Below, piece by piece: positions 1 to 64,000 of a stretch of DNA of 64,000 nucleotides (its first letter is position 1; every line of letters starts with the position of its first letter). Source of the DNA: Paludibaculum fermentans (GTDB taxonomy: Bacteria; Acidobacteriota; Terriglobia; Bryobacterales; Bryobacteraceae); NCBI RefSeq assembly GCF_015277775.1, contig NZ_CP063849.1, positions 1,488,001 through 1,552,000 on the forward strand, read 5' to 3'. The position numbers and the translations under genes were made by a program. The notes under the pieces are model-generated. The model was not told the origin of the DNA, searched no databases, and worked only from the letters and a program-made list of their open reading frames with translations.

Positions 1-3000
1 TCCAGGCCTATACGATTCTCTCCGTCACTGACCTCGCGATCATCACCAAGACCACCCCCGGAAAACTACTCGTCCGGGCGGTCGACCGCGTCACCGGAGC
101 GCCGCTGGCCAATATCCCCATTCAGGTGTATGACAGCGGCACCCGCCAGGATATCGCGCGTTCCTCCACCGATCCTGACGGGCTCCTCTCCGTGGACGTT
201 AAAGAGGTGTCCGAAGAGGGCGCCGTCGTGCTGGCCCACCGCGAGAAGGATTTTGCCGTCACCACCGTGGGCGGTTACAGCCTCTCCACCGAACGTGGAC
301 GCAACTTCATGGGCTACGTGTACACTGACCGGCCGGTGTATCGCCCCGGCCACCCGGTGCACTTCAAAGCCATCGTCCGCAACACCATCGGCGCTGGCTA
401 CCAGATCCCCGACCAGTCCGATGTCCAGGTCCAGGTGGAAGACCCCGAGGGCAAGACGCTGCTGAAGAAGAAGGCGTCCCTGACGAAATACGGCTCGGTC
501 TCGGGCGACCTCACCCTGCCGGCCGATGCCGCCATCGGCTACTACAGCGTGAACGTCAGCCTCAGCGGCGACGACCACGAGATGAAGGCGTTCGGCGGCT
601 TCAACGTCGAGGAGTACCGTAAACCCGAATACGAAGTAAAGGTGACCTCCGAGACGCCGCGCACCATCCAGGGCGGGCACGTCAAAATGAACGTCGACGT
701 CAAGTACTACTACGGAGAACCCGTAGCCGGCGCCAGCGTCAAGTACACCGTCCACCGCTACCGCTGGTGGGCGCCCTGGTACGAGACCGACGAAGACATG
801 GGCGACGAGGACGAAGAGGGCGGCGGCTACGGCGGCGAGCAGGTGGCCGAAGAAACCGCGAAACTCGACAGCCAGGGCCATCTCACCATCGATGTCCCCA
901 CCACAGCGAATCCCTACGACTCCGCTTACCGCGTCGAGGCCCGCGTCACCGATTCGTCGAACCGCGAAGTGGCCGGCTCCGGCAACTTCGTGGCGACCCG
1001 CGGCTCGTTCTTCATCACCGCTGAACCGGAGCGCTATGTCTACGGTCCGGGCGACCCGGCCCGCATGCGGGTGGAGACTCGGGATTACGCCGGCGCCATG
1101 GTCCCCAATGTCTCCTTCCATGTGGAAGTAGCTCCGCACGCCAGGAAGGGCGGCACCGAACCCGCCATCCTGAAACTGGAAGGCAAGACCGGGCCGGACG
1201 GCAAGGGCCAGGTCGAGTTCCCCGCCCCGGTCAGCGCGTCCTATCAGGTGAAGGTCTCCGCCGCCGATACGGCCGGCCGGGCCATCGACGATATCAGCTG
1301 GCTGTGGGTCTCGGGTGCCTGGGCCGAAAGCGGCACAGCCGACCAGCGCATCGAAATCATCCCCGACAAGAAGTCCTATAAGTCGGGCGACAAAGCGAAG
1401 ATTCTCCTGGTCACCAATGTCCCGGACGCCGATGTCTGGCTCACGCTCGAGGGCAAGACGCTCTACTGGTCGAAGTTCGTCCACGCCAAGGGCGGGACGG
1501 CGACCGTCGAGATCCCCATCGAGAGTTCGCACGCGCCCAACGTCTTCGTCGACGCCACGTTCCTCAGCAACAACACCCTCTATCGCGGGTCGAAGTCGCT
1601 GAAGGTGCCGCCGGTCGAGAAGCAGATCCAGGTGGAGGTGCAGTCCAGCAAGGCCGAGTACAAGCCGGGCGAGCCCGCGCAATTCACGGTCACAGCCAAG
1701 GACAACCAGGGCAAACCCGTCGCCGCCGAGTTCAGCCTCGGGGTGGTCGACGAAGCCATCTACGCCATCAAGAAGGAAGCGCAGCCGGATATCCTGAACG
1801 TCTTCTATGGACGCACCTGGAACCGGGTGGGCACCGACACGTCGATGGAGTATTACTTCTACGGCGAGGCCGGCAAGCGCCGCATGCAACTGGCGCAGAT
1901 CCGCGACCGCAAGTCGCGTGCCCAGCTCAAACCAGACAAACTCGTAGAGCCGAAGATCCGCAAGAACTTCCCCGATACCGCCTACTGGATCGCCGATCTC
2001 AAGACCGGCAATGACGGGCGGGCTTCCACCGAAGTGACCTTTCCCGATTCGCTCACCACCTGGCGGGCGACGGCACGCGGCGTCACCGAGGATACGAAGG
2101 TCGGCGGAGCCGTTCAGCGCACCATCGTCCGCAAGAACCTGATGGTCACCATGGCCACGCCGCGCTTCTTTACGGAAGCCGACGAGGTCACTGTGCCGGT
2201 TCTGGTTCGCAACTACACGGCGGGCGAACTAAAGGTGAGAGTGTCGCTCGACGCACAAGGCGTCCAGATCCTCGCCGGAGCCACGTCGGAGATCACGGTC
2301 GCGCCCAAGGGCGAAGGCCGGGTCGACTACAAGTTGAGGGCCAACGCCGTCGACAAAGTCGTGCTCACCGCCAAAGCGCTCACCACCCAGGAGAGCGACG
2401 CCCTGGAACTCACCTTCCCGGTCGAGCCGTATGGCCTGAAGCTGATCGATCCGCTGCAGACCAAGCTCCAGCAGAAGAGCCAGTCGTATGACTTCGCCGG
2501 CAAGTTCCCGAGCGATGCCCAGCAGAACTGGCGGGCCGTCACGGTCCACCTGACGCCCTCCGCCGCCGGAGCCGTCTTCGGCGCTTTGGAGTACCTCATC
2601 ACTTACCCCTATGGCTGCACCGAGCAGACCATGTCCAGCTTCCTGCCCAACGTGGTCGTCAGCCAGGCCCTCAAGGAGCTGAAGCTGCCCGCCAACATCG
2701 ACCAGAAGGATCTTGCCAAAAAGGTCAAGGCCGGGCTGGAACGCCTCTACGACTACCAGCACGAAGACGGCGGTTGGGGCTGGTGGAAGGACGACGCCAG
2801 TGACCCGTTCATGACCGCCTACGTCACCAGCGGCCTCAAACTGGCCGCCGACGCCGGCTACAGCATCGACCTGTGGCGGGTGAACAACTCCTCCACGGCT
2901 CTCGCTAAGATGCTGGAAGGCAAGGCCAAGATTGCGCCCGATACGCGGGCGTACATGGTCTATGCCTTGACCCTGGCCGGCCACCAGACGAAACCGCAAA

Positions 3001-4058
3001 TCGAAGCCATCTGGAACGGCCGCGATGAGATGACGAACTTCGGCCGGGCCCTGTTGGGCCTCACGCTCTACCAGGCCAAGGACGCGCGCGCCGCTGAGGT
3101 CGCCACGAACCTGGCCGGCCGCATCAGCAAGACCACCGACGGCTCCTTCTGGGAGTCGAACCGGGATCCGATGCTCGACTTCGACTCCGAGAACTCGCTG
3201 GAGGCCACGGCCTTCGTCGTCAAGTTCCTCTCGAAGCAGCAGCCCACCAGCCCGCTGATCGACGAGGCCACCCAGTGGCTGGTCAACCATCGCGACCAGG
3301 GCTACTACTGGGCGTCGACGAAACGAACCGCTTTCGTCATCTTCGGCCTCACCGACGTGCTGAAGCGCAGCGGCGAGCTGAAGCCTGACTACCAGGTCAA
3401 GGTGACCGTCAACGGGGCCGAAGTGCTCTCCAAGCGCTTCACTGCCGAAGACGCGCTCAGCCCGCAACCCGTCAAGATCCGCGTCCCGCTGAAGGGCAAC
3501 GACGCGAATCCCAAGGTCACGGTCACCAAGAACGGCGACGGCGTCCTGTTCGCCTCCGCCCGCTGGGAGTACCGCTCGAACGGCACCGAAAGCCGGCTGC
3601 GCGGCGACACTCCGCTCAAGATCAACCGCAACTACTACCGGCTCAACCCGGTGAACGAGGGCGGCAAGATCATCTACAACATGGAGCCGCTGAACGGCGA
3701 AGCCAGGCTGGGCGACCTGGTGGCGGTCCGGTTGTCGGTCTCCGGCCAGGAGAACCAGCGCTACCTGCTGGTGGAGGATCCGCTCCCCACCGGCGCCGAA
3801 GTGGTGGCTCGCGACGATCTCTATCAGGTTCGGGGCCAACCCGCGTGGTGGACCACCTGGTGGTCGCGCCGCGAAGTCCGCGACAACCGCGTCTCCTACT
3901 TCCCGTGGCGTATGCCCAAGGACGGACTGGAGTATGTCTACTTGATCCGCTTCACCAACGCCGGCGCCTTCAAGGTGACCCCGGCCCGAGTGGAGCCCAT
4001 GTATAAGCCCGGCCATCTCGGCTGGAGCCTGCCCGCTACTTTCGAGGTGCACCAATGA
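1..4058 (+). CDS. Alpha-2-macroglobulin family protein (5' truncated)
   Basis: The reading frame is open from base 3, so the N-terminus lies outside the window; about 1351 residues are visible. Repeated MG (macroglobulin) beta-sandwich segments are followed by the conserved VVDEAIYAI stretch, a bait-like segment, the A2M domain (DTAYWIADLKTG ... TTWRATARGV) and a thioester motif CTEQ encoded at 2616-2627, with the alpha-alpha toroid TED domain behind it (GWGWW). Bacterial A2Ms are periplasmic protease traps that couple covalently to an attacking protease through the Cys-Gln thioester. Many bacterial copies sit beside penicillin-binding protein 1C; here a small transpeptidase gene lies 1.7 kb downstream on the other strand. 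The ATGA overlap with the next gene implies translational coupling. Confidence 0.93.
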   Translation, partial: QAYTILSVTDLAIITKTTPGKLLVRAVDRVTGAPLANIPIQVYDSGTRQDIARSSTDPDGLLSVDVKEVSEEGAVVLAHREKDFAVTTVGGYSLSTERGRNFMGYVYTDRPVYRPGHPVHFKAIVRNTIGAGYQIPDQSDVQVQVEDPEGKTLLKKKASLTKYGSVSGDLTLPADAAIGYYSVNVSLSGDDHEMKAFGGFNVEEYRKPEYEVKVTSETPRTIQGGHVKMNVDVKYYYGEPVAGASVKYTVHRYRWWAPWYETDEDMGDEDEEGGGYGGEQVAEETAKLDSQGHLTIDVPTTANPYDSAYRVEARVTDSSNREVAGSGNFVATRGSFFITAEPERYVYGPGDPARMRVETRDYAGAMVPNVSFHVEVAPHARKGGTEPAILKLEGKTGPDGKGQVEFPAPVSASYQVKVSAADTAGRAIDDISWLWVSGAWAESGTADQRIEIIPDKKSYKSGDKAKILLVTNVPDADVWLTLEGKTLYWSKFVHAKGGTATVEIPIESSHAPNVFVDATFLSNNTLYRGSKSLKVPPVEKQIQVEVQSSKAEYKPGEPAQFTVTAKDNQGKPVAAEFSLGVVDEAIYAIKKEAQPDILNVFYGRTWNRVGTDTSMEYYFYGEAGKRRMQLAQIRDRKSRAQLKPDKLVEPKIRKNFPDTAYWIADLKTGNDGRASTEVTFPDSLTTWRATARGVTEDTKVGGAVQRTIVRKNLMVTMATPRFFTEADEVTVPVLVRNYTAGELKVRVSLDAQGVQILAGATSEITVAPKGEGRVDYKLRANAVDKVVLTAKALTTQESDALELTFPVEPYGLKLIDPLQTKLQQKSQSYDFAGKFPSDAQQNWRAVTVHLTPSAAGAVFGALEYLITYPYGCTEQTMSSFLPNVVVSQALKELKLPANIDQKDLAKKVKAGLERLYDYQHEDGGWGWWKDDASDPFMTAYVTSGLKLAADAGYSIDLWRVNNSSTALAKMLEGKAKIAPDTRAYMVYALTLAGHQTKPQIEAIWNGRDEMTNFGRALLGLTLYQAKDARAAEVATNLAGRISKTTDGSFWESNRDPMLDFDSENSLEATAFVVKFLSKQQPTSPLIDEATQWLVNHRDQGYYWASTKRTAFVIFGLTDVLKRSGELKPDYQVKVTVNGAEVLSKRFTAEDALSPQPVKIRVPLKGNDANPKVTVTKNGDGVLFASARWEYRSNGTESRLRGDTPLKINRNYYRLNPVNEGGKIIYNMEPLNGEARLGDLVAVRLSVSGQENQRYLLVEDPLPTGAEVVARDDLYQVRGQPAWWTTWWSRREVRDNRVSYFPWRMPKDGLEYVYLIRFTNAGAFKVTPARVEPMYKPGHLGWSLPATFEVHQ

Positions 4059-4480
4059 TCGCGTTCCGCCGTTTGCTCTCCCAGAAGCTGCTCTGGATTG
4101 AGGAGACCGCCCTGGTGGGCGCGATCCTCGGTTCCGCCTACGGCTGGCTGGCGCTGCCGGTCGCGACCACCCTGCACCTCGTGGAGCATGCCCTTTTGTT
4201 TCTGCTGATTGTGGGGCTCGTCTGGCTGGCCTTCCGGCTCGCCAACCGGGCCCTCGGTCCGGTGCAATGGGGCAAGGCCATGACCGTGCCGGCGTTCTGG
4301 ATCGCCGCCGTGGTCACGCTGGTGATTGGCTTCGTTCTGCCGTACTACCTGATCTGGTGGATCCCCGAGTTGGGGTCCATGACGGCGCAGGCAGTGAGCG
4401 CCGGCATCCGGTTCGTGATCGCCGGGTTGCTGTTCACCGGGTCGATGCTGTGGCTGCACTGCACAGCGACGGCTACTTAA
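4055..4480 (+). CDS. Small polytopic membrane protein
   Basis: A 141-residue protein with about four hydrophobic segments (roughly residues 17-37, 43-62, 77-100 and 110-133). The start codon lies inside the stop of the alpha-2-macroglobulin gene (ATGA), so the two are an operon and the product may work with it at the envelope. No family was recognised. Its last 8 bases overlap the convergent SpoIID-like gene. Confidence 0.75.
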   Translation: MIAFRRLLSQKLLWIEETALVGAILGSAYGWLALPVATTLHLVEHALLFLLIVGLVWLAFRLANRALGPVQWGKAMTVPAFWIAAVVTLVIGFVLPYYLIWWIPELGSMTAQAVSAGIRFVIAGLLFTGSMLWLHCTATAT

Positions 4481-5771
4481 TCTGTTCGCGGTTGTCCAGT
4501 ACCCACTGGAGGCTGTTCTTCTTGACGAGCGCGTCAACCCTGGCGCGCTCGGCAGGATGAGTGAGGCCGTTCCCCAGGTAATCGGCCAGGCCTTCGTCGA
4601 GCCACAAGGCCAGCGGGGTCCTGCTGTTGAGCCCCAGCGCCACGTGTAGCATTTCGTGTTTGAGGGCGCTCTCGCTGCGCGGCTGCATGTGGATCACCCG
4701 GCCGCGAGTCACGGCGGCGACTTTGCCCGACTCTCCGGTGGAATCGCGATAAACGACAACTGTTGGGTAGACTCTAACTATAGGTCTTTTCAGGACTTTC
4801 AAGCCGGTCAGGCGTTCCGCCTCGGCCAGGGCGCGGTCTGCCTTGGCCGGCAAAGCCTCATCGCCCGGCGTTCCGGCCGACCAAATGTCCACGCGTTCCC
4901 CGCGTAGAATCTGCCATTGGATGTCGGTGGCGGCGATGCCGGCCCGGGTTCCGGGGAAGTACGCCTGGAGGATCTGCTCCCACTTCATGCCGGCCTTGCC
5001 ACGTTGCTCGGCGCCGATCTGGCATAGGCCTACGCCATGACCGGTGCCATAACCACGGAATACCGCCTGCTTCCCAGAGACTTCCACGTCATAGTTGCGG
5101 CTGCGGAGCAGATTCCAGCCCAACTCGCGCCCCACCAGCAGATGGAGCCGCTCCGCGTTCACTAAGCCGCGGTTGGTCCGGAGGGCGAGGGCACGGCCGG
5201 AGGCGGTCCGGGTCTGGACCTCCATCTCCTGCAGCCCCGGCAGGCCGAGCATTCTGGACAGATCCGTCCAGGCGATCTTGGCGGTCCAGGGGTTCCGGCC
5301 GGCTGACAGGCAGTAAGTGTCCTCCTGGCTGGGCAGGTAGGAGCGCCGGGCGGTGGGCCAGATCTCCGCGGCGGCCGCGGTTTTTCCACCGCAATGTCCG
5401 GTGTAAAACACCGTGGCCGGACGGCCGTTGCTCCACAAAATGACGCCCTCGGTCGCCTCGACCGCGGCGCGGAGCCGGGCGGTGACGGCACCCACCCGCG
5501 CATCCTGGCAGTGGGTGGTTTCGCAGTAGTCGAATCCTTCCGAATTGTGACGGTTTCGATTGACCCGGGCGTAAGTACGGATGACGACCGCCATCGCCTT
5601 GAGCGCCTCGTCGGACTTCATTCCGCCGGCTTCCCCGGCAATCACCCAACCGACATACTCCTCCAGGTTGACGTGGACTATTCCCTTGTCGGCCAGGCGG
5701 ACCCGTGCCGTCTGGGCCACCACGGGCCAGACGAGCAGGATTAGCGCGAGGATGCGAAGCGCTGCCACCAT
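4473..5771 (-). CDS. SpoIID/LytB-domain protein fused to a zinc-metallopeptidase-like domain
   Basis: A 432-residue exported protein. After a signal peptide (LRILALILLVWPVVAQ) comes a SpoIID domain: LEEYVGWVIAGE with the family's catalytic Glu region, TGHCGGKTA, and GTGHGVGLCQIGA. SpoIID enzymes are lytic transglycosylases acting on denuded peptidoglycan. The C-terminal 80 residues carry HEMLH (residues 372-376) and downstream DEGLADYL (Glu393), a gluzincin HExxH...E signature as in the peptidase MA-like families. The gene overlaps the upstream transpeptidase gene by 31 bases, so the two are probably co-translated. SpoIID-LytB proteins normally lack a peptidase tail; the fusion is read directly from the sequence, its activity is inference. 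Confidence 0.88.
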   Translation of the reverse strand: MVAALRILALILLVWPVVAQTARVRLADKGIVHVNLEEYVGWVIAGEAGGMKSDEALKAMAVVIRTYARVNRNRHNSEGFDYCETTHCQDARVGAVTARLRAAVEATEGVILWSNGRPATVFYTGHCGGKTAAAAEIWPTARRSYLPSQEDTYCLSAGRNPWTAKIAWTDLSRMLGLPGLQEMEVQTRTASGRALALRTNRGLVNAERLHLLVGRELGWNLLRSRNYDVEVSGKQAVFRGYGTGHGVGLCQIGAEQRGKAGMKWEQILQAYFPGTRAGIAATDIQWQILRGERVDIWSAGTPGDEALPAKADRALAEAERLTGLKVLKRPIVRVYPTVVVYRDSTGESGKVAAVTRGRVIHMQPRSESALKHEMLHVALGLNSRTPLALWLDEGLADYLGNGLTHPAERARVDALVKKNSLQWVLDNREQIK

Positions 5772-6475
5772 TCGAAGATCTCACGAGCGGCGGGGGCCGC
5801 GTCGGTCGCGCCATGGCCCAGCCGTGTATGGGCGACCACGATGACCTTGGGCTGGCGGGCCGGAGCAAAGCCGGCGAACCAGGATCCTTCACTGGTCGTT
5901 CCGGTTTTGCCGGCGACCTGGAGATTGGACAGGGCGGCGAGCTGGCCGGTCCCTTCGGTGACAGCGCGCTCGAGGCCCTTCCGCAGGATCGGGTCCGGGG
6001 AAGCAACCACCTGGAGGTAAGCCTTGGCCAAGCCCATCACCGTGAATTCTACGCCTTCCAGCCCCAGCGCCTGCAACTGCAGATCCTCGACGCTGCCGGC
6101 CAGCCGGGCGCGAGCGCCATATTGCTGCAGTTTGTGCTGGAAGAGACGCGCGTCGAGGCTCCTCGCCATCGCCGCGAACCAAGCGTTGCAACTGGCGGCG
6201 AGCGCCACCTCCCCGTCCACCTGGGTCAGGACCGGAACGTGCGTGCAGTCGACGCGATGGCCGCCCAGGAAGAACGGGGTGGTGCAGCGGGCCGGCACGC
6301 GCCGGGGCAGGTTCATCCACGTCAGTGGCTTGATGGCGGAGCCGGGCGGAGCCCACTGTTCCCGGGCGCGCAGCGGGTCGTCGCAGCGCAGCACTGCTCC
6401 GTCCGGGACTCGGATGGCGACGGTGCAGGCCGCGGGCGGCACGAGCAGGCTCAGTAGTGCCCGGCGGGTGATCAT
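5741..6475 (-). CDS. Minimal penicillin-binding transpeptidase-like protein
   Basis: A 244-residue protein carrying the three active-site motifs of penicillin-binding transpeptidases in order: SxxK as SAIK (Ser46-Lys49), SxN as SCN (95-97) and KTGT (190-193). It has a Tat/Sec-like hydrophobic N-terminus (TRRALLSLLVPPAA). Class A/B PBPs are usually 550-800 residues with extra domains; here almost only the core remains, with a short SxxK to SxN distance of 49 residues. It lies between ybgC (ATGA overlap) and the SpoIID fusion gene (31-base overlap), suggesting a peptidoglycan-processing unit. It could alternatively be a degenerate or sensor-type PBP. Confidence 0.82.
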   Translation of the reverse strand: MITRRALLSLLVPPAACTVAIRVPDGAVLRCDDPLRAREQWAPPGSAIKPLTWMNLPRRVPARCTTPFFLGGHRVDCTHVPVLTQVDGEVALAASCNAWFAAMARSLDARLFQHKLQQYGARARLAGSVEDLQLQALGLEGVEFTVMGLAKAYLQVVASPDPILRKGLERAVTEGTGQLAALSNLQVAGKTGTTSEGSWFAGFAPARQPKVIVVAHTRLGHGATDAAPAAREIFEWWQRFASSR

Positions 6476-6888
6476 GACAAGCCGAAGAGCTGGAAGTACT
6501 TGGCGGGCACCTTCACGGGGCGTCCGTCCTTGAGGAACAGGTGGCGGGTCTCGCCGGTGGCGAGCAGGGCTCCGTCGGAGGCGTTGGTGATTCTATACGC
6601 AAAAGTGATCATGCGCGGGTGAGCGTGCTTGATGACGGCATGCGAAATGACTTCGTCGTCATAGCGGGCGGGTTGGTGATAGCGGCAGTTGGCCTCGGCC
6701 ACGACCATGATGAGGCCGTCGTTCTTTTCGATGTCGCGGTAGCGCACGCCGCGCACCCGGCACAGCTCCGTGCGAGCCATCTCCATCCAAATCAAATAGT
6801 TCGCGTGGTAGACCACGCCCATCTGGTCTGTTTCCGCATAGCGTACGCGGAAGTGTACTTCAGAAGCTTCAGGAACCGTTGTGTCCAC
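6472..6888 (-). CDS. ybgC: YbgC/FadM-type acyl-CoA thioesterase
   Basis: A 138-residue single hot-dog domain. The 4-hydroxybenzoyl-CoA thioesterase motif RYAETDQMGVVYHANYLIWM holds the catalytic Asp21 and the Tyr-His pair. Length fits the YbgC/FadM family, which hydrolyses acyl-CoA or acyl-ACP thioesters in the cytoplasm. It is the first gene of a three-gene minus-strand operon with ATGA coupling to the transpeptidase gene. It is divergent from the moaD-moaE fusion; the gap between the start codons is 53 bases. Confidence 0.9.
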   Translation of the reverse strand: MDTTVPEASEVHFRVRYAETDQMGVVYHANYLIWMEMARTELCRVRGVRYRDIEKNDGLIMVVAEANCRYHQPARYDDEVISHAVIKHAHPRMITFAYRITNASDGALLATGETRHLFLKDGRPVKVPAKYFQLFGLS

Positions 6889-6941
6889 ATCTTATAGTAG
6901 CCATGGCGGAAACCGGGAGTGTCCTACAGGCGTCTGGTACC

Positions 6942-7670
6942 ATGGCGCTTAGCGTGACAATTCGCGTTCTTTTCTTCGGACAACTCAAGGACATAGCGGG
7001 GCTTCGCGAGGAGCATCTGCTGGTGGAGGAGGGCCTGCGGCTGGACGATCTGTTCGCCCAGTATGCGGCCCGCTTCCCGTCCATTCTCAAGATGCGTGCC
7101 AGCATTGTGCTGGCCGTGAACCAGCAATTCGCGCTGGACAACCCCGAACTGCGCGACGGCGACGAAGTGGCGTTTCTGCCGCCCGTGAGCGGCGGGACGG
7201 GCCAGTTCTCGCACGTCATTGAAGACCAGGCAGGGCATTTCTTTGCCTTGACCCGCGACCCCATCGACACAGCGGTCTTGCGGCGGCGCGTGCTGCAGGG
7301 CTCCGACGGCGGGATTGTCCTGTTTGAAGGAGTGGTCCGGAACAACTCGGACGGCCGGCGCACTCTTTACCTGGACTATGAATGCTATGAAGCGATGGCA
7401 ATCCGGGTGATGGCGGACCTGGGGCGCGAGATCGCGGGCAAGTATGAAGTGGGCTGCATGGCGATGGTCCACCGCTTGGGCCGCATGGAGATTGGGGAAG
7501 CGAGCGTGGTGGTGCTGGTGTGCGCTCCGCACCGCAAGCCCGCCTTCGACGCGGCGCTGGAAGGCATCAACCGGCTGAAGAAGCTGGTGCCGGTTTGGAA
7601 GAAAGAGTATTTCGAGGACGGCGCGGTATGGGTGGAGGGCGATTGGGACTCATCAGTCGCCGGGCGCTGA
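6942..7670 (+). CDS. moaX: MoaD-MoaE fusion (molybdopterin synthase, MoaX-like)
   Basis: A single 242-residue polypeptide joins MoaD (residues 1-85, beta-grasp, ending PPVSGG) to MoaE (86-242). Molybdopterin synthase normally needs the C-terminal Gly-Gly of a free MoaD as thiocarboxylate sulfur donor; here it is internal, so cleavage after GG is expected, as known for mycobacterial MoaX. MoaE active-site features are present: HRLGRMEIGE, HRKPAF, and lysines in KKLVPVWKKE (213-221). The start at 6942 places the MoaD fold at the N-terminus; upstream ATG codons at 6879 and 6903 are possible. It overlaps the next gene by 43 bases. Confidence 0.92.
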   Translation: MALSVTIRVLFFGQLKDIAGLREEHLLVEEGLRLDDLFAQYAARFPSILKMRASIVLAVNQQFALDNPELRDGDEVAFLPPVSGGTGQFSHVIEDQAGHFFALTRDPIDTAVLRRRVLQGSDGGIVLFEGVVRNNSDGRRTLYLDYECYEAMAIRVMADLGREIAGKYEVGCMAMVHRLGRMEIGEASVVVLVCAPHRKPAFDAALEGINRLKKLVPVWKKEYFEDGAVWVEGDWDSSVAGR

Positions 7671-8548
7671 TCGCTGGTTTGCCGGCGGTCACGGCACTGG
7701 CACAAGACCCGGTCATCAAGGTCGACGTCAAACTGGTTCGCATGCTGGTGACAGTGAAGAACCGGATGGGCGAGCTTGTCGGCGGGCTGACGAAGAACGA
7801 TTTCCAGATCACGGATAACGGCGTGGAGCAGGAAGTGGCTCTGTTTGAGCGCAACACCGTGCAGCCGCTGTCGATCGCCATGCTGGTGGACCGGTCGCGC
7901 TCGACGCAGCGCGAGAAGGCGTATGAAATCGAGTCGGTCAGGAAGTTCTTCAAGGCGCTGTTCAAGGAAGGCAACGAGCGGGACCAGACGGCTCTGTACA
8001 GCTTCAATTACGAAGTGCGGTTGCAGACGGACTATACGCGCCGCATGGACAAGCTGAACAGCGGCCTGAATGCCCTGCGCAGCGAAGGCGCCACGGCGAT
8101 GTACGACGCCATCTACCTGGCCAGCGAGGATCTGGACCGGCGGGAAGGCCGCCGCGTGGTGGTGGTGGTGAGCGACGGCGGCGACACGTTCAGCAAGATC
8201 AAGTTCCAGCAGGCGCTGGAAGCGCTGCACCGCGCCAATGCGGTGATGTATGCCGTGCTGATCGTGCCGGTGGCGAACGACGCCGGGCGGAACCTGGGCG
8301 GCGAGAACTCGCTGACGACGCTGACCAACTGGACCGGCGGCAAGATCTTCTTCCCCTCCCTGGGGCTTTCGCTGGACCAGGCGTTTGAGGACATCCTGCG
8401 CGACCTGCGCACGCAATACCTGATCGGCTACTATCCGAAAAACGTGCCGCCCGGCAAGCAGCGTTTCCATCGTGTGGCGGTGGCGGTGGACAAACCGGGC
8501 TTCTCGGTCTCGGCCCGAAACGGCTATTTCGCCGACCCGACTCCGTGA
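7628..8548 (+). CDS. Acidobacterial VWFA-related exported protein
   Basis: A 306-residue protein with an RR-containing signal-like N-terminus (SRRALIAGLPAVTALAQ) followed by the segment GLTKNDFQITDNGVEQ that precedes the domain in VWFA-related acidobacterial proteins. The MIDAS DxSxS motif is intact (DRSRS, Asp88/Ser90/Ser92) and the fold ends with YLIGYYP, typical of this family. It probably binds a partner protein through a metal ion in the periplasm; the function is unknown. The start at 7628 is preferred because the open frame upstream is only the shadow of moaE. Confidence 0.88.
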   Translation: MGGGRLGLISRRALIAGLPAVTALAQDPVIKVDVKLVRMLVTVKNRMGELVGGLTKNDFQITDNGVEQEVALFERNTVQPLSIAMLVDRSRSTQREKAYEIESVRKFFKALFKEGNERDQTALYSFNYEVRLQTDYTRRMDKLNSGLNALRSEGATAMYDAIYLASEDLDRREGRRVVVVVSDGGDTFSKIKFQQALEALHRANAVMYAVLIVPVANDAGRNLGGENSLTTLTNWTGGKIFFPSLGLSLDQAFEDILRDLRTQYLIGYYPKNVPPGKQRFHRVAVAVDKPGFSVSARNGYFADPTP

Positions 8549-8575
8549 GCCGCGCTGGGTTACCATAGAAATTCT

Positions 8576-8593
8576 AGGAGCCTTCCCCACTTG
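8576..8593 (+). promoter_or_regulatory. RBS and TTG start of the Hfq-like gene
   Basis: AGGAG at 8576-8580 lies 10 bases before a TTG at 8591. No ATG or GTG in frame gives a full-length Hfq-like N-terminus, so TTG is the likely start. Confidence 0.65.
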
Positions 8594-8815
8594 CCCAAGT
8601 CGAAAGCGCCCGCGCAAACCTTTGTGGAGCCGCAGTATCTGACGGAACTGGTTCAGAGCAAGGCCCCGGTGCGTGTGAAGCTGCTGACCGACGAGGAATA
8701 CGAAGGCTACATCGAGTATTGGGACGCCGGCTTCATCCGCCTGACGCGGACCGATGGACCGAATCTGTTCATCTTCAAGGACCAGATCAAGTACATCGCG
8801 GAACTGAAGGACTGA
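8591..8815 (+). CDS. hfq: Hfq-like Sm-fold RNA-binding protein
   Basis: A 74-residue protein with the Hfq layout: N-terminal helix (EPQYLTELVQSKAPV), Sm1 strands (VRVKLLTDEEYEGYIEYWDAGFI) and Sm2 (NLFIFKDQIKYI). Hfq is the hexameric sRNA/mRNA chaperone. The usual Sm2 sequence is YKHA, whose His contributes to the proximal RNA face; here it reads FKDQ, so His is replaced by Asp. The protein has no disordered acidic tail. It sits 19 bases upstream of the inositol-monophosphatase-family gene. Assignment to Hfq rather than another Sm-like protein rests on length and pattern. Confidence 0.75.
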   Translation: MPKSKAPAQTFVEPQYLTELVQSKAPVRVKLLTDEEYEGYIEYWDAGFIRLTRTDGPNLFIFKDQIKYIAELKD

Positions 8816-8834
8816 CGCGCGCCCGTTCGAGACA

Positions 8835-9647
8835 ATGGCCAGCTACCTGGAAACCGCTATCGATATCGCCCGTGAAGCGGGCGCGCTGCTTTCCCAACAC
8901 TTCAACCGGGGCATCGCCTACGATCTCAAGGGTGAATACGACCTGGTGACCGAGGCCGACCGGGCCAGCGAAAAGCTGGTGGTGGAGCGGCTGAAGAACC
9001 ACTTCCCGACGCACAGCGTGCTGGGCGAAGAGGGCGGCCTGCGAGAGAGCAGCAGCGAATACATCTGGTATGTCGACCCGCTGGACGGCACCACGAACTT
9101 CGCGCACAGCTACCCCGCGTTCAACGTGACACTGGGGCTGGAGCGCGCCGGCGAGCTGATTGCGGGCGTGATCTTCGACCCGGTGCGGCAGGAGATGTTC
9201 GCGGCGGAACTGGGCGGCGGCGCGTTTTTGAACGGCCGGCGGATTCACGCCAGCAAGGCGGCGACACTGGACGTTTCGCTGCTGGCCACGGGGTTTCCGT
9301 CGAGGAAGCGGCACCAGAGCGTGAACGTTCATTTCTTCCACCAGGCATCGATGGTGACGCACGGCATGCGGCGCAGCGGATCGGCTGCGATCGACCTGGC
9401 GTACGTGGCCTGCGGACGGCTGGAAGGCTTCTGGGAATTCGGACTGAATCCGTGGGATATCGCGGCCGGATTATTGCTCGTTCGAGAGGCGGGCGGCCGG
9501 ACGACAGATATGCACGGTGGTCCGGCGGAATTGCACGGGCCGCACATCGCTGTCTCCAATTCGTTGATTCATGACGAGTTACTCGCGCTGTTCAGCGATG
9601 TGTTCGCGGGCCGCTACCGCTATCCGATGCCGCCCGTAACGGGTTAA
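8835..9647 (+). CDS. suhB: Inositol monophosphatase family protein
   Basis: A 270-residue cytoplasmic enzyme with the complete Mg2+-phosphatase signature: LGEEGG, DPLDGTTNF, and the C-terminal NPWDIAAG motif carrying the third metal Asp. The family hydrolyses myo-inositol-1-phosphate or related sugar phosphates; SuhB also has an rRNA-processing role in some bacteria. Length matches the family. It follows the Hfq-like gene by 19 bases and probably shares its transcript. Exact substrate cannot be read from the sequence. Confidence 0.92.
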   Translation: MASYLETAIDIAREAGALLSQHFNRGIAYDLKGEYDLVTEADRASEKLVVERLKNHFPTHSVLGEEGGLRESSSEYIWYVDPLDGTTNFAHSYPAFNVTLGLERAGELIAGVIFDPVRQEMFAAELGGGAFLNGRRIHASKAATLDVSLLATGFPSRKRHQSVNVHFFHQASMVTHGMRRSGSAAIDLAYVACGRLEGFWEFGLNPWDIAAGLLLVREAGGRTTDMHGGPAELHGPHIAVSNSLIHDELLALFSDVFAGRYRYPMPPVTG

Positions 9648-9704
9648 ACCTCTTTCGCTTCCTTTACTTATCGATTGCGAAGGTGATACGCTAAGCGATT
9701 GATA

Positions 9705-11009
9705 ATGCGAACCGTCGACCTCATTCAGCGCAAGCGGAACGGCGAAGAGCTGTCGCCCGAAGAAATCACCTGGCTTGTCGAGAGCTACACTCGCGGCGAG
9801 ATCCCCGATTACCAGGTCTCGGCCTTTTTGATGGCCGTCTATTTTCAGAGCATGACCGACGTCGAAGTGGGCGCCATGGTGGAATCCATGATTGCCTCCG
9901 GCGAACGTCTCGACCTCTCCTCCGTGCCGGGTCCGAAGGTGGACAAACACTCCACCGGCGGCGTGGGTGACAAGACCAGCCTGATCTGCGCACCGCTGGC
10001 AGCGGCCGCGGGCGTGAAGGTTCCGATGGTTTCGGGCCGCGCTCTTGGCCACACCGGCGGCACCCTGGACAAGCTGGAATCGATCCCCGGGTTCCGCACC
10101 AACCTGAGTGTCGACGAGTTCCGCGACGTCCTGAACCGCGTCGGTTTCGCCGTCATGGGCCAGAGTGACGAGATCACTCCGGCTGACGGCAAGCTGTACG
10201 CGCTGAGGGATGCCACGGCCACGGTCGAATCCATCCCGCTGATCGCGGCGTCCATCATGTCGAAGAAGCTGGCGGCCTCGCTCGACGGCCTCGTTCTCGA
10301 CGTGAAAGTCGGCGCCGGCGCGTTCATGAAGCGCCAGGTGGATGCCCGCAAGCTGGCCCAGTTGATGACGACCATCGCCCGCCGCGCCGACCTGCGCGCC
10401 CAGGCGCTGATCACCGACATGAACCAGCCGCTGGGCTATGCCATCGGCAACGCTCTCGAAATCATGGAAGTGTCGCAGACGCTGCAGTTCTCCGGTCCCG
10501 ACGATCTGACGAAGATCTCGCTGGAGCTGGCGGCGCGCATGATCTACCTCGCCAAGGTCACCGCGACCATGGAAGAGGCTCGCGACCTGGCGACGGCCAA
10601 GCTGCGCGACGGTTCCGGTTACGCCAAGTTCAAGGACATGATTGCGGCGCAGGGCGGCAATCCGCAGGTTCTCGACCGTTTCGACCTGCTGCCGAACGCC
10701 ACGGGCGCCATGGAGATCACTTCGCCGCGCGGCGGCTACATCTCCCACATCGACGCCGAAGAGATCGGCATTGCCTCGGCCATGATCGGCGCGGGCCGCG
10801 ATACGAAGGAAGACTCCATCGATCCGGCCGTCGGCGTGATTCTCGAAGTGAAGGTCGGCCAGAAGGTGGAAGCCGGCGGTGTTCTGTGCCGCCTGTACTT
10901 CACCAAGGAAGACCGCATCGGCGAAGCCGCAGAGCGCGTGGAAGACGCCTTCCGCATCTCCTCCACCGCGCCAGAGCCGCGTGAACTGATCCTCGAAGTC
11001 GTCAGCTAA
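9705..11009 (+). CDS. pdp: Pyrimidine-nucleoside (thymidine) phosphorylase
   Basis: A 434-residue enzyme that phosphorolyses thymidine/uridine to base and (deoxy)ribose-1-phosphate. The phosphate-binding KHSTGGVGDKTS loop, VSGRALGHTGGTLDKLE signature and C-terminal HH-like barrel (VGQKVEAGGVLCRLY) are all present. The ATG at 9705 is preferred over the TTG two codons upstream. It opens a same-strand run with a nucleoside transporter, purine nucleoside phosphorylase and cytidine deaminase, which supports a salvage role. Length is normal for the family. Confidence 0.95.
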   Translation: MRTVDLIQRKRNGEELSPEEITWLVESYTRGEIPDYQVSAFLMAVYFQSMTDVEVGAMVESMIASGERLDLSSVPGPKVDKHSTGGVGDKTSLICAPLAAAAGVKVPMVSGRALGHTGGTLDKLESIPGFRTNLSVDEFRDVLNRVGFAVMGQSDEITPADGKLYALRDATATVESIPLIAASIMSKKLAASLDGLVLDVKVGAGAFMKRQVDARKLAQLMTTIARRADLRAQALITDMNQPLGYAIGNALEIMEVSQTLQFSGPDDLTKISLELAARMIYLAKVTATMEEARDLATAKLRDGSGYAKFKDMIAAQGGNPQVLDRFDLLPNATGAMEITSPRGGYISHIDAEEIGIASAMIGAGRDTKEDSIDPAVGVILEVKVGQKVEAGGVLCRLYFTKEDRIGEAAERVEDAFRISSTAPEPRELILEVVS

Positions 11010-11057
11010 AGAAGTTCGAACAAGAGAGGGCCGGTCCCCACAGGCCGGTGCGTTACC

Positions 11058-12275
11058 ATGGACCGCTTTACGGGACTGCTGGGCCTGATCGCCATCCTGG
11101 CCCTCTGCTATTCGATGTCGACGGACCGGAAAGCCATCAAGCCCCGGTTGTTGTTGTGGGGGCTGGGGCTGCAATTCAGCTTCGCCTTCCTGGTGCTGAA
11201 GACCGATGTCGGGATGATCTTCCAGGCAGCCAGCGTCGCGGTCAACGCATTGCTGGAGTATGCCGAACAGGGCAGCAGTTTCCTGTTTGGCCCATTAGGA
11301 ATCAAAAGCGGCCCCTTTGGGGTCGTTTTTGCGTTTCAGGTGCTGCCGATCGTGATTTTCATCGCCAGCCTGTTCTCAATCCTCTACTACTTCGGGGTGA
11401 TGCAGGTGGTGATCAAGGCGATGGCGTGGGGCATGCATCGCGTGATGCGCTGTTCCGGCGCGGAGTCGACCAACGTCGCGGCCAGCATCTTCATGGGCCA
11501 GACGGAAGCCCCGCTCACCATCCGGCCGTTCCTGGCCAACCTGACTCCCTCTGAACTGTTCACGGTGATGACCTGCGGCATGGCGCACGTATCGGGCGCC
11601 GTCATGGCGGCGTATGTGAAGATCGCCGGGGTCGACATCAAGCACCTGCTGACGGCCGTGATTATGACGGCTCCGGCGACGCTGCTGCTGGCGAAGATGC
11701 TGGTGCCCGAGACCGGCCATCCCGAGACCGAAGGCGACGTCAAAGTTGAAATTGAGCGGCCCGGCGTGAACGTGATCGACGCGGCGGCGCGCGGCGCGGG
11801 CGATGGCCTGCAACTGGCGTTGAACATCGGCGGCATGCTGATCGCGTTCATTTCGCTCATCGCGCTGGTGAACGGCGGCATGAGCTGGCTGCACTCCATC
11901 GCGGGCTGGATCCCGGAATCGCTGCAGAAGCTGTTCGGCATCATCTTCGCGCCCATCGCCTGGCTGCTGGGCGTGAGCTGGAAAGACGCGGCCTCAGTGG
12001 GCGACATGCTGGGCACGCGCATGGTGTTGAACGAATTCATTGCGTTCCTGCGGCTGGGTGAGTTGAAGAGCACGCTGGATCCGCGGTCGTTCGTCATCAC
12101 GACGTTCGCGCTGTGCGGCTTCGCGAACTTCAGCTCGATTGCGATCCAGATCGGCGGCATCGGGGCGCTGGCGCCCAGCCGCAAGTCGGACCTGGCGCGC
12201 ATGGGCCTGAAGGCGATGATGGCGGGTACGCTGGCGAACTTCATGTCGGCCTGCATTGCGGGGGTGCTGCTGTGA
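11058..12275 (+). CDS. Concentrative nucleoside transporter (NupC/CNT family)
   Basis: A 405-residue inner-membrane protein with about ten hydrophobic segments. The CNT signature is clear: GAESTNVAASIFMGQTEAPL, then the GTRMVLNEFIAF segment and CGFANFSSIAIQIGG. CNT proteins import nucleosides with H+ or Na+. It lies between a pyrimidine and a purine nucleoside phosphorylase, so it likely supplies the substrates for both. The last codons overlap the next start as GTGA. Confidence 0.95.
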   Translation: MDRFTGLLGLIAILALCYSMSTDRKAIKPRLLLWGLGLQFSFAFLVLKTDVGMIFQAASVAVNALLEYAEQGSSFLFGPLGIKSGPFGVVFAFQVLPIVIFIASLFSILYYFGVMQVVIKAMAWGMHRVMRCSGAESTNVAASIFMGQTEAPLTIRPFLANLTPSELFTVMTCGMAHVSGAVMAAYVKIAGVDIKHLLTAVIMTAPATLLLAKMLVPETGHPETEGDVKVEIERPGVNVIDAAARGAGDGLQLALNIGGMLIAFISLIALVNGGMSWLHSIAGWIPESLQKLFGIIFAPIAWLLGVSWKDAASVGDMLGTRMVLNEFIAFLRLGELKSTLDPRSFVITTFALCGFANFSSIAIQIGGIGALAPSRKSDLARMGLKAMMAGTLANFMSACIAGVLL

Positions 12276-13072
12276 TCCGCGAGGCGGCCGGGTTCCTCAA
12301 GACGAAGCTGGCGCAGTGGCCCGAGACGGCCGTGGTGCTGGGCAGCGCGCAGGCGGCATTTGCGGATGCGCTGACGGACCGCGTGGAGATCGAGTACAAG
12401 GACATCCCCCACTGGCCGGTGCCCACCGTGCAGGGCCATGCGGGCAAGCTGATCGTCGGTAAGATCGGCGCGACGCCGGTGACCGTGATGAGCGGCCGCG
12501 TGCATCTGTACGAGGGCTGGACTCCGCAGCAGGTGACATTCGGTGTGCGCGTACTGGGCCTGCTGGGCCTGAAGAACCTGGTGCTGACGAACGCCGCGGG
12601 CGGCATCAATCCGGCATATCACCGGGGCCTGCTGGTGGCGATCACGGATCACCTGAACCTGCAGGGCTCGAACCCGCTCACGGGTCCGAATGATGCGGAA
12701 CTGGGTCCGCGGTTTCCGGACATGTCGCATGCGTACTGCCCGGAACTGCTGGCGAAGCTGAAGGCTGTGGCCGTGCAGTCCGGCATCGAGCTGGGCGAAG
12801 GCGTGTATGCCGCGCTGCTGGGTCCGAATTTCGAGACTCCGGCGGAGATCCGCTATCTGCGGACCATCGGAGCCGACCTGGCCGGCATGTCGACCGTGCC
12901 CGAGACGATCGTGGCCAACCACATGGGCATCCGGGTCCTGGCGATCTCGACGGTGACGAACATGGCGGCGGGCATGCAGAAGGAGCTGAGCCACCAGGAG
13001 GTGCTGGAGACCGGCATCGCCTCGGCCGGCCAGTTGATCACGCTGCTCACGAATCTGCTCAAATCGGAGTAG
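12272..13072 (+). CDS. punA: Purine nucleoside phosphorylase (trimeric type)
   Basis: A 266-residue enzyme starting at GTG within the transporter stop (GTGA overlap). Family signatures: GRVHLYEGW (phosphate/ribose-site His), TNAAGGIN, GPNFETPAE and the PNP/MTAP motif STVPETIVANHMGIRVLAISTVTN. It converts purine nucleosides and phosphate to base plus ribose-1-phosphate. An oddity is the N-terminal phosphate loop, usually GSGLG, which here reads GSAQAAF: the Ser is kept but the glycines are not. The longer open frame upstream is a shadow of the transporter gene. Confidence 0.92.
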   Translation: MIREAAGFLKTKLAQWPETAVVLGSAQAAFADALTDRVEIEYKDIPHWPVPTVQGHAGKLIVGKIGATPVTVMSGRVHLYEGWTPQQVTFGVRVLGLLGLKNLVLTNAAGGINPAYHRGLLVAITDHLNLQGSNPLTGPNDAELGPRFPDMSHAYCPELLAKLKAVAVQSGIELGEGVYAALLGPNFETPAEIRYLRTIGADLAGMSTVPETIVANHMGIRVLAISTVTNMAAGMQKELSHQEVLETGIASAGQLITLLTNLLKSE

Positions 13073-13084
13073 GGTCACTCAGCC

Positions 13085-13477
13085 ATGGAACTGGACGCAC
13101 TCAAAGAAGCAGCCTTGCAGGCGCGTCTGCGCGCGCACGCTCCGTTCTCCAATTTCCAGGTGGGCGCGGCGCTGCAGGCGCAGGACGGCCGGATCTTCGG
13201 CGGCTGCAATGTGGAGAATTCGTCCTACGGCCTGACGATGTGCGCCGAGCGCACGGCGATTTTCCGGGCCGTGGCCGAGGGCGCCAAGCGCTTCACGCGC
13301 ATCGCCATCGTGGCCGACACGGAGAAGCTGACACCGCCCTGCGGCGCCTGCCGCCAGGTGTTGTGGGATCTGTGCGGCGACCTGGAAGTGATTCTGTTCA
13401 ATCCGCAGGGCGAGACGGAGACCTGCCGTCTGCGCGACCTGCTTCCGCGAGCTTTTGATGCGACTTTCCTCGATTAG
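13085..13477 (+). CDS. cdd: Cytidine deaminase
   Basis: A 130-residue homotetrameric-type cytidine deaminase. Zinc ligands and the catalytic Glu are present as CAERTAIF and PCGACRQ; the FSNFQVGAAL and GCNVENSSYG substrate-binding segments are also intact. It deaminates cytidine/deoxycytidine to uridine/deoxyuridine, feeding the pyrimidine phosphorylase upstream. Twelve bases separate it from the PNP gene and its end overlaps the following amidohydrolase start by 20 bases, so all belong to one operon. Confidence 0.96.
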   Translation: MELDALKEAALQARLRAHAPFSNFQVGAALQAQDGRIFGGCNVENSSYGLTMCAERTAIFRAVAEGAKRFTRIAIVADTEKLTPPCGACRQVLWDLCGDLEVILFNPQGETETCRLRDLLPRAFDATFLD

Positions 13478-14837
13478 CCTCTCTCTTCTCTTCTGCTCCC
13501 TGCTCTCCGCCGCGCCTGCCGACCTGATTGTGTCGGCCGGCCGTGTGGTGACGATGGACGCGCAACGCACGGTGATCATCAATGGCGCCGTGGCGATGGC
13601 CAAGGGCCGCATTCTGGCCGTGGGTCCCAAGGCCGAGATCGACCAGAAGTACCAGGCGGCCAAACGGATCGACCGGCCGGATGCGATTCTGGCTCCGGGC
13701 CTGATCAACACCCACACGCATGCGCCCATGTCGCTGCTGCGCGGCATCGCCGACGACCTGACGCTGCAGAAGTGGCTGGAGAAGTTCATCTTCCCGGCCG
13801 AAGCCAAGAACGTCAATGAGCAGTTTGTGCGCGTGGGCACGCGGCTGGCCGTGCTGGAGATGATGCTGGGCGGTACGACGACGTATGTCGATATGTACTA
13901 CTTCGAAGGCGCCATCGCCGAGGAGACGAAGAAGGCCGGCATGCGCGCCGTCTTGGGGCAGACCATCATCGGCTTCCCCGCCCCGGATTATAAGACGCCG
14001 GAGCTGGCGCTGGCCGGGACGGAGAAGTTCATTCAACGCTTCCAGAACGATCCGCTGATCATGCCGACGGCGGCTCCGCACGCCATCTACACGAACTCGC
14101 CGGAGACGCTGAAGGCGGCGCGGGCGCTGGCGGACAAGTACAAGACGCTGTTCGTTATACACGTGTCGGAGACGCAGAAAGAGAACTCCGATTGCGGGCG
14201 TGACCACAACAACATGACGCCCACGGCTTATCTGGAGTCGCTGGGCGCGCTGAGCGGCCGCACGTTGTTCGCGCATGCGGTTTGGACGCGCGCCAACGAC
14301 ATCCTCACCATCAAGCGCCACAACGTGGGCATCGCGCACTGCCCGTCGAGCAACATGAAACTGGGCAGCGGCACGGCCAACGTGATGGGGCTGCTGCGTA
14401 CGGGGATTCCGGTGGGCCTGGGCACGGACGGTCCGGCGGGTTCGAACAACGACTTCGACATGTTCGAGGAGATGGACCTGGCGTCGAAGCTGGCCAAGGT
14501 GTCGGCGCAGGATCCGACGGTGCTGCCGGCCACGCAGGCGTTCGCCATGGCGACGATCGGCGGCGCGCAGGCGTTGGGGCTGGAGAAGGAGATCGGGTCG
14601 CTGGAAGCGGGCAAGAAGGCCGACCTGATCACGGTGTCGACCAGCGCTCCGAACGGCTGGCCGATGCACGATGTGTACTCGATGCTGGTCTACAGCCTGA
14701 AGGCGAGCGATGTGCAGGACGTGGTGATTGAAGGCAAGGCGACGGTGGAGAACCGCAAGGCGCTGACGCTGAATCCGCTGGAGATCCGGCGCGAGGTGAA
14801 GGTGCTGCGCGACAAGGTGGATGCGTCGCTGAAGTAG
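13458..14837 (+). CDS. Exported amidohydrolase (MTA/SAH deaminase-like)
   Basis: A 459-residue metal-dependent hydrolase. Ligands are visible as HTHAP, HVSET, the active-site HAVW and GLGTDGPAGSN. It resembles the 5'-methylthioadenosine/S-adenosylhomocysteine deaminase and chlorohydrolase group of the ATZ/TRZ family, which remove amino groups from purine-like rings. Unlike the usual cytoplasmic enzymes it begins with a signal-like peptide (MRLSSISLSLLFCSLLSAAP), so it may act in the periplasm. The ATG at 13458 lies inside cdd. Position at the end of the salvage operon suggests a nucleoside or base deaminase; the exact substrate is unknown. Confidence 0.88.
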   Translation: MRLSSISLSLLFCSLLSAAPADLIVSAGRVVTMDAQRTVIINGAVAMAKGRILAVGPKAEIDQKYQAAKRIDRPDAILAPGLINTHTHAPMSLLRGIADDLTLQKWLEKFIFPAEAKNVNEQFVRVGTRLAVLEMMLGGTTTYVDMYYFEGAIAEETKKAGMRAVLGQTIIGFPAPDYKTPELALAGTEKFIQRFQNDPLIMPTAAPHAIYTNSPETLKAARALADKYKTLFVIHVSETQKENSDCGRDHNNMTPTAYLESLGALSGRTLFAHAVWTRANDILTIKRHNVGIAHCPSSNMKLGSGTANVMGLLRTGIPVGLGTDGPAGSNNDFDMFEEMDLASKLAKVSAQDPTVLPATQAFAMATIGGAQALGLEKEIGSLEAGKKADLITVSTSAPNGWPMHDVYSMLVYSLKASDVQDVVIEGKATVENRKALTLNPLEIRREVKVLRDKVDASLK

Positions 14838-14853
14838 ACGCCGCCGACACGAG

Positions 14854-14891
14854 AAAAGGGCCGCCCCGCGCGATGGCGAGGCGGCCCTTTT
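14854..14891. terminator. Bidirectional terminator between amidohydrolase and cytochrome genes
   Basis: A perfect 12-bp stem (14854-14865 with 14880-14891) whose arms begin AAAA and end TTTT, with a 14-base loop. It separates two convergent genes and has A/T tracts on both sides, so it can serve either strand. Confidence 0.85.
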
Positions 14892-14908
14892 CCATTGGTG
14901 ATCGCGGC

Positions 14909-15487
14909 TTACGGAGCGGGCGTGGCGGGCGGAGGCGCGATGGTCACGGGCGGGATGCAGCGCAGGTACTCATAGATGGCGCGAATGTCGTAGTCGGTCA
15001 TCTGTGCGTAGGCGGGCCACGGCATCACCTGCAGCAGCGGACCCATCTGCGGGTGCAGATTGTCGTGATCCATGCCGGTCCGCATCGTCATCAGGAACTC
15101 GTCGAAGGTCATGCCGGCCGGCCGGTTGTACTTGTCCACTTCCGGAGTCAGGTTACGCGAAGTGAAGGGGCCGAACGTCTGGCCGCCGCCGAGATAGCCG
15201 GCCGCGTTCACGACCATCTTCTGGCCCTTGAACGGATCGCCGCCGGTGGCGTACGACGGGCTGGTGTGGCAGTCGTTGCAGCCGCCCACGGCATTGACGA
15301 GGTAGCTGCCATAGCCGATCAGGCTCGGGTCCTTGCCTTCCAGCGCCAGCGGCACCGGAGCCATTTTGAGCCCCTGATTGGCGCGGACCTGCTGATAGAT
15401 CGCGTCGGGCGATTGAGCCGTCAGGCCGGCCGCGGCGATCAACAGGATCGCTACCGCAACCACCGCGAATAGATGTTTTTTGGACAT
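14909..15487 (-). CDS. Exported monohaem cytochrome c
   Basis: A 192-residue protein with a signal/anchor sequence (LFAVVAVAILLIAAAGLTAQ), one haem-binding site CNDCH, and a probable distal Met in a Met-rich segment (HPQMGPLLQVMPWPAYAQM). It ends in a Pro/Ala tail. The layout is that of class I cytochromes c used as periplasmic electron carriers. No redox partner gene is adjacent; it is monocistronic between a terminator and the lexA promoter region. Confidence 0.9.
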   Translation of the reverse strand: MSKKHLFAVVAVAILLIAAAGLTAQSPDAIYQQVRANQGLKMAPVPLALEGKDPSLIGYGSYLVNAVGGCNDCHTSPSYATGGDPFKGQKMVVNAAGYLGGGQTFGPFTSRNLTPEVDKYNRPAGMTFDEFLMTMRTGMDHDNLHPQMGPLLQVMPWPAYAQMTDYDIRAIYEYLRCIPPVTIAPPPATPAP

Positions 15488-15724
15488 AGTTAAGTTGCTC
15501 CTCTGAACGGCTCAGGCTGCCGCACGGCCAGACCACAGGCTATGCTGAGCCGGCAGAGAATACGGTCCGGCAGCCTGGCGAGATTTATGTTTTTTCGACT
15601 TCCCCAGTAGTCTCCAGCATTACGTATGCTTCATGCGGAGCTTCGGTCATGGTACGGCCATGGTGCTGATCTGTCAAGGGGATTCGACCGGCTGAGGGGA
15701 TTGCCGTATGGCGGCAATGAGGGC

Positions 15725-15759
15725 TTGACAGACCGCCCTAAAGTGTAAATAATTACACT
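15725..15759 (+). promoter_or_regulatory. lexA promoter with overlapping LexA operator
   Basis: TTGACA (15725-15730), 17-base spacer, AATAAT (15748-15753). A perfect inverted repeat AGTGTAA-N4-TTACACT (15742-15759) covers the -10 box and abuts the ATG at 15760. The start codon is only 7 bases past the -10, so the transcript is predicted to begin at or next to the AUG (leaderless). Operator occlusion of the -10 fits LexA autorepression. Confidence 0.82.
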
Positions 15760-16383
15760 ATGACTCTCACAGACAGACAGCGTGAGATCTACGACTATAT
15801 TGTCGCGTTCCGCCGGGAGAATGGCTGTTCGCCGTCAATCCCGGAGATCCAGCGGCAATTCGACATCAGGAGCCCCAATGGCGTGGCCGGGCATCTGGCC
15901 GCGCTGGAGGCGAAGGGCGTGATCCGGATGGCGGAGCGCATCGGGTCGCGGCGCATTGAAGTGGTGGCCGAGAAGCAGGTGCCGTCCGAACTGCTGCACG
16001 CGCTGCCGGTATTTGGCCATATCCCGGCCGGTCCGCCGCAGGAGTTCCATTTGTCCTCGCCGGAGTCGACGGCGATCTTCGACGAGACGATGCTGGGCTT
16101 CAAGCCGCGCGAAGGCTGCTTCCTGTTGAAGGTGCGCGGCGAGTCGATGAAGGACGCGGGCATCCTGAACGGCGACATGGTGGTGATTGAGCCGACGCCC
16201 TCGCCGGCGGCGGGCCAGATTGTGGCGGCGCTGATCGATGGAGAGAGTACGCTGAAGCGGCTGGTGCGCGTGAAGGGCCGGTGGTTCCTGAAGGCCGAGA
16301 ACGCGGACTATCCGGAACTGTATCCACGGGCGGACCTAGTGGTGCAGGGTGTGGTGCGGACCGTCGTCCGGAAACTGGGCTAG
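15760..16383 (+). CDS. lexA: LexA SOS repressor
   Basis: A 207-residue repressor. The N-terminal winged helix reads SIPEIQRQFDIRSPNGVAGH. The self-cleavage bond is Ala90-Gly91 (HIPAG), with catalytic Ser129 (GESM) and Lys166 (STLKR) in the S24 peptidase domain. RecA-stimulated autocleavage would relieve repression of SOS genes after DNA damage. A perfect inverted repeat over its own -10 box supports autoregulation. No SOS effector gene is adjacent. Confidence 0.97.
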   Translation: MTLTDRQREIYDYIVAFRRENGCSPSIPEIQRQFDIRSPNGVAGHLAALEAKGVIRMAERIGSRRIEVVAEKQVPSELLHALPVFGHIPAGPPQEFHLSSPESTAIFDETMLGFKPREGCFLLKVRGESMKDAGILNGDMVVIEPTPSPAAGQIVAALIDGESTLKRLVRVKGRWFLKAENADYPELYPRADLVVQGVVRTVVRKLG

Positions 16384-16395
16384 GAAGCTCTCAGC

Positions 16396-17151
16396 TCACG
16401 ACACGGCCCAGCCCGCATCGATGCCCAGCACTTGTCCGGTGATCATCTGCGAGCCGGGCCCCAGAAGGAACACCGCGGCCCGCGCCACCTCTTCGGGTTC
16501 GATGAACGTGCCCGAAAGCGGCTGTTTCGTTTTCAACATCTGGAGAATGCGCTCGTCGGTCTGCGCCCGCAGGCTCATCGGCGAACGGACGGAACCGGGT
16601 GCGATGGCGTTCACGCGGATGCCGTGCGGGGCATAGTAAGCCGCCATCGACTTCGTCAATGAGATCACCGCGCCTTTGGCCGCCGCATAGGCGTGCGTGT
16701 CGAAATGATGAGGCTCCGGCGCATAGGCGGCGACCGAGGTCATGTTCAGGATCGCGCCCTGGCCCCGGGGCAGCATGCGGCGCAGCACGGTTCGCGAGAC
16801 ATGGAACATCGTTTTGAGGTTCATGTCGAACGTGCGCTCCCAGCCGTTGTCGGTGACCAGATGCAGCGGGCCGTCGCCGAATTTGCGGCCGCTCATGCCC
16901 GCTACATTGAAGAGCGCGTCGATGGGCCCGAGTTCGCTGATGCAGCGCGCCACTGCCTTTTCCGCTTCCGCGGTATCGGAGAGGTCTCCACAATGGAAGC
17001 CGCCGCAGCACTCGGCGGCGAGTTGGCGGCAGTCGGCTTCCTCCAAGCCGCACACAAAGACCTTGGCGCCGTAGATGGCGGCCAGGCGGGCCGTGGCCGC
17101 ACCCATGCCGCTGGCGCCCGTGATGAGCCAGACCTGGCCGTCGAGTACCAA
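16396..17151 (-). CDS. Short-chain dehydrogenase/reductase
   Basis: A 251-residue Rossmann-fold oxidoreductase. It carries the nucleotide loop TGASGMG (11-17), NVAG, and the catalytic Ser139 with Tyr155-x3-Lys159. The C-terminal GQVLGIDAGWAVS is standard for classical SDRs. It follows a Gfo/Idh oxidoreductase and a glycosidase-like gene on the same strand, which suggests oxidation or reduction of a sugar derivative. Substrate is not determinable. Confidence 0.93.
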   Translation of the reverse strand: MVLDGQVWLITGASGMGAATARLAAIYGAKVFVCGLEEADCRQLAAECCGGFHCGDLSDTAEAEKAVARCISELGPIDALFNVAGMSGRKFGDGPLHLVTDNGWERTFDMNLKTMFHVSRTVLRRMLPRGQGAILNMTSVAAYAPEPHHFDTHAYAAAKGAVISLTKSMAAYYAPHGIRVNAIAPGSVRSPMSLRAQTDERILQMLKTKQPLSGTFIEPEEVARAAVFLLGPGSQMITGQVLGIDAGWAVS

Positions 17152-17175
17152 CTTGAGCCTCTCTTCCCGCGCGGA

Positions 17176-18219
17176 CTAATACTTCACCTTGACCCAACGT
17201 TTGGAGGCCATGGACTGGTAGCCCGCATCCAGCACGCAGTTGACGGCGTAACCGTCCACATAGGTCTCCCGGGGCTCCACGCCGTCGCGAACACATTCGA
17301 CGAAGTGGCGCATCTCGGCCTGGTAGCCGTAGGTGAACGCCTCTTCCGGCAGCGGCCGGGTCCAGCCGAAGTCGATGTCGGCCTTTTCGACGACATAGCC
17401 GGCGGGCTGCGAAACGAAGGAGGAGATCGGCGTGCCGCGGGTGACATCGGTGAAGATGGATCCTTCGCTGCCGTGGATCTCGTTGCGCAGGTCGAGACCG
17501 CCCTTGCAGGTCCAGCTCATCTCGCAGTGGGCGATGCCGCCGGAGCTGAACTTCAGCACCAGCAGCGCATTGTCCTCGCCCTTGGTCTTCTTGCTGTGGA
17601 CCAGCGTGTCGCCCCAGGCCATCACTTCCACGATGGCGTTTTCCTTGCCGTGGAAGTAGCGCGCGGCCTCGATGCAGTGGCAGGCGAGGTCGTTCATGGC
17701 GCCGCCGCCGGTGCGTTCAATGTCCCAGAAATGCGCGCTGTGCGGGCCGGAGTGGGATTCGCGCGAACGAACCCACAGCACCTTGCCGATGCCGCCGCTC
17801 TCGATGGTCTGGCGGGCCTTCACCACGGCCGGGGCGAACACCTCGGTTTCGGCGTAGCCGTGCAGCTTATCGGACTCGACGGCGGCCTTCAGCATGCGGC
17901 CCGCTTCCTCCGGCGTACGAGCCAGAGGCTTGGTGCAGACCTGGTTGCGGCCCGCCTGCGACAGCAGGACGGACACCGGCATGTGGGCGTCGTTGGGCAG
18001 GGCGATGATGTAGAGGTCGATGTCGTCGCGCTCAATGAGCTTGGCCAGATTGGTGGTGTGCTCCGGGATATTCCAGGTGGCGGCGAACTTCTTCGCCCGC
18101 TTCTTGTCGAGCGAGAAGTTGACGACCACCTCCTGGCCATTCACGTTGGCCAGGCCCTGCATGTAGAAGCCGGCCACGAAACCGGAGCCCAACATGGCGA
18201 TGCGAACGGTTTTTGGCAT
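17176..18219 (-). CDS. Gfo/Idh/MocA family oxidoreductase
   Basis: A 347-residue NAD(P)-dependent sugar oxidoreductase. The Rossmann motif GSGFVAGFYMQGL is near the N-terminus, followed by CTKPLART, the equivalent of the EKP motif holding the catalytic Lys, and HCIEAARYF in the C-terminal domain. Enzymes of this family oxidise sugars, inositols or glycosides, or open glycosidic bonds via 3-keto intermediates. It lies between a Tat-exported glycosidase-like gene and an SDR gene; together these look like a small glycoside-utilisation unit. Confidence 0.93.
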   Translation of the reverse strand: MPKTVRIAMLGSGFVAGFYMQGLANVNGQEVVVNFSLDKKRAKKFAATWNIPEHTTNLAKLIERDDIDLYIIALPNDAHMPVSVLLSQAGRNQVCTKPLARTPEEAGRMLKAAVESDKLHGYAETEVFAPAVVKARQTIESGGIGKVLWVRSRESHSGPHSAHFWDIERTGGGAMNDLACHCIEAARYFHGKENAIVEVMAWGDTLVHSKKTKGEDNALLVLKFSSGGIAHCEMSWTCKGGLDLRNEIHGSEGSIFTDVTRGTPISSFVSQPAGYVVEKADIDFGWTRPLPEEAFTYGYQAEMRHFVECVRDGVEPRETYVDGYAVNCVLDAGYQSMASKRWVKVKY

Positions 18220-18233
18220 GAGTCACTCGCTCC

Positions 18234-20279
18234 TTATTCGAAACAGATCGCCTGGTGGCCGATAACCTTCTCGACACGGCAAACCGCATATCCATTCTCG
18301 AAACGGAACGGGAGGGGTTTGTTCTGGGGCACGAGGGTCACTCTTCTGGGCGGCGCGGCCAGACGGAGCCGGATCTCCTGGTCGAGCAGCAGTCCGGGTT
18401 CCTCAATGATATCGATGTCGGGCGCGCGGCGTGTCATGGGGTAGTGGAGTAGATGCACGATGCGGCGCTTGGATTCGGGCTGTTCCAGCAGGGTGACCTG
18501 GGCGGTGGAGGGCAGTTTGGGCGCCGTCAGCGCGGGCTGCGGCATGAGCCGTTGCAACAGGTCGCCGACAACCAGCTTATAGGCGCCCACGCCATCGAGG
18601 GCGTAGCTGCGGAAGAGGGGATTGGCGATGTAGCAGACCTTGCCGCGCAGGGTGATGAGCGGCTCCTCGGTACGCTGGCCCAGGGGCGTCTGTTTGTGGG
18701 AGCTGAAGTGCTCCGGCGTACGGTCGAAGTAAGGATGGCCGTAGGTGGCCAGCACCTCGGTGCCTTCGTCGACGGCCACGGAATGGCCGGGCTGATACAG
18801 GAAGTAGGCGCTCTCGTCGAGCGACGGGAACGCACCCGGCCTGGCCAGCATGTACTCGCCGCGGAACTTCGCCTTGCCCTGGTAGCGGATGCCGAGCGGC
18901 TTCCAGTAGAACCAGTACATGCGCGGGTCCAGCAGGCTCTCGGCCGAGGCGATGACGCTGCCGCCGGCGGTGACAAACTCGTCGAGCTTGGCCAGCAGCT
19001 CCTTGGACGGCCGGATCTCGTCGGGCAGGATCAGCAGCTTGTAGCGGCGGAAGTCCTCGGCCAGATCGATGACATTGAACTGCTGGTGCAACTCCACCAG
19101 CATGTTGGTGAAGCCCTGGTCGGCCGGCGTGATCTTCTGCGTGGTTTCCGTATTGAAGAGCGCGGTGGAGACGACTCCGATGTCCGCCACGGCCTTCGCG
19201 CCGCGGGCCCAGGGCTCCAGCGCTTCCACCTTGGTATAGGTCTTGCCGATGCGGGCGTAGGTCGTCTTGTCCAGCCGGCCGCGCGGGTGCAACTGGTCGC
19301 CGACGCAGGCCTTGGCGCCGTTGGCGAGGAAGTTCAGGCACTCGAAGTCGAGCGCGGCCTGATTCTTCAAGCCGCCGAAGTCGCCCCAGCTTTTGTGGAA
19401 GCGGCCGGTCATGCCCACCATGTCCTTGCCCAGCGTACGCATATAGCGGACCCGCTGCTGGAAGTGGGTATAGCCCCAGCCGCCCGTGGGCAGCGATTCG
19501 ATCTCGATGTGCGAGTAGTAGTCGAGCTCGTCACGTACGCCCACGACGAGGCGGCTGTTGTAGAACGTCAGTCCGTTGGGGAAACGCTTGTGGACGACCT
19601 TGTTCAGCCCCTCTTCCACGCGTTTGGCCACCAGTTTGTTGTGCGTGCGGATGGATTCGGGGTCGTCCTTCAGGCCGAGCTTCTTGCGGTCGGCCGTACA
19701 CCAGTGGCAGAAGCAGCCGTCCGGGTGCTGCTTGAGGATGTCGAACCACGCGCCGTCGGCGTCGTATTTCGTGACGAGCTCTTCATTCTCGGCCAGCACC
19801 TGGTCGAGATAGGGCGTGTTCATGCAGATCCACGGCCAGGCGTCGGTGGGCGAGCCGCCGATGTTCTGCCCGTCGCGCGTCACCACCATCCAGTCAGGAT
19901 GCTTGCGCGAGGTGGCCACGTCCCACACCAGCGAATAGTAGTAGAGCACGTGGATGCCGGCGGCTCTGCAGGCGGTGACCATCTGGCCCAGCAGGTCGAT
20001 CTTGAGCGCCGGGTGCCGCGTGGCGATGGCGGTGTCGTAATAGGCCAGGCCGTGGTGGCACTTCGCGAAGACGTTGATCGAGTTGACGTGCGCCGCTTTC
20101 AGCGTGGCGGCGAACTCGCGGGCGTCGAAGTCGGCGGCAACGTCGGGGATCAGTTCGCTGGTATGAAAGTCGAGGTGGACCTGGCGGAACGGCAGTTCGG
20201 AGTGCGCCGAAGTGGGCGCGGCGGCGAGTCCGGCGGCGGCGCTGGTGAGCAGAAACTCACGCCGGTTCAAGAAAGGCAT
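18234..20279 (-). CDS. Tat-exported glycoside-hydrolase-like protein (trimerisation-domain type)
   Basis: A 681-residue protein with a twin-arginine signal (NRREFLLTSAAAGLAAAP). The N-terminal TIM-barrel-like half (HLDFHTSELIPD, INVFAKCHHGLAYYDT, HVLYYYSLVW) resembles hypothetical glycosyl hydrolase 6 and GH29-like proteins. The middle has a beta-galactosidase trimerisation-like domain (LLILPDEIRPSKELLAKLDEFVTAGGSVIAS). A catalytic pair was not assigned. The start at 20279 is chosen because it places the RR motif correctly; the open frame extends 10 codons upstream. Gene order (glycosidase, Gfo/Idh, SDR) suggests action on a periplasmic glycoside. Confidence 0.85.
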   Translation of the reverse strand: MPFLNRREFLLTSAAAGLAAAPTSAHSELPFRQVHLDFHTSELIPDVAADFDAREFAATLKAAHVNSINVFAKCHHGLAYYDTAIATRHPALKIDLLGQMVTACRAAGIHVLYYYSLVWDVATSRKHPDWMVVTRDGQNIGGSPTDAWPWICMNTPYLDQVLAENEELVTKYDADGAWFDILKQHPDGCFCHWCTADRKKLGLKDDPESIRTHNKLVAKRVEEGLNKVVHKRFPNGLTFYNSRLVVGVRDELDYYSHIEIESLPTGGWGYTHFQQRVRYMRTLGKDMVGMTGRFHKSWGDFGGLKNQAALDFECLNFLANGAKACVGDQLHPRGRLDKTTYARIGKTYTKVEALEPWARGAKAVADIGVVSTALFNTETTQKITPADQGFTNMLVELHQQFNVIDLAEDFRRYKLLILPDEIRPSKELLAKLDEFVTAGGSVIASAESLLDPRMYWFYWKPLGIRYQGKAKFRGEYMLARPGAFPSLDESAYFLYQPGHSVAVDEGTEVLATYGHPYFDRTPEHFSSHKQTPLGQRTEEPLITLRGKVCYIANPLFRSYALDGVGAYKLVVGDLLQRLMPQPALTAPKLPSTAQVTLLEQPESKRRIVHLLHYPMTRRAPDIDIIEEPGLLLDQEIRLRLAAPPRRVTLVPQNKPLPFRFENGYAVCRVEKVIGHQAICFE

Positions 20280-20341
20280 GCGGGCATGGTATCGAAGCCG
20301 CGAGGGCAAGCCAAGTGCCGCATGCGAGAGAATGAAATTTG

Positions 20342-21559
20342 ATGGATGCGATCTCGCGAGCGGACGGCCGCAAGCGCACGGCGGCCGTCGTGCTGGCGGG
20401 CTTCTGCGCCTTCCTCGACCTCTACGCGCCCCAGCCCCTGTTGCCGATGCTCGCCCGGCATTTTCAGATCTCCGCCGCCGGAGCGGGCCTGGTCGTCAGC
20501 GCCGCCACCATTGCCGTGGCGCTGGCCGCGCCGTTTGTCGGACTCATCGCCGACCGCCATGGCCGCAAGCAGGTGATCGTGCCCGCCACCCTGCTGCTGG
20601 TGATCCCCACACTGATGGCCGCCTTGGCCCAGAACCTGCCGCAACTCCTGTTCTGGCGGTTCCTGCAGGGCGTGCTGACGCCCGGCATCTTCGCCGTCAC
20701 CATCGCGTATATCAATGAAGAGTGGAGGTCGAACGTCGGCGCGGCCATGGCTGCCTATGTCACGGGTACGGTGCTGGGTGGCTTCACCGGACGCACGCTC
20801 GCCGCGCTGGTGGCGACGGTCACTTCGTGGCAGTGGGCCTTTGTCTGGCTGGCGGTGCTGAACCTGGCCGGCGGCCTCGCGATCAGGGCCTGGATGCCGG
20901 AGGGCAAGCGGTTCCGGCCCGTCACCTCGGAAGGCGGCCATGCGGCCCAGATCCTGCGGCACCTGAGGAATCCGCAACTGCTGGCAACCTACGGAGCAGG
21001 CTTCTGCGTCCTGTTTTCGATGGTTGCCTTGTTCACGTACGTGAACTTCCATCTGGAGGCCGCGCCGTACCATCTGTCCACGGCCGCACTGGGGTTCCTG
21101 TTCACGGTTTACCTGGTGGGCGCGGTGATCACGCCCATTGCTGGACGCTGGATCGACCGGTTGGGCCACCGGACCGCGTTGAGCGGCGCGCTGAGCCTGA
21201 GCCTGCTGGGCACGGCCCTGACTTTGCTGGTTCCTCTGCCGGCCATCATCACCGGCCTGGCGTTCTGCTGTACCGGCGTCTTCATCGCGCAGTCGGCCGC
21301 CAGCAGCTACATCGGCAAGGTGACGAAGGAAGGACGGGCCGCGGCCGTGGGGCTCTATGTCACCTTCTACTATGTAGGCGGCAGCGCCGGAGCCGTATTG
21401 CCCGGAGCACTGTGGTCCCGCTGGGGCTGGCCAGCCTGCGTCGCGCTGATCGCCCTGGTGCAGGCGCTGACCATTGGCTTGGCCCTGGTGTTCTGGCGTC
21501 CGGTGACCAGTGCCCTGCCCCTGGAAGCGGCCATCACGACCGAGCGCGGTTCCTTGTAA
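20342..21559 (+). CDS. MFS transporter (sugar/drug efflux type)
   Basis: A 405-residue inner-membrane protein with about twelve hydrophobic segments. The MFS inter-helix motif is seen as GLIADRHGRKQV between helices 2 and 3 and a weaker copy GRWIDRLGHRTA in the second half. It resembles AraJ/YnfM-like exporters. It is divergent from the glycosidase gene and upstream of an alpha-galactosidase. The substrate is unknown. The ATG at 20342 is preferred over the TTG just before it. Confidence 0.92.
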   Translation: MDAISRADGRKRTAAVVLAGFCAFLDLYAPQPLLPMLARHFQISAAGAGLVVSAATIAVALAAPFVGLIADRHGRKQVIVPATLLLVIPTLMAALAQNLPQLLFWRFLQGVLTPGIFAVTIAYINEEWRSNVGAAMAAYVTGTVLGGFTGRTLAALVATVTSWQWAFVWLAVLNLAGGLAIRAWMPEGKRFRPVTSEGGHAAQILRHLRNPQLLATYGAGFCVLFSMVALFTYVNFHLEAAPYHLSTAALGFLFTVYLVGAVITPIAGRWIDRLGHRTALSGALSLSLLGTALTLLVPLPAIITGLAFCCTGVFIAQSAASSYIGKVTKEGRAAAVGLYVTFYYVGGSAGAVLPGALWSRWGWPACVALIALVQALTIGLALVFWRPVTSALPLEAAITTERGSL

Positions 21560-21564
21560 AAAAT

Positions 21565-21578
21565 TGTAAGCGTTTCCC
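21565..21578 (+). promoter_or_regulatory. LacI/GalR-type operator-like site before the alpha-galactosidase gene
   Basis: TGTAAGCGTTTCCC matches the CG-centred consensus of LacI-family operators (TGWAANCGNTNWCA) at 12 of 14 positions. It lies 45 bases before the start codon of the GH27 gene. The 3' half is imperfect and no LacI-family gene is in the window. Confidence 0.4.
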
Positions 21579-21622
21579 TGCGCGCCCCGATCGCCGCACA
21601 CTTCGGTATAGGATATAGGCCG

Positions 21623-23206
21623 ATGAAGCCCCTAGCCGTGCTTACTCTCTTCGCTTTCCCATGCCTGGCCGCCGATCTCACCGGCAGTTGGGTGGCCCAA
21701 CGCCAGGGCCCGGGCGGGCGCGTCATGGAAACCCAACTCAACTTCAAACAGGAGGGCTCGGCGTTCACCGGCGCGATGCTCTCGTCGATGGGCGAGCAGA
21801 AGATCCTGAACGGCAAGATCGAGGGCGATGCGTTCTCGTTCGAGGTCGTTCAAAACATGATGGGCCAGGAACGCCGTGTGAAGTGGGAAGGCAAGGTCGA
21901 GGGCGACCAGCTCAAGCTGACGATGAACATGCCGGCCATGGGGCCTGGCGGTCCCCCGCCCGGCGGCGCCATGGGTCCTGGCGGACCTCCGGCCGGAGGC
22001 GGTGGGATGCGCGGCATGCGCGAGATGACCGCCAAACGCGGCGAAAGCGAAGTCCTCAAAAAGGAACTGGCGGCCGAGGCGAAACGCCCCAAGCCGGTGC
22101 TGCCCGAACGGAAGGCCCTGCCGCTCAATGGACTGGCCAAGACTCCGCCGATGGGCTGGAACAGTTGGAACAAGTTCCATGCCGCCATCAGCGACAAGCT
22201 CATCCGCGAGGTGGCCGATGCCATGGCCTCCAGCGGGCTGCGCGACGCCGGCTACGTCTACCTGACCATCGACGACGGCTGGATCGCGGGCCGCGACGAG
22301 TCGGGCAAGCCCAGGCCGAATGAGCGGTTTCCCGACATGAAGGCGCTGGGCGACTACGTCCACTCCAAAGGGCTGAAGTTCGGCATCTACTCCTCGCCTG
22401 GCTCGCGCACCTGCCAGCAATTGGAGGGCAGCCTGGGCTACGAGGCCATCGACGCCAAGGTGTATGCCTCTTGGGGTGTCGACTATTTGAAGTACGACTG
22501 GTGCGGCGCTGCGCGGACGTTCACGGTCGACCAGCAGCCCGTGGTCTACCAGTTGATGGCGCAGGAGTTGCGGGCGACCGGCCGGCCTATTCTCTACAGC
22601 ATTAGCCAGTATGGCCAGGGCACGGTGCTGGAGTGGGCGTCGACCATCGGCGCGAACATGTGGCGGACGACCGGCGACATCCGCGACACCTACGAGTCGA
22701 TGGCGCAGATCGGCTTTGGGCAGAACGGCAAGGAGAAATCGGCCGGACCGGGCCACTGGAACGATCCGGACATGCTCGAGATCGGCAATGGCGGGCTGAA
22801 TCCGGACGAGAGCCGGACGCACATGAGCCTGTGGGCGATTCTGGCGGCTCCGCTGATCGCCGGCAACGACGTTCGTAGTATGGACAAGGACACGCTCGAC
22901 GTCCTGACGAATCGGGACGTGCTGGCAGTGAGCCAGGATCCGCTGGGCAAGCAGGGCTACCGCCTGCAACAGAACGGCGACATCGACATTTGGGTTCGTC
23001 CGTTACAAAAGGGCGAGTGGGCGGTGGGCCTCTTCAACCGGGGCAAGGCTCCGGCGCCGGCGTCCATCACCTGGCAGGCACTGGGGGTGAAAGGGACCCC
23101 GAGAGTCCGCGATCTTTGGACGCATGCGGCGGTGCAGCCCACGGCCGATGGCTACACCGCCACAGTGCCGGCACATGGCGTGGCGATGCTGCGTGTCAGG
23201 CCGTGA
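21623..23206 (+). CDS. GH27 alpha-galactosidase with N-terminal beta-rich domain
   Basis: A 527-residue exported enzyme. After a signal peptide (residues 1-16) comes a small beta-rich domain (LTGSWVAQRQGPGG ... VKWEGKVEGDQLKLTM), a Gly/Pro/Met-rich linker at about 110-140, and the GH27 catalytic barrel (PPMGWNSWNKF, TIDDGW). Nucleophile Asp292 is in LKYDWC and acid/base Asp352 in WRTTGDI. A C-terminal beta-sandwich follows. The family releases terminal alpha-galactose from galactosides and plant galactomannans. The N-terminal domain is not part of standard GH27 enzymes. Confidence 0.93.
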   Translation: MKPLAVLTLFAFPCLAADLTGSWVAQRQGPGGRVMETQLNFKQEGSAFTGAMLSSMGEQKILNGKIEGDAFSFEVVQNMMGQERRVKWEGKVEGDQLKLTMNMPAMGPGGPPPGGAMGPGGPPAGGGGMRGMREMTAKRGESEVLKKELAAEAKRPKPVLPERKALPLNGLAKTPPMGWNSWNKFHAAISDKLIREVADAMASSGLRDAGYVYLTIDDGWIAGRDESGKPRPNERFPDMKALGDYVHSKGLKFGIYSSPGSRTCQQLEGSLGYEAIDAKVYASWGVDYLKYDWCGAARTFTVDQQPVVYQLMAQELRATGRPILYSISQYGQGTVLEWASTIGANMWRTTGDIRDTYESMAQIGFGQNGKEKSAGPGHWNDPDMLEIGNGGLNPDESRTHMSLWAILAAPLIAGNDVRSMDKDTLDVLTNRDVLAVSQDPLGKQGYRLQQNGDIDIWVRPLQKGEWAVGLFNRGKAPAPASITWQALGVKGTPRVRDLWTHAAVQPTADGYTATVPAHGVAMLRVRP

Positions 23207-23304
23207 TGGCCGCATCGGGACAGCGTGTCGCCTGGAGTAGGACAAGTTGTCCCGTTTTGGGGAGAGCCTGGACTGAATTTGTTGAAACAACAGGACTTGC
23301 CGTT

Positions 23305-23320
23305 TGGCACAAGCCTTGCT
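23305..23320 (+). promoter_or_regulatory. Sigma-54 (-24/-12) promoter
   Basis: TGGCAC (23305-23310), 5 bases, TTGCT (23316-23320). The GG and GC doublets are separated by exactly 10 bases, matching the sigma-54 consensus in full. The predicted transcript start is near 23331. No coding sequence follows for about 265 bases, but a strong terminator lies about 90 bases on. Confidence 0.72.
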
Positions 23321-23330
23321 TATTAATTAG

Positions 23331-23452
23331 TCGGAATACGAAAGCGAACCGGAGGTCGTAGCAGCCTTCGGGTCGACCGTTCAAATTCTCCAAAAATAAG
23401 CGATCCTGATCCTCGCGGGCCGCCATTCACTCCACGGCGGCCCCCTTTTTTT
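23331..23452 (+). ncRNA. Candidate sigma-54-dependent small RNA
   Basis: About 122 bases between a consensus -24/-12 promoter and an intrinsic terminator, in a gap with no gene on either strand. The body contains a stem GGTCG (23354-23358) / CGACC (23374-23378) capped by CC-TTCG-GG (23365-23372), a UUCG tetraloop, then an unstructured A/U-rich stretch (TCAAATTCTCCAAAAATAAG) before the terminator hairpin. This is the usual plan of an Hfq-class regulatory RNA. It could instead be the leader of the following S41 gene if the terminator is conditional. Confidence 0.6.
23417..23452 (+). terminator. Intrinsic terminator of the candidate sRNA
   Basis: Perfect 8-bp GC stem GGGCCGCC (23417-23424) / GGCGGCCC (23436-23443), 11-base loop, then CC and seven T residues (23446-23452). 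Confidence 0.88.
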
Positions 23453-23532
23453 GCCCACTTGCGTCCAGATTCCCCTTGCACCCAAAACCGGACGTGACGC
23501 GTCTATGAGTTAGAGCGATCTGACTGGCTGGG

Positions 23533-23553
23533 CCTGATATACTTCCTATCAGG
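23533..23553 (+). promoter_or_regulatory. Extended -10 promoter with inverted-repeat operator for the S41 gene
   Basis: TGA-TATACT (23535-23543) fits an extended -10 element. An inverted repeat CCTGATA / TATCAGG (23533-23539 and 23547-23553, 7-base spacer) lies across it, so a dimeric repressor could block it. A strong Shine-Dalgarno GGAGGGG (23580-23586) precedes the ATG at 23596. Confidence 0.5.
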
Positions 23554-23595
23554 GAGATTGCACCCGGCCGGAAGTACCCGGAGGGGCTACAACAC

Positions 23596-24897
23596 ATGAG
23601 CAACGGATTCAAGTACTCGGTGGTGAGCGTTTCCACCGTGCTGGTGGCACTGCTGCTGATCGGGGCTGTCCTGGGCCAAAGCCCGGAAACCAATCCCGCG
23701 GACCCCTACCGCCATCTGAACGTGTTCACCGAGGTTTTCGCCAAGGTGAAGGCAGACTACGTGGAAGAGCCCGACATGAAGAATGTCACCCTGGGCGCCG
23801 TGAATGGTCTGCTGGTCTCCCTGGACCCGTTCGCCAGCTACTTGAACGCCGAGCAGTACAAACAATATCTGAAAGTGAAGTCCACCCCGAAGGCCGACAT
23901 CGGCCTGGTGCTCAGCCGCAAGTACGGCTATGAGCTCGGCGTGGTGGACGCCATTCCTGGTTCCCCGGCCGACAAAGCGGGCCTCTCCACGGGCGACATC
24001 CTGGAAGCGATCAACGGTATTTCGACGCGCGACATGCCGCTCGCCTACGCCGATGTCCTGCTGCATGGCGACGCTGGTTCCACCCTCGAACTGACGGTGT
24101 TGCGGCTGCGCAAGCCTGAGCCCACCAAGATGACCCTGACCCGTGCACAGGTGCAGGCGCCGGCGATGGTCTCGAAGATGCTCGACAAGGAAGTCGGCTA
24201 CGTTAGCGTCGAAGATCTCGGTAAGGGCAAGACCCAGTCGGTACAGACCGCCATCGCCGCGCTGGAGAAGCAAGGCGCGAAGAAGATCATTCTGGACCTG
24301 CGGCACTCGGCCGTGAATGTGCCCGAAGAGGGCGTCTCGCTGGCTAACCTGTTCCTGGACAAGGGCACCATCGGCTCGCTGAGCGGACAGAAAGTCCCCA
24401 AGCAGACATTCCAGGCCGATCCGGCCAAAGCGACATACAAAGGACCGCTGGTGGTGCTGACCAATCGCGGTACGTCAGGTGCGGCCGAAATCGTGGCCGC
24501 CGCCCTGCTGGACAACAAGCGCGCCTCCGTTGTCGGTGAGCGCACCTATGGCGACGCGGCCATGCGCAAGGCCGTCACGACGGAAGACGGCGGTGCGGTA
24601 CTGCTGGCCGTGGCCAAGTACTACTCGCCCGGCGGCAAGGCCATCCAGGACACCTCCGTGGTGCCCAACTACCCCGTGACGGATACTGAGCCCGAAGCGA
24701 CCACGGACGAAGACGACGCGACACCCGCGCCGGCGACGCCTAAGGAGCCTAAGGAGCCGAAGTCGTCCGAGGATGCCATTCTGAAAAAGGCGTTGGAAGT
24801 GGTGAACGGTAAGGTTCAGGCCTCCAACACGGTCGATGTGAAGCCCGGCGATGCCAGCGTGATGCGTCCGCTGAACATCCCGGCGCCCAAGAATTAA
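23596..24897 (+). CDS. S41 (C-terminal processing) peptidase-like protein with altered active site
   Basis: A 433-residue membrane-anchored protein: N-terminal hydrophobic segment (about 8-28), PDZ domain (GYELGVVDAIPGSPADKAGLSTGDILEAING), S41 domain and a Pro/Glu/Lys-rich linker near 370-390. In CTP peptidases the pattern N-x-G-[ST]-A-S-A-[AS]-E-I gives the nucleophile Ser, with Lys 25 residues later in FGKG. Here the aligned stretch is NRGTSGAAEI (Ser294-Gly295), with Gly at the nucleophile position, and YGDAAM has Asp320 in place of Lys. It may be an inactive scaffold or use shifted residues. An FmdB-like gene follows after 7 bases. Confidence 0.85.
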   Translation: MSNGFKYSVVSVSTVLVALLLIGAVLGQSPETNPADPYRHLNVFTEVFAKVKADYVEEPDMKNVTLGAVNGLLVSLDPFASYLNAEQYKQYLKVKSTPKADIGLVLSRKYGYELGVVDAIPGSPADKAGLSTGDILEAINGISTRDMPLAYADVLLHGDAGSTLELTVLRLRKPEPTKMTLTRAQVQAPAMVSKMLDKEVGYVSVEDLGKGKTQSVQTAIAALEKQGAKKIILDLRHSAVNVPEEGVSLANLFLDKGTIGSLSGQKVPKQTFQADPAKATYKGPLVVLTNRGTSGAAEIVAAALLDNKRASVVGERTYGDAAMRKAVTTEDGGAVLLAVAKYYSPGGKAIQDTSVVPNYPVTDTEPEATTDEDDATPAPATPKEPKEPKSSEDAILKKALEVVNGKVQASNTVDVKPGDASVMRPLNIPAPKN

Positions 24898-24904
24898 CAC
24901 TGCT

Positions 24905-25213
24905 ATGCCACTGTACGAATACAAATGTGATCGCTGCCATAAGACGATTGAGGTCCTGCAGAAGTTCTCCGATACCCCCTTGTCCGTTCACGAGGGCTGT
25001 GGCGGAGCACTGGCTCGCCTGATCTCCACGTCGGCTCTTCAGTTCAAGGGCAGCGGCTTTTACATCACGGACTATTCCAAGTCCAAGTCTTCGGGCAGCA
25101 GCGGTTCGAACGGCAAGAGCGCGAGCGGCAAAGAGAGCTCCTCGACCTCCGAGTCCGCCCCGGCCAAGACGGAATCGACGCCCAAGCCCGCAGCCAGTGA
25201 ATCCAGCAAGTAA
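24905..25213 (+). CDS. FmdB-family zinc-ribbon protein
   Basis: A 102-residue protein with the FmdB/CxxC regulatory N-terminus MPLYEYKCDRC (Cys8, Cys11). The second half-site, usually CPxCG, keeps only one Cys (HEGCGGAL), so metal binding may be incomplete. Residues 60-102 are a low-complexity Ser/Lys/Pro tail (SKSKSSGSSGSNGKSASG). It lies 7 bases after the S41-like gene and overlaps gmhB by 17 bases. The biochemical role of this family is not established. Confidence 0.88.
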   Translation: MPLYEYKCDRCHKTIEVLQKFSDTPLSVHEGCGGALARLISTSALQFKGSGFYITDYSKSKSSGSSGSNGKSASGKESSSTSESAPAKTESTPKPAASESSK

Positions 25214-25745
25214 GGCCGGAACCCGCCGGTTTGTCGCCTTCGATCGCGACGGCACTCTCATTGTAGAGAAGAACTATCTCGCTGACCCCGAGCAGATCGA
25301 ACTGCTCCCCGGAGCCCGCGAGGCCGTAGACCGTCTGCGCGCCGCCGGCTACGGCCTGGTCGTCGTCACCAACCAGTCCGGTGTCGGACGCGGCTACTTC
25401 GGCATGGACGCGGTGCAGGCGATGAACCACAGGCTGGAGGAATTGCTGGGCTCATTCGACGGGATCTATGTGTGCCCGCACGCGCCGGCCGAACAGTGCG
25501 ACTGCCGCAAACCGAAGCCCACGCTGCTGCTGCGCGCCGCAGCCGAACTTGGGTTCGATCCGGCGGAGAGTGTCGTAGTGGGCGACAAGGATGTAGACGT
25601 GAGTCTCGGCCAAAATGCCGGTGGCCGCGGGATCCTGGTCACCACCGGCTACGGTGCGAGGCATCTGGCCGAAGGGCGGACGCAGCCGGACTTCGTCGCG
25701 GAAACGCTGGAGCAGGCGGTGGACTGGATCCTGAATCGGGGCTAG
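25197..25745 (+). CDS. gmhB: D-glycero-D-manno-heptose 1,7-bisphosphate 7-phosphatase (GmhB-like)
   Basis: A 182-residue HAD-IIIA phosphatase. Catalytic motif DRDGTL near residue 16, TNQSG (motif II), the Cys/His zinc-binding insert CPHAPAEQCDC, RKPKP and GDKDVD (motif IV) are all present. It dephosphorylates heptose bisphosphate for LPS core or related heptose synthesis. The GTG at 25197 overlaps the FmdB-like gene by 17 bases. Histidinol-phosphatase activity is the main alternative, since the families are close. Confidence 0.92.
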   Translation: MNPASKAGTRRFVAFDRDGTLIVEKNYLADPEQIELLPGAREAVDRLRAAGYGLVVVTNQSGVGRGYFGMDAVQAMNHRLEELLGSFDGIYVCPHAPAEQCDCRKPKPTLLLRAAAELGFDPAESVVVGDKDVDVSLGQNAGGRGILVTTGYGARHLAEGRTQPDFVAETLEQAVDWILNRG

Positions 25746-26275
25746 GCCTCGCAAGGCGCCGGCCCAAAGGACGCCCGGAGTGTCCTGGTGTCGACCTGCA
25801 GGAGCCAGCCGGACCCCGGCTCGTCAAGGATAGCTGGGAGCTTCCGGGCCACCTCTTCTACTCCGTCGCGCAAGCTCTCATCGAGCGAAGGGACCAGCAG
25901 GCGGATTAGCCGCTCTGAAGCGCGGCCGACCGGGTCCTGTCCTGATTCCCACTTCGAGACTTTGGTCTTGTCTGTATGCAGGTAACGTCCTAGCTGCTCA
26001 CCGTTCAAACCAAGATATTTGCGCAGGAACCTCACCTGTTCACCGGTCAGCCGGCATGGACTTGTGACAAGGGCACGGGCAACCGTGCGGTGCAATTCAG
26101 TCAGCCGCGAGAGCCGGACTTCACCATGCCCGCAAGCTGCACATTCGGCCACCTGGGCTCCCGTCAGATAGACATTGCTCATTCCGCTTTCCAGATAGCG
26201 GTACCTGCGGCGCTGGAACGTGATGCGCTCCCCACAGTTCGGGCACAAAGGGTCGGATCTACGGCGCAGGATCAT
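25742..26275 (-). CDS. YgiT/MqsA-like zinc-finger plus HTH regulator (orphan antitoxin-like)
   Basis: A 177-residue protein: YgiT-type zinc finger with CPNC and CAAC pairs (residues 11-14 and about 45-48), then a Xre/MqsA-type helix-turn-helix (TGEQVRFLRKYLGLNGEQLGRYLHTDKTKVSKWESG) and a C-terminal extension of about 50 residues. In MqsRA the antitoxin represses its own operon. No RelE/MqsR-like toxin gene lies on either side. A 17-bp palindrome sits 2 bases upstream of its start codon. It converges on gmhB with a 4-base overlap. Confidence 0.88.
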   Translation of the reverse strand: MILRRRSDPLCPNCGERITFQRRRYRYLESGMSNVYLTGAQVAECAACGHGEVRLSRLTELHRTVARALVTSPCRLTGEQVRFLRKYLGLNGEQLGRYLHTDKTKVSKWESGQDPVGRASERLIRLLVPSLDESLRDGVEEVARKLPAILDEPGSGWLLQVDTRTLRASFGPAPCEA

Positions 26276-26276
26276 T

Positions 26277-26311
26277 GTTGGTATATTACCAACAGCGCCA
26301 ACCCGAGTCAG
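26277..26311 (-). promoter_or_regulatory. Promoter and palindromic operator of the YgiT-like gene
   Basis: On the minus strand: CTGACT (26311-26306), 17-base spacer, TAATAT (26288-26283). The palindrome GTTGGTA-TAT-TACCAAC (26277-26293) covers the -10 and ends 2 bases before the start codon at 26275-26273. The distance from the -10 to ATG is 7 bases, again predicting a leaderless or near-leaderless transcript. Confidence 0.68.
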
Positions 26312-26360
26312 CGACCATTGTGCTGAGCAAACGGGACCAATCTTTACCTATGATTGAGGC

Positions 26361-27086
26361 GTGGACCTTCCAGACGACGACTTCGAACCGGCACCGCCTT
26401 CTCCAGAGCGCACCGCTGCGAGAGCACTCGTGCTGGCAGCTATCGCGACACGCGCACTGGACGAGCCCGATGCCGGTGAATTGCGGGAGAACGACGAACC
26501 GGCGCGGCAACGTTTCCTGCGATGGTTCAATGAATGCGGACTGCGCGACGAGGCGGAACCACAGGAACTCGAACTGCTGGAGGCATCCTTCAGTGGGCTC
26601 GAACAAAAAGCAAGAGTCAATGCGAGCTGGCGCATGGAAGGTGCTGCCGTTCTTGCATGGGCGCTCGGCCGTGCACCCCTACCGTCCATTCTCCTGCAAT
26701 GCGACATCGATGAAACTCTCAGCGCAGTCGGACTCTTGCGCCCGAGGGAAGAAACGGCTCTCGCCGAGCCGCGCCTGCGAGCACAGGAGGAGTTGGATCT
26801 CTGCTCCAGCCTGTATCTGACTCTGCACTGGCGATTGCGGCAGTTCTTTCTCCAGCCGGAGAGAATGAACTTCGTAGAGTTTGCGGCGCAATGCGATTGG
26901 GCGGAGATGCGTCTCGACGGCCTGCAGATGATAGACAACGATGTGGCGGTCAACGGCGTTCCCCTGACCCAAGTGGAGCAAGGCCGGCTCAGGGAACTTC
27001 ACAGCATTGTCCAGGAGCGGCGCCTCGCCCTGGAATGGCTTGCCGGCTTCGAATCACTCTATTCCGATGTAACGACCGACACCTAA
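26361..27086 (+). CDS. DUF4272-like protein
   Basis: A 241-residue soluble acidic protein resembling the DUF4272 family (TAARALVLAAIATRALDEP near the N-terminus; WRMEGAAVLAWALGRAP; RLRELHSIVQERRLALEWLAG near the C-terminus). Function unknown. The GTG start at 26361 is supported only by the frame; TATGAT at 26349-26354 could be a -10 box 6 bases upstream. It is divergent from the YgiT-like regulator, so the intervening operator may also affect it. Confidence 0.75.
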   Translation: MDLPDDDFEPAPPSPERTAARALVLAAIATRALDEPDAGELRENDEPARQRFLRWFNECGLRDEAEPQELELLEASFSGLEQKARVNASWRMEGAAVLAWALGRAPLPSILLQCDIDETLSAVGLLRPREETALAEPRLRAQEELDLCSSLYLTLHWRLRQFFLQPERMNFVEFAAQCDWAEMRLDGLQMIDNDVAVNGVPLTQVEQGRLRELHSIVQERRLALEWLAGFESLYSDVTTDT

Positions 27087-27133
27087 TCCAAGCGCCAGCA
27101 CAATCCGCGCCCCGCATACGCGATGATTGTGGC

Positions 27134-27325
27134 ATGTCCAAGATCGTTCGTTACGAGTTCATGGGTAGCTGGCTCTTCTTCTGGGCGCTCTGCATCACCG
27201 TCATCGGAATCCCGCTCGGGATCCTCTATCTCATCAGCGGCATGCTGAAAGTGGAGCATGAGATGGACGACCCCGAGCAGTTCATCGCGGCCTATCGCAG
27301 CGGCCGCCTGGGACACAAGCCATGA
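27134..27325 (+). CDS. Small single-pass membrane protein
   Basis: A 63-residue protein starting at ATG 27134, with one long hydrophobic segment (LFFWALCITVIGIPLGILYLI, about residues 14-34) flanked by charged ends. No family recognised. It lies 47 bases after the DUF4272-like gene. The longer open frame upstream is a shadow of that gene. Confidence 0.6.
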   Translation: MSKIVRYEFMGSWLFFWALCITVIGIPLGILYLISGMLKVEHEMDDPEQFIAAYRSGRLGHKP

Positions 27326-27376
27326 GCCGGCGCGCCTCTCCATTCCCGACGGCCGGGCGCTGACCGCTTAGCCAAC

Positions 27377-28207
27377 CTACGGCTCCAGAAACATCTCCCC
27401 CATCACCTTGTCCCAGTTCGCGCCCGGCTGCGCCTTGCTGAGATCCTCCATCAGGACGCCGCCATCAGCCAGCGACGGCCCCGTCGCTTCCGGCGACAGC
27501 AGCATCTGCAGGCGATCCAGCTCATCCCGCAGCCAGCCGCTCACCTCGTGGCCATGCAGCAAATGCCGCAGATCCGTTGGCTTGTTCGCCACCGGACGCA
27601 GACGCAGATACCAGCCCTTGTCAGGCCCGCCCGTCTCGACGACCTCCCCTTCAATGGGCGCCAGCACGCGGAACGGCACGCCATTGCGATCGCCACGCCA
27701 GCCCACACCGTTGTTCTCGAGATGCGTTCCCGGCGCAGGCAACTCCACATGATCCGGCGGCCCAATCAGGCGCCGGCCCAGGTCGTCGAGCCCCACCACC
27801 AGGGTCCCGTTCGCCTCCGGCCTCACCCACGCATGACCGCGGTGATAGTAATTCTCAGCCGGGAAATCCAACCCATAGGTCTCTACGGGCACGCTCTCGT
27901 CAACCACCGGCGCCAGTTCGACGAACTTCGGATGGGTGATGCAATCGCGGCAATCAAACGCGTTCGGGCAGAGGCGCGACTTCGTCTCGCCGGAGAGCGT
28001 GTGGCGGCAGCGGCGCTCGCGATCGCTGAGGTCATGAAACTCGCTCTGCCAGCGGATCCGCGGCTCGCGCTGGAGCTTTGCATCCCGCCAGCTTCTCCAC
28101 ACAGCCACGAGAGCCGCCGTAAGAATCACCAGGCCCACCGTGCAGAAGATGGAGACGAACAGGATGTGTCCGAACGTCCAGTGGAAGCCATTAATTCCGG
28201 GAAACAT
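27377..28207 (-). CDS. Membrane-anchored GcvH-fold protein (no lipoyl lysine), last gene of Qrc-like operon
   Basis: A 276-residue protein. A transmembrane segment (about 13-36) is followed by a Cys motif RLCPNAFDCRDCITHP and a glycine-cleavage-H-like barrel (YHRGHAWVRPEANGTLVVGLDDLG ... APIEGEVVETGG). In true GcvH the lipoylated Lys lies 7 residues before the AP of APVSGEV; here that position is Gly within NGVPFRVLAP, so lipoylation is not expected. It overlaps the NrfD-type gene by 17 bases, tying it to the complex. A structural or redox-linked role at the membrane is inference. Confidence 0.85.
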   Translation of the reverse strand: MFPGINGFHWTFGHILFVSIFCTVGLVILTAALVAVWRSWRDAKLQREPRIRWQSEFHDLSDRERRCRHTLSGETKSRLCPNAFDCRDCITHPKFVELAPVVDESVPVETYGLDFPAENYYHRGHAWVRPEANGTLVVGLDDLGRRLIGPPDHVELPAPGTHLENNGVGWRGDRNGVPFRVLAPIEGEVVETGGPDKGWYLRLRPVANKPTDLRHLLHGHEVSGWLRDELDRLQMLLSPEATGPSLADGGVLMEDLSKAQPGANWDKVMGEMFLEP

Positions 28208-29471
28208 ATTCCAACTCCTCTACTTCAACGGGCGCTGTCAGTTGTTTTTCATCGGGGAAGAGCGGCAGATAGCGGAACGAGAACGCGTACACCAGAACGC
28301 CATAGGCGAGAACGGCGGCAAACACGCCGAACTCCTGCCAACTCGGGAAATAAGACAGAAACTCATCAAACGGCAGCGTGGGCAGCGCCAGTGTCTGAAT
28401 CGTCAGCACAAAGCGGTTGAGAGCCACACCACAGCAAGCCAGAATGGCCGCGCAGGTCAACACAACCGGTTTCGCACGCAACCGGGCAGACAGCAGCAGC
28501 AGGGCCGGGATCATGCCCAGCAGGACGATCTCAGTGAACAGGATCCACGTCCCAAAGGGCTTAAAAGTGTAGAACTCCCAGGGCGTGAAGCCGGCCGCGG
28601 GCGAGGTCCTGTTGAGCCAGATCAGCGTATCCACGCTCTTCAGCGCGACATACACCGTGAGCAGTACGCCCGACGTCTTGCCCAGCATCTCATAGACTCC
28701 GCCGCGCACCAGCGGCTTGTTGCTCAGCTTCTCGGCCAGCTTCGTCGTGAGCAGAATGAAGCTGGGCCCGGCGGCAATCGCGGAGAGGATGAAGAGGAAG
28801 AACGTCGAGGGCCAGATGGCGAAGCCCTCGCGGTAAGCAAACGGCCGTCCGCGCAGCACGCCGTACAAGCCGCCCAAAGAGCCCTGGTGGAAGAAGGAAA
28901 GCAGCGTGCCGACGGCAGCCAGCACGGGGATGATCCGGTGCAACTCGAATTCAAAGACCAGGAACGAGGGGATCTGTTTCAGCTTCCGGTGTTTCAGCAG
29001 GATCGGAATGTACTCCACCGCCAGGACGGTGAGGTAGCAGGTGATGCAGAAGGTCACCTCAGTCAGCATCGAGTGCACATTGGGGTGCCAGAAGGTGAAC
29101 CAGGCGCGCGCCGGCTGCCCGACGTCCACGGCCAGCGCCACCATGGCTCCGCTATAGCAGACGAAGCCGATGATGACAGCGCTGTTGATGACGGACTTCA
29201 GCGCCTTCCACTTCATGAGATAGAGCAGGAAGCCGGTAAAGAACGCACCCGCGCCGAGCGCGATCACCGTGAGGTCGAGGAAGATCCACAAACCGAACGC
29301 GAACCGGTTGTCCATGTTGGTCTGGTTCAGGCCATAGCGCAGGCACAGATAGATGGAGTAGGCGCCAAAGGCGAACAGCAGCAGCCAGGGCGCGATGCGG
29401 AGTGCGAAGCCGCGCGGGGAGCAGCGCTCCAACCCGCGTGGAATCATGTTGCGGTCGTCGAAGCTAGGCAT
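28191..29471 (-). CDS. NrfD/PsrC-type quinone-interacting membrane subunit (QrcD-like)
   Basis: A 426-residue integral membrane protein with about ten helices (for example WLLLFAFGAYSIYLCL, FGLWIFLDLTVIALGAGAF). The C-terminal RFVLTIQTLALPTLPFDEFLSYFPSW segment resembles QrcD/ActC-like NrfD proteins. Such subunits bind menaquinone and may translocate protons. The ATG at 29471 is chosen because it gives an 8-base overlap with the preceding ferredoxin gene; the upstream part of the open frame is its shadow. It passes electrons between the quinone pool and the Fe-S subunit. Confidence 0.92.
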   Translation of the reverse strand: MPSFDDRNMIPRGLERCSPRGFALRIAPWLLLFAFGAYSIYLCLRYGLNQTNMDNRFAFGLWIFLDLTVIALGAGAFFTGFLLYLMKWKALKSVINSAVIIGFVCYSGAMVALAVDVGQPARAWFTFWHPNVHSMLTEVTFCITCYLTVLAVEYIPILLKHRKLKQIPSFLVFEFELHRIIPVLAAVGTLLSFFHQGSLGGLYGVLRGRPFAYREGFAIWPSTFFLFILSAIAAGPSFILLTTKLAEKLSNKPLVRGGVYEMLGKTSGVLLTVYVALKSVDTLIWLNRTSPAAGFTPWEFYTFKPFGTWILFTEIVLLGMIPALLLLSARLRAKPVVLTCAAILACCGVALNRFVLTIQTLALPTLPFDEFLSYFPSWQEFGVFAAVLAYGVLVYAFSFRYLPLFPDEKQLTAPVEVEELEYVSRN

Positions 29472-30213
29472 TGGCTTGCTCCTTTGCGCTACGCTCCGCC
29501 AGGCTCCGGACCCAGGGCCGGCTGGAATGATAGTGAACCTTGGGGCCCGTACCCAGCTTGGCCAGCAGTTGGAACGTACCCTCGGCATGCGCCAGCTTCT
29601 GAGCCTCAGTGGTGGGATCATCGAGATCGCCCAGCACCATGGCGCCGGTCGGACACGCTTCCACGCAAGCCGAAACGTAGGTGGCCGGCGGCGGCTGCCC
29701 GTCCGCTGTCGCCTGATCCTCGGCGGCGTGCAGCCGCGACGCGCAGAGATTGCACTTCTCCACCACACCGCGCATGCGGGGCGCGACGGTCGGATTCAGC
29801 GTCGCCTCCATGCCCACCGGCCACTGCGGATCCCACCAGTTGAAATAGCGGGCATGATAGGGGCACGCGGTCATGCAGTAGCGGCAACCCAGGCAGCGCT
29901 GCGGCATCTGCGTAACGATGCCGGTGGCTTCGTCCAGTTCGACCGCCTGCTGCGGGCAGACCGATTCGCAGGGCGGCTCGCTGCAGTGCATGCACAGCAA
30001 CGGGAGGAACGCGGTTTGACGCTTGTCGGCCGGCGCGCCGTTGTGCACCGGATACACGCGCATCGGAGTGATGCCGGTGCGATCAGTCGCTTTCTCCGGA
30101 GCCGGAGCCACATTGTTCTCAGCCGCGCAGGCCACCATGCAGGCGCCGCAACCCGTACAGAGGTCAACGTCCACGATCATGCCGTAACGGCGGTTTTTCT
30201 TCGTGACAGCCAT
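29464..30213 (-). CDS. Four-cluster ferredoxin subunit (PsrB/QrcC-like)
   Basis: A 249-residue electron-transfer protein with four groups of cysteines for [4Fe-4S] clusters: CTGCGACMVAC, CMHCSEPPCESVC, CLGCRYCMTAC and CNLC with CVEAC. This is the DMSO-reductase-family ferredoxin layout. It has no signal sequence, so export would depend on pairing with the Tat-tagged molybdopterin-type subunit encoded just upstream (1-base gap). It links that subunit to the NrfD-type membrane protein. Confidence 0.94.
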   Translation of the reverse strand: MAVTKKNRRYGMIVDVDLCTGCGACMVACAAENNVAPAPEKATDRTGITPMRVYPVHNGAPADKRQTAFLPLLCMHCSEPPCESVCPQQAVELDEATGIVTQMPQRCLGCRYCMTACPYHARYFNWWDPQWPVGMEATLNPTVAPRMRGVVEKCNLCASRLHAAEDQATADGQPPPATYVSACVEACPTGAMVLGDLDDPTTEAQKLAHAEGTFQLLAKLGTGPKVHYHSSRPWVRSLAERSAKEQANA

Positions 30214-30214
30214 C

Positions 30215-31828
30215 TCAAATCTCCCTCGTCGGACGGAGCGTGGATTCCTGATAGATCTTCGTCGCCAGCGGCGGCAACACGGCGGCTGTCCAGTTGCTGC
30301 CCTGCACAGCCGCCGCTTTTGCCGGCGTGGCCGGCACGGTGCACTTCAGCACCCTGGGGGCGGCCGCGTCATCCTGCCAGCAGCCGCCCTGCTGCAGGGC
30401 TTCCTGCAGTTTGGCGGCGTCTTTGAACTCACTGACGGCGGTGGTGGATCCGGCCGCCGGATCGAAGAGGGATCCGCGTTTCGCCGCATGGATCGCGGCC
30501 ACCCGCTTGGCCTGCGTCGTCGCGTACTCGTCTTCCGCCCAGCCGGCCAGGCGCCCGAGGAAGGCATGCGCCGCAGTCACGCCCTGCGGCGCCGGCAGCA
30601 GGGCCTGGGCTACTGAGTAGGACGCCGTGAGCGCGTCGAAGGGCTCCGCGGCATCGTCCACTGTCTCCAGATTCGCGGGCACCGGAATCACGCAGGGCGC
30701 GTGATTGGCCAGGCCGGCGTGATACGCCGAGAAGCAGACCAGGTAGCCGGTCGGGCTCAGCTTCTTCTGAACCACATTCCACGGCGCTGCGTCGTCTTCC
30801 ACGAAGAGCAGTTCCAGCGAACCATCGGGCACGGCTTCCAGTTGCATCGCCGGCACGGAACTGCCGCGGCGGCTGACATACCCTCCGGCACGGCCCACAT
30901 TCTGCAGCTGGACGTTCAAGGCTGCTATTGCCGGATCGTCGCCCAGTACCAGAGCCGGACCGGCCGAGGCCAGTTCCCGAGCGGTATCCTGGATCAGTGC
31001 GGCGGACAACCCCGTGACCTTGGCGGCCGCTTCGACGGGCATCGTCCCAGCCAGGGCCTGCGCCAAGGCGGCCTCGGTCCCCGGCTCAATCAGCAGCCAG
31101 CGATCGGCCAGCCCGGCCGTCGGGGTGGCGATGGAATCGACCTGAATCAGCCGGAAGCTCTTCCTCTTCCAGGCCGTCAGCACGCGCCCCGGAGTCGCCC
31201 AGCCGTCCAGCACCGGCACCCCGAAGCTCAGAATCGTTTTCGCGTTTTCAATATCGATACCCAGTGGTTCAGGGGAGCCGCTCCACTGCCGCAGCAGGTG
31301 GCCCGTGCTTTCGCCCGGCCGCGCGACGGTCAGATAGCGAACGCTGTGATTCTCCTGCAGGAACCGGCGATAGAGCATTGATGCGGTTCTGCCCGGACGC
31401 GCATCCAGGAACGCAACGCTGGCGCCGGCGCGCTTCAACTCAGCGGCCACCGCGGCTTGCGCTTGGTCCATCGTCACCAACTGTCCGCGCAGCAGCGGCT
31501 GCTTCAGGCGCAGGGGATGCCACGGCAACTGATGCGCTCCGAAGGCCAGCGCGCACAGGCCGCCGCGGCTCACCGGATGCGCGGCCACCGGGGCAATGCC
31601 CACCGGCTTGCCGGCAATGCAGCGCACTTTCAGGCCGCAGGCGGCGGGGCACAGCGTACAGGCCGTGAACTTCGTGCTCGGCTCACCGCGAGCCGGAGTC
31701 GGAATCCACGGCCAATTCTGGGTCCAGATGGCCGAATCGTCCAAGAGCTTCCAAGGAATTGGAGTGAAGGGCAGCGCGACGACCGCGCCCGCACTCAAGG
31801 TGATCAGATCTCGCCTGGTGGGTTTCAT
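30215..31828 (-). CDS. Tat-exported molybdopterin-oxidoreductase-like subunit (QrcB-like)
   Basis: A 537-residue protein with a twin-arginine N-terminus (TRRDLITLSAGAVVALP). An N-terminal [4Fe-4S] motif is visible as Cys57-x2-Cys60-x3-Cys64 with Cys92 (CTLCPAAC ... GGLC). The rest resembles MopB domains but is much shorter than catalytic enzymes (700-1000 residues), and no Mo-ligating Cys/Ser/Sec was identified. In Qrc and alternative complex III the homologous subunit lacks the molybdenum cofactor and serves as an electron-transfer scaffold; the same is inferred here. It lies between the pentahaem cytochrome and ferredoxin genes. Confidence 0.88.
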   Translation of the reverse strand: MKPTRRDLITLSAGAVVALPFTPIPWKLLDDSAIWTQNWPWIPTPARGEPSTKFTACTLCPAACGLKVRCIAGKPVGIAPVAAHPVSRGGLCALAFGAHQLPWHPLRLKQPLLRGQLVTMDQAQAAVAAELKRAGASVAFLDARPGRTASMLYRRFLQENHSVRYLTVARPGESTGHLLRQWSGSPEPLGIDIENAKTILSFGVPVLDGWATPGRVLTAWKRKSFRLIQVDSIATPTAGLADRWLLIEPGTEAALAQALAGTMPVEAAAKVTGLSAALIQDTARELASAGPALVLGDDPAIAALNVQLQNVGRAGGYVSRRGSSVPAMQLEAVPDGSLELLFVEDDAAPWNVVQKKLSPTGYLVCFSAYHAGLANHAPCVIPVPANLETVDDAAEPFDALTASYSVAQALLPAPQGVTAAHAFLGRLAGWAEDEYATTQAKRVAAIHAAKRGSLFDPAAGSTTAVSEFKDAAKLQEALQQGGCWQDDAAAPRVLKCTVPATPAKAAAVQGSNWTAAVLPPLATKIYQESTLRPTREI

Positions 31829-31837
31829 GACAGGCTC

Positions 31838-32416
31838 CTATTGATGGCAACCGAGGCAACCGGCGGAGACACCGCGCTGGGCATGGCAGTTTTCACAGTC
31901 CGACATCTTCATGCCTTCATCGGGGCGGACATTGACGCGCAGCATCTTCGCGCCCCAGATGTGCCGGCTGTAACCGCTGATCCGGTTCTCCTCATAGGGC
32001 GGCAGGCTGGACGATTTGCCGTGATCTCCATGGCAGGTCTCGCACTTCAGCTTGCCGGCCTTCACGTGCCGGACATGCGAAAACCGCGCATTCATCGGCT
32101 GACGGTAGTATCCGTGCCAAGGAATCTCGCGGTTGGGTTTGACGTACTTTTCGACCAGCGTTTTTTCGGCCAGGCTGGTGCCCTGCGGCTCGGGATGACA
32201 CCCGGCGCAATTGGAGATGCCCGGGATCCCGCTGAAGGAACCATCGGCCCGGATCTCGTGGCAGGAGTTGCACTCGCTGCCTGCCTTTTCGGCGTGAACT
32301 TTATGATTGAACTGAAGGGGCTGAGGACTGCTCTTGTATAAAGCCCGCGGAAAAACCGTCCAACCCGCGGTGAGCACCGATACCAAGCCCGCCAGGAAGA
32401 GGATGGCGGAGCGCAT
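31838..32416 (-). CDS. Pentahaem cytochrome c (QrcA/ActA-like)
   Basis: A 192-residue exported protein with a signal/anchor (MRSAILFLAGLVSVLTAGWTVF) and five CxxCH sites: CNSCH, CAGCH, CETCH, CENCH and CLGCH. Extra His pairs (FNHKVH, FSHVRH) can supply distal ligands. Alternative-complex-III ActA is pentahaem and QrcA hexahaem, so haem number fits the former. AGGAG precedes the ATG at 32416; the longer open frame is an artefact of the upstream gene. It should exchange electrons with periplasmic cytochromes. Confidence 0.93.
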   Translation of the reverse strand: MRSAILFLAGLVSVLTAGWTVFPRALYKSSPQPLQFNHKVHAEKAGSECNSCHEIRADGSFSGIPGISNCAGCHPEPQGTSLAEKTLVEKYVKPNREIPWHGYYRQPMNARFSHVRHVKAGKLKCETCHGDHGKSSSLPPYEENRISGYSRHIWGAKMLRVNVRPDEGMKMSDCENCHAQRGVSAGCLGCHQ

Positions 32417-32433
32417 GAACGTGTATCTCCTTG

Positions 32434-33351
32434 TTATTGAGCAGGCCAGGCTGCATGCGGGTCGAAGAACTCGTGCAGCAGGCGGAACATCTCGTCGCGG
32501 GTCAGATGGTCGAGCAGGCCCGGCACACAGGTGCCGCCGTCGCACAATGTGGAATCCAGGCCGGTCCCGCGCCGGCTGGCACACTGCTGGACGAACTCCG
32601 AGAGCCTCGAGACTTCCTGCCGGATCCAGTGGATCGCCTGCCGGCCATGCATCAGGCCATGGCGCGACGGAGAACCGGATGGCGGCTCCCAACCTTCAAA
32701 CAGGTAGCCTGAACCATAGGGATCGGCTGCCAGCCGCGCGGGATTGCCGCGCAGGTAGAGGTTGGCTGAACTGATCAATACCTGGTTGGGGAACACCAGC
32801 GGCCAGTCGGCCCCATGCAGGTTCAATACCGCGCTGGGCCGATTCACCCCGCGCTGTGTCGCAAAATTGACTCCATCCAGCCGGCCAATCAGGCGGGCCA
32901 GGAATCCGTCAATCCCGATGTGGCAGGCGCCGCTCTCATGCGTGTCGATCCACATATGGTTGGCGGTGTAATACAGTTTGGACGGCACCGGAATGCCTTC
33001 CACCTGCCACTCATCCGCCGCATGCGAGCCATTGGGATGCGCCATCTGCAGGTAGGTTTCGCAGTACTCAAAGCTGTCCGAACCGCACTTGCCCAACTGC
33101 GACTCGCTGTACGGGACCATCTTCGGCACCGACTGCGCCGCGCAGTACTGCATGAGCGATTCGTGCAGAAACGGGCACCGGCCCGGATCTTCCGAAATGG
33201 CGCGCTGTTCGACGAAAATGGAGCACTGCTGATGGCCGGCCGACGAGCACTTCTCTCCGGAAGTGTCGGTGCGGCCTTCCACTATCAGCTTCCGTAACGG
33301 CGCAGCCTGGCAGCTGCGGGCTCGTGCTTCCCTCAGAAACGGGCAGCTCAC
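32434..33351 (-). CDS. Cys-rich GcvH-fold protein (no lipoyl lysine), Qrc-like operon
   Basis: A 305-residue protein starting at GTG 33351 behind a GGAGG five bases upstream. The N-terminal 120 residues hold two related Cys segments, CPFLREARARSC and CPFLHESLMQYC, then GKCGSDSFEYCETYLQMAHP, which resembles the Cys motif of the distal GcvH-like gene. A GcvH-like barrel follows (YTANHMWIDTHESGACHIGIDGFLARLIG ... NLYLRGNPARLAADPYGSGYLFEGW). No Lys occupies the lipoylation position. The Cys clusters may bind metal or Fe-S; this is inference. It is a paralogue of the last gene of the operon. Confidence 0.82.
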   Translation of the reverse strand: MSCPFLREARARSCQAAPLRKLIVEGRTDTSGEKCSSAGHQQCSIFVEQRAISEDPGRCPFLHESLMQYCAAQSVPKMVPYSESQLGKCGSDSFEYCETYLQMAHPNGSHAADEWQVEGIPVPSKLYYTANHMWIDTHESGACHIGIDGFLARLIGRLDGVNFATQRGVNRPSAVLNLHGADWPLVFPNQVLISSANLYLRGNPARLAADPYGSGYLFEGWEPPSGSPSRHGLMHGRQAIHWIRQEVSRLSEFVQQCASRRGTGLDSTLCDGGTCVPGLLDHLTRDEMFRLLHEFFDPHAAWPAQ

Positions 33352-33364
33352 GGCAACCTCCTCC

Positions 33365-33658
33365 CTACTGCTTCTTCTCGCGCGGCGTCGGCGGGCGCTT
33401 GAACACCGGCGGGGGCACCGGCTCGCCACCATCGGCCATCGTCCAACCCAGGCCCGGAATCTCCATCGCATGGCCCTGCGCCGACAACATGTCCTTCAAC
33501 TCGCGATCCATCGCATTGTGCTTCTGGCGCTGCTCGAGAAGCTCTTTCACGATGTTGTAGCCCACGGCTGCAAAGCAGATGAGCGTCACCACGCCCAACG
33601 CCAGATTCGTGTAGTTGAGCCACATCGTTTGCGGATTGTTCCAATCGATACCGAACAT
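33365..33658 (-). CDS. Small membrane protein, first gene of Qrc-like operon
   Basis: A 97-residue protein: one hydrophobic helix (LALGVVTLICFAAVGYNIV, about 19-37), a charged helical stretch (KELLEQRQKHNAMDRELKDML) and a Pro-rich tail. It is the promoter-proximal gene of the seven-gene minus-strand operon, 13 bases before the Cys-rich GcvH-like gene. No family was recognised. A role as a small accessory or assembly subunit of the membrane complex is inferred from position. Confidence 0.75.
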   Translation of the reverse strand: MFGIDWNNPQTMWLNYTNLALGVVTLICFAAVGYNIVKELLEQRQKHNAMDRELKDMLSAQGHAMEIPGLGWTMADGGEPVPPPVFKRPPTPREKKQ

Positions 33659-33895
33659 CGGAATCTCCTTTGTCTCTTGGCGGCGTTTCCCCTACCAGTC
33701 GGATTCGCCTACACTGTCCCCTGCAGTTGCCGTGCCAACTGAGGAGATGTTGACAACAAAGGAGATCGCTCCCTTCTTAAAGACGATGAGGTCTTCTTGT
33801 GCCGGAATCCCCTACACGGTGTTTCCGAAATTCCAACACGGCCGTTGGGAACCGCCCGCTCCAGGCCGGAGTCTATCCCTCCACTGGGCATAGCT

Positions 33896-36250
33896 ATGTG
33901 GAAACCCGCTCTCCGCTCCTTCCTCCGGACGCCTGCGTTCACGGCCTCCGCCATCCTCGCACTGGCGCTCGGCGTCGGTTCCGCCACCGCCGTCTTCAGC
34001 GTTGTCGATCGAATCCTCATCCGGTCCCTGCCGTATGCCGATGAGCAGCAGTTGGTCTGGCTCGGCATGGGCACACCCCTGGCCGAAGAAGAGTTCCTGC
34101 TCGGGCCCGACTACCTCGATTGGCGCGACCAGCAAACCGTCTTCAGCGCAATTACTTCGTCCAGCATGGTGGGCGACTGCGACCTCTTCGAGAACAACCC
34201 GGCGCGCCTGCGCTGCGGCCGCGTCGAATCCAACTTCCTGGCGACCCTCGGCGTCACGCCGCTGCTGGGACGCGACCTCACCCGCGAAGACGACCGGCCC
34301 GGCGTCGCCCCAAACGCCCTGATCTCCTACCAGATGTGGCGCGGCCGCTTCGGCAGCGATCCGGCCGTCCTGGGCCGCACCCTCAACCTGGACGGCCGCC
34401 CCACCCGCATCGCCGGTGTCCTGCCGGCGAACTTCGAATACCCCAACCTGGCGCAGGTCGACATCCTGCTGCCGCAGCAGTTGGACGCGGCCGTCCAGCG
34501 CGCCCGCGACCGCATGGCCCTGCTCGTCGTCTTCGGCCGCATGAAACCGGGCCTCACCCTGCCGCAAGCGCGAGCCGGGCTGCTGCCGCTCTACCAGCAG
34601 TCGCTCAAACTGGTGCCGGCCCAGTTCCGCAAAGAGATCTCTTTGAAGCTGTCGGGACTCCGTGACCGCCAGTCGCGCGACGCCCGGCTCGCCGCCCAGC
34701 TCATCACCGGAGCCGTCTTCTGCGTCCTGCTCATCGCCTGCGCCAACGTCGCAAATCTGCTGTTGGCGCGCGCCTCCGGCCAAACCCAGGAGCGCGCCGT
34801 ACGCGCCGCCCTCGGGGCCACCCGCTGGCAACTGGTCCGCGAATCGCTCACCGGCACCCTGCTGCTCGCCTCGGCCGGTGGTGTGGCCGGCGTGGGCCTC
34901 GCGTGGTGGCTGCTGCATCTCCTGCGCAGCCTCGCTCCAGAGGGCATCGCGCGGCTGCGTGAGGCGCAGATCGACTGGCGGGTCGCCGTCTTCGCGGTGC
35001 TCCTCACCCTTGCCGCCGGACTCCTTTCGGGACTCGCGCCGGCCCTGATCCGCGTCTCCCTCGAGGATCTCTCCGGAACCCGCGCCACCGAACGCCGCGG
35101 CCTCTGGCTCAAGCCGATGCTGGTGACCTCGCAGTTCGCCATCACCGTCGTCCTGCTCAGCGGCGCAGGCCTGCTGCTCCACAGCCTGTGGAAGCTGCAG
35201 AACGTCCCCCTCGGGTTTCAAGGCGGTCACGTCCTGACGGCCGCCTTGCGCGTCGACGCCCAGCATGCGCTGGAAGCCCAGCAGCGCCTGCGCCGCCTGC
35301 CCGGCGTCTCGCAGGTTGCCCTGGCCGATTCCGTACCACCCTCCGGCCGTACGCAGGCGATGATCTATTCCCGCATCCAACTGGAAGGAGAGCCCCCGGA
35401 AACCCGCCAGGGCACCGGAGGCATGGTGGTCTACCGCTGGGTCACCCCCGACTACTTCCCTGCCCTCGGCATTCCGCTGTTGCGCGGCCGCGGTTTCCAG
35501 GCGCAGGACAAGGATGCCGTGGTCCTCAGCAGCTCACTGGCCGCGCGGCTGTTTGGCAAGCAGGACCCTCTCGGCCGCCGTCTGCGCGCAGGTCTCGATA
35601 ATCCCTGGTTGACGGTGATCGGCATCGCCGGCGAAGTCCGCAACGCCCCCCCCGGACAGAAGCAGGATTCCGAGTACTACCTCCAGCGTCCTGAAGTCAT
35701 CCCGGGAGCGCCCCGCCGTTGGATCGCCGTGATCCGCGGCGCCCTGCCCGCCGCCTCGATGACGGCCCTGGTGCGCGGCGAGATGCTGGCCATGGATCCA
35801 CATCTGCCGGTGGAGGTCGCGGCCATGGAGGACAAGGTCTCCGGCCTCTACCAGCGGCCCCGCTTCCAGACCCTGGTGCTCACCGTGTTTGCCCTGGTGG
35901 GGATCCTGCTGGCAAGCATCGGCCTCTATGCCGTGGTCAGCTTCTTCGTCAACCAGAGAACACGCGAAATCGGCGTCCGGCTCTGCCTGGGGGCGACACC
36001 TTCCGGCATCGTCTCGCTGGTGTTGGGCCGCGCCCTGGGCTGGACCGTGGCCGGCGCCATCCTCGGTTTAGGGCTTTCCCTGGCCTCGGCCCGCTACCTG
36101 CAGGGCCTGCTCTTCCAGACAGAATCCCGGTCCCCCTGGATCTACGCCTCCGTCATCGCCCTGCTGGTGGCAGTGGGGATGGCGGCCGCCCTGCAGCCCG
36201 GCCTCCAGGCGGCGAAGCTCGAGCCCATGTCCGCCCTGCGCCGAGACTGA
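33896..36250 (+). CDS. Acidobacterial duplicated orphan permease (ADOP, MacB/FtsX-like)
   Basis: A 784-residue protein with two FtsX-type permease halves joined in one chain, each preceded by a MacB-like periplasmic domain. The first half begins RSFLRTPAFTASAILALALGVGSATAVFSVVD, a hallmark N-terminus; ERAVRAALGATRWQLVRESL and TREIGVRLCLGATPSGIVSLVLGRALGW are the cytoplasmic coupling segments. No ATPase gene is adjacent, as usual for this lineage-specific family. Its substrate is unknown. ATG 33896 is chosen over the upstream start because it places the helix correctly. Confidence 0.93.
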   Translation: MWKPALRSFLRTPAFTASAILALALGVGSATAVFSVVDRILIRSLPYADEQQLVWLGMGTPLAEEEFLLGPDYLDWRDQQTVFSAITSSSMVGDCDLFENNPARLRCGRVESNFLATLGVTPLLGRDLTREDDRPGVAPNALISYQMWRGRFGSDPAVLGRTLNLDGRPTRIAGVLPANFEYPNLAQVDILLPQQLDAAVQRARDRMALLVVFGRMKPGLTLPQARAGLLPLYQQSLKLVPAQFRKEISLKLSGLRDRQSRDARLAAQLITGAVFCVLLIACANVANLLLARASGQTQERAVRAALGATRWQLVRESLTGTLLLASAGGVAGVGLAWWLLHLLRSLAPEGIARLREAQIDWRVAVFAVLLTLAAGLLSGLAPALIRVSLEDLSGTRATERRGLWLKPMLVTSQFAITVVLLSGAGLLLHSLWKLQNVPLGFQGGHVLTAALRVDAQHALEAQQRLRRLPGVSQVALADSVPPSGRTQAMIYSRIQLEGEPPETRQGTGGMVVYRWVTPDYFPALGIPLLRGRGFQAQDKDAVVLSSSLAARLFGKQDPLGRRLRAGLDNPWLTVIGIAGEVRNAPPGQKQDSEYYLQRPEVIPGAPRRWIAVIRGALPAASMTALVRGEMLAMDPHLPVEVAAMEDKVSGLYQRPRFQTLVLTVFALVGILLASIGLYAVVSFFVNQRTREIGVRLCLGATPSGIVSLVLGRALGWTVAGAILGLGLSLASARYLQGLLFQTESRSPWIYASVIALLVAVGMAAALQPGLQAAKLEPMSALRRD

Positions 36251-36260
36251 CATGCGCAAA

Positions 36261-36292
36261 AAGAGACGCCCGCGTTGCCGCGGGCGACTCTT
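36261..36292. terminator. Bidirectional terminator between ADOP and PEP-CTERM genes
   Basis: Stem GCCCGCG (36268-36274) / CGCGGGC (36279-36285), 4-base loop, extended by AAGAG/CTCTT arms with one mismatch, between convergent genes. Confidence 0.75.
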
Positions 36293-36320
36293 CGACTGCA
36301 ACTTGAAGATTAGGGGTGAG

Positions 36321-37058
36321 TTACGCCTTGCGCTTGCGGAGCATGGCGAGGGCGCCGAGACCGAGGCCCATCAGGGCGTAGGTGCCGGGTTCAGGAACCT
36401 GGGTAGCTTCAATCTGAACCAGGAAGGTCTGCTTCTTCGTGCCGGACAGCCGGCCACCGGAGGAGACTCCACTCACGACGGCCCAGGAGCCAAACCCGTA
36501 GTCCGCGTGGGACTGAACATAGGCGATGGCGGCATTCAGCGGAGCCGGGTTCAGAACCGCCGGGCTCGCATTCGAGGGCAGGCCGAGGTTCAGGATCTTC
36601 CAGATGGAGCGCTGCAGGTCCTCATCGGTTGCCTTGGTCGGGTTCGTGGTCTGCTTGGTCGACGTTTGGAAGGTGGTCATCTGGCTCAGCAGGTAGGCGG
36701 CCACCTGGTAGCGCTGCAACGCGCTCAGGGTCGGCGAACTCACTGCCCAGTTGGTGTTGGTACCCTTCCGAACCTCGGACTTTTCCGTGGCGGTCCAATC
36801 GCCGAGGGCGACGACATTCGCCTTGTAGCTATCCGGCGGGCCGGCAATGTAGTTCTCCCAGTCTGCGCACCAGAAATAGGTGTCCAGACCTTCGAGGGTT
36901 CCTCCAAAGCCCCCACCAGTGAGAACCTTCAGGTTCTCATTGCTAATCACGACCGCTTTGTCAGTCCCCAGTACGGATTGCGGCAGAGGCGCCGCGGAGA
37001 CTGAAGAGATTGCCGCCAGCAAAGCCGCGGCGCCGAACAGCATTGAGTTGAGTTTCAT
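36321..37058 (-). CDS. PEP-CTERM anchored exported protein
   Basis: A 245-residue protein with a signal peptide (LNSMLFGAAALLAAISSVSA) and a C-terminal PEP-CTERM tripartite signal: VPEPGTYALMGLGLGALAML followed by RKRKA. Such proteins are processed by exosortase and are often linked to exopolysaccharide. The body (TYFWCADWENYIAGPP; SALQRYQVAAYLLSQM) is not a recognised enzyme but has a secreted, Ser/Thr-rich composition. No exosortase gene is in the window. Confidence 0.88.
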   Translation of the reverse strand: MKLNSMLFGAAALLAAISSVSAAPLPQSVLGTDKAVVISNENLKVLTGGGFGGTLEGLDTYFWCADWENYIAGPPDSYKANVVALGDWTATEKSEVRKGTNTNWAVSSPTLSALQRYQVAAYLLSQMTTFQTSTKQTTNPTKATDEDLQRSIWKILNLGLPSNASPAVLNPAPLNAAIAYVQSHADYGFGSWAVVSGVSSGGRLSGTKKQTFLVQIEATQVPEPGTYALMGLGLGALAMLRKRKA

Positions 37059-37700
37059 TCTTATTGTTCTCCAGTTGTTCTGCCGGCCATCCGGAGCGGT
37101 TAGGCGCCGGGCTCAGCAAGCAGTCACACAGGTAACCTACCGGCCCTGCGTGTGCGGCCATAGAACCTGGAATCCTAGAACCGAAAACCAGGGAGGCGCC
37201 GAAATACGGCCGTGGAACCGCAAAACCACGCTCGTTTGGGACTGGGGTGGGGGGAAACGGTACTTCTCAGGTGAACCTTAGCAGCGAGAGTGGGCCCGGA
37301 GACTGGAACTTAGTCCTAAAACCGCGTTAGTACTATCGAGCACGAAACACCCAAAAAATAGTCAGAATCGATAGGACGGCGGCTGGATCCCCTTCCATCG
37401 CAGGTGAACCTGGGCCTGGCCGCGATGGCCCGGCGTCGGCGAACAGGGCCACCACCAGCCGGCCGCCTGCTCCCGAGGGGTTCTCCTACCAGTCGACTGT
37501 ATAAAGGATGCCGGCATACTCCGCGCGGCAGCGGCCCGCCGGCGAGACACCTGTCACATTCGTGGACAGGGCTGCGGAGCATCCGGGGCGCTTGATTGCT
37601 GCGAATTTACCGTGTATTTGCCTACCCACCGCAAACATACACGTTGTCATCCTGTATCAACTCCTGTAGACTGCCAGAAAATCCCACTGGGAGGGGTTCC
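37059..37700. other. Intergenic region, 642 bases
   Basis: No credible gene on either strand; the open frames here lack ribosome sites and family features. It contains the divergent control regions of the PEP-CTERM gene and the Oar-like receptor. An inverted repeat CCATCGC / GCGATGG flanks 37393-37427, and a sigma-70-like promoter lies at 37644-37672. Confidence 0.6.
37644..37700 (+). promoter_or_regulatory. Promoter and RBS of the first Oar-like receptor
   Basis: TTGTCA (37644-37649), 17-base spacer, TAGACT (37667-37672). A strong Shine-Dalgarno GGGAGGGG (37689-37696) precedes a TTG at 37701 and decides the start. Confidence 0.6.
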
Positions 37701-40700
37701 TTGTTCATTAGAAAAATCACATACCAAGTTGTGTGCCTGCTCGCCTTGCCGTTGGCCCTCGTCTATGGCCAAACCGGTTCAGGCGCTATTTCAGGCCAGG
37801 TGACCGACCCTGCCGGTGCAGCCGTGCCGGGCGCCGCCGTCAGGCTGATTCAGGAGGCGACCAACCGCGAGTTGGCGACGGTGAGTTCCGATTCCGGAAT
37901 TTACTCATTCCCCGCTTTGGAGGTCGGTGCTTACACGCTCAACGTGGAAGTAGCCGGATTCAAGAAGGTGTCCCGCACGGGCATCATTGTAGCCACGGCC
38001 ACGCGCGTCAATATTGATGCACGCATGGAAGTCGGTGATGTCACGCAGACCGTCGACGTCAAGGACGAAGCGCCTTTGCTCTCGGCGGCCAGCAGCGATC
38101 TCGGCACCAGCTTTCAGCCAAAGTTCATGAAAGACGCGCCTCTTTTCGTCAGCGGCGGTTTTCGCAATCCGGAAAACTTCATCTCGTATCTGCCCGGCGT
38201 CAACAACGGCGTGCAGGACTCCAGCATCAACGGCGGCCCGCGCCGCGGCAAGGAGATCCTCATCGACGGCGCCTCGCACACCAACCCCGAAAGCGGCGGG
38301 GTCGCCTTCTCCGCCAACGGCGGCATCGGTTCCGTCGAGCAGTACGGCGAATTCAAACTACTGAACTCGAATTTCTCGGCCGAGTACGGCCGCACGGCGG
38401 GGGGCATTGAAGTCTTCGTCACCAAGTCGGGCACCAACCAGTTCCATGGCGGCGTGTTCGAATACAACCGCAACGACGCCTACGACGCAGCCGGCTGGTC
38501 CATCAACCGCCAGCGTAAGTTCCCCGATGGCGATACTCGCAATCCGAACAAAGCCAAGGTGCGCCAGAACGAGTACGGCCTCAACATCGGCGGACCCGTC
38601 TGGATCCCCGGCGTCTACAACGGGAAGAATAAGTCGTTCTTCTACTTCACCCGCAACTGGTATCGCCAGGCCAACGCCTCCAGCACGGCCATCGCCAGCA
38701 TCGCCACACAGGCCATGCGCGGCGGCGACTTCTCGGAGCTGGGCTCGAAGTTGATCTACGATCCCGACAGCACCCAGACCGTCAACGGCGTCGTCACGCG
38801 CACACCGTTCGCCAACAACCAGATCCCCACCAACCGCTTCAGCAGCGTGTCGAAGAACATGCTGGGCCTCATCCCGAATCCGACAGGCCCCGGCATCTCG
38901 TCCAACTTCTCCGTCACCAACCTGGGCATCCGCGATCTGGACATCTGGAGCATCAAGGCCGACCACGTCTTCAACGACACCAACCGCGTCAGTTTCTTTC
39001 TCAGCAAGCAGAACATCACGCAGTTGGCCGAAGGCGGACTGCCCGGTCCCCTGGCCAACGGCCTCTACACCCTGGACAAGCCGGACACCTGGCGCGCCAC
39101 CTACGACGCCAGCATCTCACCCACCTTCTTCAACCACTTCGTCTTCGGCTTGTCGCGGTATAACAACTACTTCGACCAACTGCCGCAGCACAAGCAGGGC
39201 TGGCCTGAGAAGCTCGGGCTGAAGGGCGTCGCCACCGACGGCTCCAGCTCGTTCCCCATCGTCACCTTCACCGACGGTCTCACCGGCTTCGGCAACGACC
39301 CCAAGAACCGCGGCAACCAGTCCAACTGGACCTACACCCTCTCCGACACGGCCAGCAAAGTGCTGGGCCGCCACGACCTGAAGTTCGGCTTCGAGTACCA
39401 TCGCGGCCGCACCTTCCAGGAACCGCTGGACGATGCCTATGCCCACGGCCGCTTCAACTACACTAACTTCCAAACAGCCGCCCCCGGAGCCTCACGCGCC
39501 ACCACCGGCTACTCCTTCGCCAGCTTCCTGCTGGGCGGACCCGACAGCGCCCGCCGCGACTTCAACACCAAGGGCGTCAACATCCTCTATGTCACCGACT
39601 CCGCGTTCCTCACCGACAACATCAAGGTGACGTCGCGCCTGACGCTGAACATCGGCATCCGCTACGAGCTCTATTTCCCCCGGTTCGACCAGAACTACAC
39701 GATCTCGAGCTTCGATCCCTCCGTCCCGAACCCCGGAGCCGGCGGCCTGCCCGGCGCCCTGACGTTCCTCGGCGAAGGGCCCGGCCGCAACGGCAAGAAG
39801 CGTTTCGGCAACATCTATCCCACCAACTTCGGGCCGCGCCTCGGCGCCGCCTACCAGTTGAACCAGAAGACCGTGCTGCGCGGCGGCTACGGCCTCTACT
39901 ACTCGGCGGCCAACGGCAACACGGGCGGCGGCTGCTTCCCCTGCGGCTGGGGCACCAGCTACAGCAGCGCTCCGCAGTCGCTCGACGGCCTCGCCCCGGT
40001 CTTCAACTGGGACAACGGCTTCACCCCTGGACCGCCCCGTCCGCTGCCCGTCGTGGATCCCTCGTTCGCCAACGGCCAGAGCGTCCTCATCCTCACCGGC
40101 GAAGACGGCCTGCCCGGCAAGATCCAGAACTGGAGCTTCAACGTCCAGCGCGAGCTGCCCGGTAGCTGGTTCCTGGATGTCGCCTACGTCGGCATGAAGA
40201 GCACTCACCTGAACTCGGCCACGCCGTACAACCAGGTGACCCCGGGCCAGCTCAAGTACGGCGACCTGCTGTCGCTGAACATCAACGACGCGCGCGTCGT
40301 CAACGCCGGCTTCAGCAAGCCGTTCCCGTCGTTCACGGGCACCCTCGCCCAGGCGCTGCGGCCCTATCCGCAGTACCTCAACATCACCCACACCTACCTC
40401 GGCAACGCGGGCAGCACCTACAACGCCCTGCAGGCCAAGGTGGAGCGCCGCTACAAGTCGCTCAGCGTCCTCATGGGCTATACCTGGTCCAAGGGCCTGT
40501 CCAACGTCGGCGCGGAGACCCAGACCGGCTCCGGCATCGCCGTCCAGGATCAGTACAACCTCGGCAACGAGAAGAGCTACCAGCGCTTCGACACGCCGCA
40601 GGTGCTGAACCTCATCTACACCTGGGATCTGCCCTTCGGCAAGAAAGGCAGCAACCTGGTGAAGAAAGTGACCGGTGGCTGGACGGTCTCCGGCATCCAC

Positions 40701-41159
40701 CAGTACCGCTCCGGCACGCTGCTGCAGCCCACCGTCCCCAACACGCTGGCCGCTTCGCTCTTCAACCCGGTGCTGCGCGCCAACCTGTCCGGTTCGTCAA
40801 TCCGCACGGGCACTAACCGCACGGATCTCGATCCCGACAACCCGGGCGTCCGCTGGTTCGACCGCAACGCCTTCACGCTGCCCGGCCCGCTCCAGTTTGG
40901 CACGGCCGCCGCTTTCCTCAACGACCTGCGCACCCCGCCGGTCCTGTCGGAGAGCTTCTCCATCGTCAAGCGCACGATCCTGTTCGCCTATAAGGATCAG
41001 CCGGTAGATCTCGAACTGCGAGCCGACGCGTCGAACGTCCTGAACCGGACGCTCTTCGGAGGCATCAACGTGAACCTGACGGATCCCAACTTCGGCCGCG
41101 CCACCGCGGTCCAGGTAGGCCCCAGGTTCATGCAGTTGGGCATCAAGGTGAACTTCTAG
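37701..41159 (+). CDS. Oar-like TonB-dependent receptor 1
   Basis: A 1152-residue outer-membrane protein starting at TTG 37701 behind GGGAGGGG. Order: signal peptide (about 1-23), carboxypeptidase-regulatory-like beta-sandwich (GAISGQVTDPAGAAVPGAAVRLIQ ... GIYSFPALEVGAYTLNVE), plug (ILIDGASHTNPESGG; GRTAGGIEVFVTKSGTNQFHG) and a large 22-strand-type barrel ending QLGIKVNF with a terminal Phe. These Oar-like receptors are expanded in Acidobacteriota and are thought to import large carbohydrates or metal complexes. No SusD partner is present. The ligand cannot be told. Confidence 0.93.
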   Translation: MFIRKITYQVVCLLALPLALVYGQTGSGAISGQVTDPAGAAVPGAAVRLIQEATNRELATVSSDSGIYSFPALEVGAYTLNVEVAGFKKVSRTGIIVATATRVNIDARMEVGDVTQTVDVKDEAPLLSAASSDLGTSFQPKFMKDAPLFVSGGFRNPENFISYLPGVNNGVQDSSINGGPRRGKEILIDGASHTNPESGGVAFSANGGIGSVEQYGEFKLLNSNFSAEYGRTAGGIEVFVTKSGTNQFHGGVFEYNRNDAYDAAGWSINRQRKFPDGDTRNPNKAKVRQNEYGLNIGGPVWIPGVYNGKNKSFFYFTRNWYRQANASSTAIASIATQAMRGGDFSELGSKLIYDPDSTQTVNGVVTRTPFANNQIPTNRFSSVSKNMLGLIPNPTGPGISSNFSVTNLGIRDLDIWSIKADHVFNDTNRVSFFLSKQNITQLAEGGLPGPLANGLYTLDKPDTWRATYDASISPTFFNHFVFGLSRYNNYFDQLPQHKQGWPEKLGLKGVATDGSSSFPIVTFTDGLTGFGNDPKNRGNQSNWTYTLSDTASKVLGRHDLKFGFEYHRGRTFQEPLDDAYAHGRFNYTNFQTAAPGASRATTGYSFASFLLGGPDSARRDFNTKGVNILYVTDSAFLTDNIKVTSRLTLNIGIRYELYFPRFDQNYTISSFDPSVPNPGAGGLPGALTFLGEGPGRNGKKRFGNIYPTNFGPRLGAAYQLNQKTVLRGGYGLYYSAANGNTGGGCFPCGWGTSYSSAPQSLDGLAPVFNWDNGFTPGPPRPLPVVDPSFANGQSVLILTGEDGLPGKIQNWSFNVQRELPGSWFLDVAYVGMKSTHLNSATPYNQVTPGQLKYGDLLSLNINDARVVNAGFSKPFPSFTGTLAQALRPYPQYLNITHTYLGNAGSTYNALQAKVERRYKSLSVLMGYTWSKGLSNVGAETQTGSGIAVQDQYNLGNEKSYQRFDTPQVLNLIYTWDLPFGKKGSNLVKKVTGGWTVSGIHQYRSGTLLQPTVPNTLAASLFNPVLRANLSGSSIRTGTNRTDLDPDNPGVRWFDRNAFTLPGPLQFGTAAAFLNDLRTPPVLSESFSIVKRTILFAYKDQPVDLELRADASNVLNRTLFGGINVNLTDPNFGRATAVQVGPRFMQLGIKVNF

Positions 41160-41191
41160 GGTTCACCCCAAACCATCGAGTCGGAGGAATG

Positions 41192-41220
41192 AGGGCCCGC
41201 GGCGTCAGGCTGCGGGCCCT
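41192..41220 (+). terminator. Terminator after the first Oar-like receptor
   Basis: A 9-bp stem AGGGCCCGC (41192-41200) / GCGGGCCCT (41212-41220) with an 11-base loop, 33 bases after the stop codon; the T tract is weak. Confidence 0.68.
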
Positions 41221-41281
41221 TATCTGCTTTCTGCGATCTCGCCAGCCTTACCGTCAGCAAATGCGATAAATTGCAAGTTAT

Positions 41282-41833
41282 ATGTGGACCGGTGGACATT
41301 CCGTCAGGGTAGTTTCGCGGTCCAATTGTGCCGTCGTCGTAGAGGAGACCGCGACGAAGCCGGTCGCCTGGGGGTTTATTCTCTTCGGTGGCCTGGCACT
41401 CCCTCTATACCGAAGCATTCTGGGAGCAGCCATCGGCACCTGTTTTGTGATGTTCGGAATCTATGCGTCCGTCGCCTCGTCCTTTGTGGCCGACCGGGAC
41501 CGCCGGTTGCTGGTTGTCACGCGTCGACTGGGCCGCTTGGAATTCACAAAACGATACGAAGCCAGCGACATTGAAGAGGTCTTCGTTCGATTCACACTCA
41601 AGGGCAGCGGGCTTGCCTTGAGATTCCGTTCCGGTCGAACAAAATGGCTGACCATGTCATTAGGCCGCCTCGACAACCTTGACCAGGCCGCCGCAATACT
41701 AACCGCGTACTTGTTCGTTCCAAGCCGAGGCCACATTGGAAAGAGAAGGAGCGCGACAGGCAACGCAGTCTCGCAGGATCCGCCAGCCCGCCGCAGAGGA
41801 GAAAGCCGCAAATTGAGCCGCGAACGTGAGTGA
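41282..41833 (+). CDS. Hypothetical membrane protein
   Basis: A 183-residue protein with two hydrophobic segments (WGFILFGGLALPLY and SILGAAIGTCFVMFGIYASVA, about 30-65) followed by a beta-rich PH-like part (DRRLLVVTRRLGRLEFTKRYEASDIEEVFVRF) and a basic C-terminus. The plan recalls small bacterial PH-domain membrane proteins but no family was recognised. No good ribosome site precedes ATG 41282, so the start is uncertain. Confidence 0.6.
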   Translation: MWTGGHSVRVVSRSNCAVVVEETATKPVAWGFILFGGLALPLYRSILGAAIGTCFVMFGIYASVASSFVADRDRRLLVVTRRLGRLEFTKRYEASDIEEVFVRFTLKGSGLALRFRSGRTKWLTMSLGRLDNLDQAAAILTAYLFVPSRGHIGKRRSATGNAVSQDPPARRRGESRKLSRERE

Positions 41834-41919
41834 GCGGATAGCCCCCGAAACACTCCACTCAGTCCAGCAGGGCAAGCCTCTTCGCCGGCCCGGAACTGTA
41901 CTCGGCCGCCGGGCCTCCC

Positions 41920-43164
41920 TCACTTCGGCCCACTCTCCGCACGCCCTTGCGCCGCCACCCTCTCGGCCACCGCCCGAAGTGGAAACTCCTCCGAGATCTC
42001 AACCGACTCCATCGAGAACGCCGCGTGAGCCGTAATCACGCCAATCGACACCACCCCATTCGGCAAACCCCGCACGTCGCACCCGCTCCCGTCGCACCGA
42101 ACGTATTTCGTCAGCCCGTCTCGTGAGTGGTAGCCGATCCGCAGGTCCCACGGCAAATCCGGCGCCTCCTTCAGCAGTCCGGCGCCAGGCAGAAGAACGC
42201 CCCCGTACACAAAACGGATCGCGTCGCGATGCGGCCACTCCTCCGCCGTCCAGGCATACACGTCCAAGCTGACGCGCCCTTGAGCCTTTGCCAGGAACTC
42301 GGCAAACTTCTTCGTGATCCGTACGGTGATGCGGCCATCCCTGGCTGCGCAGTCGCCAGTCAGGTCGTACTGCGCGCTACTCCTGTCATCCGTGGCAGTG
42401 ACCGAGGTGAAGCCGTCCAGCACGGCAATGCGCCCATCCTCATCGAACGCGAACCCGACATGGAAGGAGTCGAGACCTCCAGGCAGCACGCCATCCTGAA
42501 GTTCATCGATAAAGGGATGACTGTACGCGGCGATCTCTTTTCCGGAATCCAGCGTCATTCGCACCCGGGTCTTCTCGCCGCTGGCCACGGCAACAGTGGC
42601 ATCCGAGGCGTAATAGGGGAACCGCATCGCCTGCACCACGTGCGAACCGGCAGGATACGGGAACTCGGCCACTCCGTCCCTCCCGGTCCGAGCCACCTGG
42701 ACCTCCCCCACAAACAGCATCGTCCCCTCAGCCGGAATCTGAGCCTCCTGCCTGGAATCCGGTGCGCCCTCTGGAGTAATAAACACCTCCGCCCGCACCG
42801 TGCCCCAACCACGCCGAACCGCCGGGTCGCTCACCCAGTTCGAACACGCCGCCAGGGCCTGCACGGCAGCCTCGAGATCCAGTCGTTCCGCCACCGGCAC
42901 CGCGCCGCGGCTCCCATCCAGCCAGCGCCGCAACCTTACACCCGCCGGGCGAACCAGATCCTGCCGCTGCAGCCGCAGCCCCTCGCGCGCGAACCGCAAA
43001 ACCAGCGCGGCCTCCACTCGCGAGGACTCGCCCGCATGCGAACCGACCAGCAGCGCTTCAAAGTCCGCCAGGGCGCCGGAACACTCCTTCGTTCCAGGCA
43101 CCTCCGCGCGCAGGGCAAAAGCGCCGAGCCCAAGAATCAACGGAAAGCGCCACAAAGCACGCAT
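41920..43164 (-). CDS. Exported protein with carboxypeptidase-regulatory-like domain
   Basis: A 414-residue protein with a signal peptide (MRALWRFPLILGLGAFALRA; start chosen at 43164). A middle beta-sandwich segment (VGEVQVARTGRDGVAEFPYPAGSHVVQAMRFPYYASDATVAVASGEKTRVRM) resembles carboxypeptidase-regulatory domains. The remainder has no recognised family. Many Cys and charged residues suggest a soluble periplasmic or surface protein. It lies 114 bases downstream of a small hypothetical gene on the same strand. Confidence 0.7.
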   Translation of the reverse strand: MRALWRFPLILGLGAFALRAEVPGTKECSGALADFEALLVGSHAGESSRVEAALVLRFAREGLRLQRQDLVRPAGVRLRRWLDGSRGAVPVAERLDLEAAVQALAACSNWVSDPAVRRGWGTVRAEVFITPEGAPDSRQEAQIPAEGTMLFVGEVQVARTGRDGVAEFPYPAGSHVVQAMRFPYYASDATVAVASGEKTRVRMTLDSGKEIAAYSHPFIDELQDGVLPGGLDSFHVGFAFDEDGRIAVLDGFTSVTATDDRSSAQYDLTGDCAARDGRITVRITKKFAEFLAKAQGRVSLDVYAWTAEEWPHRDAIRFVYGGVLLPGAGLLKEAPDLPWDLRIGYHSRDGLTKYVRCDGSGCDVRGLPNGVVSIGVITAHAAFSMESVEISEEFPLRAVAERVAAQGRAESGPK

Positions 43165-43278
43165 GCGCGAACCCCTCAAACCAGCAACGCCACTCGGAAC
43201 AACAGCAGTGAATCTTCCGCCCATAGCGGACTCGGCCGGCCACCTGTGCAGCCGGCCATCGTTTTCATGCGCCCGGCT

Positions 43279-43680
43279 TCAGCCGCTGACCTGGAACCGG
43301 CTGATGTATCGCGGGAACTCGTCACGCTCGCAATTCACCGCCGACGCCACGGCCAGCTGCTCGCGCGTGATCGTCAGGTCATCGGCCGCCCTGGGGAAAG
43401 GCAAACTCGCCCGGTAACCGTCCACCAACACAAACCCATACTCCTTTACGAACGACGCTCCATACCAGAGCTCGATCTGTGTGGCCCGCGCATCCTGGTC
43501 CGGATACTCGCGCGCCCACTTCTCCGCGAACGGGCGGAGTTCCCCATCGGTGGGGGTCTGCGTTTCACGCAGCGTAATGTTCAGGTCTGGTTTGAACGTC
43601 CAGATCGAACGGGGATCGTTCCAAAGCCAATCCGCTTTGGACGATTCCATCAGCACTTGAATCAAATGGTCGTAATCCAT
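43279..43680 (-). CDS. Hypothetical soluble protein
   Basis: A 133-residue acidic protein with no signal peptide or membrane segment. Visible segments: DYDHLIQVLMESSKADWLWN near the start, QIELWYGASFVKEYGFVLVDGYRASLP in the middle, and ERDEFPRYISRFQVSG at the end. It was not recognised. The ATG at 43680 follows a weak purine-rich region. It lies 25 bases downstream of the patatin-like gene and may share its transcript. Confidence 0.65.
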   Translation of the reverse strand: MDYDHLIQVLMESSKADWLWNDPRSIWTFKPDLNITLRETQTPTDGELRPFAEKWAREYPDQDARATQIELWYGASFVKEYGFVLVDGYRASLPFPRAADDLTITREQLAVASAVNCERDEFPRYISRFQVSG

Positions 43681-43705
43681 GAGAGTTCCCTCTCATTTAT
43701 ACAAC

Positions 43706-45895
43706 CTAAAACACCCGGCCCAACCGGAAAAACATGCGCCGGTCTCCACGATCCCCAATCCCCGCCCCAAAATACACCACCCCGAACGTCGTCTCGCCCA
43801 GCAATCCGAACGATCCGCTATACCGCGGCATTGCCCCCACCGCCGGAGTCCACGCCTTGCCGCTCTCCAGTCCGGCCGTCAGATAGAACCGCCCGAACAG
43901 CGACAGCGAATCACTCGCCAACGTCCGCAATACCCGCGCGCCGCCGTAGTAGTAGTGGTTGCCCAACATGCGGCCGCGGCCCAAGGCATCAATGCGTCCC
44001 ACTCCGCCCAACGCAAATACCGTCGATAGCGCCTCTTCGTTTACCGTCGAGCCGCCTGCGAAATTCGTCAAAAATGAATAATTCTTATTGAACGGCCGGG
44101 CGTAGCCGAAAGCGATGTCGGCCATCGGATACGTCCTGTTCACGCCGGGATGGTCGATCACCCACGCACCCTGCACCGAGGCACGCACCCCGCGCCGCGG
44201 CACCAGCGCACTGTCCTGTCCCTCAAAGACCCACTTCACGTGGAAGTCCGTGTAGCGGCCCTTGATCGGGTCAAAGGAGTTGACGCCCTTGGTCACCGCC
44301 AACCGGTCGTGGCTCAGCGTGTACCCCATCCTCAGTTCCTGAAAACGCCCAAAGGCATAACCCGCATCCACCGTGCTGCCCGTCTGGCGCGTCGTGAAAT
44401 CCGATACCTGCTGGTCGCCCTGGTACAACGGCAGGCTGTCTTCGAGATAAAACAGCCGCGGCGCCACAAACCACTTGCCGCCGGCAATGCGGTAGTAGTA
44501 TTCGGTCGTCGCCCGGTTGAACTGGCCAATGCTCAAGTCAGACCGCCACTCCGACGCCGGACCGCCCAGGTCCAACACCGTGAACCGGCCTCCAATGCCG
44601 AAACGGAAACCCTCCTGGCGCGACGCATCCAGCAGAAACGCCACCTTCAGAAACGGCGGACCGTAATCCTTCTCATGCACGCTCACCCGGATGCCCGGCA
44701 GGTCACCGCGATGGACAAACGAGTAATTCGCCGTATCGAAGCGCCCCATGCCCGTGATCTTCGTCAGCTCGTTTTCCAGCTTGCCCCGATCCAGCGACTC
44801 GTTCGGATTCGCGGCAATCGCGTCGATCAGCGCTTCGGTTCGTTTCGGAGCGATGTCCCCATCCACCTCCACAAACGCCGGCTTTAACTCATCGCTGCGG
44901 CGCTTGGCCTGCCGCTGGGTGCTGTAGGCCGCGTACTCCTCGGGACTCAGGCTCAGCTTCTGCAGCATCGCCTTCTTCGCCGAGGCCGCCGCGTAGCCTC
45001 GCTCTTCCAGGTCTTTCCACTTCAGGTAGTCGTTGGTGCCGAAGCCGCTCAGGTCGGGCATCAACACCATATCGGCCATGCCCAGGCTGCGCCGTTCGTT
45101 CGCCGTGATCATCACGCTGATGCTGCGCGCCGCCACCCCCAGCAACGATCGGAACTGCGCCTCTTCCGGCGGCTTGTCCAGGGCGACAGCGATCACGATA
45201 TCGGCCCCCATCTTCCTGACCACATCCACCGGGATGTTGTTGAGCAGGCCGCCATCCACCAGCGTCAGGTCGCCCATGCGGACAGGAGCGAACAAACCGG
45301 GCAAGGACATCGAAGCCCGCAGGGCGTCGAACAACGGACCCTTCTCGAAGACGACTTCCCGGCCCTTCTTCAAATCCGTAGCCACGCAGCGGAACGGCGT
45401 CGGCAGGTCGTCAAACTTCTGAATGTCGCCGTAAGGCGCCGCGAACCGGCTGATCACCAGCCCGACGCCCTGGCCGCCCGAAAGTCCAGACGGAAGCCGG
45501 ATGCCGCCCTTCAAGCCAAACTCCACCGCCGAGGGGTACTCCCGCTGGTCTTCCTTGCGCCGGTAGGCCATCTGGCGGAATGCAATCGACGGCGACAGGA
45601 CGCCGCTCCAATCGATCCCCTCGACGTAGTTCTCGATCTCCTTCGGCGAATGGGCGGTGGCGTACAACGCGCCCACCAGGCTGCCCATGCTGGTGCCCGC
45701 CACATAATCGACGGGGATCCGGTTCTCTTCCAGCCACTTCAGGACGCCGATGTGGGCCAGGCCGAACGCGCTGCCGCCCGACAGCGCCAGCCCGATCCTG
45801 GGCCGCTTGGGTTTCTGCGGATCCGCCGCCTCCTGCGCCGGAATCAACCGGCTGGCCAGCAGGCACGGGAGCAGGAAGCGCAGGGCAACTCTCAT
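43706..45895 (-). CDS. Patatin-like phospholipase with outer-membrane barrel (PlpD/type Vd-like)
   Basis: A 729-residue protein. A signal peptide is followed by a patatin domain: oxyanion loop SGGSAFG, nucleophile elbow GTSMG (Ser69) and VDGGLLNN with catalytic Asp214. A POTRA-like segment (FVEVDGDIAPKRTEALIDAI) precedes a BamA/Omp85-type 16-strand barrel (about 430-729) ending in Phe. This is the layout of type Vd autotransporters such as PlpD, which place a lipase at the cell surface. Activity towards phospholipids is inferred from the intact Ser-Asp dyad. Confidence 0.92.
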   Translation of the reverse strand: MRVALRFLLPCLLASRLIPAQEAADPQKPKRPRIGLALSGGSAFGLAHIGVLKWLEENRIPVDYVAGTSMGSLVGALYATAHSPKEIENYVEGIDWSGVLSPSIAFRQMAYRRKEDQREYPSAVEFGLKGGIRLPSGLSGGQGVGLVISRFAAPYGDIQKFDDLPTPFRCVATDLKKGREVVFEKGPLFDALRASMSLPGLFAPVRMGDLTLVDGGLLNNIPVDVVRKMGADIVIAVALDKPPEEAQFRSLLGVAARSISVMITANERRSLGMADMVLMPDLSGFGTNDYLKWKDLEERGYAAASAKKAMLQKLSLSPEEYAAYSTQRQAKRRSDELKPAFVEVDGDIAPKRTEALIDAIAANPNESLDRGKLENELTKITGMGRFDTANYSFVHRGDLPGIRVSVHEKDYGPPFLKVAFLLDASRQEGFRFGIGGRFTVLDLGGPASEWRSDLSIGQFNRATTEYYYRIAGGKWFVAPRLFYLEDSLPLYQGDQQVSDFTTRQTGSTVDAGYAFGRFQELRMGYTLSHDRLAVTKGVNSFDPIKGRYTDFHVKWVFEGQDSALVPRRGVRASVQGAWVIDHPGVNRTYPMADIAFGYARPFNKNYSFLTNFAGGSTVNEEALSTVFALGGVGRIDALGRGRMLGNHYYYGGARVLRTLASDSLSLFGRFYLTAGLESGKAWTPAVGAMPRYSGSFGLLGETTFGVVYFGAGIGDRGDRRMFFRLGRVF

Positions 45896-45952
45896 TGGGT
45901 TCGTTACCCCATGCTACCCTGTAACTCCATGCATGTTGAAATGGAGAGAGCC

Positions 45953-47308
45953 ATGGTTGCCTCTCGCCGACAGTGGGCTCCGGATTCCTGGAGCGGTCAT
46001 TCCGCCCTCCAGCAGCCCGAATACCCCAATCTCCCCGTGCTCCAGCGTGCGCTGGCGGAACTCTCCAACCTCCCTCCCCTGGTTACCAGTTGGGAAGTGG
46101 TGGCCCTGAAGGAGCAGCTCGCCCGCGCCGCGGCCGGCCAGTGCTTTGTTCTCCAGGGCGGCGATTGCGCCGAGCGTTTCGCCGACTGTTCGTCCCAGCG
46201 CATCGCCAATCAGCTCAAGATTCTCATTCAGATGAGCCTCGTCCTCGTGCAGGGCGCGCGCAAGCCGGTCGTCCGCATCGGACGCTTCGCCGGTCAGTAC
46301 GCCAAACCCCGCTCCGCTGACTACGAGGATGTCCAGGGCGTCCGCCTGCCCTCCTATCGCGGCGACCTCATCAACCGCCCCGAGCCCACGCTCGAAGCCC
46401 GCACGCCGGATCCCAACCTGCTGCTGCGTGGCTACGAACGCGCCGCCCTTACCCTCAACTTCATCCGGGCGCTGGTCAAAGGCGGCTTTGCCGACCTGCA
46501 TCACCCCGAATACTGGGATCTCGACTGGACCAAGCATTCGCCCCAGGCCGAGGAGTACCACAACCTCCTGCGCTCCATCACCGACAGCCTGCGCTTCATG
46601 GAGAACATCCTGGGCGCGCCGGCCGGCGGCAGCGACCGCATCGACTTCTATACCTCCCACGAGGCCCTGCACCTGGGCTACGAACAGGCCCAGACCCGCC
46701 AGGTGCCGCACCGCACCGGCTGGTACAACCTGTCCACCCACTTCCCCTGGATCGGCATCCGCACCATCGCCCCCGACGGCGCCCATGTCGAGTATATGCG
46801 CGGCATCGACAACCCCATCGGCATGAAGGTCGGCCAGGCCACCCCGCCCGATATGCTGTTGAAGCTGATGGACATCCTGGATCCTGACCGCGAGCCGGGC
46901 CGCCTGACCCTCATCCACCGTTTCGGGGCTGAGAAGATCGCCGCCGGGCTGCCGCCGCTGGTCGAAGCGGTGACGGCCGCCGGACGGCGCGTGCTGTGGA
47001 TCTGCGATCCCATGCACGGCAATACGAAGTCCACCAGCAGCGGCTACAAAACGCGAGACTTCGGCGAGATCGAGAGCGAACTCAGCCAGGCCTTCGACAT
47101 CCACGCCCGGCTGGGCTCCCACCTGGGCGGCGTCCACATTGAACTGACCGGCGAGAACGTGACGGAATGCACCGGCGGGGCTCGCGGCCTGAACGAGCAC
47201 GACCTGCACCGCGCGTACGAGACCGAGGTCGATCCGCGGCTGAACTACGAACAGTCGCTGGAACTGGCGCTGCTGGTGGCCAACAAACTCCGGGCCGAAT
47301 CGCGCTAA
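45953..47308 (+). CDS. Class II DAHP synthase
   Basis: A 451-residue 3-deoxy-D-arabino-heptulosonate-7-phosphate synthase, first step of the shikimate pathway (phosphoenolpyruvate plus erythrose-4-phosphate). Class II features: QPEYPN near the start, VLQGGDCAERF, GRFAGQYAKPRS, WICDPMHGNT, and GVHIELTGENVTECTGG. The ATG at 45953 has GGAGAG just upstream; two in-frame ATGs at 45929 and 45941 are less likely. It stands alone rather than in an aro operon. Length is typical of the microbial class II enzyme. Confidence 0.95.
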   Translation: MVASRRQWAPDSWSGHSALQQPEYPNLPVLQRALAELSNLPPLVTSWEVVALKEQLARAAAGQCFVLQGGDCAERFADCSSQRIANQLKILIQMSLVLVQGARKPVVRIGRFAGQYAKPRSADYEDVQGVRLPSYRGDLINRPEPTLEARTPDPNLLLRGYERAALTLNFIRALVKGGFADLHHPEYWDLDWTKHSPQAEEYHNLLRSITDSLRFMENILGAPAGGSDRIDFYTSHEALHLGYEQAQTRQVPHRTGWYNLSTHFPWIGIRTIAPDGAHVEYMRGIDNPIGMKVGQATPPDMLLKLMDILDPDREPGRLTLIHRFGAEKIAAGLPPLVEAVTAAGRRVLWICDPMHGNTKSTSSGYKTRDFGEIESELSQAFDIHARLGSHLGGVHIELTGENVTECTGGARGLNEHDLHRAYETEVDPRLNYEQSLELALLVANKLRAESR

Positions 47309-47335
47309 TCCGCCCGGCCGGTCCAGCCGCGCACT

Positions 47336-48643
47336 TCAGAAGGAATAAGACTGGAAGAAGTAGACATAGACCGGCGCGATGCCGGGCGTAGCCTTGCGGA
47401 TGAACTCGCCCTTCACGAAGACCCCGCAGCCTGCCCCGAACAACAGCGGTTTCACCGGCCGCCAGGTGGCGAAGAAGTCGAAGTCTTCCCCCACATGCCG
47501 GCCCGCTGAGCCGCTGGCGGAACGCGCGATCTGGCGCCCGGCTCCCGTGTAGAGGCCGTCCCGGGCCTGCGCCAGCCAGTAGTCGTCGAACATCGCATTC
47601 AGCGTGACCTTCGGCCGCACGCGCCACACGGCTAAGCCACGGATATTGTGGAGGTTGCGCCAGCCAAACAGATCCTGGTGCCCGAACTTGTCGTGGTTCG
47701 CGGCGTACATCTGGTCAAACGTGGAACTGCGTGTCGAATCCTCGGGGTGGGCTGTGCCCGAGGCGTACTTATACTCCACGGAAGCATCCACCTTGCCGAT
47801 CGTCTTCGAGAGAACGGAAGACCAGGCCCCGGCCCGATGTGACGCGCTGCCCACATGCCCGCCTTGGACTACGCCTTCGACCGCATACTTCCACCCCGCC
47901 GCGATGGGCCCGGTCCAGCGGGAGCCAAACGAATTCACTCCGAGCGTGCCCTGCCCCGTGAAGCCGCCGGCCGCGTCCTGGTCATGGCGCAGGAGGTACA
48001 CTTCGGCCCGGTGGCCGTGGGCCAGTTCGGGCAGCACGTTATAGGTACCCCAGACGCGATCGGACAGATTCATCCGGTTGAACTCACCGGGCCGGACCCG
48101 AGGCGGAGACACCATCAGAAATTCGATACGGGCTTGGCCCGCCTGCCACCAGACCCGCGCGTGATCGAACGTGCGGGCCACGTTGCTCCAGTCCGGCACG
48201 CCGATCAGCCGGCTATCGCCGAAGTTGAACATCCGGCGGCCTGCGCTGAGCCCGAAACCGCGCTTCGCATCGCCGTTGATTTCCAGGTAGGCCTCCTGCA
48301 GATCCGCGGGATCCCGTACCGTATTGGGCGCATTCAGGCCGTAAAGCGGGGCCCGCGAGTCCTGCATCCTGGCCGCGAACTTAAGCCAGCCGGCCGGCTT
48401 CCAGGCGATGCCGACGCGCGTCCGGATAAAGTCGGCGCTACGGTCGGGATCAAAGCCAAAACTCTGGCCTTCGCGGTGCTCCAAACGGCTGCGGACCTCG
48501 AAGGAGAGCGACAGCGTGCCCCCGCTGGACTTACCAATCGCTTGATTCAGAAGGTCGCCGGCAGCCCACCATTGCGCGCCCAGGGGTGCCTGGCTGAAAC
48601 AGGTGGCCGCCGCCAACGGCCAAAGCCAACGGCGGAACTGCAT
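47336..48643 (-). CDS. Alginate-export-like outer-membrane porin
   Basis: A 435-residue protein with a signal peptide (LWPLAAATCFSQAPLGAQ) and repeated amphipathic strands typical of the alginate_exp (AlgE) barrel: EVRSRLEHREGQSFGFDPDRSADFIRTRVG, LQEAYLEI, SAGRRMFNFGDSRLIG, ending in YSF with a terminal Phe. AlgE-type porins pass anionic polysaccharides or sugars, but many members have other roles. It is 27 bases downstream of a membrane-bound winged-helix regulator, which may control it. Confidence 0.85.
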   Translation of the reverse strand: MQFRRWLWPLAAATCFSQAPLGAQWWAAGDLLNQAIGKSSGGTLSLSFEVRSRLEHREGQSFGFDPDRSADFIRTRVGIAWKPAGWLKFAARMQDSRAPLYGLNAPNTVRDPADLQEAYLEINGDAKRGFGLSAGRRMFNFGDSRLIGVPDWSNVARTFDHARVWWQAGQARIEFLMVSPPRVRPGEFNRMNLSDRVWGTYNVLPELAHGHRAEVYLLRHDQDAAGGFTGQGTLGVNSFGSRWTGPIAAGWKYAVEGVVQGGHVGSASHRAGAWSSVLSKTIGKVDASVEYKYASGTAHPEDSTRSSTFDQMYAANHDKFGHQDLFGWRNLHNIRGLAVWRVRPKVTLNAMFDDYWLAQARDGLYTGAGRQIARSASGSAGRHVGEDFDFFATWRPVKPLLFGAGCGVFVKGEFIRKATPGIAPVYVYFFQSYSF

Positions 48644-48670
48644 CAGCGGAACATATCACAGCCAGGCGCG

Positions 48671-49948
48671 CTAATGCCGCCGCCAGGCGATCACCTGGAA
48701 CTGGGGCACGGTGTTGACCACCATTTTGCCTTCCAGCAGAAACTCAAAGTGCGGCACCGGTTCGTCTCCCTTGAGGCCCAGGGTACTGCGGAAAGCCTCC
48801 ACCCAATGCTCGTTCGTCACGAACTCACCGCCCGCTTCGGTGGCCTGGACATCGGTGCCCGAGATCAGCAGGACGCTCCCGTTGCCCTTCGGATTCGGCA
48901 GGTAAGCCACGCGGCAGTAGCTCAGCGTGCTCCACTGCCCGCGATAATCCGCCTGCTCGCCCGCCTTCGGCGAGACATTCTGGAAGTAGGCGAGTTTGGG
49001 CGATTCCTCGAAGATCGTGCGGAAGTTCAGCTTCTCCTCAAACAAACCCACCCAGGGGTTGGCGCGGCGGCTGCCCATCAGGATCGTGTTGTGCGTGGAC
49101 ACCTGCGGCATCGAGACATCCCGGGCCAGCACAACGTCGAGCCCCAGCCCGTTGGACGCCCCCACCAGGCCCATGCGCACGGCCAACGCCGCATCCGCGA
49201 TGCCGGTGAAGCGGCGGTAGGCCACGTTGAGCGTCAGGGCCCGCAGGGCGGGATCCTCGATCGACTTGGTGGCCATCCGCTCGAACGCCTTGCTCTCATA
49301 CTCCTGCACCGAGATCTGGTGTTTGATCTGGTCCTGCAGCACCAGGATGTTGCCATCGGCCAGCACCAGGTAGGTGTGCAGGCCGTTCTGAAACATCTGC
49401 TGCCAGAATTTGTCCACCATGGGCTTGTTGCCCAGGCCCAGTTGAGCGCGGTGGCGCAGGTCGTAGTTCTGCAGGGCGAGCAGCCCGCAAGCCAGGATGA
49501 GCACGGCCACCACGCCGGCCAGGATGTAGCCGCGGCGGGTGCGGCGGCCCAGCAGTTCCAACGGGTCCTGTTCGGCTTCGGCGGAGCGCGGATGAAAGAC
49601 GATCGAGTACGATCCCTTCGGCAGCTCGAGCCCCAGCGCTTCGTCCTTCCCCTCTTCGGCGAAATACTGGTGAATCTTCTTGCGGAGTTGGGAGATCTGA
49701 ACTCTTACCAGCGTATCCTGGCTGGTGTCGTACGACTGCGGCCGCCCGAACACGGACACACCGATCTCCTGCTCACGAATCACGTGATTCGGATCCCGCA
49801 GAGAGCGTTCTCCCACAAACAGTAGGAGCTCCCGGCAGCGATTCGATTTCTGGAAGGCGGAACTGGCTGCCACCCGGTGCAGTAACGCCCACCTCTCGTC
49901 TTGTAACGGGAGCGGGACCACTGGGCGCGGATGCGGGTCGGAGGCCAT
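48671..49948 (-). CDS. Membrane-anchored winged-helix regulator (CadC/ToxR-like plan)
   Basis: A 425-residue protein. The N-terminal 120 residues hold a winged-helix-type DNA-binding domain (LLLFVGERSLRDPNHVIREQEIGVSVFGRPQSYDTSQDTLVRVQISQLRKKI; PKGSYSIVF). One transmembrane helix (about 142-160, ILAGVVAVLILACGLLAL) separates it from a C-terminal domain that should lie in the periplasm. Such one-component regulators are frequent in Acidobacteriota. It is followed by the porin gene and diverges from the second Oar-like receptor, both plausible targets. Confidence 0.87.
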   Translation of the reverse strand: MASDPHPRPVVPLPLQDERWALLHRVAASSAFQKSNRCRELLLFVGERSLRDPNHVIREQEIGVSVFGRPQSYDTSQDTLVRVQISQLRKKIHQYFAEEGKDEALGLELPKGSYSIVFHPRSAEAEQDPLELLGRRTRRGYILAGVVAVLILACGLLALQNYDLRHRAQLGLGNKPMVDKFWQQMFQNGLHTYLVLADGNILVLQDQIKHQISVQEYESKAFERMATKSIEDPALRALTLNVAYRRFTGIADAALAVRMGLVGASNGLGLDVVLARDVSMPQVSTHNTILMGSRRANPWVGLFEEKLNFRTIFEESPKLAYFQNVSPKAGEQADYRGQWSTLSYCRVAYLPNPKGNGSVLLISGTDVQATEAGGEFVTNEHWVEAFRSTLGLKGDEPVPHFEFLLEGKMVVNTVPQFQVIAWRRH

Positions 49949-50366
49949 CTTCAGCAGCAGAGGGCAGCAGGGCGTTAACCCCGCCGCAACTCTGACGGAA
50001 GTATAACATTTCAGATGCTTACCGCAAGCGGAAAGGGCCTCCAGGGATAGCCTCCGGAGACGGCCTGAAATGCGCTTGGCCGGGGCGAGAGGACCGCCAT
50101 TTCACGGAGAATTCGCCGAGAATACACTTGTTCCGCAAGGACCAATCTGACAACCCTGTACTAGTTAGTCTAATGCTGCAGGGTAAAGTGGGTCACAACG
50201 CCAATCTGAGGGGTCCGCGCGGCGTGGCGCTCCCGAGTCTCAAAGCTCCCTGTTTCCGGATTGACTGGTATCCCGATGCACGTGTCGAAGATTTAGTGAG
50301 ACGTTCTCCAGCGCCTGGTTCCATCTCTTCCGCCGAACCAAGGCCTCGTTCTTAGGAGTTCAATTT
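49949..50366. other. Intergenic region, 418 bases
   Basis: A divergent control region between the winged-helix regulator and the second Oar-like receptor. No gene is visible on either strand. It contains a sigma-70-like promoter for the receptor (50147-50174) and a long untranslated leader of about 180 bases. Confidence 0.65.
50147..50174 (+). promoter_or_regulatory. Probable promoter of the second Oar-like receptor
   Basis: CTGACA (50147-50152), 16-base spacer, TCTAAT (50169-50174). The receptor ATG lies 193 bases past the -10, preceded by AGGAG at 50355-50359. Confidence 0.45.
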
Positions 50367-53300
50367 ATGCACCAATTCCGAACCAGCCTAGCGCGCGCCC
50401 TTCCGCTAGTCCTACTCCTGATTTCCGCCATCCTGCCGCTCAGCGCGCAGGATCCTCGCGGCACGATCCTCGGACGTGTCGTTGACGGTACAGGCGCTGT
50501 CGTCCCCAACGCAGAGGTCCGGGCCATCAATGACAGCACTGGCGTTGCTGTGTCGGGCAAGACAAACAACTCCGGCAACTATGTCCTCCCTTACCTGATT
50601 ACCGGCAACTACACCATCACCTGCGAGCTGACCGGTTTCAAGAAGTTCCTGCGCCAGGCTGTCCAGGTGCGCATTAACGATAGCGTCGAGGTCGATATCG
50701 ATCTCCAGGTTGGCGCGACTTCCGAGACCATGGAGGTCAAGGACACGACCCCGCTGTTGTCGACCGCGGAAGCATCCCTCGGTCAGGTCATCGACGAACG
50801 CCGTGTTCTCGAACTGCCCCAGTTCGCCGGCAACGCGATGGACCTGGTCCACCTCGCCCCGGGTACCGTAAACGGCACCAACATGCGCCTGCGCAAAGCG
50901 GGCTTCAACAGCGCCCCTTCCACCTTCTCAACGGACGGCGGCGGCAACAACCAGAACGAGTTCTCGATCGACGGTGTGTCCAATACATATAGTGATGGCA
51001 CCGCCCCCCGCGTCGCCTTCTCGCCGCCGCAGACCGCCATCGCCGAATTCAAGGTGCAGACGTCGGCGTTCGACGCCTCGCTGGGCCACACCATGGGCAG
51101 CACGGTGAACGTCTCGACGAAGTCGGGCACGAACACGCTGCACGGCGAAGCGCACGAGTGGTTCCGCCACTCCGCCCTGGACGCCCCCACCATCTTCCAG
51201 AACAAGTCGGGCCAACCCATTTCGATCTACCAGGACAACCGCTACGGCGCCTCGGCCGGAGCTCCTGTGTACATCCCGAAGTTGTACAACGGCAAGAACC
51301 GCACCTTCTGGTTCTTTGCGTACGAAGCCAACAAGTTCGGCAACCCCGATTCCGGCGGCAACATCCTGTCCACGGTGCCGACGGCCAAGATGCACGAAGG
51401 CGACCTGTCGGAGTACCTGGGCCTCGGCGCTGCGTACCAGTTCTACGATCCCAAGTCGACTACCCTAACGGGCGGCAAGTATGTGCGGACGCCGGTTCCC
51501 AACAACATCATCCCGAAAAGCCAACTGGACAAGGTGGGTGTAAACTTCATCAATCTTTACCCGCTGCCGAACCAGCAGGGCACCCTTGATTTCCGGAACA
51601 ACTACTATCGCTCCGGCAAGGCGCTGGAAGATTACTGGGTCTGGATCACCCGCCTCGACCACGCGTTCAGCGAGAATCACCGCGTATTCCTGCGCCTGCA
51701 CCGCGACTACTGGCAGGAAGACAAGAACCGCAATTTCAACAACGACGTGAACGGCGTCATCCTGAACCGCAACAACAAGGGCATCGCCTTCGACGACGTG
51801 TATGTGTTCAGCCCCAGCTTCCTGCTGAACTTCCGCTATGGCCTGACGTTCCAGGATTTCCCTGAGCGCCGCACCTCGCAGGGCTATGATCTGGCCTCGC
51901 TCGGCTTGTCCTCCAACCTGATCAGCCAGCTGCCGGATAAGAAGATCGCGCCGATTCCGAATATTCAAGTCACGCCGTTCAGCCAGATCTCCCAGTGGGA
52001 GTCGCAGGACGGAGTCACCGCGTCGACGACCAACTCGTTCGTCGGCAACTTCACCAAGATGAAGGGCAACCACACGCTGCGCTTCGGTCCGGAATTCCGC
52101 GTTTACCGGGAGAGCCGCAACCGCTACGGTTCAGGCCTGTCTCCTCAGTACATCTACGACGCCACGTATACGAAGGCCAACGATACGGCGGGCAACCCGA
52201 CACTCGGCGGCCAGCTCGCCTCGATGCTCTATGGCATCCCGGGCAACAGCCCCAACTCGATCAGCAACATGAACAGGACGGCGTCTTACGTGGAGCAGGA
52301 TAAGTATTTCGCTGTCTATCTCCAGGACGACTGGAAGTTGTCGCGGAAGCTGACGGTGAACCTGGGCCTGCGGTACGAGTATGAATCGCCGATGACCGAG
52401 CGCTTCGATCGTGGGGCCATCCACTATGACTCCTCCACCCCCAATCCGGTGAATGAGGCGGCCAAGGCCAACTACGCGAAGAATCCTATCCCCGAGTTGG
52501 CCGTCACGCAGTTCGCAGCTATCGGCGGCCTGACCTTCGCGAACGTCGGCCGCAATCCGCGCACCTTCTGGGAGCCCGAGAAACTCAACTTCCAGCCCCG
52601 CGCCGGCTTCGCCTACCAGTACAGGCCCAAGACCATCATCCGCGGCGGATATGGAATCTACACCGCGTCCATCGGGGTCAATTACACAAACACGAACCAG
52701 ACCGGTTTCTCCCAGTCGACGCAGATGCTGCCTTCGCTGGACAACGGACTGACCTTCTTCGCAACGAACGCGAATCCCTTCCCGAACGGGCTCATTTCGC
52801 CCGCGGGCGCATCGGGCGGGCTGAGCACGAACCTCGGCCAGCAGGTGCAATTCTTCAGCGATCGCCGCAGCCATCCTTACTCGCAGCGCTGGAGCTTTGG
52901 CATTCAGCAGGAGTTCCCCCAGAAGTTCCTCGTTGAGGCGGCGTATGTGGGCAACCGCAATACACGTCTGGGTATTAACCGCGAACTCAGCTACACACCG
53001 GCCCAGTATCTCAGCACCTCTCCGGTGCGCGATCAGGCCACCATCGACTATCTCGGCAAGACCTTCCCGAATCCCTATTTCGGCTTGAGCCCCACCTACA
53101 CCGCCAACACGACCCGCGGCAGCCTGCTGCGCAATTACAGCCAGTTCAGTAGCGTTCAGATCCTCGCCGATCAGGCCGGCTACTCCTGGTATCACTCACT
53201 GCAGTCCCGCATTGAGCGCCGCTTCGCCAATGCCTGGACCGTGCAGGCCTCCTACACCTGGTCAAAGGCCATGGAAGCCACCGAGTTCATGAACTCGCAG

Positions 53301-53873
53301 GACCCCATGCCCTACGAGAGCATCGCCAGTCTTGACCGCACGCACCGCCTCACCGGCTCCGGCATCTGGGAAATCCCGTTCGGCCGCGGCCGCCACTTCG
53401 GCTCCGGCATGAACAAGGCTGTCGACTTCGTAGCCGGCGGCTGGCAGTTGGGCGGCATCTATCAGCACCAGAGCGGCGCGCCGCTCGGCTTCGGCAACCG
53501 CATCTTCAACGGCGACGTGAAGAACTTTGTGAAGCCCGAGAATGAACGCAATGTGGACGCCTGGTTCACGCCCGCCAAGACCGTCGGTTTCGAGACCAAT
53601 GGCACCCTGCAGTTGGCCTCGAACCTGCGCCGCTTCCCACTGCGCTTCAGCTCCGCCCGCGGCCCCAATCAGGATCGGTGGGACTTCTCGCTGATCAAGA
53701 ACTTCCGCCTCAGTGAGCGCTGGAACACGCAGTTCCGCGCTGAGACCTTCAACGCCCTCAACCATCCGAACCTCTACGATCCCAACACGGATCCGACCAG
53801 CCCCTCGTATGGCAGCATCACCGGCCAGGACACACCCCGATCCTGGCAGATGTCGCTGAAACTGACGTTCTAG
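50367..53873 (+). CDS. Oar-like TonB-dependent receptor 2
   Basis: A 1168-residue outer-membrane protein. Signal peptide (about 1-28), carboxypeptidase-regulatory domain (GTILGRVVDGTGAVVPNAEVRAIND ... GNYVLPYLITGNYTITCE), plug (FSIDGVSNTYSDG; MGSTVNVSTKSGTNTLHG) and a large barrel ending MSLKLTF. It shares the plan of the receptor at 37.7 kb but little contiguous identity, so they likely take different ligands. AGGAG precedes the ATG. A membrane-bound winged-helix regulator is divergent from it. Confidence 0.94.
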   Translation: MHQFRTSLARALPLVLLLISAILPLSAQDPRGTILGRVVDGTGAVVPNAEVRAINDSTGVAVSGKTNNSGNYVLPYLITGNYTITCELTGFKKFLRQAVQVRINDSVEVDIDLQVGATSETMEVKDTTPLLSTAEASLGQVIDERRVLELPQFAGNAMDLVHLAPGTVNGTNMRLRKAGFNSAPSTFSTDGGGNNQNEFSIDGVSNTYSDGTAPRVAFSPPQTAIAEFKVQTSAFDASLGHTMGSTVNVSTKSGTNTLHGEAHEWFRHSALDAPTIFQNKSGQPISIYQDNRYGASAGAPVYIPKLYNGKNRTFWFFAYEANKFGNPDSGGNILSTVPTAKMHEGDLSEYLGLGAAYQFYDPKSTTLTGGKYVRTPVPNNIIPKSQLDKVGVNFINLYPLPNQQGTLDFRNNYYRSGKALEDYWVWITRLDHAFSENHRVFLRLHRDYWQEDKNRNFNNDVNGVILNRNNKGIAFDDVYVFSPSFLLNFRYGLTFQDFPERRTSQGYDLASLGLSSNLISQLPDKKIAPIPNIQVTPFSQISQWESQDGVTASTTNSFVGNFTKMKGNHTLRFGPEFRVYRESRNRYGSGLSPQYIYDATYTKANDTAGNPTLGGQLASMLYGIPGNSPNSISNMNRTASYVEQDKYFAVYLQDDWKLSRKLTVNLGLRYEYESPMTERFDRGAIHYDSSTPNPVNEAAKANYAKNPIPELAVTQFAAIGGLTFANVGRNPRTFWEPEKLNFQPRAGFAYQYRPKTIIRGGYGIYTASIGVNYTNTNQTGFSQSTQMLPSLDNGLTFFATNANPFPNGLISPAGASGGLSTNLGQQVQFFSDRRSHPYSQRWSFGIQQEFPQKFLVEAAYVGNRNTRLGINRELSYTPAQYLSTSPVRDQATIDYLGKTFPNPYFGLSPTYTANTTRGSLLRNYSQFSSVQILADQAGYSWYHSLQSRIERRFANAWTVQASYTWSKAMEATEFMNSQDPMPYESIASLDRTHRLTGSGIWEIPFGRGRHFGSGMNKAVDFVAGGWQLGGIYQHQSGAPLGFGNRIFNGDVKNFVKPENERNVDAWFTPAKTVGFETNGTLQLASNLRRFPLRFSSARGPNQDRWDFSLIKNFRLSERWNTQFRAETFNALNHPNLYDPNTDPTSPSYGSITGQDTPRSWQMSLKLTF

Positions 53874-53897
53874 GCAACGGTCAGCCCGTTCAAGGGT

Positions 53898-53936
53898 CCC
53901 CTGGTCCGGCAAATCCTGCCGGGCCAGGGGTTTTCC
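53898..53936 (+). terminator. Terminator after the second Oar-like receptor
   Basis: Stem CCCCTGG (53898-53904) / CCAGGGG (53924-53930), with an inner CCGGCA/TGCCGG arm, followed by TTTT, 25 bases after the stop codon. Confidence 0.85.
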
Positions 53937-54008
53937 GTTTCTGGACCCGCAAACCCCCTTGTCACCACCCTGCGAAAGTTGCATCGTCATAGCGGAGGCT
54001 CCTCTGCG

Positions 54009-54467
54009 ATGTCGACACCCGCTTTCGACTCGATTCTCTGCCCCATCGATTTCAGCGATTGCTCGGCCAACGCGCTGCGTTGGGCTGCCTGGCTGGCCGG
54101 GTCGCTGGGCAAGCCCTTGCGCTTGCTGCACGCTGTCCATCTCGACATGCCGGCCTACATCAGCACCGTGCAGAAGGAGGAGATCCTCGATCAGTGGGGG
54201 CAGGTGCAGGCGCAGGCCGAAACGCACCTAAAGGAGTGGGCGGCCAGGAATCTGCCGGCCGGAGTGGAGGTGCACTATGAGATCAGCGATGCTCCGCCGG
54301 TGGAGGCGATCATTGCCTCGGCGCACCGCGACAACTCCTGCGTGGTGATGGGCACGCATGGGCGGACGGGCTGGCGCCAGGTGTGGATGGGTTCCGTCAC
54401 CACCCGCACCATAGAACTGGCCAAAGTGCCGATCCTGGCCATTCCGCCTGATAAGTCTGTATGCTGA
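54009..54467 (+). CDS. Universal stress protein
   Basis: A 152-residue single UspA domain. The N-terminal strand FDSILCPIDFSD and the nucleotide-binding motif G-x2-G-x9-G-S/T as GTHGRTGWRQVWMGS are intact, so ATP binding is expected. The ATG at 54009 is chosen over an upstream frame extension. The gene is followed after 9 bases by a tiny membrane-protein gene with an unusual TGA end. Confidence 0.93.
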   Translation: MSTPAFDSILCPIDFSDCSANALRWAAWLAGSLGKPLRLLHAVHLDMPAYISTVQKEEILDQWGQVQAQAETHLKEWAARNLPAGVEVHYEISDAPPVEAIIASAHRDNSCVVMGTHGRTGWRQVWMGSVTTRTIELAKVPILAIPPDKSVC

Positions 54468-54476
54468 AAGGGATAT

Positions 54477-54566
54477 ATGCCTGAATGGCTGGTGATGGTC
54501 CTGTTCGTGGCCGGCTACTTCGCAGTGATGAAGTTCGTCCTGCCGAAGCTGGGAGTCCCCACTTGA
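54477..54566 (+). CDS. Tiny membrane protein, possible selenoprotein read through TGA
   Basis: Begins 10 bases after the stress-protein stop with an AAGGGA-like ribosome site. To the first TGA (54564-54566) it encodes 29 residues: a transmembrane helix (WLVMVLFVAGYFAVMKFV) then LPKLGVPT. If TGA is read as selenocysteine the frame continues as U-MSASC and ends at TAG 54684-54686 (69 residues). A perfect 9-bp hairpin starts 15 bases after the TGA, the place of a bacterial SECIS. The abrupt end right after GVPT, with MSASC beyond it, suggests that TGA replaces a redox Cys. Alternatively the peptide simply ends there. Confidence 0.55.
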   Translation: MPEWLVMVLFVAGYFAVMKFVLPKLGVPT

Positions 54567-54581
54567 ATGTCGGCCTCCTGC

Positions 54582-54600
54582 GACGCCGGGTCCCGGCGTC
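54582..54600 (+). promoter_or_regulatory. SECIS-like hairpin after in-frame TGA
   Basis: GACGCCGGG (54582-54590), T, CCCGGCGTC (54592-54600): a perfect inverted repeat whose loop would read GGTC/GTC. The loop lies about 23-25 bases after the TGA, inside the 16-37 base range used in bacterial SECIS prediction. No T tract follows, so an intrinsic terminator is less likely. Confidence 0.45.
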
Positions 54601-54647
54601 CTCCCACGACCGGCCAGAATGCGGGCACGCCGCCCGTGGCAGGCGAA

Positions 54648-55199
54648 TTACGGAAGGGCCACCAGGGCGCTGAACGCCCCTCGTAGTTCCCCCGCTTTGT
54701 AGCCCGTGGCTTTGTCCCGGGGATAGTGCGCGTCCAGGGCTTCCTTCACTTCCGGCGCGATTTGATCCCGTGGTCCATGACAGCCCAGGCAGACCGCCTG
54801 TATCGCAATGGGCTTCATCACGCGCAGGAACCGGCGGCCGTTCTCAGTGACTGTCTCTTCCACGGGCGCGACCGGCTGGCCTGCTTCCATCTGTTTCGCC
54901 CACGCCCGCAGATGTTGGGCTTCCCACTCATCCGGCTGATCCTTGGTATTGCGGTACTTGAGGCTGATTCGCCGCAATTCCAGGCCGCGTTCGTGGGCGA
55001 ACTCCTCGGTGACGACTTGCGCGTTCTCGGCACAGGACTTCACCGCTCCGGCGTAGCTGCCCTGCTTCATCTCTTCACTTAGCAACTGCTGCAGCACCCG
55101 GCCCAGGTCGTTGATGGCCGTCGTGGCGCGCTGCCGCGGCGTGGGTTCCTGCGCCCACACCGCGACAGCCAGGAGGAGAATCGCCGCCCGCGCCTTCAT
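54648..55199 (-). CDS. Exported c-type haem protein with Tll0287-like (DUF3365) domain
   Basis: A 183-residue protein with a signal peptide (ARAAILLLAVAVWAQ). One haem site CLGCH lies near residue 137, within the Tll0287-like/DUF3365 pattern (RRISLKYRNTKDQPDEWE ... FLRVMKPIAIQAVCLGCHG). Such domains act as haem-based sensors or electron-transfer modules. It follows the dihaem peroxidase gene by 5 bases, so the two are one operon. Confidence 0.9.
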   Translation of the reverse strand: MKARAAILLLAVAVWAQEPTPRQRATTAINDLGRVLQQLLSEEMKQGSYAGAVKSCAENAQVVTEEFAHERGLELRRISLKYRNTKDQPDEWEAQHLRAWAKQMEAGQPVAPVEETVTENGRRFLRVMKPIAIQAVCLGCHGPRDQIAPEVKEALDAHYPRDKATGYKAGELRGAFSALVALP

Positions 55200-55204
55200 G
55201 GTGG

Positions 55205-56227
55205 TTAGTCCGTCACGTCCGGTTTCGGAGTCTGGGGACCCGAGGCCGGCAGCTTCGGCTTGGTGGTCAGGCTGGCCGGGACTTCACCGGTCAGGGATTT
55301 CAGCCAGGTGACAATCGCGGTTACGTCCGCGGGCGCCATTTTCTGGCCCAGTTGGAACTCCGCCATGCGGTTCACGGCTTCGTCCAGGGTCTTGACCGAG
55401 CCATCGTGATAGTAAGGCGCGGTCTTGTCGATGTTGCGCAGCGAGGGGACCTTGAAGTAGAACTTCTCGCCCTCGTTCTTGGAGATCTTGGACCGGCCTT
55501 CGTCCTTCAGACCGGGGTACGGGTGAGCAGCGCCCAGTTTCTGGTAGGAGGATCCGCCCAGCAGGGTGCCGGAGTGGCAACCGGCGCAGCCGGCGTCCAG
55601 GAACTTCGCGAGGCCGGCCTGCTCCTGCGCAGTCAGGGCTGTCTTGTCGCCAGCCAGGAACTTGTCCCAGCGCGAGGGAGTCACCAGCTTGCGTTCAAAT
55701 ACGCCGATGGCCTTAGCCATGTTGTTGTAGGTCACCGGATCCTTCTCTCCGGGAAATGCCTTGGCAAACAGTGCGACGTACTCCGGCATGGACTTCAAGG
55801 TCTTGACGACAGTGCCCTCGTCCGGCATGGCCATCTCCACGGGATTCAGCACCGGGCCCTTTGCCTGGGCTTCGACATCGGCCGCGCGTCCGTCCCAGAA
55901 CTGGGCCATGTGGAGGGCGGCATTGAACACGGTGGGCGAATTGCGGTTGCCGCGCTGGCCCTTGTGGCCCTCTGAGGTGGCCTCGTTGTCCACTCCGAAC
56001 TTGTCCAGCCGATGGCAGGAGTTGCAGGAGAACTTCTGGCTCTTGGACAGCCGGTTTTCGAAGTACAGCATCCGGCCGAGTTCAATCTTGGCCTGGGTGG
56101 GCGGATTGGCGGTGGAATCCATTGCCGCCGGCAGCGGTTGGAAGACCTTCAGCTTGTAGGCGGGCACCTCGGCAGCCATGGCGCACAGGCCAGTTAACCC
56201 GATCGCAATCAATACTTTAGAATACAT
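55205..56227 (-). CDS. Dihaem cytochrome c peroxidase (MauG/CCP family)
   Basis: A 340-residue periplasmic enzyme with two haem sites, CNSCH and CAGCH, spaced as in bacterial cytochrome c peroxidases. Other family segments are LGRMLYFENRLSKSQKFSC, QFWDGRAADVEAQAKGPVLNPVEM and VPSLRNIDKTAPYYHDG. It reduces hydrogen peroxide with electrons from cytochromes, or modifies a protein as MauG does. ATG 56227 is preceded by GGGAGGTG and a signal peptide (MYSKVLIAIGLTGLCAMAA) follows. It is co-transcribed with the haem sensor-like gene and divergent from tetR. Confidence 0.94.
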   Translation of the reverse strand: MYSKVLIAIGLTGLCAMAAEVPAYKLKVFQPLPAAMDSTANPPTQAKIELGRMLYFENRLSKSQKFSCNSCHRLDKFGVDNEATSEGHKGQRGNRNSPTVFNAALHMAQFWDGRAADVEAQAKGPVLNPVEMAMPDEGTVVKTLKSMPEYVALFAKAFPGEKDPVTYNNMAKAIGVFERKLVTPSRWDKFLAGDKTALTAQEQAGLAKFLDAGCAGCHSGTLLGGSSYQKLGAAHPYPGLKDEGRSKISKNEGEKFYFKVPSLRNIDKTAPYYHDGSVKTLDEAVNRMAEFQLGQKMAPADVTAIVTWLKSLTGEVPASLTTKPKLPASGPQTPKPDVTD

Positions 56228-56353
56228 TATGACACCTCCCTGCACAGAATCTATCACGACTACCGGCTGGTGGGAACCACGCGCCTCGAGTGTGAGAGCG
56301 TACTCTTCGATCTTGTCGTTTTCCTCCATAATCCGTCAACATTCGAACACATC

Positions 56354-56382
56354 TTGTCAAAATGAACGCCGTTCAGTATGCT
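56354..56382 (+). promoter_or_regulatory. tetR promoter with operator in the spacer
   Basis: TTGTCA (56354-56359), 17-base spacer, TATGCT (56377-56382). The palindrome TGAACGCCGTTCA (56363-56375) fills the spacer. It shares TGAAC-N3-GTTCAG with the site at the exporter promoter, so TetR probably represses its own gene. Confidence 0.75.
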
Positions 56383-56405
56383 GGGACCGGAACGGTATTT
56401 GATAT

Positions 56406-57020
56406 ATGGGCACCGCTGAACGACGCGCCAGAGAGAAGGATGAGCTCCGCCGCAGGATTCTGGAGGCGGCGACGGCCCTCTTCCTGGAGCAAGGGTATGA
56501 GAGCGTCTCGATGCGCAAGATCGCCGATCGCATCGAGTACGCGCCCTCCACGATCTACCTGTACTTCAAGGACAAAGTGGAGCTGGTTTCCAGCATCTGC
56601 TTTGAGACGTTCGCTGAGCTCGACCGGCGCCTGGAAGCCATTCTCAGCCTGAGGCTGACTCCGCTCGAAACGCTGCGCCGCAGCCTGGTCGACTACATCT
56701 ACTTTGGCTTGGAGCATCCCAGCCACTACACCTTCGTCTTCTGTACGCCTCCGGCTGTCTTCCGGGACATGGGCCCGGAGCAGCATTCGGATATCAACGG
56801 CATGGCGATGGCTTCCTTCGATCGCCTCCGGGTAGGCATCAAGGCGTGCATGGAAGACGGTTCCATCCGGGTGGATGACGTGGAGACCACCGCGCAGTCG
56901 GCCTGGCTCTTCGTCCACGGCGTCACCACAGGCCTGGTGGTCGACTGCGGCTTCCCGTTTGTCGACCGGACGATGCTGATCGAGACTTCCATCGACCGCC
57001 TGATCCGCGGACTAAATTAA
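56406..57020 (+). CDS. TetR-family repressor of the ABC exporter operon
   Basis: A 204-residue regulator. The TetR N-terminal helix-turn-helix reads ILEAATALFLEQGYESVSMRKIADRIEYAPSTIYLYFKDK. The C-terminal domain (YIYFGLEHPSHYTFVFCTPP; WLFVHGVTTGLVV) belongs to the WHG/TetR_C_33 type. It lies 87 bases upstream of a DevBCA/TolC-like exporter operon. Matching palindromes at both promoters imply that it controls itself and the exporter, with release by a small molecule. Confidence 0.93.
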   Translation: MGTAERRAREKDELRRRILEAATALFLEQGYESVSMRKIADRIEYAPSTIYLYFKDKVELVSSICFETFAELDRRLEAILSLRLTPLETLRRSLVDYIYFGLEHPSHYTFVFCTPPAVFRDMGPEQHSDINGMAMASFDRLRVGIKACMEDGSIRVDDVETTAQSAWLFVHGVTTGLVVDCGFPFVDRTMLIETSIDRLIRGLN

Positions 57021-57032
57021 CAAGTATTCCTA

Positions 57033-57073
57033 TTGACTCGGGAGAACACTAACCGTATAGTGAACAGTGTTCA
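57033..57073 (+). promoter_or_regulatory. ABC-exporter promoter with TetR operator
   Basis: TTGACT (57033-57038), 17-base spacer, TATAGT (57056-57061), a strong sigma-70 promoter. The operator TGAACAGTGTTCA (57061-57073) begins at the last base of the -10 and covers the start point. A second inverted repeat CAGTAAC (57072-57078) / GTTACTG (57088-57094) lies in the leader. Confidence 0.8.
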
Positions 57074-57107
57074 GTAACAGATGGTTCGTTACTGAGCGGA
57101 CACTGTT

Positions 57108-58238
57108 ATGGTTACTCTAGCCTGGAAGAATCTCATTCACGACAAGGTGCGGCTGGTGGTCACGCTGGTCGGCATTGTCTTTGCGCTGGTCCTCATCCTG
57201 GTCCAGTTCGGGTTGTTCCTGAGCTTCATGGACACCAGTGCCAACATCGTCGAGCGGAGTGGGGCCAGCCTTTGGATTTCGGCTCCGCAACTGCCCTACG
57301 TCAACGGCGCCTCGCCGATCCAGGAATCGAAGCGCTGGAAGGCGATGGAAGTGCCCGGGGTGGAGCGGGTGGATCGCTACATCCTGGCCTGGGTGCCCTG
57401 GAAGCTGCCCTCTGGCGCGATAGAGAACGTCCAGATCACCGGATTCTCGCTGGAGAGCAGGCTGGGCGGACCCTGGAACCTGACGGCCGGCAACGTCGAG
57501 GACCTGCGGGGCGAGGACACGGTGATCGTCGATGAGCTCTATAAGGAGAAGCTCGGCGTCACCCACCTGGGACAGACGGTGGAGATCAGCAACCACCGGG
57601 CGCGCGTTGTCGGGTTCACCCGGGGGATTCGCAGCTTCACGACGGCTCCCTTCGTGTTCTGCTCGTTCAAGAACGCGCAGAACTACGCGGGCGGGGTCTT
57701 GAAAGAGAACCAGACGATGTTCCTGCTGGTGCGGGCGGCCGCTGGAGTCGACATCGAGCAGCTCAAGGCCGCGATGAAGGCGAAGCTGGGCGACTTCGAC
57801 GTGCTGTCGAACGCCGAGATGCACAAGCGGACCCAGATTTACTGGGTCTTCCAGACAGGCGCAGGCATTACGACGTTGCTGGGCGCGATTCTCGGCCTGA
57901 TCGTCGGCATTGTGGTGGTGGCCCAAACGATCTATGCGGCGACTGTCGACCATATCCGCGAGTTCGGCACCTTGAAGGCGATGGGCGCCACCAACTCGCG
58001 AATCTACCAGGTGATTCTGGCCCAGGCGGCCATGAGCGGCATCTTCGGCTACATCCTGGCGATGGCGATTGCCGCGCCGATCTCGCAATCCAGCCAGAAC
58101 GGCAATGCGCCCATCGCGCTGCCGCCGGAAGTGGCCGCGGGCACCCTGGCCCTGGCCATTGCGATGTGCGCGGGGGCTTCCATCATTTCGATTCGCAAAG
58201 CAACGCGGATCGACCCAGCCATGGTCTTTCGAGGCTAA
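57108..58238 (+). CDS. ABC transporter permease (DevC-like)
   Basis: A 376-residue FtsX/DevC-type permease: one N-terminal helix (LVVTLVGIVFALVLILVQFGLFLSF), a periplasmic MacB-like domain, and three C-terminal helices (LLGAILGLIVGIVVVAQTIYAA; GIFGYILAMAIAAP; LALAIAMCAGASIISI). The coupling segment REFGTLKAMGATNSRIYQVIL contacts the ATPase. It is the first gene of a permease/ATPase/fusion-protein/TolC operon. DevBCA-type pumps export glycolipids, siderophore-like or toxic compounds. Confidence 0.92.
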   Translation: MVTLAWKNLIHDKVRLVVTLVGIVFALVLILVQFGLFLSFMDTSANIVERSGASLWISAPQLPYVNGASPIQESKRWKAMEVPGVERVDRYILAWVPWKLPSGAIENVQITGFSLESRLGGPWNLTAGNVEDLRGEDTVIVDELYKEKLGVTHLGQTVEISNHRARVVGFTRGIRSFTTAPFVFCSFKNAQNYAGGVLKENQTMFLLVRAAAGVDIEQLKAAMKAKLGDFDVLSNAEMHKRTQIYWVFQTGAGITTLLGAILGLIVGIVVVAQTIYAATVDHIREFGTLKAMGATNSRIYQVILAQAAMSGIFGYILAMAIAAPISQSSQNGNAPIALPPEVAAGTLALAIAMCAGASIISIRKATRIDPAMVFRG

Positions 58239-58251
58239 TAAGGACACAGCA

Positions 58252-58947
58252 ATGATTGAAATCCGGAACGTAGTCAAAACCTACGGGAGAGGGAGTGCGG
58301 CCGTGCACGCCCTGAACGGGGTCGACCTGGATGTCAGCCCGGGTGAAGTGCTGATGCTGATGGGGCCGTCGGGCAGCGGCAAGACGACGCTGCTGTCCAT
58401 CATGGGCTGCATCCTGCAAGCGACTTCGGGCAGTGTCAGGATCGCCGGGCAGGAGATCGTTGGGCTGGCGGAGAAGAAGCTGCCCAAGGTGCGGCTGGAT
58501 CACTTCGGCTTCATCTTCCAGGGCTTCAATCTGTTCCCTGCCCTGACGGCGAGGGAGAACGTCGAGCTCACATTGAAGTTGAAGGGCATCTCGGGCTCGG
58601 CCGGACGGAAGCGGGCCGAACACCTGTTGGAACAGGTGGGCCTGGCGGACAAGTTCAAGTCGTATCCGGCGGATCTGAGCGGCGGCCAGAAGCAGCGCAT
58701 TGCGATTGCGCGGGCGCTGGCCGGGGATCCGCCCATCATCCTGGCCGACGAACCGACGGCAGCGCTGGATTCGCACTCGGGCCTGACCGTGATGGAGATT
58801 CTCACCAGCCTGGCCCGCGAACGCGATCGCGCGGTGGTGGTGGTGACACACGATAGCCGCGTGCTGCACTACGCAGACCGCATTGTTCACATCGCCGACG
58901 GCAGGATCGCCGGATCGGAAGAAGACGCAAAGGAGGAGGCCGCATGA
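58252..58947 (+). CDS. ABC transporter ATPase (DevA/MacB-like)
   Basis: A 231-residue ATPase. Walker A GPSGSGKTT (about 38-46), Q-loop FIFQGFNLFP, signature LSGGQKQRIAIARAL, Walker B IILADEPTAALD and H-loop VVVVTHD are complete. The ATG at 58252 is preferred; upstream codons belong to the permease shadow. It powers the DevC-like permease and overlaps the fusion-protein gene by 4 bases. Confidence 0.95.
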   Translation: MIEIRNVVKTYGRGSAAVHALNGVDLDVSPGEVLMLMGPSGSGKTTLLSIMGCILQATSGSVRIAGQEIVGLAEKKLPKVRLDHFGFIFQGFNLFPALTARENVELTLKLKGISGSAGRKRAEHLLEQVGLADKFKSYPADLSGGQKQRIAIARALAGDPPIILADEPTAALDSHSGLTVMEILTSLARERDRAVVVVTHDSRVLHYADRIVHIADGRIAGSEEDAKEEAA

Positions 58948-59978
58948 AGAAGACATGGAGTGTCGTGACGATCCTGCTGGCGGGCGCCGCAGTGGCACTG
59001 ACGATCAGCAGCCGGCGGCAGGTGCAGGCGGCTCCGGCGAATGTGCCAGCGGCGGCCGCGAAGCAAGGCAACTTCATCTCAGCCGCTGGCCGGGTGGAAC
59101 CGGCGGGCGAAGAGATTAAGGTTGGCAGCGAAATGGACGGCAAGCTGGCCCGGGTGGTGGTGGAAGAGGGCGACAGCGTGAAGCGCGGGCAGGTGCTGGC
59201 GGTGCTGACCAACAGCGACTACCAGGCTCGGGTGGAGTTGGCGAAGGCGACAGTGAGTGAGCGGCGGGCGTCGCTGGACCGGCTGCGGAACGGGGCTCGC
59301 GAGGAAGAGAAACGCGAGAGCGAAGCGCAGTTGCGGGAAGCGATGGCGCAGATGCAGACGGCGTTGTCGGAGCGCGACCGGCGGCAGACGCTGCTGGACC
59401 GCGGGGCGATTTCGAGGAGTGAGTACGACCTGACGGCCCGGGATTACGAGACGGCGCGGGCGCGGGTGGATGCGGCGCGGGAGCGGCTGGCGGTGGTCCG
59501 GCAGCAGTCGCGTGTCGAGGACATCCGGCGGGCGGAGGCGGAGCTGGCGCAGTCCGAGGCGAACGTGGCGGAGTCGCAGGCGCTGCTGGAGAAGACGTAT
59601 GTCCGGTCGCCCATCGATGGCCGCGTGCTGCGGAAATACCGCAAGAGCGGCGAGAGCGTGTCAGGCAAGGGGGACACGCCCATCGTGTCGCTGGGCGACC
59701 TGGACCGGCTGCGGGTGCGGGTGGATGTCGATGAAGTGGATGTCGCGAAACTGCACGTGGGGCAGTCCGCCTGGGTGACGGCGGATGCGTATAGCGGCCG
59801 GAAGTTCACGGGGAAAGTCGTGCGGATCGGGCAGGCGCTGGGCCGCAAGAACGTGCGGACGGATGAGCCGAGCGAGCGCGTGGATACGAAGATCCTGGAG
59901 ACGCTGGTGGAACTGGATGCCGGCCAGCAGTTGCCGGTGGGGCTGCGCGTCGATGCCTTCCTGGAGGTCCAGAAGTGA
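58944..59978 (+). CDS. HlyD/DevB-type membrane-fusion protein
   Basis: A 344-residue periplasmic adaptor: N-terminal anchor (WSVVTILLAGAAVALTI), barrel-sandwich/lipoyl half (GRVEPAGEEIKVGSEMDGKLARVVVEEGDSVKRGQVLA), a long helical hairpin rich in Ala, Glu and Arg (about 85-205), the second lipoyl half (YVRSPIDGRVLRKYRKSGESV) and a beta-barrel domain. It bridges the inner-membrane pump and the TolC-like channel. ATGA overlap with the ATPase gene and GTGA with the next gene. Confidence 0.94.
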   Translation: MKKTWSVVTILLAGAAVALTISSRRQVQAAPANVPAAAAKQGNFISAAGRVEPAGEEIKVGSEMDGKLARVVVEEGDSVKRGQVLAVLTNSDYQARVELAKATVSERRASLDRLRNGAREEEKRESEAQLREAMAQMQTALSERDRRQTLLDRGAISRSEYDLTARDYETARARVDAARERLAVVRQQSRVEDIRRAEAELAQSEANVAESQALLEKTYVRSPIDGRVLRKYRKSGESVSGKGDTPIVSLGDLDRLRVRVDVDEVDVAKLHVGQSAWVTADAYSGRKFTGKVVRIGQALGRKNVRTDEPSERVDTKILETLVELDAGQQLPVGLRVDAFLEVQK

Positions 59979-61234
59979 AACGGTATCTGTGGGCGCTGCT
60001 ACTGACGGCGCCGGTTTGGGCGGAGCGGCTGACGCTGGAACAGGCGCTGGCGACCGCGGAGAAGGCGAGTCCGGAGGTGCAGGAGGCGCGGCTTCGCGCC
60101 TTGGAGGGCGAGGCGCAGGCCCTGGCGCAGAAGGCGGCGCTGTTGCCGCAACTGGGTGTGAACCTGGGGTTGAGCTATCAGACGACGAACCTGCAGGGGA
60201 TCGGGGTGATTGCTCCGGGGTTCCCGTCACGGGTCGGTCCTTACCGCGTGTTTGACGCCAGGCCGAGGTTGACGCAGCAGGTGCTGGATCTGTCGCTGCT
60301 GGCACAGTATCGCGCGGCCAAGGCGCGAGCCGGGCAAGCGAAGTTCGAGGCGGAGACGACGGCGGAGCGGACGCGGCTGGCGGTGATCCAGATCTACCTG
60401 CAGACGCTGGCATCGGACTCGCGGGCGCGGGCGGCGGAGTCGCGGGTGGAGACGGCCCAGGCGGTGTTGCGGCAGGTGGGCGACGCGGAGAAGGCCGGGA
60501 CGTCGAGCAAGCTGGATGTGGCGCGAGCGACACAGCGGATCGAGTCCGAACAGGCGACGCTGATTCTGGCGCGGCGCGATCGGGACTCGCTGCTGACGAC
60601 CTTGAAGAAGACGATCGGCGTGGCGCAGAGCACGGACATGGAGGTGGTGGAGTTCACTCCGAATGCGGCGGAACCGGGCGCGGGCGTGAGGCCCGAGTCG
60701 CTGGCGTTGGAGGCGAAGCGCAAGGTGCTGGATGAAGAGAAGCGCCAGGCGGAGAAGCAGCGGTACCCGAAGATTGGAGCGTTCGGCGACTATGGCGTGC
60801 TGGGCCAGGATCCGTCGAACTCGCTGAGTACGTATACGGTGGGCGTGACGGTGGCGGTGCCGGTGTGGACCAGCGGCCGGATCGAGAACGAGATCAAAGC
60901 GGCGCGGCTGCGGTTGCAGCAATTGGATCAGCAGAAGCGGGCGCTGGACCTGGCGATCGACCAGGAGTCGGCACAGGCTCGGTTGGAGCGCGATGCGGCG
61001 CGGCTGGCGCTGGAGTCGGCGTCGAAGGCAACGGCGGCGGCGCGGGAGTCGTTGGAACTGGCGCGGCTGCGCTATGGCGCGGGCCTGACGACCAACCTGG
61101 ATGTGATCACGGCGCAGGGTAACCTGGCGCAGACCGAAGAGGAAGAGATCCGCACGAGGTATGAGGGGCTGCTCGCGTCGGCCAATCTGGCGCGCGCCCG
61201 CGGAGATGTGATGTCGTTTGTGCGGACGCGCTGA
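59975..61234 (+). CDS. TolC-family outer-membrane efflux protein
   Basis: A 419-residue protein with a signal peptide (RYLWALLLTAPVWA) and two OEP repeats: LTLEQALATAEKASPEVQEARL at the start and SLELARLRYGAGLTTNLDVITAQGNLAQTEEEEIRTRYEGLLASANLARARG at the end. The long coiled segments in between form the tunnel. It starts at GTG overlapping the fusion-protein stop. It completes the tripartite exporter and is the last gene of the operon. Confidence 0.94.
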   Translation: MKRYLWALLLTAPVWAERLTLEQALATAEKASPEVQEARLRALEGEAQALAQKAALLPQLGVNLGLSYQTTNLQGIGVIAPGFPSRVGPYRVFDARPRLTQQVLDLSLLAQYRAAKARAGQAKFEAETTAERTRLAVIQIYLQTLASDSRARAAESRVETAQAVLRQVGDAEKAGTSSKLDVARATQRIESEQATLILARRDRDSLLTTLKKTIGVAQSTDMEVVEFTPNAAEPGAGVRPESLALEAKRKVLDEEKRQAEKQRYPKIGAFGDYGVLGQDPSNSLSTYTVGVTVAVPVWTSGRIENEIKAARLRLQQLDQQKRALDLAIDQESAQARLERDAARLALESASKATAAARESLELARLRYGAGLTTNLDVITAQGNLAQTEEEEIRTRYEGLLASANLARARGDVMSFVRTR

Positions 61235-61257
61235 AGAGGCTGCATTAGACTAAGTAG

Positions 61258-62043
61258 ATGGAACTCCCCATCTACCAGGTAGACGCCTTTTCCAGCGGCG
61301 TGTTTGCAGGAAATCCCGCGGCGATATGCCCGCTGGAGTCCTGGCTGCCGGCAGAGACGATGCAGTCGATTGCGGCGGAGAACAACCTGGCCGAGACCGC
61401 GTACTTTGTGAAGACGGGCGACCGGTATCATTTGCGCTGGTTCACGCCCGCCGTGGAGGTGGACCTGTGCGGGCACGCTACGCTGGCCTCGGCGTATGTC
61501 ATTTTCCGGCTCCTGGATACGGCGGCGGACGTTGTGCGGTTCGACACGTTGAGCGGCGAACTGGTGGTGACGAAGGAGGGCGAGCGGTTGTCGATGGACT
61601 TCCCTGCCCGGCCGGCGGAAGCGGTGCGGCCCTGTCCCGGCCTGGTGCAGGCGTTGGGCGGATCACCGAAACAGGTGCTGGCCTCGCGGGACTACCTGGT
61701 GGTCTACGAGACGGAGGAAGAGATCCACGCCCTGACGCCGGACATGACGGCGCTGTGTTCGATCGACCGGTTTGCGGTAATTGTGACCGCTCCGTCGTCG
61801 ACCCCGGGCGTGGACTTCGTGTCGCGCTTTTTCGCGCCTTCGCAGGGTGTGCCGGAGGATCCGGTCACGGGGTCGGCGCACTGCACGCTGATCCCGTATT
61901 GGGCGCAGCGGCTGGGCAAGACGGAATTAGTGGCTCGACAAGTGTCAAAGCGCGGCGGGACGCTGTTTTGCGCGTTGCGCGGCGAACGGGTGGGCATCGC
62001 CGGAGAGGCGGCACTGTATCTTCGCGGCAGCATAGAGTTTTGA
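61258..62043 (+). CDS. PhzF-family isomerase/epimerase-like protein
   Basis: A 261-residue protein with the PhzF/DapF-like double fold. Signatures: YQVDAFSSGVFAGNPAAI at the N-terminus, the catalytic Glu46 in NLAETAYF, LCGHATLASAYV and DPVTGSAHC. PhzF isomerises dihydro-3-hydroxyanthranilate in phenazine synthesis, but most family members have unknown substrates and no phenazine genes are nearby. It begins 23 bases after the TolC-like gene and may share the exporter transcript. Confidence 0.92.
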   Translation: MELPIYQVDAFSSGVFAGNPAAICPLESWLPAETMQSIAAENNLAETAYFVKTGDRYHLRWFTPAVEVDLCGHATLASAYVIFRLLDTAADVVRFDTLSGELVVTKEGERLSMDFPARPAEAVRPCPGLVQALGGSPKQVLASRDYLVVYETEEEIHALTPDMTALCSIDRFAVIVTAPSSTPGVDFVSRFFAPSQGVPEDPVTGSAHCTLIPYWAQRLGKTELVARQVSKRGGTLFCALRGERVGIAGEAALYLRGSIEF

Positions 62044-62677
62044 GCAGCGCGGCCGCGTTGGCCGGAGTGGCTTCGCCTTCCAGGTTGATTACGCGGCGGC
62101 GCAGGTTCTCGCTCACTCCCTTGAGGTCGGAGACCGGCAGGATGATGGACTGACCTTCGTCCAGTCCATGGGCGCCGGCGCGGCCCATGCCGAATTCACT
62201 TGGCTTGCGCTGGAAGGTGACGACGGTGGGCCCCAGGACGAGGCTGCGGTCAATGAGCCGGTGCAGGGCGCCATGGCTGGCAAAGGCGAACGGCGAGATA
62301 TTGGGACGGAGCAGGGTGAGGGTAGCGAGGATCGGCTCAATGCAGGACACGGTGGCGGCGGCGGCCACGTGGGCACCCGCTCCGTAACCAGCCAGGTGGA
62401 TCCGAGTGCGGGGCAAGGCAAGGCGGATGTACTGGAGCAGCAGCGCCAGGCTGCGCGCGGCGGGTGCGACGCTCTGTTCCCAGCGGACGACGCCGACGGG
62501 CATCCAGAGCAACTCCTGGGCAATTCCGGAGATCATCTCCTCCGGTGTGGTCCCGTCGATGGCAAACAGCATCAGGTCGGGAATCTCATAGCGCTGAATC
62601 TCCGCCAGTAGCGGGTCGCGCTCTTCGGCATCGGGCATCCGCCCGCTCGCATTCAAGGTCAAGGGGTACAAATTCAC
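61865..62677 (-). CDS. Alpha/beta-hydrolase-like protein with antisense C-terminal overlap
   Basis: About 270 residues from GTG 62677, preceded by AGGAG seven bases upstream. The first 200 residues look real: IPDLMLFAIDGTTPEEM, ALLLQYIRLALPRTRIHLAGYGAG (a GxSxG-like elbow in which Gly replaces Ser), and TLTLLRPNI. The last 58 residues (after ALLKTL) lie antisense to the phzF-like gene over 179 bases and have the Arg/Pro/Ala-rich look of shadow sequence. Either a stop codon was lost or the protein ends early by frameshift. Function uncertain; the nucleophile is missing. Confidence 0.55.
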   Translation of the reverse strand: MNLYPLTLNASGRMPDAEERDPLLAEIQRYEIPDLMLFAIDGTTPEEMISGIAQELLWMPVGVVRWEQSVAPAARSLALLLQYIRLALPRTRIHLAGYGAGAHVAAAATVSCIEPILATLTLLRPNISPFAFASHGALHRLIDRSLVLGPTVVTFQRKPSEFGMGRAGAHGLDEGQSIILPVSDLKGVSENLRRRVINLEGEATPANAAALLKTLCCREDTVPPLRRCPPVRRATRKTASRRALTLVEPLIPSCPAAAPNTGSACSAPTP

Positions 62678-62887
62678 GTGGAATCTCCTTCGCGACAAAG
62701 TGTCCCTGACCCGGCCAAGCGATTTCGGGGCTGTTTCTCCTAAATCATTGATTCCAGGCGTACAATTTATTTTGAAATCCGGAACTGCTTTGGCGGACTG
62801 AGCCGAAATGGGCTGGAAGTGTTTGGCTGGAGGGCCTGGGACTGGCTGGCGCTTGCTTCCGCCGAGCCGCCAGTGGCTGGCGAGGAA

Positions 62888-63150
62888 AAGGGGAAGAAAT
62901 GGCTTTGATCCCTCAGGAGTGGTGGATTGCGGAGAGATAGGGCGGGTTGGTCCTGGGTGCCGCCGGGGGAGTTCGTTTCTCCGGCGAAGGGGAAGACAGG
63001 GGGAAGGAATGGGTTTGATCGCTCAAAGGCGGCGGATTGTGAGGATCTAGAGTTGGTCGATGCCGGGCGGGCGCGCCGGGGCTGCGGCGCTCCCGGCAGG
63101 GGAAGAAAACGGGAATAAATGGCTTTGATCGCTCAAAATCCGTGGATTCT
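62888..63150. repeat. Tandem 110-bp direct repeats
   Basis: The motif GGAAGAAATGG-CTTTGATC...CTCA occurs three times, with TTTGATC at 62904, 63014 and 63124: exactly 110 bases apart both times. Each copy holds TTTGA-TCGC-TCAAA-like dyad symmetry (perfect in copies 2 and 3), then GGATT, and copies 1 and 2 end in a GC-rich hairpin (near 62960-62986 and 63063-63097). The third copy is truncated. Confidence 0.82.
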
Positions 63151-63611
63151 CTTCCCCATTCAGCCGAGGCGATAGACTCCTCCGGCGGAGGTGTGGAGGT
63201 TCTGAAGTCAAAGACCGGCTGGAGGCGGATAGACCGCGGGTCCAGTGTGGAGAGTGTAGCTGCATGTCCGTGGGCTGCCGGGCGGGCGGCCCGCAAGTGA
63301 TTGCAACAGCGCGAAAGAAATATCCCCAGCGGCGGTGAATGAAGGGGGGTTAATGGTGGAATTGGTGGAGAAGTGGGGTTGGGGACGGCCGGATCCGCAC
63401 CAGTTCCATCAGGCAGGTCCCTTCGGCTGATTGCAGACCGCCGAATACTGTTTGCGGGCTGTGGCGCAGAGTAAAACCTATTGGATTGGAGGGGCTGCGG
63501 CTATGGCTCGGTGTCTGGCAGCATGCCGGAATTGCAGAGAGGGACTGGTGGTTTTCGGTGAGTTCCTGGGTCGTTGGCTCCAATTAGAGACCACGTTTTG
63601 GTGGTTCACGG

Positions 63612-63627
63612 TAGCCTGATCAGGCTA
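63612..63627. repeat. Perfect 16-bp palindrome
   Basis: TAGCCTGATCAGGCTA is fully self-complementary and lies about 97 bases before the start of the last gene. It is followed within two bases by GGGG-CAT-CCCC. It could be an operator or part of a hairpin. Confidence 0.55.
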
Positions 63628-63723
63628 AGGGGCATCCCCGCACTGCCTGGGTGCCTAAGCAGGATCAATCTCGATCTGCCAGCTTCATTCCGCTTCCGTA
63701 CAATTGTTAGCGGCAAGCGTCAC

Positions 63724-64000
63724 ATGGCTAATGACTTACCCGCACTTCGAATCACCGTGAGGTCCTCACCCGAGACCAATGACCACGAGGTCTGTCTGTT
63801 CGCTGACGGAATGAATCTGATCGAGCTGATTGCCCCTGACCTAATGGGACTGGACCCCGATGATCTCCTGATCGAACCGTGCGTCCTGCTCGCCGGAACC
63901 TCTCCTCATCCTGCGGTTATCGGGAGGTGCGGTTGTGGAATCACTGAGTGTGGCAGCGTAGCCGTCAACATCCACGCGGAAGGCAATCGAGTCATCTGGA
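63724..64000 (+). CDS. Hypothetical protein (truncated at window end)
   Basis: Ninety-two residues are visible from ATG 63724; the frame is open to the window edge. Segments LRITVRSSPETNDHEVCLFADGMNLIELI and a Cys group RCGCGITECGS suggest a soluble protein with a possible metal site. No family was assigned. Start codon choice is tentative. Confidence 0.6.
   Translation, partial: MANDLPALRITVRSSPETNDHEVCLFADGMNLIELIAPDLMGLDPDDLLIEPCVLLAGTSPHPAVIGRCGCGITECGSVAVNIHAEGNRVIW

Follow-up and report, generated by a model that had tools for sequence, protein, structure and literature searches.

A very small one-helix membrane protein family of Acidobacteriota and other bacteria with a probable selenocysteine at the membrane exit

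Selenoproteins as a kind are known in bacteria. As described in the available part of PMC13188914, they generally share an in-frame UGA, a bacterial SECIS element (bSECIS) directly downstream of it, Sec/Cys exchange, co-occurrence with SelB and a second redox residue near the selenocysteine (Sec); most of those characterized have a thioredoxin-like fold, whereas the family described in this study has one helix only. The putative mercuric transport protein (PF02411) and the YeeE/YedE selenoproteins of the same source are likewise membrane proteins with Sec and are linked to metal or sulfur by name. Our family differs from these in matching no Pfam or NCBIfam model: searches with its alignments A1 (50 rows) and A2 (46 rows) against Pfam and NCBIfam (2026) gave no match better than E 0.015, and PDB returned weak matches only, the best of them (E 0.073) to a vasopressin receptor. 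The PF02411 mercuric transport and YeeE/YedE selenoproteins are larger and polytopic. In eukaryotes, SELENOK and SELENOS are single-pass membrane proteins in which Sec is located on the polar side of the helix, near the C-terminus, whereas the putative Sec of the present family is placed directly at the membrane exit; the likeness is one of description and the origin is presumably unrelated. Table 1 of PMC13188914 (2026; 119 selenoprotein families or subfamilies) has no such family and no U-x4-C motif, and its one entry with UxxxxU, a rhodanese/DsbD-like protein, differs from the motif found here. The accessible part of the deep-Sep paper (PMC12013277) reports one tested Acidobacteriota genome, in which the selenoprotein genes were three known ones and none new, and nine new families elsewhere, of which the named ones do not include a one-helix LPxxGVPT-U family. 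The literature search, with bioRxiv preprints and most subscription papers outside its coverage, did not find the family named. The searches made found neither the family, nor its architecture of one helix with Sec placed where the helix leaves the membrane, nor its link to DUF302.

The window, i.e. the whole stretch of 64,000 nucleotides of Paludibaculum fermentans contig NZ_CP063849.1 that was analysed, carries the gene on its plus strand at 54477-54686. The ATG at 54477 opens MPEWLVMVLFVAGYFAVMKFVLPKLGVPT and is followed by the TGA at 54564-54566, after which the frame continues as MSASCDAGSRRP... for 39 codons up to the TAG at 54684-54686. The first-pass annotation had reported a TGA after LPKLGVPT with MSASC behind it, a frame open for 39 more codons to a TAG and a U-x4-C pattern, and all three were confirmed by direct reading, the second Cys being the TGC at 54579-54581 (Cys35). 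With the TGA read as Sec, the predicted product has 69 residues and Sec at residue 30. A Shine-Dalgarno-like AAAGGGA (54467-54473) is read in the sequence ahead of the ATG. Directly upstream on the same strand lies a universal stress protein (Usp) gene (54009-54467, start ATG 54009; PF00582, E 2.1e-24), and 9 nt separate its stop from the ATG of the selenoprotein gene. On the minus strand, a convergent Tll0287-like gene (54648-55199; PF11845, E 5.3e-26) has its 3' end within the selenoprotein gene, overlapping the final 39 nt of the latter (54648-54686), and it is not thought to have a functional part in this locus. A MauG-like di-haem cytochrome c peroxidase gene (55205-56329, minus strand) was also seen beside the Tll0287-like gene and the selenoprotein tail.

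The codon at the site was then compared across relatives. The read-through protein was used as query against 257 genomes of the order, and the listed matches up to E 0.0031 together with one at 0.008 were taken (other weaker listed ones, E 0.0045-0.1, being left out), which gave 105 distinct genes in 99 genomes; the table omits a chance match (L125) and two duplicates (L126 and L129, of L048 and L031). The site was found to hold TGA in 101 of these genes, TGC in 2, TGT in 2 and TAA or TAG in none, and the terminal stops of the same genes are mixed (TGA 39, TAG 34, TAA 32). The peptide is present in all nine genomes of the genus, the window's own counted. A further 78 genes were read at the codon level in the class sample, the Acidobacteriota sample and two other phylum samples. 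In the Acidobacteriota sample 30 of the 84 matching genomes were read in this way; matches came from 25 genomes among 294 in one of the two other phylum samples and from 25 among 282 in the second; and outside the order the class sample was read by codon for L158 and for the genomes covered by other scans, the rest being an internal-stop tally from the search table. Over the 183 homologous genes of all these samples the site holds TGA in 173, TGC in 5, TGT in 5 and TAA or TAG in none, although TGA and SECIS tallies from related lineages are not independent counts. Two duplicates (L250 and L272, of L174 and L203, among 51 codon-read rows) stand outside these codon counts and inside the 225 loci of the neighbour analysis given below. 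The question raised with the first-pass annotation, whether homologues simply stop after GVPT, is answered in the negative by the order-level site, which is TGA in 101 of 105 genes and Cys in 4, and by the conserved Cys beyond it.

Of the 105 order-level genes, 96 have ATG as the codon after the site. The window gene and 140 of the 173 TGA genes read TGA-ATG, an arrangement that would also suit two adjoining ORFs, in which the 29-residue membrane peptide is followed by a separate 39-residue peptide started from the next ATG through stop-start coupling. However, in 29 of the 173 TGA genes the next codon is none of ATG, GTG and TTG (GCG, GGG, GCA, CAA, TTT, AGA and others occur), and a coupled second start is thus ruled out as a general explanation. 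A Shine-Dalgarno-like motif at fitting distance precedes the post-TGA codon in only 16 of 173 genes, as against 45 of 101 order-level upstream starts. Moreover, TAA or TAG never takes the place of TGA among the 183 genes, and the Cys homologues form one unbroken chain, two of them being fused onward to DUF302. Two separate peptides are therefore considered to be highly improbable.

The layout of the family is one hydrophobic helix and then L-P-x-x-G-[VI]-x-T-U. In the window gene the helix is predicted approximately at residues 5-23 (54489-54545), where the top 17-residue hydropathy of 2.28 begins at residue 5. According to the positive-inside rule, the more positive side of a membrane helix is the cytoplasmic one. 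When the charge on the U side was compared with that of the first five residues, the U side proved the more positive in 100 of the 101 TGA genes at order level, in 60 of the 72 TGA genes from elsewhere and in 28 of the 40 Cys homologues, which points to the cytoplasmic face as the place of U (Nout-Cin). Cys is present at U+5, as in the window, in 141 of the 173 TGA genes and no more than eight residues from U in 153, the other 20 having none within that range. In the codon-conservation table, which was restricted to genes having Cys at U+5, the Arg codon ten codons past the UGA is conserved at positions 1 and 2 and not at position 3. Alignment A1 holds 50 of 60 diverse rows and its ten omitted rows include L089, which has no C35, so that the invariant C35 of A1 partly reflects this choice; in A2 (46 rows) the P, G, T, C and C of the Cys rows from the pattern scan are fixed by the pattern. 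A divergent branch around G927 (14 TGA genes among L280-L297) has LPRLGVPT-U-[AMT]VPxPRRS or similar, an example of its hairpin being CCGCGCCGGTCGGCGCGG. This branch carries no Cys at U+5; 11 of the 14 genes have a Cys near the C-terminus of the tail, and the resolving residue may hence have moved. As a separate observation, the helix-LPxxGVPT part recurs as a weak match (E 0.0003-0.008) in several genomes of family f11 in the class sample, inside open frames about 390-510 codons long; this may reflect a longer relative or mere chance.

The hairpin of the window occupies 54582-54600 (GACGCCGG-GTC-CCGGCGTC, 19 nt). It had been described earlier as a perfect 9-bp hairpin; its place and its start 15 nt past the TGA were upheld, and the stem was found to have 8 bp with a 3-nt GUC loop, at -14.0 kcal/mol and with the loop 23 nt from the UGA. 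By itself the window fold is within chance (local z -0.30; 68 of 200 shuffles fold equally well or better) and a search of 53900-55300 with Rfam, at E values up to 10, found no SECIS; the fold being unremarkable alone, the question was settled through the relatives. The bSECIS model, as given in PMC13188914, asks for a loop of 3-9 nt, a stem of 4-16 bp, G in the first two loop positions, a distance of 16-37 nt from the UGA and -7.5 kcal/mol or lower. The window values agree with these constraints, as the first-pass annotation had suggested from the geometry, and so do 136 of the 173 TGA genes (in 129 of them the loop lies 19-24 nt past the UGA), the remaining 37 missing the strict criteria. 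Dinucleotide shuffles passed in 13.8 of 173 genes on average and in 19 at most (20 rounds), and a control window 81 nt upstream passed in 22 of at most 173. Among Cys genes, the same constraints were satisfied by 1 of 10 from the same samples and 5 of 40 from the pattern scan.

The stem was compared over 115 distinct sequences with TGA from the order, class and Acidobacteriota samples, all of them with U-x4-C spacing. It is 81.6% paired in these; the figure falls to 25.5-45.0% when the partners are slid and to 64.1 +/- 0.9% when they are shuffled. A change on both sides was counted in 186 cells, and in 21-64 when slid, whereas neither the number of pairs showing a double change (8; slid 7-8) nor that of pair types (22; slid 19-26) discriminates. 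Shuffling of synonymous codons gave a group mean of -5.8 kcal/mol against the observed -10.6, with p <= 0.05 for only 48 of 101 genes taken singly. Across the family, the hairpin is beyond chance.

Relatives had been expected to carry Cys at the TGA, and this was borne out by 10 of the 183 sampled genes and by 40 more obtained through a DNA pattern that itself requires Cys at this codon and was applied to a collection of 84,980 species. The scan gave 46 stretches, from which two chance matches (L163, L199) and four duplicates (L173, L186, L195 and L201, of G200, G033, G011 and G078) were dropped. Thirty-nine of the 40 kept lie outside Acidobacteriota. By record title they are Planctomycetota 26, Deltaproteobacteria 5, Omnitrophota 2, Verrucomicrobia(ota) 2 and one each of Myxococcales, Chloroflexi, Cyanobacteriota, Chthonomonas and Acidobacteria (L185). 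The usual motif of the Cys forms is W-V-L-P-x-x-G-I-P-T-C-M-S-G-A-C. In plasmid records, one Cys homologue used as query found no match. Within one genus, L031 (TGC) and L032 (TGA) are identical at 208 of 231 nt; the stem of L031 has two of its eight pairs broken, and this gene still formally passes the SECIS constraints through another hairpin. It was also observed that the record CALQCC020000001.1 of the dropped L173, titled as a Bordetella parapertussis MAG, agrees with contig C1 of G200, from the window's own family, in its length (241,555) and in carrying the same gene, and its title looks wrong.

A 29-residue one-helix peptide would be plausible on its own, with the TGA as a plain stop and the hairpin conserved downstream as a regulatory RNA. 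On the other hand, protein conservation continues past the TGA, both in the Cys at U+5 and in the Arg codon with its free third position; the site holds only TGA or Cys codons; the Cys forms read on, mostly without the hairpin; and SelB co-occurs with the TGA forms, as given below. A plain stop is thus regarded as having only a slight chance, and a tail decoded through Sec is the preferred reading.

The Sec machinery, whose presence in the genome had been proposed as a check, was found. The window genome (9.53 Mb, 2 contigs) has SelA (E 9.9e-122), SelB (E 1.4e-106), SelD (E 3.3e-105) and tRNA-Sec (68.8 bits against a cut-off of 47; a second, weaker match of 47.4 bits just passes too), each best match being above its family cut-off. 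SelD (L242, G000:C1:9301580-9302485) has an in-frame TGA of its own, and is therefore probably itself a selenoprotein. At the order level, SelB was found (E cut 1e-40) in 90 of 95 TGA genomes against 1 of 4 Cys genomes, namely G033 (Fisher p 0.0014). The five TGA genomes in which it was not found are 58-84% complete in four cases and 94% complete in one (G006). In the class and Acidobacteriota samples SelB passes the cut-off in 28 of 29 TGA genomes, the one without a find being G756 of the phylum sample; among the 40 genomes that carry the pattern-scan Cys forms, for which no completeness is given, 13 have a SelB that passes. Pooled over the order, class and Acidobacteriota samples and the pattern-scan Cys genomes, which joins the order-level E cut of 1e-40 with the curated cut-off used elsewhere, SelB was found in 118 of 124 TGA genomes and 14 of 44 Cys genomes. 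SelB was not found in the genome of L031 (G011, 99% complete). Cys thus stands at the Sec position in several lineages, mostly in genomes where SelB was not found.

The claim that the TGA encodes selenocysteine has strong support in sequence, namely from a site restricted to TGA and Cys codons, from the SECIS hairpin of the family and from the co-occurrence with SelB. On these comparisons of sequence, we put the probability that the locus encodes a 69-residue selenoprotein, with the UGA at 54564-54566 translated as Sec, at about 0.93. Any other recoding of the TGA was rejected, since SECIS, SelB and the Cys exchange argue for Sec.

The flanks of 225 loci were searched with profiles for possible partners; in the counts that follow, the flank lengths differ, two loci are duplicates and there is no matched background. 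DUF302 (PF03625), a separate domain of unknown function, adjoins the gene at 24 loci (21 TGA, 3 Cys), its nearest edge within about 300 nt. Thioredoxin was found at 22 loci (10 TGA, 12 Cys), Pyr_redox_2 at 22 (6 TGA, 16 Cys), MBL/rhodanese at 21 (6 TGA, 15 Cys) and TauE at 8 (0 TGA, 8 Cys). DUF302 thus goes with the Sec forms, and the other sulfur genes go mainly with the Cys forms. ORFs were also scanned, with no more than one taken per side, namely the longest of 100-667 codons on the same strand within about 450-500 nt, a limit by which longer genes, e.g. those of RND pumps, are undercounted. Among the 64 ORFs beside pattern-scan Cys homologues the top domains were rhodanese 10, thioredoxin 10, TauE 6, MBL 6 and DsbD_TM 5, followed by Pyr_redox_2, HlyD, YgaP-like TM and zf-HC2 with 3 each; in 132 ORFs of the non-order samples, mostly beside TGA and few beside Cys forms, DUF302 (7) and rhodanese (5) were the commonest. 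In L166 the gene lies between a thioredoxin gene and one for a DsbD_TM/thioredoxin protein, and the same two thioredoxin-profile matches flank it in L171, L203, L204 and L205.

Two Cys forms are fused in frame to DUF302 (L282:1063-1668 and L284:1072-1659, both on the minus strand, confirmed by Pfam), with LGACNPP and LPCN motifs. The predicted model of one fusion (mean pLDDT 83) has a helix at 26-46 and then a confident DUF302 domain, and its Cys falls in a stretch of pLDDT about 56-69 from which no distances are concluded. The fusions hint directly at the partner, and also at what DUF302 does. In the parts of PMC5037610 and PMC11034169 available, DUF302 genes are reported inside sox clusters.

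From the DUF302, rhodanese and thioredoxin neighbours, the DUF302 fusions and the sox reports, a membrane-tethered selenol/thiol relay is proposed, in which the U-x4-C pair may serve sulfane-sulfur or thiol-electron traffic; the neighbourhood gives this role a nearly even chance. The sulfur context is seen at part of the loci, mainly those of Cys forms, and is absent around the window, whose own neighbours are the Usp and Tll0287-like genes. A real selenoprotein with some other role, either in general thiol redox or membrane stress sensing (e.g. with Usp) or in metal or metalloid handling, overlaps with our main reading and comes close to an even chance as well. It would fit the Usp genes in the flanks of 22 of the 225 loci (21 TGA, 1 Cys), and the recurrent zf-HC2 (20), RND efflux (18), ECF sigma factor (18) and ArsR (15). 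However, the named domains found most often beside the Cys homologues are rhodanese and thioredoxin, DUF302 and rhodanese lead in the non-order ORFs, and the two fusions and the sox reports speak for sulfur. A redox or stress role had earlier been drawn from the coupling to Usp, and with Usp at so few of the loci a role together with Usp is not supported as general for the family.

In the proposed mechanism of the relay, SelB guided by the hairpin just downstream would bring Sec-tRNA to the UGA at 54564-54566. The product would be one membrane helix ending in L-P-x-x-G-V-P-T, with Sec30 directly after it, Cys35 beyond four intervening residues and a short polar tail, probably cytoplasmic. The U-x4-C pair would take up or hand on sulfane sulfur or electrons among such partners as DUF302 proteins, persulfide enzymes of the rhodanese/MBL type, thioredoxin and DsbD. 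In its widest form the proposal is more tentative and stands somewhat below even odds: the gene would be the first to be described from a selenoprotein family found at least in Acidobacteriota, Planctomycetota and the phylum of G927 (record title: Deltaproteobacteria bacterium), a minimal membrane-anchored selenol/thiol carrier which moves sulfane sulfur or electrons between cytoplasmic thioredoxin or rhodanese and partners in the membrane.

The family would have been overlooked because standard reading truncates the gene to a 29-residue ORF; genes this small and cut at the UGA are easily missed, and a whole Sec-dependent family can thereby stay invisible. About two fifths of the genomes in the searched order carry the gene (99 of 257, among the matches listed), which would add to the reasons for Sec retention in Acidobacteriota. 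The family would also provide a very small natural selenoprotein for studies on Sec decoding and membrane insertion, and the L032/L031 pair offers a ready comparison of Sec and Cys within one genus. If the proposed role is true, the family would be a selenocysteine-based sulfur relay and would give DUF302 a defined redox partner.
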